This document shows, one piece after another, positions 1 through 35,693 of a stretch of DNA of 35,693 nt (the stretch's first letter is position 1; every line of letters begins with the position of its first letter). The DNA is from an uncultured Actinomycetes bacterium (GTDB taxonomy: Bacteria > Actinomycetota > Actinomycetes > Nanopelagicales > Nanopelagicaceae), in contig CAIYRR010000054.1 of NCBI GenBank assembly GCA_903928745.1, positions 1-35,693 of the forward strand, in the 5' to 3' direction. The translations under genes and the position numbers were made by a program. The notes beneath the pieces were generated by a model. That model was not told the DNA's origin. It searched no databases and was given only the letters and a program-made list of their open reading frames with translations.

Positions 1-3020
<3,020 letters not shown>

Positions 3021-3021
<1 letters not shown>

Positions 3022-4760
3022 CACAACTCCTGCGAATCCCAGTCGGGAGCAATCCCCCGAGCAATCATGATTTCATCATTTGATGTTCCAGCCGCAACCA
3101 TTGGCCAAACCATCGCATCACGGAAAACTCTGAAATCCACAACGACTGGTTGATCGTTGATAGACATCGCTTCCTTGATGACCGCATCTACATCTTCAGG
3201 TCGCTCACACCGCAGTCCTGCACATCCCATTGCATCTGCCAGTTTTACGAAATCTGGAATGCGCTTTGAATGTAAGGAAGTGTTGGAATAGCGACCTTCA
3301 TAGAACATGGTCTGCCACTGGCGAACCATGCCCAAACTTTCGTTGTTGATGATGGCGACTTTGATAGGGATGTTATTGAGTGAGCAGGTGACGAGTTCTT
3401 GATTCGTCATTTGAAAACATCCGTCGCCATCAATTGCCCAGACAGTCGTGTCAGGCATGCCAACTTTTGCTCCCATAGCCGCAGGAACTGCGTATCCCAT
3501 GGTTCCAAGTCCGCCAGAGTTCAACCAAGTGCGAGGCTTTTCATATTTTACAAATTGGGAAGCCCACATTTGATGTTGCCCAACACCTGCAACATAAATG
3601 GAATCAGGTCCAGAAATCGCGCCAATTCGTTCGATGACATATTGAGGAGAAGTAGAACCATCTACTGGTTTGTCATAACCCAACGGGTATGCCGCGCGAA
3701 GTGATGACATTTGGCGCCACCAAACGGTGAGATCGGGTTTGTTTTTCTTGAACTCTTCCTGAAGTGCCAGAATCAGCGCGTTCAAAGTATGAGCAAGATC
3801 GCCAATGATTGGGACATCAGCAAATCGATTCTTTCCAATTTCCGCAGGATCAATATCTGCATGAATAACTTTTGCATGGACTGCGAAGGAGGAAAGTTTT
3901 CCCGTCACGCGATCATCAAAGCGAGCGCCAAGCGTGATGAGAAGATCGCTCTTTTGCAGCGCAGTAACTGCTGCAACGGTGCCATGCATTCCGGGCATTC
4001 CTAAATGCAAGTTATGACTGTCAGGGAATGCACCGCGTGCCATAAGAGTAGTAACGACAGGTGCACCCAGAAGTTCTGCAATCTGCATCAATTGCTTTGA
4101 TGCATTCGCTTTAATGATTCCGCCACCTACGTAGAAAACAGGTTTCTTAGCCTGGGCAATCAAGGCAACAGCATCGCGAATTGCTTGAGCATCTGGTTCT
4201 ACTTGTGGTTTATATCCAGCAAATTGAATGCTCGTTGGATATGAAAAATTTGTCATTTTCTGCAAGGCATCTTTTGCGATATCAACAAGAACAGGTCCTG
4301 GACGTCCCGTGCTTGCAATGTGGAATGCTTCGGCAATCGCACGAGGAATATCATCGGGATTGGTAACTAAATAATTATGTTTCGTTATCGGCATGGTTAT
4401 GCCGCGAATATCTGCCTCTTGAAAGGCATCAGTTCCAATGGCGGCCGATGGCACTTGCCCCGTAATTGCAACGAGTGGAACGGAATCCATTTGGGCATCA
4501 GCTAATGGAGTTACAAGGTTGGTAGCACCCGGACCTGAAGTGGCCATGCAGACGCCAACGCGACCCGTAACTTGGGCGTACCCCGTGGCGGCATGGCCAG
4601 CGCCTTGCTCATGTCGAACCAAGATATGGCGAATTTTGGAATCGTAAAGTGGATCGTAGACAGGCAAGACTGCGCCACCAGGAATTCCAAACATGACATC
4701 GACGCCAGCGGCTTCTAAGGATTTAACGAGGCTGCTCGCCCCAGTCATCTCTGTTCCCAT
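3021..4760 (-). CDS. ilvB: Acetolactate synthase large (catalytic) subunit
   Basis: ThDP/FAD enzyme that condenses two pyruvates to 2-acetolactate, or pyruvate plus 2-oxobutyrate to acetohydroxybutyrate. This is the committed step to Val, Leu and Ile. The N-terminal pyrimidine-binding domain carries the catalytic Glu51 in [13 protein letters not shown]. The central FAD domain follows, then the C-terminal ThDP/Mg2+ motif [11 protein letters not shown]…NN. I choose ATG 4760 ([10 protein letters not shown]), which has GGGAG 5 nt upstream; a GTG at 4775 is in frame but lies upstream of that ribosome site. The product is 579 aa, normal for the family. It is preceded by a leader with a Val/Ile-rich peptide and an intrinsic terminator, so transcription is probably attenuated by charged Val/Ile tRNA level. 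Confidence 0.97.
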
Positions 4761-4800
4761 CTCTACTCCCTTCACTACAGTTCGAATAATTTGCCCTAGT

Positions 4801-4832
4801 AATGCAAAAACCCTCAGTGAATAACTGAGGGT
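4801..4832 (-). terminator. Attenuator terminator in the ilvB leader
   Basis: Read on the minus strand, CCCTCAGT and ACTGAGGG form a perfect 8-bp stem (arms 4831-4824 and 4818-4811) with a 5-nt loop. It can extend by a T-A pair at the base and is followed by TTTTT (4810-4806). It lies between the leader peptide and ilvB, about 40 nt before the ilvB start, where an amino-acid attenuator terminator is expected. Confidence 0.85.
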
Positions 4833-4833
4833 A

Positions 4834-4864
4834 GCGCGCGATCAAATGGAACTAGATCGCGCGC
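4834..4864 (-). promoter_or_regulatory. Leader-peptide (pause-type) hairpin of the ilvB attenuator
   Basis: GCGCGCGATC (4864-4855) and GATCGCGCGC (4843-4834) form a perfect 10-bp stem with an 11-nt loop. The first arm is made of the last leader-peptide codons (Arg-Ala-Ile), and the TAG stop is in the loop. A ribosome reaching the stop would therefore melt this stem. This matches the position of the 1:2 hairpin in classical attenuators. I could not see a convincing 2:3 antiterminator by eye. Confidence 0.65.
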
Positions 4865-4890
4865 TTTTCAATCACTACTACTGAAATCAT
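4852..4890 (-). CDS. ilvBNC leader peptide (attenuation peptide)
   Basis: A 12-codon ORF reading MISVVVIEKRAI then TAG. Six of twelve residues are the operon's end products (three Val, three Ile, with VVVI consecutive). Just downstream come a stem built from its own last codons and an intrinsic terminator, then ilvB. By analogy with enteric ilv leaders and the Corynebacterium ilvBNC leader, ribosome stalling at Val/Ile codons should report charged-tRNA supply. The start can be read two ways: GGAG (4903-4900) lies 9 nt upstream as a Shine-Dalgarno, or a -10 hexamer GAGAAT ends 6 nt before the ATG, which would put the transcript start at the A of ATG. It is not homologous to any enzyme. Confidence 0.8.
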   Translation of the reverse strand: MISVVVIEKRAI

Positions 4891-4896
4891 GGGCTT

Positions 4897-4926
4897 ATTC
4901 TCCAACTACAAGCGCAAAACCGTCAA
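4897..4926 (-). promoter_or_regulatory. Candidate promoter of the ilvB leader/operon
   Basis: TTGACG (-35, 4926-4921), an 18-nt spacer, then GAGAAT (-10, 4902-4897). Six bases separate the -10 from the leader-peptide ATG, so the predicted transcript would begin at or next to the ATG. The -35 is five of six to the SigA consensus; the -10 keeps only the key A2, A4, A5 and T6. Confidence 0.5.
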
Positions 4927-4930
4927 CCCC

Positions 4931-4946
4931 TGAGATTGTCATCTCA
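4931..4946. promoter_or_regulatory. Inverted repeat upstream of the ilvB promoter
   Basis: TGAGAT-tgtc-ATCTCA, a perfect 6-bp inverted repeat. It lies between the ilvD stop and the -35 of the ilv leader promoter. It has no U-tract on either strand, so a terminator is unlikely. It is placed like an operator or activator site, but no factor can be named. Confidence 0.35.
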
Positions 4947-4966
4947 CACTTTGGACTCTTTGGGGA

Positions 4967-6640
4967 CTAATCGCAGACCGCACCTTTACTGGCAGATCCA
5001 ACCAATTTTGCGTATTTGGAGAGAACTCCACGGGTGTACTTATGTGGAATCGGGACGAAGCCAATTCGCCGAGTGGCTAATTCTTCTTCCGAAACTAATA
5101 AATCAAGCGTGCGTTTTACCGTATCGATACGGATACGGTCGCCATCTTTCACAAAAGCGATGGGTCCGCCTTCGGATGCCTCAGGTGCAACGTGACCGAC
5201 GCACAGTCCAGTGGTACCTCCTGAGAATCGTCCATCTGTGAGCAAGAGCACGGATTTACCGAGTCCGGCACCTTTGATTGCGCCAGTAATCATCAACATT
5301 TCGCGCATTCCCGGTCCACCCTTTGGGCCTTCATAACGAATGACGACAACATCACCAGCTTGAATCGTGCCATTTTCAAGTGCATCCATCGCATGTTGTT
5401 CGCGTTCGAAAACTCGGGCAGGTCCCTCAAAAAGTTCAACACCCACTCCAGCAGTTTTTGTTACTGCGCCTTCAGGTGAAAGTGATCCGTTCAGAATTGT
5501 TATTCCACCGCCAAGTGAAAGAGGGTTACTCGTTGCGCGGAGAATTTCGCCATCTGCATCAGGTGGGGCGATATCGGCCAAGTTTTCAGCCATTGTTTTC
5601 CCGGTAACTGTAAGGACATCGCCATGGAGGAGACCTGCATCAAGAAGCGCTTTCAAAACTACGGGAACTCCACCAACTTTATCCATGTCACTCATAACAA
5701 AGCGACCGAATGGTTTGAGATCGCCCAGCAATGGAACTTTGGATCCGATTCGATGGAAATCTTCTAGGTCGAGATCAACATCTGCCTCATGTGCGATTGC
5801 AAGTAGATGGAGCACGGCATTTGTCGAACCACCTAGCGCCATAACTGCAGTGATTGCATTTTCAAATGCAGGTTTAGTCAAAATATCGCGAGTGGTTATT
5901 CCTTGACGAATGAGCTCTACAACCGCAGCACCGGCTTTTACGGAATAGGCATCACGACGACGATCAACAGCAGGTGGTGCAGCCGAACCAGGAAGAGAAA
6001 GTCCAATTGCCTCCCCCACGGTTGCCATGGTGTTTGCTGTGTACATGCCACCACATGCGCCTTCACCTGGGCATATCGCGCGTTCGATTTTGTCTACTTG
6101 CTCTTGTGAAATTAATCCACGAGCACAAGCACCCACAGCTTCGAATGCATCAATGATCGTTACATCTTTACCATCTACTTGGCCGGGCAAAGTGGAACCT
6201 GCGTAAACAAAAACGCTCGCTACATCGATACGTGCAGCAGCCATCATCATTCCTGGTAGCGATTTATCGCAACCTGCAAACGTGACCATTCCATCAAGAC
6301 GCTCGGCTTGCATCACTGTCTCGACTGAATCGGCAATTACTTCGCGTGAAACAAGTGAGAAGTGCATACCTTCGTGTCCCATAGAAATTCCATCAGAGAC
6401 GGAGATCGTGCCAAATTGCATGGGAAAACCCCCCGCATCAATAACTCCTTGACGCGAAGCTTTTGCAAGACGATCGAGGGATAAATTGCATGGAGTGATT
6501 TCGTTCCACGAAGAGACGATGCCAATCTGAGGCTTCACCCAATCTTCATCTCCCATTCCCACTGCGCGCAACATTCCGCGCGCTGGGGCGCGTTCCATAC
6601 CATCTGTAACAAGACCCGATCGAGGTTTCATTGTGCTCAT
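4967..6640 (-). CDS. ilvD: Dihydroxy-acid dehydratase
   Basis: Fe-S enzyme that dehydrates 2,3-dihydroxy-isovalerate and -methylvalerate to the 2-oxo acids, the step after IlvC. At 557 aa it is normal length for IlvD/Edd. Three cluster cysteines are seen: Cys51 (ITPCN), Cys124 (AGCDKSLPG, the family signature) and Cys196 ([14 protein letters not shown]). The second signature is near the C-terminus ([13 protein letters not shown]). ATG 6640 has no Shine-Dalgarno; a TACGAT hexamer ends 6 nt upstream, suggesting leaderless initiation. It is transcribed toward ilvB but separated from it by the attenuator leader, so it may read through or be independently controlled. Function is firm; the start could also be Met4. 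Confidence 0.96.
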
Positions 6641-6646
6641 GCGGCA

Positions 6647-6676
6647 ATCGTAAAGGCTTCGGCAGGCACTTGTCGC
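6647..6676 (-). promoter_or_regulatory. Candidate leaderless promoter of ilvD
   Basis: GCGACA (-35-like, 4/6), an 18-nt spacer, then TACGAT (6652-6647). The six bases TGCCGC then lead directly to ATG 6640. There is no purine-rich ribosome site between the hexamer and the start. The -10-to-ATG distance would put +1 at the start codon. Confidence 0.45.
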
Positions 6677-6749
6677 ATTTCACGGTAAACTTCCACTATT
6701 CAAGATTTGTTCTAGTCAATCCAAAAAACCCACCGAAAGAGGTTCAAGC

Positions 6750-8213
6750 GTGTTCGAGAATGCCTATAAAGATGGTCTAGATCCAAATAGATGGCGCACG
6801 TTATTTGTAGTAGCCATTTCGCAACTTATGGTCGTTCTTGATTCATCTATCGTGAACATCGCAATTCCTAGCGCTACAAAAGACTTAGGAATTAGCGTTG
6901 CCAACCGCCAGTGGATTATTACCGCTTACACATTGGCCTTCGGTTCACTCCTTTTACTTGGTGGACGCATTGGTGACTACATGGGTCGCAAGAAGATCTT
7001 CCTGGTCGGTCTTATTGGATTTGCCAGTGCTTCTGCACTTGGTGGAATCGCATCAACCCAACATCTTCTCTTTGCTGCTCGCGCACTTCAGGGTGTTTTC
7101 GGCGCCCTGCTTGCTCCTGCCGCACTTGCGATCATTAGCGTGACTTTTACTATCCCTAAGGAACGCGCAAAAGCATTCGGTGTAATTGGCGCAATTTCCG
7201 GTGGAGGCGCAGCAATTGGTTTAATCCTCGGTGGAACGCTTACCGAATACTTCTCATGGCGCTGGTGCTTGGGCGTAAATGTTCCTATCGCCATCATTGC
7301 TGCAATCCTTGCTTTCAAATTCGTTCATGAGTCAAAAGCAACAGGTGATAACACATATGACATTCCGGGAGTGCTTACTGCAACCGCTGGACTTTTCTCA
7401 CTCACATACGGATTTAACCAGGCTGCGACTCACGGCTGGACTGACGGACACACAATTGGATTCCTTGTTGGAGCCGTAGTTCTGTTAATCAGTTTCGTCG
7501 TTATCGAAAAACGTGTTGCCAATCCACTCATGCCTCTTCGTGTAGTCACAGAGCGCAACAGAGGCGGGTCCTACCTTGGTTCTCTCATCGTTGGAGCTGG
7601 ACTGTTTTCTATGTTCCTATTCCTCGGTCTCTACCTCCAAATGATTCTTGGATACTCCCCATTGAAGTCAGGATTTGCATTCTTGCCGTTCACGGTCGGA
7701 ATCATTCTCTTCGCTGGAATTGCTTCTGCGCTACTTCCTAAAGTTGGACCGAAACCACTCATGGTTCCAGGGTTACTTGCAGCCGGTATCGGTTTGCTTC
7801 TTCTGACTCGCATCACTCCAGAGACCGCATACATCACTCATGTTCTGCCGGCTCTATTAATTATGTCGAGTGGAATGGCTTTGGTCTTTATTCCACTGAC
7901 GACAACATCTCTTCATGCTGTGGGAAATCACGACACCGGTGTGGCCAGTGCGATGATTAACACGAGTCAGCAAATTGGTGGCTCACTAGGAACTGCGTTG
8001 CTCAATACTGTTGCCGCAACTGCGACAACAACCTATATCGCCACTCACAAAGATATGGGCAAATCATTGCAACCATTCGCAATGACCCACGGCTTCACAA
8101 CTGCATTCACAGTAAGCGCCGGTTTATTATTTGTTGGAGCTGTTGTACTTGCTCTCTTCATCAACATTGGCAAAGAAGCCGTTGTTGAAACAGAAGGCGT
8201 TGTTGTTCACTAA
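6750..8213 (+). CDS. MFS exporter, DHA2 (EmrB/QacA) type, 14 TM
   Basis: Proton-driven inner-membrane exporter of the 14-helix drug:H+ antiporter-2 family; substrate unknown. Motif D1-like [16 protein letters not shown] lies in helix 1, and motif A is [12 protein letters not shown] between helices 2 and 3. The rest is hydrophobic segments throughout its 487 aa, a normal DHA2 length. The GTG start at 6750 has GAAAGAGG about 8 nt upstream. It is a plus-strand gene between minus-strand ilvD and gatB. Its 3' end overlaps the gatB stop by 4 nt with no terminator between the convergent genes. This looks like a lineage-specific insertion between two conserved operons. Drug resistance is a family label; export of a metabolite is equally possible. 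Confidence 0.85.
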
Positions 8214-9718
8214 GTAGTTGGTTGACCCAAGTGGCCAAGTAGGAGCTCTCGTACGCGAGCAGCATCTGCTTGGCCTTTGGTTTCTTTCATGACTGCTCCA
8301 ATGAGGGCACCTGCTGCAGGAATATGACCATTTCGTATTTTCTCTGCCGTTTCAGGTTGAGCAGCAATTGCGCGCTCGATGGCAGCCATAAGAGCTGATT
8401 CATCTGAAACTACTTTCAAACCACGAGATTCAATAACGGAAGCGGGTGCTCCCTCCCCTGCGATCACGCCTTCAACAACTTGTCTGGCAAGTTTGTCAGT
8501 GAGTTCCCCGTTGGCAACGAGGGCAACAATTTGAGCCACATCAGTGGGCGAGATTGAAAGATCAGCAATGGTTATGCCTTGCTCTTTAGCAAATCGAGAA
8601 CTTTCTCCGATCCACCAACCGCGTGCGCGTGTTGGATCTGCGCCTAACTTAACTGTTGCCTCAACAATATCGAGAGCGTCAGCGTTGATCATTGCCGCCA
8701 TCTCTTTATCTGGGACTGACCATTCCGTCTGCAAACGCTTGCGACGAAGTGTTGGTTGCTCTGGCAAAGTAGCGCGCAAAGTTTCTATCCATGCAGCATC
8801 TGGCGCCACAGGAACCAAATCCGGCTCTGGGAAATAGCGATAGTCCTCTGCTTGCTCTTTTGATCGACCAGAACGTGTCAAGCCACTCTCTTCTTGGAAG
8901 TGACGAGTTTCTTGAACAACGCGCTCTCCCTTATTGAGTAGCTCGGCATGGCGAATCATTTCTCCGCGCACTGCACGCTCTACAGATCGAAGCGAGTTAA
9001 CGTTTTTAGTTTCGCTACGGGTGCCGAGTGTTTCAGCACCTATGAGGCGAAGTGAAACGTTGGCATCGCAGCGCAAAGAACCTTGCTCCATGCGAACATC
9101 ACTCACACCGAGAGAGCGCAAAATGTCGCGCAATTCAGCAACGTAGGCCTTTGCAACTTCTGGTGCATATTTACCGGTGCCCGGAACAATTTTGGTAACG
9201 ATCTCCACCAAAGGAATTCCTGCGCGGTTGTAATCAAGAAGTGAATAGTCAGCGCCATGAATACGACCCGTGGCACCGCCCACATGGAGTGATTTCCCCG
9301 TGTCTTCTTCCATGTGAACACGTTCAATTTCAACACGGAATTTCTTAATACCTTCATCAGTGTCAATTTCCACATCCAAATAGCCGTTGACGCAGATGGG
9401 CTCGTCGTATTGAGAGATCTGGAAATTCTTTGGCATATCAGGATAGAAATAATTCTTACGAGAGAAACGGCTAAATGGAGCAATGGAGCAATTAAGTGCA
9501 AGGCCAATCAAAATAGATGACTCGATTGCCTTCTCATTGACGACTGGCAGAGCCCCGGGCATTCCCAAACAGACGGGACATGTTTGCGTATTTGGTTCGC
9601 CACCAAAAATTGTGCTGCAACCGCAGAACATTTTCGAATGTGTGTTGAGTTCTACGTGAACTTCAAGACCAAGTACTGGTTCGTATTTCGCGATGACATC
9701 CTCATATGTAAGGCTCAC
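8210..9718 (-). CDS. gatB: Asp/Glu-tRNA amidotransferase subunit B
   Basis: tRNA-binding and kinase subunit of GatCAB, which converts misacylated Glu-tRNA(Gln) or Asp-tRNA(Asn) to the amide form using ammonia from GatA. The cradle domain starts [13 protein letters not shown]. The zinc cysteines are Cys32, Cys34 (CGC), Cys47 and Cys50 (CPVC). The signature EDTGKSLH…[12 protein letters not shown] follows, then the helical and YqeY C-terminal domains. I start at GTG 9718, which overlaps the gatA stop by 4 nt (GTGA), giving 502 aa. The open frame extends to 9766, but those 16 residues lie inside gatA and are not family-like. The 3' end overlaps the convergent exporter by 4 nt. Confidence 0.96.
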
Positions 9719-11211
9719 TTTGCACCTGCCAATGCTGGAATCTGGGATAGCAGAGGTGCGCCCCATTGCGACAACAATGATGCTTCAAGTGCTGCGCCTA
9801 CTGAATACATTCTTTGGTCCTGCATTGCCGGCGCCATTACCTGGAAGCCAACGGGAAGCCCATCTTCAGGGGCGAGTCCGCAAGGAAGGCTCATTCCACC
9901 GATACCGGCCATATTTACAGGAATTGTTGCAATGTCATTGAGATACATCGCAAGAGGATCGTTGGCTTTCTCACCAATCTTGAATGCCGTGGTCGGACAC
10001 GTTGGGGAAACGAGTACATCAGCTTTTCCAAAAGCGCTATTGAAATCTTGCATAATCAGTGTTCGCACTTTCTGCGCGCTGCCGTAATAAGCATCAAAAT
10101 ATCCCGATGAGAGCGCATAAGTGCCAAGAATGATGCGGCGCTTTACTTCTCGACCGAAACCAACTTCGCGAGTGAGATTCATGACGGATTCGGCTGATGC
10201 CCCGTCTTCGTCTCCCACTCGAATTCCATAACGCATCGCATCAAAGCGAGCCAAGTTGGAAGAACATTCACTTGGGGCAATCAAGTAATACGCTGCAAGT
10301 GCGTACTCAAAGTTAGGGCAAGAAACTTCGACAATTTCTGCTCCGGCCTTAGCGAGAAGTTCAAGAGACTCTTCAAAACGTGAACGAACGCCTGCTTGGT
10401 ATCCATCACCATTGAGTTCTTTCACAACGCCGATTTTCATTCCCTTAACATCGCCGCTGCGAGCAGCCTGAACAACTTGCGGCACTGGTGCATCGATACT
10501 CGTTGCATCATGAATGTCATGACCTGCAATCACTTCGTGCAACAACGCGGCATCAAGAACCGTGCGTGCACATGGTCCTGCTTGATCAAGGCTCGAAGAA
10601 AAAGCGATAAGACCATAACGCGAAACTCCGCCGTACGTTGGCTTAACTCCGACAGTTCCCGTAACTGCTGCTGGTTGGCGAATCGAACCGCCTGTATCGG
10701 TACCAATCGCTAGCGGTGCTTGGAAGGCGGCAAGTGATGCAGATGATCCGCCACCTGATCCGCCCGGAATGCGTGTGAGATCCCAAGGGTTATGTGTTGG
10801 TCCATAGGCAGAGTTTTCGGTAGATGATCCCATTGCGAATTCATCCATATTTGTTTTACCCAAAATAACAATGCCTGCGGATTTCATTTTCGAAACAACT
10901 GTTGCATCATATGGCGGACGCCATCCTTCAAGAATTTTCGATCCAGCAGTTGTCGGAATGCCTTTTTGCACCATCACATCTTTAAGGGCAAGTGGTACTC
11001 CAGCGAGAGGTCCAACTTTTTCTCCGCGTGCACGGGCATCATCGACAGATTTAGCCTGACTCAATGCGCCCTCAGTATCCACATGCAAGAAGGCATGGAC
11101 TTGCGAATCAACTGCAGAAATACGATCAAGGTGGGCTTGTGTTAATTCAACAGATGTAATCTCACCGGCTTGCATTGCAGAAGCCATTTCATGTGCGGCG
11201 TGAGTAATCAT
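9715..11211 (-). CDS. gatA: Asp/Glu-tRNA amidotransferase subunit A (amidase)
   Basis: Glutaminase subunit of GatCAB, an amidase-signature enzyme that releases ammonia from Gln and channels it to GatB. The catalytic triad is Lys77 (ALKDV), cis-Ser152 in [11 protein letters not shown] and nucleophile Ser176 in [10 protein letters not shown]. Length is 498 aa, normal. The start ATG overlaps the gatC stop by 4 nt (ATGA), and the stop overlaps the gatB GTG in the same way. The order gatC-gatA-gatB is the usual one. Its presence implies that Gln-tRNA and/or Asn-tRNA is made by the indirect route. Confidence 0.97.
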
Positions 11212-11507
11212 GCTTCCTCCCCCAAAATTTGAGGAACACGGAAGCGTTGCTCTTCACTTGCTGGGGCACCAGATAGCGCAGCTTCGGGTGAAAGACTCGG
11301 CACAACCACATCAGGACGTGTCACATTTCGAAGTGGCAAAGGATGCGATGTGGGCACGATGTCCGGGGTTGCAACTTCCTGTACACGAGCAACGGCTTCG
11401 AGAATCACATCAAGCTCGGAGGCTAGCGAATCTAGTTCTGGATCGGTCATATCTATGCGCGCAAGGCGGGCTAGATGTGCGACATCACTTCGTGACAGAG
11501 TGCTCAT
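11208..11507 (-). CDS. gatC: Asp/Glu-tRNA amidotransferase subunit C
   Basis: Small subunit that wraps around GatA and stabilises the GatA-GatB complex. At 99 aa it has the typical N-terminal helix ([22 protein letters not shown]) and the C-terminal LR.D…PSLS.E.AL segment near residues 58-80. It is the first gene of gatCAB. ATG 11507 has no Shine-Dalgarno: the seven bases before it are ACGGCCC, immediately preceded by TAGAAT. That suggests a leaderless mRNA starting at the ATG. The promoter lies within and just after the proA 3' end. Confidence 0.95.
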
Positions 11508-11514
11508 GGGCCGT

Positions 11515-11544
11515 ATTCTATTTATTCAAGCCCCTAACTGCGAA
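11515..11544 (-). promoter_or_regulatory. Candidate leaderless promoter of gatCAB
   Basis: TTCGCA (-35-like, 11544-11539), an 18-nt spacer, then TAGAAT (11520-11515). Seven nt lie between the hexamer and the gatC ATG, with no ribosome site. The -35 lies within the last codons of proA, so the gat operon can be transcribed independently of proA. Confidence 0.5.
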
Positions 11545-12802
11545 TCTGACCTGTTCCTGTGACAATCCACGTGGTCGTAGTCATCGCTTCAAGCCCCATT
11601 GGACCACGTGCGTGTAACTTTTGATTTGAGATTCCAATTTCAGCCCCAAATCCCATTTGCTCGCCATCGGTAAATCTCGTCGATGCATTGACCATAACCG
11701 CTGCGCAATCAGCTAGCGCGATAAATCGATCAGCTGCCGCTTGTGATTCTGTCACTATCGCTTCAGTGTGATTAGTGCCAAATCGTGCAATGTGATCTGC
11801 AGCAGCATCGACCGAACTCACGATACCCACATTCATCTCGAGAACTCCGTACTCGGTTAGCCAATTTTCATGCGAGGCTAATTCGGCAGAAATTCCAAGG
11901 GATGCCGCAGTAGCGAGAACTCTTTCATCGCAATGAAGGATTACACCTGCACTGCTCAAGGCTTTCAATGCGAGCGGCAAGAACTCTTCAGCAATGTTTT
12001 CGTGAACAAGCAAAGTTTCCGCAGCATTGCACACACTGGGACGATGTGTTTTTGAATTGATGAGAATTGGAATCGCTTTTTCGAGATCTGCATATTGATC
12101 CACGTATACGTGACAGACCCCTGCCCCTGTTTCGATGGTGGGTACGGTGGATTCATCGACAACCATACGAATAAGAGAAGCGCTCCCCCGCGGAATCACA
12201 AGATCAATCTTGCCTCTCGCGTGTAGCAACGCGCGCACGCTTTCACGATCCTCAGACGGGACCAATTGAATAACATCTGGCGAAATCGATGTCTTCGCTA
12301 ATGCATCTTTCATTACCTCTACCAAAATGGCATTACTCGAAGATGCGCTAGAGGAACCGCGCAGTAGCGCTGCATTGCCTGACATCAGCAAGATCACCGC
12401 TGCATCAATGGTGACATTTGGGCGAGCTTCATAAACCATTCCGACCACGCCAAAGGGAACGGTTTTTTGTTGGAGATGAAGTCCGTTAGCCATAGTGGAT
12501 TCGCGCAGAATGATTCCAAGAGGCGATGGAAGGTTGGCCACTTGCCTGGCCCCATTCGCCATGCCAGCGATACGCGCCTCATTAAGCAGAAGTCTGTCCA
12601 ATAGCTGGGGGTGCATTCCATCGGCGCGACCCCGAGCGAGATCCTCTTCATTGGCAAGAAGAATTTCACCGCATCGACTTTCAATTTCATCGGCAATTGC
12701 CAGAACTGCAAACTTTCGATCTGAGTCGGAGGCGGTGGTCAAAGTACGCGCACCAACGCGGGCGCAATCGGCAAGGCTTGCGATCAGGGCGCTGGCATCC
12801 AT
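11534..12802 (-). CDS. proA: Gamma-glutamyl phosphate reductase
   Basis: NADPH-dependent reduction of L-glutamyl-5-phosphate to glutamate-5-semialdehyde, the second step of proline synthesis. An ALDH-superfamily protein of 422 aa, normal. Recognisable segments are the N-terminal cofactor region (VPFGVVGMVYEARPNVTIDAA), LVIPRGS, and the catalytic-Cys segment KTHRPSVCNAAETLL, followed by the C-terminal substrate region ending LHARGPMGLEAMTTTTWIV. It is separated from proB by an opposing serine hydrolase gene, so proA needs its own promoter. The ATG is 2 nt from one arm of a perfect inverted repeat containing TAGGCT, with no Shine-Dalgarno, so it is likely leaderless. Confidence 0.96.
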   Translation of the reverse strand: MDASALIASLADCARVGARTLTTASDSDRKFAVLAIADEIESRCGEILLANEEDLARGRADGMHPQLLDRLLLNEARIAGMANGARQVANLPSPLGIILRESTMANGLHLQQKTVPFGVVGMVYEARPNVTIDAAVILLMSGNAALLRGSSSASSSNAILVEVMKDALAKTSISPDVIQLVPSEDRESVRALLHARGKIDLVIPRGSASLIRMVVDESTVPTIETGAGVCHVYVDQYADLEKAIPILINSKTHRPSVCNAAETLLVHENIAEEFLPLALKALSSAGVILHCDERVLATAASLGISAELASHENWLTEYGVLEMNVGIVSSVDAAADHIARFGTNHTEAIVTESQAAADRFIALADCAAVMVNASTRFTDGEQMGFGAEIGISNQKLHARGPMGLEAMTTTTWIVTGTGQIRS

Positions 12803-12804
12803 GT

Positions 12805-12834
12805 CACAAAGCCTATCGGGGGTTAGGCTTTGTG
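12805..12834. promoter_or_regulatory. Divergent mirror-image promoter palindrome, proA / serine hydrolase
   Basis: A perfect 11-bp inverted repeat, CACAAAGCCTA (12805-12815) and TAGGCTTTGTG (12824-12834), around an 8-nt centre. Reading outward, each arm presents a TANNNT hexamer (TAGGCT). One lies 7 nt before the proA ATG on the minus strand; the other lies 6 nt before the serine hydrolase GTG on the plus strand. Neither gene has a Shine-Dalgarno. The two -10 regions would be bound back to back, so the promoters probably compete or share a regulator. Confidence 0.5.
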
Positions 12835-12835
12835 C

Positions 12836-14005
12836 GTGCGCACATTATTGAAAGTTCTTCGCAACACTGTCATCGGTCTCCTCGCTTTTTACATCCTTCT
12901 TTTTGCGGTCACTCGGGTTATTCACTACCCAGAACCAATTGCCGCGATCAAACTCGGAATGGCTCCCGCATCAAAAACACCAACGATGATGCCCTTCCAT
13001 ACCATCGCTCCCGCCACCAACCCAGTGCCTTGGACGACTGGCAAAGAGGCAATGCCCGCGCAAGTTAATTGGGATGGAAAGAGCATTTCTTTCAATGAAT
13101 TCCTCACCAAAACCAATTCAAATGCATTCCTCGTAATTCGCGATGGCGTACTCACCTACGAGTGGTACAAGAAAGGCATAACTGCACATACGCAATTGCC
13201 TTCTTATTCAGTCGCAAAAACTATGACTTCATTGATGATTGGCCAATTAGTCGCCCAAGGTAAAATCAAAGAAACTGACACATTCGTGAAATATTTCCCA
13301 GAATATAAAACGGGAACCACATTTGATGATGTCACGATTAAATCCCTCCTAGATATGCAAGCAGGAGTTGGCGTATCAGATAATTATCCGACCGGTCCCT
13401 CTGGCTGGGGCGTCGGAATCGCGCAGATGTACGCAACCACCGACTTGAAATACTTCATGCAACACAATCGAAAGATGAGTTGGGCACCAGGCACGCAATC
13501 TGAATATCGAAGCGTAGATACACAGATGCTTGGATTTATCATTCAGAAAGTAACAGGCATGAAAATCGCCGACTACTTCAGCCAAAATATTTGGCAACCC
13601 GTAGGCGCGCAAGACAGCGCTTTCTGGAATGTGGATCACGTTGGGGGGCTTGAAAAGACCTTCTGCTGTTTCAATGCAAGCGCTAGGGATTACGCACGCG
13701 TTGGTTCACTTATTCTCAATCAGGGTGCCAGCAAAGTGGGAAATAAGAATCTCATCGATGCAAACTGGATGTCGCGCTTAACTAATCCAGCTACAACGCT
13801 GGATCATGGTTGGGGTTATGGGGCTCAGTTGTGGCATCCATTTCCTGACACCATGATGATGTTGGGGCTACACGGCCAATACATTGTGATTCAACCAAGC
13901 ACACATACAGTCATGGTGAAACTGAGCGATGAGCCAACCGATAGCGGAAACTTCGAAGTACTTACCGCAGCCGTCATGCACCAGATTGCGCTAAATAAGA
14001 ACTAG
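12836..14005 (+). CDS. Membrane-anchored serine hydrolase, class C beta-lactamase/NylB-like family
   Basis: Belongs to the broad PF00144 (COG1680) family of beta-lactamase-fold hydrolases; the substrate cannot be told. A hydrophobic N-terminal segment (TVIGLLAFYILLFAV) suggests a signal anchor, placing the enzyme outside the membrane. The nucleophile motif SxxK is Ser125-Val-Ala-Lys128. The second motif is Tyr224-Arg-Ser226, and the third (KTG-like) position may be His-Gly-Gln at 346-348. This pattern resembles 6-aminohexanoate-dimer hydrolases and EstB-type esterases more than true AmpC. I start at GTG 12836 (VRTLLKVLRN, 389 aa); an in-frame TTG at 12830 is the alternative. It runs opposite to proB and proA and lies between them; its stop overlaps the proB 3' end by 15 bp. 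Confidence 0.8.
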   Translation: MRTLLKVLRNTVIGLLAFYILLFAVTRVIHYPEPIAAIKLGMAPASKTPTMMPFHTIAPATNPVPWTTGKEAMPAQVNWDGKSISFNEFLTKTNSNAFLVIRDGVLTYEWYKKGITAHTQLPSYSVAKTMTSLMIGQLVAQGKIKETDTFVKYFPEYKTGTTFDDVTIKSLLDMQAGVGVSDNYPTGPSGWGVGIAQMYATTDLKYFMQHNRKMSWAPGTQSEYRSVDTQMLGFIIQKVTGMKIADYFSQNIWQPVGAQDSAFWNVDHVGGLEKTFCCFNASARDYARVGSLILNQGASKVGNKNLIDANWMSRLTNPATTLDHGWGYGAQLWHPFPDTMMMLGLHGQYIVIQPSTHTVMVKLSDEPTDSGNFEVLTAAVMHQIALNKN

Positions 14006-15106
14006 GTCGTCCCTGTGTACGAGTTCGCGTTCGTACTCTGGACCAAGTTCTTTTGCCAACTCTTTTGTCGAACGTCCCATCATCACGGGAATTTCTTCTG
14101 AATCAAATGCAACAAGGCCCCGGGCTATTACCTTGCCGGACTGACTTGCAATTTCAACAGCGTCACCCGCGCTGAACTCACCTTCCACTGAAGTTACACC
14201 TGCAGGTAAGAGCGAAACGCCACGCTCTAGCAGCGCCGTTACCGCACCATCGTCAACAATAAGGCGACCGTGAGGAGTGGATGCATGCGCCAACCACAAC
14301 ATACGTGAATTATTTCTTGAGGCATGGCCATTAAAAAACGTGCCGAAATCTTCACCCGAAATAGCTTGGGCTGCTTGGGAAAGTGAAGTCAGCAACATCG
14401 GAATTCCAGAACCTGTAACGATTCGCGCAGCCTCAACTTTGGTAATCATTCCGCCGCTGCCAACGCCCGCACTTCCGGCGCCACCAAGTATCGATTCATC
14501 AATATCGCCAACGGAGGCAACATCAGAAATTCTCTTGGCACCTGCTTGTGCCGGAGGCGCATCATAGAGACCATCAATATCGGAAATTAATACCAAGAGA
14601 TCTGCGCCAATGAGCAGCGCAACAAGTGCGGCAAGACGATCGTTATCTCCGAAACGAATCTCTTGCGTACCAACTGTGTCATTTTCATTGATGACTGGCA
14701 CAACACCGAGTGCAAGTAAGCGATCCAGAGTTCGCTGAGCATTTTGATAGTGCGATCTGCGAACAACATCTTGGGTTGTGAGAAGAACTTGGGAAGCAGT
14801 GATTTGATACCGAGCAAATGATTCTGTATATCGATGCATCAATAAGCCTTGGCCAACGGAGGCGGCTGCCTGTTGCGTTGCGAGATCTTTTGGTCGTACT
14901 TTCAGACCAAGTGGGGCGAGTCCAGCGGCAATAGCACCTGATGAAACGACGCATACTTCTGCGCCGCCTTTACGTGCCTGCGCAACTAATTCCACCAACT
15001 GATCAACTGCATCTGGATTGAGTTGAGCACCGGCAGATCCGGTAAGGGAGGATGAACCGATTTTTACAACAATCCGCTTGGCGTTAGAGATTCCGGCGCG
15101 ATTCAT
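13991..15106 (-). CDS. proB: Glutamate 5-kinase
   Basis: Phosphorylates glutamate to L-glutamyl-5-phosphate, the first and feedback-controlled step of proline synthesis. At 371 aa it has an N-terminal amino-acid-kinase domain ([56 protein letters not shown]) and a C-terminal PUA domain (about residues 280-360). ATG 15106 overlaps the obg stop by 4 nt (ATGA), so the two are translationally coupled, the usual actinobacterial obg-proB link. Its 3' end overlaps the convergent serine hydrolase by 15 bp. Confidence 0.96.
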
Positions 15107-16596
15107 TGAACGCCTTCTTCTTCCTCCGGGAGATCTTCAATAATTAGTTCTGGCGTATGCGGATCTGCGACTTTGTATTCCCATTGATCGGCAATTTCAT
15201 CTTCGTTGAGTTGGTCATGCTTCTTCTCGTAACCGCGCCAAGGAGCATCGAAGCGAGCATCCTCACCGCGAGCAGAACCCAAAAGTTCTGCGCCTGCTTC
15301 AATGGTTGGTTCCCAATCAAATACAACGGCTGCTTCTCCGATGCCGACTCGCACTTCACTTCCAGCGATTGCGCCTTTCTTGAAGAGTTCGCGCTCGACA
15401 CCAAGCTGAGCCATACGATCTGCTAAATAGCCAATTGCTTCTGCATTGCGGAAATCTGTTTGGCGAACCCATCGTTCGATTTTGGCACCTGCGACAGTGA
15501 ATGATTCATCAGCATTTGCCTTCACGGTAAATCCAGAATCATCAACAGCAACTGGACGCAAAACAATTCTTGTTCGCTCCTCTACCGCAGCAGCAGCTCG
15601 AGATTTTTGAATCAAGCGAGACATCGCATAAGTGAGTTCTGTAAGACCTTCACGTGAGGCGGCAGATACTGGATAAACCTCATACCCACGCTCGCGCAAA
15701 GTATCGGCAACCATCTCAGCCATTGCAGCACCATCAGGTAAATCGATCTTATTCAAAGCAATCATGCGTGGGCGATCTTCGAGTCCACCATATTGTGCCA
15801 ATTCAGATTCAATTGCATCTAGATCCGATACTGGATTTCGATCAGTTTCTAAAGTTCCGCAATCGAGTACGTGAACTAATGCAACACAGCGTTCAACATG
15901 GCGCAAGAATTCAAGGCCAAGACCTTTTCCTTGGCTTGCACCAGGAATCAGACCAGGAACATCGGCAACGGTGAAGCGTGCTCCACCTGCCTGTACGACA
16001 CCTAAGTTAGGAATCAGAGTCGTAAATGGATAATCAGCAATCTTTGGTCGAGCTGCAGAAATCGCAGCAATGAGTGAAGATTTTCCAGCGCTGGGAAAAC
16101 CAACAAGTGCAATGTCTGCAACACTCTTGAGTTCCAAAATTAATGTGCGATCTTCACCTGGTTCGCCAAGAAGGGCAAAGCCCGGAGCGCGTCGTTTTGA
16201 TGAAGAAAGTGCCAAGTTACCAAGGCCGCCACGACCACCTTGTGCGGCAATAAAAATTGTTCCGTTACCTACTAGGTCGGCAAGTTGATTTCCATCTGCA
16301 TCAAGAACAACAGTGCCGTTTGGAACAGAGAGAATCATGTCCTCACCTGATGGCCCATCTTTGCGATCGCCATAACCTGCGCGACCAGATGTTGCTTTGC
16401 GATGTGGTGAATGATGGAAATCCAAAAGCGTCGTGACGTTGGGGTCCACAACTAATGTGATGTCGCCACCACGTCCACCATTGCCACCATCTGGTCCGCC
16501 GAGTGGTTTAAATTTTTCGCGCTTTACGGAAACGCATCCATCTCCACCTTTACCTGCGGAGGCGTAGAGAGTTACTTGATCTACAAATGTTGCCAC
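15103..16596 (-). CDS. obg: Obg/CgtA GTPase
   Basis: Essential GTPase associated with 50S ribosome maturation and stress responses. Domain order: glycine-rich Obg fold at residues 1-158 ([32 protein letters not shown]). The G domain has G1 GFPSAGKSS at 166-174, [12 protein letters not shown] at 188-199, [10 protein letters not shown] at 212-221 and NKID at 282-285. An OCT domain (about 350-430) and an acidic tail with EDLPEEEEG follow. The 497 aa length matches actinobacterial Obg. The GTG start 16596 has a strong AAGGAG 8 nt upstream. It follows rplU and rpmA but is separated from rpmA by an intrinsic terminator, so its expression depends on read-through or its own start. Confidence 0.97.
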
Positions 16597-16625
16597 GAGC
16601 GACTCTCCTTCCGGGGAAAGGTGTG

Positions 16626-16661
16626 AAATAAAAAGAGCGGGTCCGAATTCACGGCCCGCTC
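16626..16661 (-). terminator. Intrinsic terminator after rpmA
   Basis: On the minus strand GAGCGGG (16661-16655) pairs with CCCGCTC (16641-16635). Two further C-G pairs are possible next to a bulged A, and TTTTTATTT follows. It sits between the rpmA stop and the obg ribosome site and should end or attenuate the rplU-rpmA transcript. Confidence 0.85.
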
Positions 16662-16679
16662 CTTTATCAGAACAGAAAA

Positions 16680-16934
16680 CTAGGCGACGGGAACAACGTT
16701 CACTACACGACGTCCGCGAGCGCGACCGAATTCAACAGCTCCTGCAGCAAGTGCAAAGAGAGTGTCATCTTTACCGCGACCAACGTTGGCGCCTGGGTGA
16801 AAGTGAGTTCCGCGTTGGCGAACCAAGATCTCGCCACTGTTTACAACTTGACCACCAAAGCGCTTGATACCGAGGTATTGAGCATTAGAGTCGCGACCGT
16901 TTCGTGTCGATGAGACACCTTTTTTACTTGCCAT
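16680..16934 (-). CDS. rpmA: 50S ribosomal protein L27
   Basis: 84-aa ribosomal protein whose N-terminus reaches the peptidyl-transferase centre. The sequence [16 protein letters not shown]…[11 protein letters not shown] then [26 protein letters not shown] is diagnostic. There is no cleavable Firmicutes-type N-terminal extension. Position 3 is Ser where many homologues read MAHKKG. It lies 12 nt downstream of rplU, in the usual rplU-rpmA pair, with a terminator immediately after. Confidence 0.98.
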
Positions 16935-16946
16935 ATCTCAACTCCT

Positions 16947-17261
16947 CTAGTTAGCGCCGCTGATGGCGGTGATGAGAACACGAGTGTTCTGTGAACGGAA
17001 ACCTTGACGACGGCGATAGCCAGTCTTGTTCTTGTAGCGCAAGATGTGAATCTTCTTGCCCTTTGTCTCATCCAAAACTTCAGCGGTGACTTTTACACCT
17101 GAAAGAACCTTGGCATCTGTGGTGACTGTTGCACCATCAACGAGCAAGATTGCAGGGAAAGTTACGGTCGAACCAGGCGCGCTATTGAGGCGGTCCACAG
17201 TGACAGTGTCTCCGACGGCGACTTTCTCTTGGCGGCCGCCAGCCTTAACGATTGCGTACAC
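16947..17261 (-). CDS. rplU: 50S ribosomal protein L21
   Basis: 104-aa 23S rRNA-binding protein of the large subunit. [20 protein letters not shown] and the C-terminal [21 protein letters not shown] signature are unmistakable. The start is GTG 17261, with GGAG 7-8 nt upstream. It is the first gene of rplU-rpmA, behind a 132-nt intergenic region that holds a good promoter. Confidence 0.98.
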
Positions 17262-17326
17262 GTAACGCTCCAGTTCTTTAATGGATCAAAGCTTGCGCGG
17301 CAAAATCGACCGCTAAGCAGGGGCTA

Positions 17327-17356
17327 AGGGTACGGAGTATTGCCTCCCCCGGTCAA
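17327..17356 (-). promoter_or_regulatory. Promoter of rplU-rpmA
   Basis: TTGACC (17356-17351), an 18-nt spacer, then TACCCT (17332-17327). Predicted +1 is near 17320, giving a 5' UTR of about 58 nt that ends in the GGAG ribosome site. I see no stable leader hairpin in that UTR that would mark an autoregulatory r-protein site. Confidence 0.6.
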
Positions 17357-17393
17357 ACTGAGCGGGTTTTAGGCCCACCCATTACTCCCAGGA

Positions 17394-19544
17394 TCAGGCA
17401 GATCCTGGGGTAATTACTCCAGAACTAGCCGCTCTGCGACGGCGACGGCCCTTGGGTTGTTCGGCCGGCTCAGCCACATCTTCAGGCGACTCAACCGTCT
17501 CAACGACCTCTGGGGCAATCTGCGGACTTACCTCTGGGCTTTTGGCCAGAGGGTTATCTGACTCATGATCTGCATTGAGATCATCAAAGGGCATAGAAGC
17601 GCGCGACTTCACAGGATCGGTGTGAATATGAATTCCACGTCCTGCGCAACTTTCGCAAGTAGTTGAGAAAGCTTCGATAAGTCCTTGGCCAATGCGCTTT
17701 CTGGTCATCTGCACAAGTCCAAGGGAGGTCACTTCAGCGACCTGATGTTTCGTGCGATCGCGACCCAGGCATTCCACGAGACGACGCAATACGAGTTCGC
17801 GGTTGGATTCCAAAATCATGTCGATGAAGTCGACAACGATGATTCCACCGAGGTCACGCAAACGAAGCTGGCGCGCAATTTCCTCGGCCGCTTCCAAGTT
17901 GTTCTTGGTAACAGTCTCTTCCAGGTTTCCGCCCTTGCCGATAAATTTTCCAGTGTTGACATCGATAACAACCATGGCCTCGGTGCGATCGATAACAAGG
18001 GATCCACCAGAAGGCAAATACACCTTGCGATCAAATGCTTTAGAGAGCTGCTCGTCAACGCGGTAGTCAGAAAAGAGATCACCGAGCCCGGTCCACTTTT
18101 CAATTTTGGATGTGAGTTCTGGCGCAATGAAACTGAGATACCCGTTGATCTCTTCCCATGCTTCGCTGCCTTGAATCGTGAGCTTACGGAAATCCTCGTT
18201 GAAAATATCGCGGATAACGCGCACTGCTAAATCTGGTTCTGCATACAGCAATGTCGGCGCGTGGAAATTTGGGTTTTCAGACTTTTGAATAATGTCATCC
18301 CATTGCGCTTTAAGTCGATTTACATCGCCTTCAATTTCCGCGTCACTAGCACCTTCTGCAGCGGTGCGAACAATTACACCAGCCTCTTCAGGCACAACAT
18401 TCTTGAGAACAGCTTTGAGACGCGCACGCTCTGGCTCTGGAAGACGGCGACTAATACCGCTCATTCCGCCACCCGGAACATAAACTAAATAGCGGCCTGG
18501 CAAGCTAATTTGGCTTGTCAGACGTGCACCTTTTTGACCGATCGGATCTTTGGTCACTTGAACCAAAACAGGTTGTCCCGTTTTCAAAACCATTTCAATT
18601 TTGCGTGGTTGTGAATCAGATATTCCTGCGGCATCCCAATTCACTTCTGCTGCATAAAGAACCGCATTGCGACCTTTACCAATGTCGACGAATGCAGCTT
18701 CCATACTTGGAAGAACGTTTTGGACGCGACCTAAGTAAACGTTACCCACGTAGGAAATATTGCTGTGACGGTTGACGTAATGCTCCACCATGACTTTGTC
18801 TTCGATGACGGCGATCTGAGTGCGATCACCAATTTGGCGAACCAGCATCTCGCGATCAACATTTTCGCGGCGTGCAAGGAATTCACCTTCAGTAATAATG
18901 GTTCCGCGTTTGCGATACGGCTCGCGATATTCGCTGCGAGGCTCGCGACCCTTGCGTACTGGTCTACGTGATTCACTGCGTGGACGATCTTGTTTTTCGC
19001 GTGTTTCGCGAACTTTTACAACAGTGATAACACCATCTTCTTCGATGGTCTCCCCTGGTGTAACTCCATCAGCGCTAGACCTACGACGACGGCGACGATG
19101 TGTCGCTGATTTTGCTTCTTCTCCATCATTTTCAGAATCACTCTGTGCCTCAGCACTTGTGTTTACTTCTTCGTTGCTGCCTGGTCGACGACGACCACGG
19201 CCTCCTCGGCGACGACGACGACCACGGCTAGCGCTATCTCCTGAGCCTTCATCGCTGGATTCAACTTCTGGAGCAGCAACTGCAGCAGCTTTCTTGCGAA
19301 CAGGAGCTTTCTTCTCTGCATCTACCGACTCGACCGGCGCGACCTTTGCGCGGGCGACCTTTGCAGGCTTTGCCTCCGCGGGGGCTGCTTGGAATATTGG
19401 GACAGGAATGGCCGCGGCAGCGACCTTTTTCTTAGCTGGGGCCTTCTTCAGTACTGGCTCAGCGCTTGATTCCACGCTTGAAGTGGGGGCAGTTGCAACT
19501 TTTTTAACCGCACGTTTGCGCGGCGACTTTGGCTCTATAGCCAT
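17394..19544 (-). CDS. rne: Ribonuclease E/G family endoribonuclease
   Basis: Main mRNA-decay and rRNA-processing endonuclease. Residues 1-215 are a low-complexity tail: Lys/Ala/Pro-rich to about 100, then Arg tracts at 106-120 and 150-155, then acidic and Arg-rich stretches. The catalytic part starts at about 218 (TEGEFLARRENVDREMLVRQ). It includes an S1 domain at about 262-345, the catalytic Asp528 (VVIDVNTGK) and Asp572 (VVDFIDM), and a Zn-link CESC (Cys630, Cys633). A short acidic, Arg-ended tail closes the 716 aa. Actinobacterial RNase E typically carries such an N-terminal disordered arm. ATG 19544 has AGAGGA 9 nt upstream. The 163-nt gap from rodA holds consecutive hairpins. An antisense frame across the tail is a composition artefact. 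Confidence 0.95.
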   Translation of the reverse strand: MAIEPKSPRKRAVKKVATAPTSSVESSAEPVLKKAPAKKKVAAAAIPVPIFQAAPAEAKPAKVARAKVAPVESVDAEKKAPVRKKAAAVAAPEVESSDEGSGDSASRGRRRRRGGRGRRRPGSNEEVNTSAEAQSDSENDGEEAKSATHRRRRRRSSADGVTPGETIEEDGVITVVKVRETREKQDRPRSESRRPVRKGREPRSEYREPYRKRGTIITEGEFLARRENVDREMLVRQIGDRTQIAVIEDKVMVEHYVNRHSNISYVGNVYLGRVQNVLPSMEAAFVDIGKGRNAVLYAAEVNWDAAGISDSQPRKIEMVLKTGQPVLVQVTKDPIGQKGARLTSQISLPGRYLVYVPGGGMSGISRRLPEPERARLKAVLKNVVPEEAGVIVRTAAEGASDAEIEGDVNRLKAQWDDIIQKSENPNFHAPTLLYAEPDLAVRVIRDIFNEDFRKLTIQGSEAWEEINGYLSFIAPELTSKIEKWTGLGDLFSDYRVDEQLSKAFDRKVYLPSGGSLVIDRTEAMVVIDVNTGKFIGKGGNLEETVTKNNLEAAEEIARQLRLRDLGGIIVVDFIDMILESNRELVLRRLVECLGRDRTKHQVAEVTSLGLVQMTRKRIGQGLIEAFSTTCESCAGRGIHIHTDPVKSRASMPFDDLNADHESDNPLAKSPEVSPQIAPEVVETVESPEDVAEPAEQPKGRRRRRAASSGVITPGSA

Positions 19545-19561
19545 GGCACCAAATCCTCTAT

Positions 19562-19642
19562 GCGTTTATATAAACGCGCTCTGGCTCGAAAACGAGCAAA
19601 TCTTGTTCATCCGCGCTAGGCGTTTACCGCGATGTAATCGCG
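19562..19642 (-). promoter_or_regulatory. Structured rne 5' leader (three hairpins)
   Basis: Between rodA and rne lie three short perfect inverted repeats. They are CGCGAT-gta-ATCGCG (19628-19642), GCTCG-aaaa-CGAGC (19584-19597), and the 16-bp palindrome GCGTTTATATAAACGC (19562-19577), which sits just before the ribosome site. A weak -10-like CATACT (19671-19666) lies upstream of all three, so they would all be in the rne mRNA leader. Stem-loops in the E. coli rne 5' UTR mediate autoregulation; an analogous role here is inference. The palindrome's TATATA core could alternatively be a -10. Confidence 0.4.
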
Positions 19643-19707
19643 AGCCGCGCTGGACGTTTGCCCCAAGTATGGCAGATGAGAGGCGCAAAAGACCAATATT
19701 CGGGGTT

Positions 19708-20865
19708 TTAGCCCCGCTGGCGAGCGTGAATATTCTGGAGAAGCCCAACACCGATCATATTTGCGAACATGCTGGAGCCTCCATAGGACATAAATGGCAA
19801 TGGGACTCCCGTCATAGGCATCAGTCCCATCGTCATTCCTAAGTTTTCAAATAACTGAAAGGCAAACCAAGCGATTACTCCTACACACACCATTCGACCA
19901 AAGGGGTCCTGCGTTCTTCGAGCTATCGCGAAAGCCCGCAGCAAAATAATCAGGAAGAGCAACAAAATAAAGGAACTTCCGAGGAAACCTAACTCCTCCC
20001 CTGCCACCGTGAAAATAAAGTCCGTCTGTTGTTCTGGCACAAATCTTCCGTTGGTTTGCGGACCATTAAATAAACCTTTACCAATGAGACCGCCCGAACC
20101 GACTGTGATTCGGGATTGTCTCAATTGATATCCGCTCGATTGTGGATCAGCGGTGGGATCAACGAAAGATTGCAGACGTTTCACTTGATAATCACTTAAG
20201 ACTCCAACTTTTACCGCCGCAAAGCCACCGACCAATGCCACAATCAGCAACCCGGCAATCCAACGAGATGGCGCACCTGAAACTGCAATCATTGCAACGA
20301 CAGAGGCCGAAATAATAAAGACGGTTCCCATATCTGGCTGCAGCAAAATGAGAACAATTGGAATCGCAGAAATCGCAAGTGCCTTTGCTACATCTTTATG
20401 TGAGGGGTCATCGCGATCGTGAGCACGCTCTGACAAGATCATAGACAAGCCGATAATGATTGCGATCTTTGCAAGCTCTGCCGGTTGAATTTGAAAACCG
20501 CCGGGAAGGGAGATCCAAGCTTTGGCTCCGTTCACAGTGCTTCCGACGCCTGGAATCAAAACTGCAATGAGTCCAAGAACTGAAAGCCCCCACACGATCG
20601 GTGTATAGGCACGAAGTAATCGATAATCAATCAGAGTCGTGCCGAAAGCCAAAAATATTCCAATCAGAATATTAATAAAATGTCTTTTGACGTAGTACTG
20701 CGGATCAAGCCCAACGGATGCATACCAGTTCTTGGTTGCTGCATAGACAAGTAGCGTTCCAATAATGAGCAGACCACCGACGGCCACAGTGAGGAATGGA
20801 TCGAAACCTTGCATCCATGAAAGTCGCGTGGGTCTGCGACGCGCGGTGAAAAGTGATGAACTCAT
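19708..20865 (-). CDS. rodA: RodA, SEDS peptidoglycan glycosyltransferase
   Basis: Polytopic membrane enzyme that polymerises lipid II during lateral wall growth, paired with a class B PBP. The 385 aa contain about ten hydrophobic segments. The SEDS signatures are present: GAKAWISLPGGFQIQPAELAKIA mid-protein, VPEQQTDFIFTVAGEELGFLG (with the catalytic-type Asp), and the C-terminal GVPLPFMSYGGSSM. ATG 20865 overlaps the mrdA stop by 4 nt. The immediate pairing with mrdA and mreBCD argues for RodA (elongation) over FtsW (division). The stop codon lies in the loop of a CGGGG/CCCCG hairpin at 19701-19716. Confidence 0.94.
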   Translation of the reverse strand: MSSSLFTARRRPTRLSWMQGFDPFLTVAVGGLLIIGTLLVYAATKNWYASVGLDPQYYVKRHFINILIGIFLAFGTTLIDYRLLRAYTPIVWGLSVLGLIAVLIPGVGSTVNGAKAWISLPGGFQIQPAELAKIAIIIGLSMILSERAHDRDDPSHKDVAKALAISAIPIVLILLQPDMGTVFIISASVVAMIAVSGAPSRWIAGLLIVALVGGFAAVKVGVLSDYQVKRLQSFVDPTADPQSSGYQLRQSRITVGSGGLIGKGLFNGPQTNGRFVPEQQTDFIFTVAGEELGFLGSSFILLLFLIILLRAFAIARRTQDPFGRMVCVGVIAWFAFQLFENLGMTMGLMPMTGVPLPFMSYGGSSMFANMIGVGLLQNIHARQRG

Positions 20866-22946
20866 TGAGTTTTTACCTTCGTGGTTGGTGAAATCACTGG
20901 TAACCCTTTTGGCGGGCCTGAAGGATAGATCGCTTTAGTTGGATCAACCGTTGATCCAGTAACGCCAAACAATGTTTGGTAAATTTTTCGAACTCCGACA
21001 GCGCTAGTAGATGCTCCGAAACCACCTTGGCTGACCATCATCACCACTGCGTATCGAGGTTTATTACTTGGTGCAAAAGAGGCAAACCAAGAAGTGTTGT
21101 CTTTCTTGGTTCCATTGGTATTTAATCCAAATACTTCTGCAGTTCCAGTCTTTCCACTGACGGGTACGGGAAAGCCAATAAAAGAGCCAGCCGCTGTACC
21201 GCTGACAACCACTTGATGTAGCGCGTCTTGAAGGAATGCAATCGTCGATGAACTCGCACCGATTTTGCCTAAGGCAACTGGGGTAATTTCCTTGATTACT
21301 TTGCCATTTGTTCCCACCACTGCGCGACCTACTGTTGGCTGCCAGATTGTTCCGCCATTGGCGATTGCCGCATACATCTGCGTCAATTTCAACGGGGTAA
21401 TAACGGTGTCACCTTGGCCAATTGAGAAGTTCACAGCATCGCCGCCGCGAATCTTGTCACCGTCTAGGCAATTCTCATGAGCAAGAGCAATCAGAAATGG
21501 AGTGAGCTGGCTCTTCTTTGCACGTGTGGAGTAATTGCAGAAATAATTCTTGTTCTGCTTGTACCAATCAAGACGCCACTGACGATCGGGAACTCTACCG
21601 ACAGATTCAGAGGGCAGATCGATTCCTGTTTTTTGAGCCATTTGAAAACTTCTGGCAGCAGTAAAGAAATAATCTTTAGCATTTGACTTTGGAAAGAGCC
21701 CGCCATCTTTGAGCCATTGATCAAACGCAATTTGGTACCAAATCGTGTCGCATGAAATTGCGATGGCTTGTTTCATGGAAATCGTTCCCTGAGATTTACT
21801 CTCAAAGTTTTGGAAATCCCGATTTCCCACTTTCACACTTGCCGGACAGGAGTACGTGGCGTTCAAGTTGTATCCGGCTGCCGCAGCTGCAACCACTGAG
21901 ACTGCTTTGAAAGTCGAGGCTGGCGCGTATTGTCCTTGCAGTGCTCGTGAAAGTGCAGGTACGCCTTTTGCATCGCTAAATAAATCTTTCGCTTGCTGAA
22001 CCGTCAATCCCTTTTCCCAAATGTTGGGGTCATACGTTGGATAGGAAGCAATAGACAGAATTCGTCCAGTCTTTACATCCATAACAATCGCTGCACCAGA
22101 ATCTGCGCGATACCCACTCGCCCGTGCTCGAAGTACCGCATCTGCGAGTGCGCTCTCCGTTGATGCTTGCAGGCGAGCATCCAGACTCGTGACCAAATGA
22201 CTACCAGGTATTGGCAAAGTATTTCTTGATTCACTCGTTACTGATTCTTTTCGGTCCACGATAACTGTTTTGATTCCTGGTTTTCCACGCAGGTAAGTGT
22301 CATATTGCAACTCGAGTCCAGCTTTTCCTACTGATTCACTTCGGAAATATCTCGTCCCATTTAATCCGCTCAAGTCAGCTTCAGTGAGTGGGCCTACATA
22401 TCCCAATTCATGAGCTGCATTTACGCCTGCAAGACCTGGATAATTTCGGACGGCAACAGGCATTGAGTCGATACCCGGAAAGAGATCGGATCTTTCAACA
22501 ATTTGCAGCGCCTTATTTGGATCGGCATCTTTGGTAATGGGAATCGGTTGGTATCGAGTACCTGTCCAACACCCTGATTGATTGGCCTTAGGAAGTTCAC
22601 CACACAATCGAGTGCGCCTAAAAACATCTGCGTATTTCAAACCGAGGAGCTTTGATGTTCGTTTAAGAACTGCTGCTCCTTGATCTTTCTGCTTATCCAG
22701 AGTGCTTCTATCTACCGTGACTGCCAATCCCACACGATTGAGCGCCAAAGGGACGCCAGATGAATCAACAATGAGCCCACGTGTGGCAGGTGTGACAATA
22801 TCTCGGCTCTGAATACTCAGCGCAGCATCTCGATATTTGGCGCCAGCGCCCACCTGCAGATAAAAGAGGCGCCCAAAGAGAGCCAACATCAAAGAAAGAA
22901 TCAGAGTTTGAGTCACGAGCATACTTAAGCGAGTTCTCTGATTCAT
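20862..22946 (-). CDS. mrdA: Penicillin-binding protein 2 (class B transpeptidase)
   Basis: Crosslinks peptidoglycan in the elongation machinery with RodA. An N-terminal signal-anchor helix (LVTQTLILSLMLALFGRLFYLQV) is followed by the PBP dimer/pedestal domain (about 50-240). The transpeptidase domain has SxxK Ser344-Thr-Phe-Lys347, SxN-type Ser398-Cys-Asp400 and Lys599-Thr-Gly601. At 694 aa it is somewhat longer than E. coli PBP2, with a short Pro-rich C-terminal end. Both ends overlap their neighbours by ATGA (mreD before, rodA after), which is strong translational coupling. Confidence 0.95.
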   Translation of the reverse strand: MNQRTRLSMLVTQTLILSLMLALFGRLFYLQVGAGAKYRDAALSIQSRDIVTPATRGLIVDSSGVPLALNRVGLAVTVDRSTLDKQKDQGAAVLKRTSKLLGLKYADVFRRTRLCGELPKANQSGCWTGTRYQPIPITKDADPNKALQIVERSDLFPGIDSMPVAVRNYPGLAGVNAAHELGYVGPLTEADLSGLNGTRYFRSESVGKAGLELQYDTYLRGKPGIKTVIVDRKESVTSESRNTLPIPGSHLVTSLDARLQASTESALADAVLRARASGYRADSGAAIVMDVKTGRILSIASYPTYDPNIWEKGLTVQQAKDLFSDAKGVPALSRALQGQYAPASTFKAVSVVAAAAAGYNLNATYSCPASVKVGNRDFQNFESKSQGTISMKQAIAISCDTIWYQIAFDQWLKDGGLFPKSNAKDYFFTAARSFQMAQKTGIDLPSESVGRVPDRQWRLDWYKQNKNYFCNYSTRAKKSQLTPFLIALAHENCLDGDKIRGGDAVNFSIGQGDTVITPLKLTQMYAAIANGGTIWQPTVGRAVVGTNGKVIKEITPVALGKIGASSSTIAFLQDALHQVVVSGTAAGSFIGFPVPVSGKTGTAEVFGLNTNGTKKDNTSWFASFAPSNKPRYAVVMMVSQGGFGASTSAVGVRKIYQTLFGVTGSTVDPTKAIYPSGPPKGLPVISPTTKVKTQ

Positions 22947-23464
22947 TTGAATTCACGGCTTTCAAAAATATTTCCATGTAAGCGCGAAATGATCGGCAAT
23001 AAGAAAGGAGTGACTGCCAGCGACCACAGTCCATTTCCGAGAACGGTTTTCACTAACTGGAAGGTGCTTCCGAAGTCCATGCCAAGAAGAGCCCCAGTAC
23101 CAATGTAAAACAACAACGTTGCGCAAACACCCACTGCAACGATCACAACCAGACTCAATGGGCTCGCACGAAAACTGTCATCTCCATATCGCAAATACGC
23201 AATGCCAAAACCCGTGACAATCAAGACAAGAGTCCATTGGCCCACGGGGCCTTGCGAATGAGGTGCAACGTCTAGAAGAAAACCAGCGCCAAAACCGACT
23301 AGCGCACCTGTTTCAGGTGTACTCAATGCGCACCATCCAAGGGTGAAAATTAGGAAAACTGAAAATCCTCCAATGGGAAGATGAATCTGATTCATAATCG
23401 TTTCTTGAAGCAGGAAAACAACTAGAAAGATTGGTGCGCTCAGGAGATTCTTACGGGTATTCAA
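22943..23464 (-). CDS. mreD: MreD, elongation-complex membrane protein
   Basis: Small polytopic protein linking MreC to MreB and RodA/PBP2. The 173 aa contain four or five hydrophobic segments and few conserved residues, as usual for MreD. The best start is TTG 23464, five nt after the mreC stop, because it retains the whole first membrane segment (LLSAPIFLVVFLLQETIM). The next ATG would cut it off. No strong ribosome site is seen, so translation is probably coupled to mreC. The stop overlaps the mrdA ATG by 4 nt. Confidence 0.85.
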   Translation of the reverse strand: MNTRKNLLSAPIFLVVFLLQETIMNQIHLPIGGFSVFLIFTLGWCALSTPETGALVGFGAGFLLDVAPHSQGPVGQWTLVLIVTGFGIAYLRYGDDSFRASPLSLVVIVAVGVCATLLFYIGTGALLGMDFGSTFQLVKTVLGNGLWSLAVTPFLLPIISRLHGNIFESREFK

Positions 23465-23469
23465 AGTAT

Positions 23470-24405
23470 CTACTTTGTTGGGCTGGCACTTGGAGTCGGC
23501 GTGGGTGTTACAAATATTGTGACCGTCGGGGTTGGAGTTGGTACGGGCGCTTTCGGCACGAGTGCATCACGGGGATCTGCGGCAGGTGCTTTGATTACAA
23601 CGCCGACCACACCTAAAGAATTCATATGCGCGTAATACTTCACGCTAGCCATTTGCGAAACGGAACCTGCGGAATTTGAAACTGAGGTAACCAATCCGAC
23701 GGGCACTCCAGGAACAAAGGGTTTATTTGCTTGGCTTCCTCTTGCAACGAGCGCGTCACCAACTTTTACTGAGCTTTGACTATCGAGCAGTTGCAAAACC
23801 GCGTGGTCGGTTCCTTGCCCGGAAAGTATTCCGATCTGTTGAGTCCCTGCAATGCGAACTCCAACCCGAAATGCAGGATCCGATGCCAACATCACAAGGG
23901 CTGTGCTCGGATAGACAACTTTCACCACTCCAACAAGTCCCTCTCCGCAAATAACGGTCATGTCTCTTGTGAGGTGCATATTCGCGCCAGCATCAATAGT
24001 TATCGTCTGAGAAAATGAAGTTGCTGATCCTTGTGAAATAACTTTGGCGTTAACAATTTTGTAGCCCGCAGTGCCAGCCAAATCCAAAATTGATTTCAGT
24101 GCTTTTATTTGAGCATCTTGACCTTTGTGCGCAATCAGCGTCGTGCGCAACTTCGCATTCTGATCTTCAAGTTTCTTTAACTTGGCACGAGTACGACCCA
24201 GGTGAGCGACATCAGAGAAGAAATTTCCCAATGGAGAATATGCAGAACTCGCTACTCGCTCGAAAGGTGCCAGAATTGTTTGGGCGCCATTTCTCAATCC
24301 ACTCATCACTTGGACGCCACGCAAGTCCAAAGTGATGAAAAAGAGCGAGGTCACAATAAGTGTGACGAGCAAGAGACGACTTCTATTGTCGCCGCTACGT
24401 CGCAT
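23470..24405 (-). CDS. mreC: MreC, rod-shape-determining protein
   Basis: Bitopic scaffold that activates the RodA-PBP2 synthase. N-terminal membrane helix at about 10-27 (LLLVTLIVTSLFFITLDL), a coiled coil at about 70-105 (TRAKLKKLEDQNAKLRTTL), then the two-barrel extracytoplasmic domain with VISQGSATSFSQTITIDAG. The C-terminal 40 residues are a Pro/Thr/Ser tail (PTPTPTV, TPTPTPSASPTK), presumably disordered and outside the cell. The start ATG is 10 nt after the mreB stop, in the order mreB-mreC-mreD. Confidence 0.93.
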   Translation of the reverse strand: MRRSGDNRSRLLLVTLIVTSLFFITLDLRGVQVMSGLRNGAQTILAPFERVASSAYSPLGNFFSDVAHLGRTRAKLKKLEDQNAKLRTTLIAHKGQDAQIKALKSILDLAGTAGYKIVNAKVISQGSATSFSQTITIDAGANMHLTRDMTVICGEGLVGVVKVVYPSTALVMLASDPAFRVGVRIAGTQQIGILSGQGTDHAVLQLLDSQSSVKVGDALVARGSQANKPFVPGVPVGLVTSVSNSAGSVSQMASVKYYAHMNSLGVVGVVIKAPAADPRDALVPKAPVPTPTPTVTIFVTPTPTPSASPTK

Positions 24406-24415
24406 CAGAAAACGC

Positions 24416-25447
24416 CTATCGGCGAGGTTCGGAGATTAAGACCTTCTCTAAAGCCTCGAACTCCTCAATACATTTACCCGAACCTTCAACAACTGCGTCC
24501 AGTGGTCGCTCGGCAACGTGAATGGGCATTCCCGTCTCGCGACGAAGACGCTCATCAAGTCCACGCAGAAGTGCTCCGCCACCTGTGAGAACAATGCCTC
24601 GGTCGATGAGATCGCTAGCAAGCTCTGGTGGCGTCTTATCCAACGTACTCTTAACAGCATTGATGATTGCGTTAACTGGCTCTTCAATAGCTTTGCGAAT
24701 TTCCGCGGCCGAAACAACAATGCGCTTTGGAAGTCCTGTGGCCAAATCGCGACCGCGAATTTCTGCATCAGGCTCATCAGGAAGTGCACATGCAGAACCA
24801 ATGGCCATCTTAATTTCTTCAGCGGTGCGCTCTCCTAGAAGCAATGAGTACTCACGCTTGACCCAGTGAATGATCGCTTGATCAAGGGCATCGCCACCTA
24901 CGCGGATAGAAAGTGCGGTAACGATTCCGCCCAAAGAAATAACGGCAACTTCAGTTGTTCCGCCACCAATATCAACAACCATGTTGCCCATTGGTTCGTG
25001 GATAGGAAGTCCTGCACCAATTGCTGCAGCCATTGGTTCTTCAATGATGTACACCTTGCGTGCACCTGCTGCATATCCGGCATCTTTCACTGCGCGCTGT
25101 TCTACGCCGGTAATACCGGATGGAACGCAGACAACAATTCTTGGCTTTGCAAGATAACGGCGACGATGAACTTTTTGAATAAAATAACGAAGCATGCGCT
25201 CGGTCGTTTCAAAGTCTGCGATAACTCCATCTTTCAATGGACGAATTGCGACGATGTTACCTGGCGTACTTCCGATCATGCGCTTGGCTTCAAGTCCAAC
25301 TGCCAAGATTGCGCCAGTATCTTGATTGATGGCGACAACACTTGGCTCGTTGAGAACGATGCCACGACCGCGTACATAAACCAAAGTATTTGCCGTACCT
25401 AGATCAACGGCCATATCTCGACCAATAAAGGACATCTTGCTACTCAT
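24416..25447 (-). CDS. mreB: MreB, actin-like cell-shape protein
   Basis: Forms membrane filaments that orient lateral wall synthesis. The 343 aa actin/Hsp70 fold shows phosphate-1 [13 protein letters not shown] near residue 15 and phosphate-2 [17 protein letters not shown] near 160. The connect regions [13 protein letters not shown] and [13 protein letters not shown] are also seen. ATG 25447 follows the ndk TAA with no gap, with GGGGAG 6 nt upstream. A full mreBCD-mrdA-rodA set indicates a cell that elongates by lateral insertion, unlike polar-growing mycobacteria that lack MreB. Confidence 0.97.
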
Positions 25448-25885
25448 TTATTTCTCCCCGATAAATTGGCCTGGAAAAAAGATTTCGATTTCACGTTGTG
25501 CTGAATCAACCGAATCAGAACCGTGAACGAGATTTTGAAGCACCTTCGTTCCTTGATCTCGTGCGAGATCTCCACGGATTGTTCCTGGTGCAGCCACGGT
25601 CGGATCAGTTACTCCAGCGAGTGAACGGAAACCTTCGATAACGCGGTTGCCTTCTGCGACGATTGCAACGAGAGGGCCTGACATCATAAATTCAACAAGC
25701 GGCGTATAAAAAGGTTTTCCAACGTGCTCTGCGTAGTGACGCTCAAGTAACGCGTGATCAGCTTGCAACATTCGCAGTGCTACTACCGCGTAACCTTTTG
25801 CTTCGATTCGGGAAATTACTTCGCCAACGAGGCCGCGACGCACGCCATCAGGCTTAACTAGTACAAGGGTTCTCTCGGAGTTCAC
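25448..25885 (-). CDS. ndk: Nucleoside diphosphate kinase
   Basis: Transfers the gamma phosphate from ATP to other NDPs through a phospho-His intermediate. RTLVLVKPDGVRRGLVGEVI opens the protein, and the active-site His121 is in NLVHGSDS. RGDLARD and REIEIFFP complete the family pattern; 145 aa is slightly long. GTG 25885 has only Gs immediately before it and a TAGACT hexamer ending 6 nt upstream, so it appears leaderless. DUF4233 ends 25 nt upstream, in the conserved folC-DUF4233-ndk order. Confidence 0.97.
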   Translation of the reverse strand: MNSERTLVLVKPDGVRRGLVGEVISRIEAKGYAVVALRMLQADHALLERHYAEHVGKPFYTPLVEFMMSGPLVAIVAEGNRVIEGFRSLAGVTDPTVAAPGTIRGDLARDQGTKVLQNLVHGSDSVDSAQREIEIFFPGQFIGEK

Positions 25886-25891
25886 CCCCAG

Positions 25892-25897
25892 AGTCTA
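25892..25897 (-). promoter_or_regulatory. -10 hexamer of a candidate leaderless ndk promoter
   Basis: TAGACT, then CTGGGG, then the ndk GTG. No recognisable -35 is found 17-18 nt upstream. The same TAGACT-plus-6 arrangement precedes valS. Confidence 0.4.
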
Positions 25898-25910
25898 ATA
25901 GGTGGCGAGG

Positions 25911-26243
25911 CTATTGGCTCCCCGGCCCTGCCAATAAGGCCGCCCGCGCAGCTTCACCCTTGCGACCGACCACAATCGCGCAAATCCACAATCCAGCGAA
26001 AAGGGCTCCCAGGAAAAACATAGGGGTGACAAACACTCCATAAGCCACCGCCGCAATCTGCAGGGCAGATCCCAGAATCCAACCGAATTTCGATTTCAAC
26101 ATTCCGCCAGCAAGAATGAACAAGATTGCGATGATTGCGCCAGAAATGATGACGGGGGTGCTTTCATGTTTGCCAGCAAGAAGCAGGGCAAATCCCATGA
26201 TCATTGATTCCATAATTAATACGGCTGCGCCTAAGACTCTCAC
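25911..26243 (-). CDS. DUF4233 family membrane protein
   Basis: A 110-aa protein with four hydrophobic segments (about 2-22, 31-49, 53-71, 74-93) and a short positively charged C-terminus. This is the actinobacterial DUF4233 family, recognised mainly by its conserved place between folC and ndk. Function is unknown. The GTG start overlaps the folC stop by 4 nt (GTGA), so it is coupled to folate synthesis genes. The location may reflect operon history rather than a shared pathway. Confidence 0.8.
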   Translation of the reverse strand: MRVLGAAVLIMESMIMGFALLLAGKHESTPVIISGAIIAILFILAGGMLKSKFGWILGSALQIAAVAYGVFVTPMFFLGALFAGLWICAIVVGRKGEAARAALLAGPGSQ

Positions 26244-27595
26244 TCGTCTTCACCCGGACTTGAAAGTTTCTTGAGAATTACACGAGCTTCTCCGACAGTG
26301 ACAACCGAACCAGTAATGACAATCCCGACGCTCTCCTCTTTCGATGGGCGGCGAGAATCTGTAATCGCCAAAGTAATTGCCGCGCGAATATTCTCCGCAG
26401 ATTTAATACGGTCTGCGCCGAAAACGGATTCAGCTAATTCAAGAAGTTCTGAAACTGGCATTGCGCGAGGCGACGTACTTTGCGTAACAACAAGCGAATT
26501 AATAATCGGCTCAAGTTCGCGCAAAATTCCTTCTACATCTTTATCGGCAAAGGCTGCAAAGATTCCGATAACTTCATCGAATGTAAATTCGCTTTCAAGT
26601 GTCTCTGCAAGTGCTTTGGCGCCGTGCGGATTGTGAGCCGCGTCAAGAATGATCGTAGGTTCACGGAAAACTACTTCGCACCGACCGGGAGATGTCACTG
26701 AGGCAAAACCTATGCGTACTGCTTCAAGGTCTAACTCTTGTCCCCCGAAAAATGCACTTACTGCCGCAAGTGCACTCGCCGCATTCGCACCTTGATGTTT
26801 GCCGTGAAGTGGCAAGAAGATATCTTCATAGACAATTTCGCCGATCGTAATCGACAAGAGTTGACCGCCTACTGCCAGCGCTCGGGAAGAAAGTGAGAAT
26901 TCGATTCCTTCTCGGGCAACGCTGGCACCAACAGCTTGTGCACGTTTGAGAAGTTCAACAGCGGCTTCTGGTTCTTGGCGAGCCAAAACAACGGACGAAC
27001 CTTCTTTGATGATCCCCGCTTTGGCTTGGGCAATCTCGGTCAATGTCGTTCCAAGATAATTCATGTGATCAAAACCAATGGGAGTAATTACGCTCACCGC
27101 TGCCTCGACAACATTGGATGCATCCCACTCTCCGCCTAATCCGCATTCAATGATTCCGATGTCGACGGGGAATTCGGCAAATGCTACGAACGCGATTGCA
27201 GTAATAACTTCGAAATAGGACAAGGGAGTGTCAAACTTCTCATCCATAAGATCTACATAAGCGGCGATGTCGTTATAAGAATAAATAAAGTCACCCGCAC
27301 TAATCGGCTCGCCATTAATTGCAATTCGCTCGAGAACACTCTCTAAATGTGGGCTCGTGAAACGTCCAGTACGAAGCCCCATAGCCGATAAAAGAGCGTC
27401 AATCATTCGCGATGTAGTGGTTTTCCCATTTGTGCCGGCAACGTGAATTGTTGGGTAGGAAAGTTGCGGAGACCCCAACATGTCAACAAGTGCAGCAATA
27501 CGTGTCAGAGAAGGCTCAATATCCGTCTCAGGCCAGCGAGCGGCAAGTGCTTTTTCTATGGCTTCTAGTCGCGCCTGATCTTGGGCTGAACTCAT
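26240..27595 (-). CDS. folC: Folylpolyglutamate synthase / dihydrofolate synthase
   Basis: Adds glutamate to dihydropteroate and polyglutamate tails to folates (Mur-ligase superfamily). The P-loop [11 protein letters not shown] lies at residues 54-64, followed by [12 protein letters not shown] and the C-terminal domain with [15 protein letters not shown]. The length of 451 aa is normal. The start ATG overlaps the valS stop by 4 nt and the stop overlaps the DUF4233 start. Whether it does both reactions or only one cannot be decided from sequence. Confidence 0.95.
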
Positions 27596-30171
27596 GCGCT
27601 TGGCAACTGCGCGAGTTGCGATGTGATGCGTTCGATCTCTGCATCTGTCTTCGCTAATCGTTCTCGAATTTCAACGACGACATTCTCTGGAGCTTTAGCC
27701 ATGAAGTTCTCGTTACTCAATTTAACGTTCGCAGTTTCGCGATCCTTTGTGGCGGTCGCTAAGTCCTTGGTTAGACGAGCGCGCTCGGCAACAACGTCCA
27801 CGCTTCCTGTCAGATCGAGTTCGACTTTAATCGAACCGATTTCAACATTAGCACTGGCAACAAAGTCATCACCGGCCGGATCAATTCTTAGAACAAACCT
27901 CATCGCACTTTCATAAGGAGCCAACTCAGCAGGTGCGATGAAACGGCCAGGGATTTTTAAGCTTGTTTTGATACCTTGATCGCTTCTGAAACGACGAACT
28001 TCAGTAATGATTTCTTGTACTTGGTTAACTAATTTCGCACCATTTGGATCCACGTGCGAAGAATAATTCTTAGGCCACTCGGCAATAACAAGAGATTCTC
28101 CCCCGGTGAATGCCGTCCACAATTCCTCAGTGATGAATGGCATAACAGGATGCATTAAACGCAAGAGTTGGTCCAGAACGAATCCGAGTACGCGTTTAGA
28201 GGATGTTACATCTCCACTTGCGAATGCCTCTTTGGAAAGTTCAAGATACCAATCGCATAAATCATCCCAAGCAAAGTGATAAATCGTTTCGCATGCACGA
28301 GCGAATTCATATTTTTCAAAGAGCGCATCAACTTCGGTAACTGTTTCATTGAGGCGGCTTAGGATCCAGCGATCGATGGCATTGAGTGAGTCAAAAGGCG
28401 GAAGATCTCCTTCAACGTTTGCACCGTTCATGATCGCAAAACGAGTGGCATTCCAAAGCTTGGTTGCGAAATTTCGAGACCCTGCAACCCACTCTTCGGC
28501 GAGAGCCTGATCACTGCCTGGGTTTGCACCACGTGCAAGAGTGAAACGCAATGCATCTGCGCCGTATTTGTCCATGAATTCGATTGGGTCAATTGTGTTT
28601 CCACGGCTCTTGCTCATTTTCTTGCCAAATTTATCGCGCACTAAACCGTGAAGAACAATGGTGTCGAATGGAATTTCGCCATCCATTGCAAAGAGACCAA
28701 AGATCATCATGCGTGCGACCCAGAAAAAGAGAATGTCATAACCTGTGATGAGGACGCTCGTTGGATAGAACTTCTTGAGATCCGCCGTCTGTTCTGGCCA
28801 TCCCAATGTAGAAAAAGGCCACAGCGCTGAAGAAAACCAGGTATCTAGAACATCGGGATCTTGCGTGTAACCCGCAGGAGCTATTTCGCCAGGACCCACA
28901 ACAATCACTTCATCATTGGGTCCATACCAAACAGGAATTCGATGGCCCCACCACAATTGGCGCGAGATGCACCAATCGTGCATGTTGTCGACCCAATCAA
29001 AATAACGTGGCGCTAATTCAGGTGGTTCAATTTTTACTCGACCATCGCGGACAGCGTCACCCGCTGCTTTAGCTAGTGACTCAACTTTTACGAACCATTG
29101 TTTGGAAAGACGTGGCTCCACCGTCGTATCGCAACGTTGGCAATGTCCGACAGCGTGAATATATGGGCGCTTCTCAGCAACTATGCGACCTTCTGCGCGA
29201 AGTGCTTCAACGACTGCTTTACGTGCATCAAATCGATCCATGCCATCAAATTGCGTACCGGTATTAATTACTCGGCCCTCAGTGTCAAGAATCGAAAGAT
29301 TTTCCAAATTGTGGCGTTGACCAATATCAAAGTCGTTGGTGTCATGTGCAGGAGTAACTTTTACGGCACCGGTACCAAATGCGGGATCAACGTGTGCATC
29401 CGCAACGATCGGAATCAAACGATTAACTAAAGGAACCATCACGCTCTTACCGATCAAATGCGCATAGCGTTCGTCTTCAGGATGAACTGCAACTGCCGTG
29501 TCGCCCAACATTGTTTCTGCGCGAGTCGTCGCGACAACAATTGCGTCACCGCCCTCCCCGTATCGAATTGAAACAAGTTCGCCATTGTCATCACTGTGTT
29601 CAACTTCAATATCTGAGAGCGCAGTAAGACAGCGAGGACACCAGTTAATGATGCGCTCTGCGCGATAGATGAGTTCGGCTTCATAAAGTTTTTTGAAAAT
29701 AGTGAGAACGGCTTGCGAGAGCCCCTCATCCATAGTGAACGCTTCACGAGACCAATCAACGCCATCTCCAAGACGGCGCATCTGTCCTAGAATCGCTCCG
29801 CCAGATTCGGCTTTCCACTGCCAAACTTTCGCCACAAATTCTTCGCGCCCTAAGTCGTGGCGGGATAAACCTTGCAAGGCCAACTGTTTTTCAACAACAT
29901 TTTGTGTGGCGATTCCAGCATGATCCATGCCAGGTAACCAGAGCGCTTCAAAACCTTTCATCCGCTTCATACGGGTGAGCGAATCTTGCAGCGTGTGATC
30001 AAGAGCGTGACCCATATGTAGGACGCCCGTGACATTGGGAGGAGGGATAACAATCGTGAAAGGGGGCTTATCCGAGGTGGCATCAGCCGTGAAATACCCA
30101 GCAGCAATCCACTTTTCATAGAGTGGAGATTCGATCTCTGCAGGCGTGAAAACTGGTGGCAATTCCCTCAT
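27592..30171 (-). CDS. valS: Valyl-tRNA synthetase
   Basis: Class I synthetase that charges tRNA(Val). HIGH-type motif HMGH at residues 52-55 within [17 protein letters not shown]. The editing CP1 domain ([21 protein letters not shown]) lies around 212-235. KMSKS is at 518-522. The anticodon-binding domain follows, then a C-terminal Glu/Lys/Arg coiled-coil arm. The 859 aa are standard. ATG 30171 is preceded by CCCTCC, which is the opposite of a Shine-Dalgarno, and TAGACT ends 6 nt upstream, so a leaderless start is likely. The product also sets charged Val-tRNA level, the likely signal for the ilvB attenuator. Confidence 0.97.
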
Positions 30172-30177
30172 GGAGGG

Positions 30178-30207
30178 AGTCTAGATTATGCGCTCTTCTC
30201 TTCTGAA
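30178..30207 (-). promoter_or_regulatory. Candidate leaderless promoter of valS
   Basis: TTCAGA (-35-like, 30207-30202), an 18-nt spacer, TAGACT (30183-30178), six bases CCCTCC, then ATG. The -10 lies in the 14-nt gap after clpX; the -35 is inside the clpX 3' end. Confidence 0.5.
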
Positions 30208-31484
30208 CGCTTTGGGGCGCTGGCCACGCGCTTTGGGATGTCTCCCGTACGTTTTACGAAGGTCGGAGTTGCCCCATCTTCGATGCACTCCTTAGTGATA
30301 ATCACTTTGGCGACATCCGTACGACTTGGAACGTCATACATAACGCCCAAGAGAACGCTCTCCAGGATTGCACGCAGCCCACGAGCGCCTGTACCGCGCT
30401 TTAAGGCTAATTCGGCAATAGCATCCAAAGATTCTTCGTTAAATTCCAGTTCGACATCATCGAGATCAAAGAGACGTTCATATTGTTTTACGAGTGCATT
30501 CTTTGGCTCGGTGAGAATCTGCATAAGAGCTGGCTTATCCAACTTCTCGACGCTCGTGACAATTGGAAGGCGGCCGATAAATTCTGGGATCATTCCAAAC
30601 TTCAAGAGATCCTCTGGCATGACATCGGCGAAAATATCCATTTTTGCAGCATCATCAGAGGTCTTGAGGGTTGCATTAAATCCAACACCTGCTGAACCAC
30701 TTCGACTTTCAATAATCTTTTCTAGTCCAGCAAATGCTCCGCCGACAATAAAGAGGACATTGGTGGTATCGATCTGAATAAATTCTTGGTGAGGATGTTT
30801 GCGTCCACCCTGTGGTGGGACAGAAGCGACTGTGCCTTCTAGAATCTTAAGAAGTGCCTGCTGAACACCTTCGCCGGAAACATCGCGAGTAATGGATGGG
30901 TTCTCAGATTTACGCGCAACCTTGTCAATTTCATCGATATAGATGATCCCTGTTTCGGCCTTTTTCACATCGAAATCAGCTGCTTGAATAAGTTTGAGCA
31001 GAATGTTTTCGACATCTTCACCCACATAGCCAGCTTCGGTAAGAGCTGTGGCATCTGCAATTGCAAAAGGAACATTGAGCATTCGAGCAAGGGTTTGGGC
31101 AAGAAGAGTCTTACCGCAGCCAGTTGGACCTAAGAGCAAGATATTGCTCTTAGCAAGTTCGACAGCATCTTCACGTTTTACAGTGTCACCACTTTGTACG
31201 CGCTTGTAGTGGTTATAAACAGCAACAGATAAAGATTTCTTGGCGCGGTCTTGACCAATTACATACTGATCAAGGAATTCGAAAATTTCGTGAGGCTTTG
31301 GAAGTTCTTCGAGCCCTAAAGAATTATTCTCTGAAAGTTCTTCTACAATAATTTCATTGCAGAGATCAATACATTCATCGCAGATGTATACGCCAGGACC
31401 GGCGATCAATTTCTTTACCTGCTTTTGTGTCTTGCCACAGAACGAACATTTCAGTAAATCGCTCGTCTCGCCGATGCGTGTCAT
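30186..31484 (-). CDS. clpX: ATP-dependent unfoldase ClpX
   Basis: AAA+ unfoldase feeding ClpP1P2. N-terminal zinc domain with Cys13, Cys16, Cys35, Cys38 (CSFC…CDEC). Walker A GPTGCGKT at 119-126, Walker B IIYIDEID at 180-187, pore-loop GYVGEDVEN near 152. The ClpP-docking loop reads Val-Gly-Phe at 266-268 where IGF is usual. The sensor-2 segment [13 protein letters not shown] is near the C-terminus. At 432 aa it is normal. ATG 31484 has AAGGAG 4 nt upstream. In most actinobacteria it follows clpP2 directly; here an MFS gene intervenes. Confidence 0.97.
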
Positions 31485-31571
31485 GACACTCCTTCAGGCC
31501 TCAGGATGGGGAATCGATCAAATGAGGCAATACCTAAGCCTAGATTCGAGGGGACTTTTATGGGCGATTAA

Positions 31572-32825
31572 TTACGCTTTGTGCTGTTCGCCCTCAGAAT
31601 AATCAAGGGGCTTTGGTGCACGTAAATCCTTAACCCCAGGCACAAATAAGACGGCAAAGCACAATACGAGATGGAATATCGAGGCGCCAATAAGGAATGG
31701 AGTTACGCCAAGGGCTGCTGTTACTGGGCCAACAAGTGCCATGCCCAGTGGCATCAATGCAATAGAACCCATGTAGTCCACACTAAAGACGCGTCCTTGT
31801 AATTCTTGTGGAATTTCACGTTGAAGCGCCGCGCTCCAATACGCCTCCCAAGGCCCAATGGAAAGTCCCGCGATTACATATCCGACGATGATCAAAATGC
31901 GCGAAGATGGAAAAGCAAGAACGAGCGGAACTACCGCGAACAAACTCCAAAGAAGTACAACCATGCGCCCAGGATGTTTGGATTTCAATTTAATTGCGAC
32001 AAGCGCCGAAACCGTAGCGCCGACGCTAAATCCAACTTCAGATAAAGCGAAAACGGTGTTGGTATGAAATTCACGGCGTGTAACAACAGGAAGCAAAACA
32101 GATGTACTCGCAAGAACGACCATCAGTTGTAAAGAAGACATTGCAATAAGGGCGGCAACCCAAGGTAATTTCCAAACGGCAACAAGCCCTTCGCGAATTT
32201 CAGAAATAAACGAAGGCTGTACTTCAACGGCTTCGCGAGGTTTTTCTTGAATCGTAATAAGCAACGCTGTACCCGCAAAGAAAAGAGCGGCGGTGACTGC
32301 GAATGTGTATCTCCCGCCGATAATTGCAACCGAGAAACCACCAATTCCTGGACCCACGATTGAAGAGATGCGCGCAGCGATTCCGCGCATGACATTTCCT
32401 GCCGGCAATAATTCTTTCGGCAAGAGACTCGGCAAAATTGCGCCAGATGCTGGATAACCAAATGCTTCGCCCGCACCCATCAAGAAAACTAGAAGTGCAA
32501 GCGCCCAAGGTGGTACATCCGGCGTCGCAACGAAAACTAACCCAAGCATGAGAAGTGCGCGATAAACATCTGCGCCCAGCATTACGTATTTACGAGGGAG
32601 GCGATCAGCCCAAACTCCCCCAACAAGGCCCAGCAATACAGAAGACAAAATTCGCGCACCGAGAATTAATCCAAGAGTTGTTGCGGTTCCGCCGGCATCA
32701 AGAACTGTGACAGCCAATGCAATCGGAAATGCGGATGCACCCAAAGTTACGAGTAGCCCGGAAAACCAAAGTTGGCGAAATCCTTTGTAGGACATCAAAG
32801 ATCCAGGGGCAAATAACTTTTTCAT
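31572..32825 (-). CDS. MFS transporter, 12 TM, DHA3-like
   Basis: Predicted inner-membrane exporter of the EntS/MFS_3 type; substrate unknown. The 417 aa hold about twelve hydrophobic segments, with the motif-A-like loop GGVWADRLPRKYVML between helices 2 and 3. ATG 32825 (MKKLFAPGSLMSYKGFRQLWFSG) is used; only a weak AAGG 11 nt upstream supports it, and Met11 is a possible alternative. It sits on the same strand between clpP2 and clpX, interrupting a normally contiguous protease operon, 60 nt after clpP2 and 87 nt before clpX. Confidence 0.8.
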   Translation of the reverse strand: MKKLFAPGSLMSYKGFRQLWFSGLLVTLGASAFPIALAVTVLDAGGTATTLGLILGARILSSVLLGLVGGVWADRLPRKYVMLGADVYRALLMLGLVFVATPDVPPWALALLVFLMGAGEAFGYPASGAILPSLLPKELLPAGNVMRGIAARISSIVGPGIGGFSVAIIGGRYTFAVTAALFFAGTALLITIQEKPREAVEVQPSFISEIREGLVAVWKLPWVAALIAMSSLQLMVVLASTSVLLPVVTRREFHTNTVFALSEVGFSVGATVSALVAIKLKSKHPGRMVVLLWSLFAVVPLVLAFPSSRILIIVGYVIAGLSIGPWEAYWSAALQREIPQELQGRVFSVDYMGSIALMPLGMALVGPVTAALGVTPFLIGASIFHLVLCFAVLFVPGVKDLRAPKPLDYSEGEQHKA

Positions 32826-32845
32826 GATTAGTGCAACCTTAACGC

Positions 32846-32870
32846 GTCGCTCACTTTAAAGGTGAACGAC
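32846..32870. other. Stem-loop between clpP2 and the MFS gene
   Basis: GTCGCTCAC (32846-32854) and GTGAACGAC (32862-32870) form a 9-bp stem with one G-U wobble and a 7-nt loop. No U-tract follows on either strand, so it is not a classical intrinsic terminator. It may mark the 3' end of the tig-clpP1-clpP2 message or stabilise it. Confidence 0.4.
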
Positions 32871-32885
32871 TCCGTTGGGTAATCG

Positions 32886-33524
32886 CTAGTGCGTTGGCTT
32901 TGCTTTGCGACTTGCAAGAACTTGATCGATCAATCCGTATTCAACTGCTTCTGCAGAAGTCAGGATCTTGTCTCGTTCAATATCTTGCGCAATGAGCTCA
33001 GGTGAACGTGTGGAATGACGAGCGATGAGCTCTTCCAAAAGTGTGCGCATGCGCATTACTTCGCGAGCTTGGATTTCAATATCCGAAGCCTGTCCGCCAC
33101 CTTCACTAGATGGTTGATGAATCAAGATACGTGAATGTTCGAGCGCGTAGCGCTTGCCTTTCGCTCCACCTGCAAGAAGAACTGCTGCAGCAGATGCGGC
33201 TTGTCCCAAACAGATAGTCATCACATCTGGACGCACGAATTGCATCGTGTCGTAAATTGCCGTGAGGGCCGTGAAAGATCCTCCGGGTGAGTTGATGTAA
33301 ATCATGATGTCGCGATCTGAATCCATAGATTCAAGCGTCAACAGCTGAGCCATTACGTCATTGGCAACAGTGTCATCAATTGCCTGACCCAGGAAAATGA
33401 TGCGCTCTTCGAAAAGTTTTGTATACGGATCAAGGCGCTTGTAACCGTAACTTGTGCGCTCTTCAATTGTTGGGAGCACATAACGACTTGTAATTTCGTT
33501 GACGCGATTCAATTCCATACTCAT
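32886..33524 (-). CDS. clpP2: ClpP2, ATP-dependent Clp protease proteolytic subunit
   Basis: One of the paired ClpP peptidases of actinobacteria. The catalytic triad is Ser111 (LGQAASAAA), His136 (ILIHQP) and Asp185 (IERDKIL). The N-terminal segment [14 protein letters not shown] is typical of the ClpP2 paralogue. Length is 212 aa. ATG 33524 overlaps the clpP1 stop by 4 nt (ATGA); an ATG two codons later is also possible. ClpP2 is expected to form a mixed ClpP1P2 tetradecamer that docks ClpX or ClpC. Confidence 0.96.
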
Positions 33525-34147
33525 GCTGTGCCTCCGCGACCTGATACCTGAATTGCTGAACGAACAACGTGATCGACAAATCCGTATTCTTTTGCGTCTT
33601 CGGCGTTAAACCAACGATCGCGATCTGAATCCAGAGTGATCTGCTCAACCGTTTGACCTGTATGGAAAGCAATGAGTTCTGCCATCTTGCGCTTTGTGAA
33701 ACCGATTTGCTCGGCTTGAATTTTAATATCGGTCACTGTTCCACCGATTCCACCTGAAGGTTGGTGCATCATGATGCGTGCATGTGGTGTTGCATATCGC
33801 TTGCCCGCAGCGCCTGCACACAAAAGGAATTGGCCCATCGAAGCAGCAAGGCCCATACCAACAGTTGCAACATCGTTATTGACGTATTGCATCGTGTCGT
33901 AAATCGCCATACCGGCTGTGACTGATCCACCTGGTGAGTTGATGTAAAGATAAATGTCTTTCTCTGGATCCTCTGCAGCAAGCAGAAGAATCTGCGCGCA
34001 GATGGCGTTGGCCATTGAATCTTCTACAACCGAGCCGAGGAAGATGATGCGTTCCTTCAGCAATCGGTTATAAACCTGGTCATCTAATCCACCAGACTGC
34101 TGGGCACGGGCAACAATCTCTGCCACCTGAGGGCTAATTGAATCCAC
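33521..34147 (-). CDS. clpP1: ClpP1, ATP-dependent Clp protease proteolytic subunit
   Basis: Partner ring of ClpP2. Numbering from GTG 34147 ([12 protein letters not shown]), the triad is Ser103 (GLAASMGQ), His128 (IMMHQP) and Asp177 (DSDRDRWF). The start is ambiguous. GTG 34147 has a perfect AGGAGG 6 nt upstream and gives 208 aa. ATG 34153 is too close to that site. ATG 34162 could use GGAAG. TTG 34189 is the longest frame. It follows tig by about 140 nt and overlaps clpP2, the usual actinobacterial tig-clpP1-clpP2 order. Confidence 0.94.
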
Positions 34148-34252
34148 TGACATCCTCCTCATTGAAACTTCCTGTATTGACCCTAACAACCTGGCGCGCC
34201 AAATGCTTCCCAGATTTCAATGCGATGTTGCGACTACGCGCTCAAATGGAGC

Positions 34253-34278
34253 AAAAAAGCTCCTTGTTCGCTATGAGC
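34253..34278 (-). terminator. Weak terminator-like hairpin between tig and clpP1
   Basis: On the minus strand GCTC (34278-34275) can pair with GAGC (34262-34259) followed by TTTTTT (34258-34253). The same GAGC can instead pair across the T-run with GCTCC to form GGAGC-TTTTTT-GCTCC (34263-34248). The two folds exclude each other. Only four pairs support the terminator, so it is marginal. Confidence 0.25.
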
Positions 34279-34285
34279 GCAGAGA

Positions 34286-35569
34286 TTATTCGGCAGATGC
34301 CTCTGCTGCTGGTCGAAGCGCCTCGAGATCCACGGCATTACCCGATGCATCCTTCACGGTCACACGACTCAAGACACTGGCCAACCCCTTAGCGCGGGCA
34401 ACTTCGGCAACAAGCTGGCTGATCTGTCCAGCTTTGGAAAGCTCCTGAGCGAATTGCTCTGGCGCCATTCCATAACGAGATGAAGTGCGAATCAAATATT
34501 CGGTGAGTTCGATTTCTGTTACTTCTACTGACTCAGCTTTAACAACTGCATCGAGCAAGAAATCTGACTTCAATGAAGAGCGAACTTGGCCATCAACTTC
34601 AGCGCGATGTTCGGCATCTTCCATGCGACCTTCGCCGCCTAAGTGATCGTTTACTTCAGCAAGAATAAATTCTTCAGGAACTGGAATTTCGATATCTGCC
34701 AACAACTTCTCAACAAGAAGATCGCGAGCCTGTGCGCCTTGCTCCATTGACTTCACACGAGTCAAACGCTCTGTGAAATCTGCACGAAGTTCTTCCAAAG
34801 TATCAAACTCAGAAGCCAACTTTGCGAAAGCATCATCTAGTGGAGGAAGTTCGCGCTCTTTCACAACCTGAACAGTTACTTGCACTGCCCCAGTCTTTCC
34901 ATCTTCCATTCCAACTAATTGAGTATCAAATACTTTTACATCTCCAGCGCTAAGGCCAACAAGTGCGGCATCGAGCCCATCAATCATGCGGTTTGAGCCA
35001 ACTTCGTAGGAAATATCAGAGGCTGTTCCACCATCTACTTCTTCACCATCTATGCGAGCAATCAAATCAATCGTTGCAAAATCACCATCGGCAATTGGTC
35101 GCTCAACAGTAAGCAAAGTTCCAAAGCGAGCGCGCAATCCATCTACCTGCTCAGCAATATCTTCTTCAGTTACTGCAACGTCATCTACAGAAATCGTGAT
35201 CTTTGAGAAATCTGGCAAAGTAACTTCTGGGCGAACATTTACTTCAACAGTAAATGACAACTTCTCTTTATCAACTAACTCTTTGATATCAACTTCTGGA
35301 CGTCCAAGAACCAAAACATCATGTTCGCGAGCAGCTTGACCATAGAAATCAGGAAGCGCGGTATTGATCGCCTCATCAAGAACAGATGCACGTCCCACAC
35401 GTTGGTCGATCATTGACGCAGGTACTTTTCCTTTACGGAATCCAGGAATATTTACTTGCGTTGCAATCTTCTTATAAGCCTCGCTGATGTGCCCCGAGAG
35501 TTCGTCAAAAGTGACGTCAATCGTGAGACGAACACGGGTAGGAGATAAATTTTCGACCGTGCTTTTCAC
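34286..35569 (-). CDS. tig: Trigger factor
   Basis: Ribosome-bound chaperone and peptidyl-prolyl isomerase for nascent chains. GTG 35569 (VKSTVENLSPTRVRL) has AGGAG 6 nt upstream and gives 427 aa. The ribosome-binding signature GFRKGKVP lies near residue 47 in the N-terminal domain. An FKBP-type domain (about 150-240) and the long helical SurA-like C-terminal arms follow. The frame stays open upstream to 35677, but those residues are translated tRNA sequence and are rejected. The gene follows tRNA-Pro by 46-49 nt with no clear promoter between, so it may be released from a tRNA-tig precursor by tRNA 3' processing. Confidence 0.95.
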   Translation of the reverse strand: MKSTVENLSPTRVRLTIDVTFDELSGHISEAYKKIATQVNIPGFRKGKVPASMIDQRVGRASVLDEAINTALPDFYGQAAREHDVLVLGRPEVDIKELVDKEKLSFTVEVNVRPEVTLPDFSKITISVDDVAVTEEDIAEQVDGLRARFGTLLTVERPIADGDFATIDLIARIDGEEVDGGTASDISYEVGSNRMIDGLDAALVGLSAGDVKVFDTQLVGMEDGKTGAVQVTVQVVKERELPPLDDAFAKLASEFDTLEELRADFTERLTRVKSMEQGAQARDLLVEKLLADIEIPVPEEFILAEVNDHLGGEGRMEDAEHRAEVDGQVRSSLKSDFLLDAVVKAESVEVTEIELTEYLIRTSSRYGMAPEQFAQELSKAGQISQLVAEVARAKGLASVLSRVTVKDASGNAVDLEALRPAAEASAE

Positions 35570-35615
35570 GTAAAGCTCCTTGCTTTGGATTTCGACGAAT
35601 TGATGATCAAAATGC

Positions 35616-35691
35616 TGGTCGGGGCGAGAGGATTCGAACCTCCGGTCTCCTGCTCCCAAAGCAGGCGCGCTAGCCACTACGCTACGCCCCG
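35616..35691 (-). tRNA. tRNA-Pro (UGG), CCA encoded
   Basis: Read on the minus strand: acceptor arms CGGGGCG and CGCCCCG pair fully, with discriminator A and an encoded CCA. The anticodon stem CCTGC/GCAGG encloses the loop TTTGGGA, giving anticodon UGG. The T arm is GGAGG-TTCGAAT-CCTCT with one G-U pair. C1-G72 is the bacterial tRNA-Pro identity pair. Length is 76 nt including CCA. Confidence 0.95.
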
Positions 35692-35693
35692 CG

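Follow-up and report, generated by a model that had tools for sequence, protein, structure and literature searches.

A probable ribosome-mediated attenuator with a short Val/Ile leader peptide upstream of ilvBNC in an uncultured actinobacterium

An attenuator of the ilvBNC operon of Corynebacterium glutamicum was reportedly described by Morbach in 2000. Attenuation of actinobacterial ilvB was predicted in 2005 (PMC1262725), and an ilvB attenuator has been described as a motif (ilvB-II) in Corynebacterium (PMC10272879). The C. glutamicum leader peptide ilvL (MTIIRLVVVTARRLP) was placed in a three-hairpin model with a GCC common to antiterminator and terminator; the mapped transcript start and the start codon of the leader were one nucleotide apart, expression fell by 80% on loss of that codon, replacing Val with Ala codons abolished the response, and terminator mutations raised expression (PMC11857589). 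In Mycobacterium tuberculosis, changing LVVI to AAAA abolished induction of ilvB1NC, and a short transcript ended in the leader (PMC13236596). The ilvL of Streptomyces lividans is leaderless (PMC8079986), and PMC1262725, in citing work on S. coelicolor, gives substitution of the ilvB control codons as being without effect. Among the listed results of a literature search there was no paper on attenuation in Nanopelagicales.

The window analyzed here, a stretch of 35,693 nucleotides, is contig C54 of a 1.65 Mb assembly of 132 contigs. The closest relatives of its ilvB (78–89% identity) were mostly from uncultured actinobacterial assemblies, some of them labelled Nanopelagicales or Nanopelagicaceae. 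Sequence inspection and scans placed on the minus strand, in order, a promoter, an ATG, a leader ORF, a hairpin (A), a terminator hairpin (T) and ilvBNC-serA. This element is very likely a ribosome-mediated transcription attenuator of ilvBNC(-serA), one that very probably restricts expression of the branched-chain amino acid genes to times when these amino acids are scarce. The features are the following:

4931..4946, minus strand: perfect palindrome TGAGAT-GACA-ATCTCA (TGAGATGACAATCTCA), 4 nt upstream of the -35 element
4921..4926, minus strand: -35 element TTGACG, from the scan; TTGAC kept in 80 of 82 leaders
4897..4902, minus strand: -10 element GAGAAT, from the scan, 6 nt before the leader ATG
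4852..4890, minus strand: leader ORF MISVVVIEKRAI, ATG to TAG, read from the sequence, with conserved Val/Ile runs
4833..4865, minus strand: hairpin A, 11 bp, candidate antiterminator, from folding and compensatory changes
4810..4832, minus strand: intrinsic terminator hairpin T, 9 bp, from scan and folding, followed by TTTT at 4809–4806
3021..4760, minus strand: ilvB (Pfam TPP_enzyme N/M/C)
2464..3024, minus strand: ilvN (ACT_AHAS_ss, ALS_ss_C)
1398..2522, minus strand: ilvC (KARI_N, KARI_C)
2..1432, minus strand: serA-like gene (2-Hacid_dh, PGDH_inter), extending past the window edge

The ATG at 4760 is the likely start of ilvB, as a good Shine-Dalgarno sequence (GAAGGGAG) lies before it at 4773–4766; the GTG at 4775, listed as the start, is a weaker candidate. 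The serA-like gene follows ilvC directly, with an overlap at the end of the latter, and probably belongs to the same operon; serine synthesis may therefore come under the attenuator as well. Upstream of the leader and on the same strand lies ilvD, which ends at 4967.

The promoter matched 9 of 12 consensus positions with a spacer of 18 nt, and one promoter-like site was found vs. 0.5 expected in shuffled sequences. The leader ORF has 12 codons (ATG at 4890, TAG at 4852) with three Val, three Ile and no Leu, and the control codons GTA GTA GTG ATT (VVVI) occupy 4881–4870. The promoter-like pair, the VVVI run, the three Ile and the lack of Leu had all been read in an initial annotation, and each was recovered on the minus strand. 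That annotation had no mention of a leaderless ORF, of A at the antiterminator position, of the palindrome beside the -35 element or of the ilvB attenuators previously described in several Actinobacteria. Among 82 leaders, the distance from the -10 element to the start codon was 6 nt in 69 cases, 7 nt in 12 and 5 nt in one, the script having considered spacings of 5–7 nt only; this spacing suggests a leaderless transcript, with RNA predicted to start at about the leader ATG. The start codon was ATG in 79 and GTG in three; in the same-genus leader L096 a GTG stood at the same distance from the -10 element. The 82 leaders encoded 51 distinct peptides, the residue composition was 22% Val, 17% Ile and 4% Leu, and 25 lacked Leu. 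A weak 7-bp hairpin was also predicted within the ORF (4886–4866, minus strand), flush against A and with no base in common with it.

The arms of hairpin A are AGCGCGCGATC (4865–4855) and GATCGCGCGCT (4843–4833), the first beginning 4 nt past the end of the control codons and consisting of the last codons of the ORF. A hairpin at that position had been described initially with 10 bp and the terminator stem before ilvB with 8 bp; both are in place, with stems of 11 and 9 bp. Folded alone, A reached -20.4 kcal/mol (z = -5.2) and T -13.6 kcal/mol (z = -4.7), and the segment 4890–4803 folded to -38.6 kcal/mol (z = -7.4), with none of 200 shuffled sequences as good. In the window A abuts T at a distance of 0, no nucleotide lying between them and none being shared. 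Alignment of 18 leaders revealed eight pairs with changes on both sides, vs. a shuffled mean of 5.2 (2 of 500), and a covariation score of 0.206 vs. 0.143 (0 of 500), while slid versions stayed at or below 0.147; the covariation and the Val/Ile codon conservation proposed initially as checks among relatives were both present. In a wider leader set, positions of A alternated between CG, UA and AU pairs, although each hairpin there was its own predicted fold, which biases the comparison towards paired states. The compensation is not explained by coding, since only the 5' arm of A is coding (KRAI, HELAI, ERAL) and the 3' arm is non-coding. The distance between A and T was within -3 to +3 nt in 85 of 98 family leaders vs. 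37 of 98 with shuffled upstream sequence, and within 3 nt in 47 of 55 other Actinobacteria against a null of 18.

The window leader has the traits of an ilvL-type attenuator: it lies upstream of ilvB, its branched-chain-codon ORF ends in a hairpin, an intrinsic terminator follows, and in the footprint model the hairpin was formed on a stall and covered with the ribosome at the stop codon. It very probably belongs to the known actinobacterial ilvB attenuators of Corynebacterium, M. tuberculosis and Streptomyces. With C. glutamicum it shares the location upstream of ilvBNC, a Val-rich leader, a predicted leaderless or near-leaderless start and an antiterminator hairpin past the control codons that directly adjoins the terminator, while its peptide is shorter and devoid of Leu. 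Neither the shared GCC nor the anti-antiterminator H1 of that species was found; with no H1-type competitor of A in the window leader, an untranslated leader should read through. Likeness to M. tuberculosis ilvB1NC, judged by its published description, lies in a control-codon uORF (LVVI there), a terminator with a U-tract, and an antiterminator freed by a stalled ribosome and masked by one at the stop codon, but in M. tuberculosis mutually exclusive hairpins were proposed and Leu is among the control codons. Hairpin A thus occupies the antiterminator position of both species, being spared by the stall. In S. lividans and S. coelicolor (ilvL MRTRILVLGKRVG; PMC8079986, PMC1262725) a leaderless peptide, as predicted for the window, and a terminator precede ilvB, and a hairpin also lies near T, though these peptides have more Leu. 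The ilvB-II motif (PMC10272879) likewise has a uORF over the first hairpin and a second hairpin with a U-tract upstream of ilvB, but its proposed antiterminator (P1 loop with the right shoulder of P2) is not present in the window leader. An Rfam scan of this leader matched no RNA family. Particular to the lineage are the very short Val/Ile leader, the lack of shared boundary bases, the lack of an anti-antiterminator and a dedicated palindrome. With this comparison, a mode of control described chiefly in Corynebacterium, Mycobacterium and Streptomyces extends to a family of small-genome freshwater actinobacteria (Nanopelagicales-like relatives).

The element order was identical in the closest loci, both by eye and by script, and the proposal of a Val/Ile attenuator of ilvBNC was supported in that the short ORF, the Val/Ile run and the terminator were conserved across the family. 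A collection of 98 leaders was assembled from the ilvB-upstream regions of 80 family genomes, 17 same-genus loci and the window. A fixed pipeline searched for a terminator, a hairpin at most 3 nt from it, an ORF having three or more V/I/L codons in a row and ending in or at that hairpin, and a promoter 5–7 nt before the start. All four were found in 80 of the 98 leaders, which are all related by descent, and in none of 98 reverse complements or 196 Markov-simulated sequences. When 11 failures were printed, the leader was visible by eye in most (e.g., L161, L132, L097, L125, L127, and L141); most inspected failures were therefore program misses and 80 of 98 is a lower bound. A covariance model (R1) returned a single site in the own genome (E = 6e-19; next best 0.16) and one site each in 42 of 118 genomes of the class, also a lower bound because the model has only 10 base pairs and its variable loops align poorly. 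By comparison of coordinates, the site lay shortly upstream of ilvB and on the same strand in all 33 non-family hit genomes in which ilvB was found.

The palindrome TGAGAT-N4-ATCTCA had its sole exact match in the own genome at this promoter; of 21 same-genus genomes, 18 contained a single exact match each, and there were no control matches. The 17 other same-genus loci read (among L089–L107) all lay at the ilvB leader promoter; these loci were collected through the palindrome and are not independent for it. When up to two mismatches were allowed, 67 of 82 leaders had it, at positions -55 to -57 relative to the leader start codon, and it was absent from the 16 genomes outside the family. It is probably the operator of a regulator; NdgR and LtbR were rejected as binders, their published motifs not matching. 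Its occurrence once per genome suggests that branched-chain amino acid synthesis has a second regulator in this lineage; it would be unusual for a regulator to have only one dedicated site. One-mismatch sites elsewhere in the genome were within ORFs at L085, L086, and L088 (of L085–L088).

The anatomy and conservation of the leader were accompanied by one ribosome effect, since A alone depended on ribosome position in the folding models; the direction of the response may be taken from the characterized relatives. RNA polymerase would start at the A of the leader ATG or beside it, and the 12-codon ORF, predicted to be leaderless, would be translated by a ribosome. If charged Val-tRNA and Ile-tRNA were in ample supply, the ribosome would reach the stop codon and cover the 5' arm of A, T would form and transcription would stop; with Val or Ile scarce, it would stall on GTA GTA GTG ATT, A would fold first, T would fail and ilvBNC(-serA) would be transcribed. 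With a footprint modelled to about 13 nt past the A-site codon, the 5' arm of A was wholly free with the ribosome at the first Val, 36% free at the last Ile and not free at the stop codon. With the ribosome halted at that last Ile codon, 7 of the 11 nt of this arm would be hidden, so the leader may respond less sensitively to Ile than to Val. In partition functions over 82 leaders, A formed in 98% when the ribosome was stalled on the first control codon and in 0% once it had reached the stop codon; in the untranslated, ribosome-free window leader the probability of A was 1.0. Folding with and without a ribosome on the Val codons had been proposed initially; A differed between a ribosome on the Val codons and one at the stop codon, while basal pairing of T in the window stayed at 0.95 in all ribosome states.

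A stall breaks the first hairpin of the classical trp leader, whose control codons are part of the first arm, whereas in the window leader a stall would spare A. Folding and a complementarity search of the window leader found no trp-type 2:3 antiterminator exclusive with a 3:4 terminator, which agrees with the initial annotation that the switch may depart from the classical four-arm model. A candidate pairing of UCAGU (Ser-Val codons) with ACUGA of T (7 bp with G-U) was rejected; this class of pairing occurred at shuffled level, and the UCAGU segment would lie under the stalled ribosome. Because A is flush against T without a linker, the basal pairs of T might be unable to close in the RNA exit channel once A has folded. 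That A disables T through such contact rather than through alternative base pairing has about an even chance of being right; the two hairpins are compatible in free RNA, and folding does not demonstrate a contact mechanism. The broader version, in which there is no alternative pairing at all, A blocks T purely by abutment in the exit channel, an untranslated leader reads through and this is the general mode at actinobacterial ilvB, is offered only tentatively.

A classical base-pair exchange, with an antiterminator formed between one arm of T and some other part of the leader, would bring the locus closer to published models, namely P1 loop with P2 3' arm in C. ulcerans (PMC10272879) and the shared GCC in C. 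glutamicum (PMC11857589). It agrees with the folding of some relatives, in which A and T have 1–3 nt in common (gaps of -1 to -3), and with L134, an overlapping leader in which free T was predicted to lose to A. In the window, however, the two hairpins have no nucleotide in common, and basal pairing of T is insensitive to the ribosome. Complementarity of leader segments to the arms of T, as well as between the middle arms, where the initial annotation had also seen no pairing, did not exceed shuffled sequence in 75 leaders; the loop of A could form at most 4 bp with the 3' arm of T in the window and was not above shuffles in the same 75. With unchanged basal pairing and no segment complementary above shuffled level, A, if it antiterminates, probably does not do so by pairing exchange, and we regard exchange as unlikely. 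Variants without shared nucleotides question the generality of the published model of hairpins competing for a boundary trinucleotide, and contact and a 1–3-base overlap may be variants of a single mechanism.

If T were instead a constitutive terminator and control lay mainly at the promoter through the palindrome, the leader peptide would be a relic or of minor effect. Within the genus, palindrome and leader are equally conserved. In S. coelicolor, NdgR is a regulator that binds at ilvB, and the inert control codon changes in that species, as far as the citing source relates them, would fit. But the leader occurs class-wide while the palindrome is confined as described above, and the Val/Ile runs, the stop position and the compensated hairpin A have been kept through sequence change, unlike a relic, which makes this reading improbable. 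A non-regulatory origin, as a chance short ORF beside the terminator of upstream ilvD, would draw on the position of ilvD, and T could also stop ilvD read-through. In the family, however, promoter, ORF and A separate ilvD from T with constant spacing, the arrangement was found in 0 of 294 controls, and the element lies upstream of ilvB across the class; conservation refutes this origin, which has next to no probability left.

With ribosome-mediated attenuation as the preferred reading, many natural leader variants are now available for testing how the attenuator switches. L107 (G023:C48, upstream of ilvB), from a more distant family member, had a different terminator (CCCACTGAAAAGTCAGTGGG) and retained the promoter, the palindrome, a leader ending in VIVVVIR and the abutting hairpin. 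In genus g5 (L159, L173, and L174) the leader was MLSRISVRLERAS, without a Val/Ile run and with both hairpins kept; the attenuator of this genus may be degraded or may sense something else.
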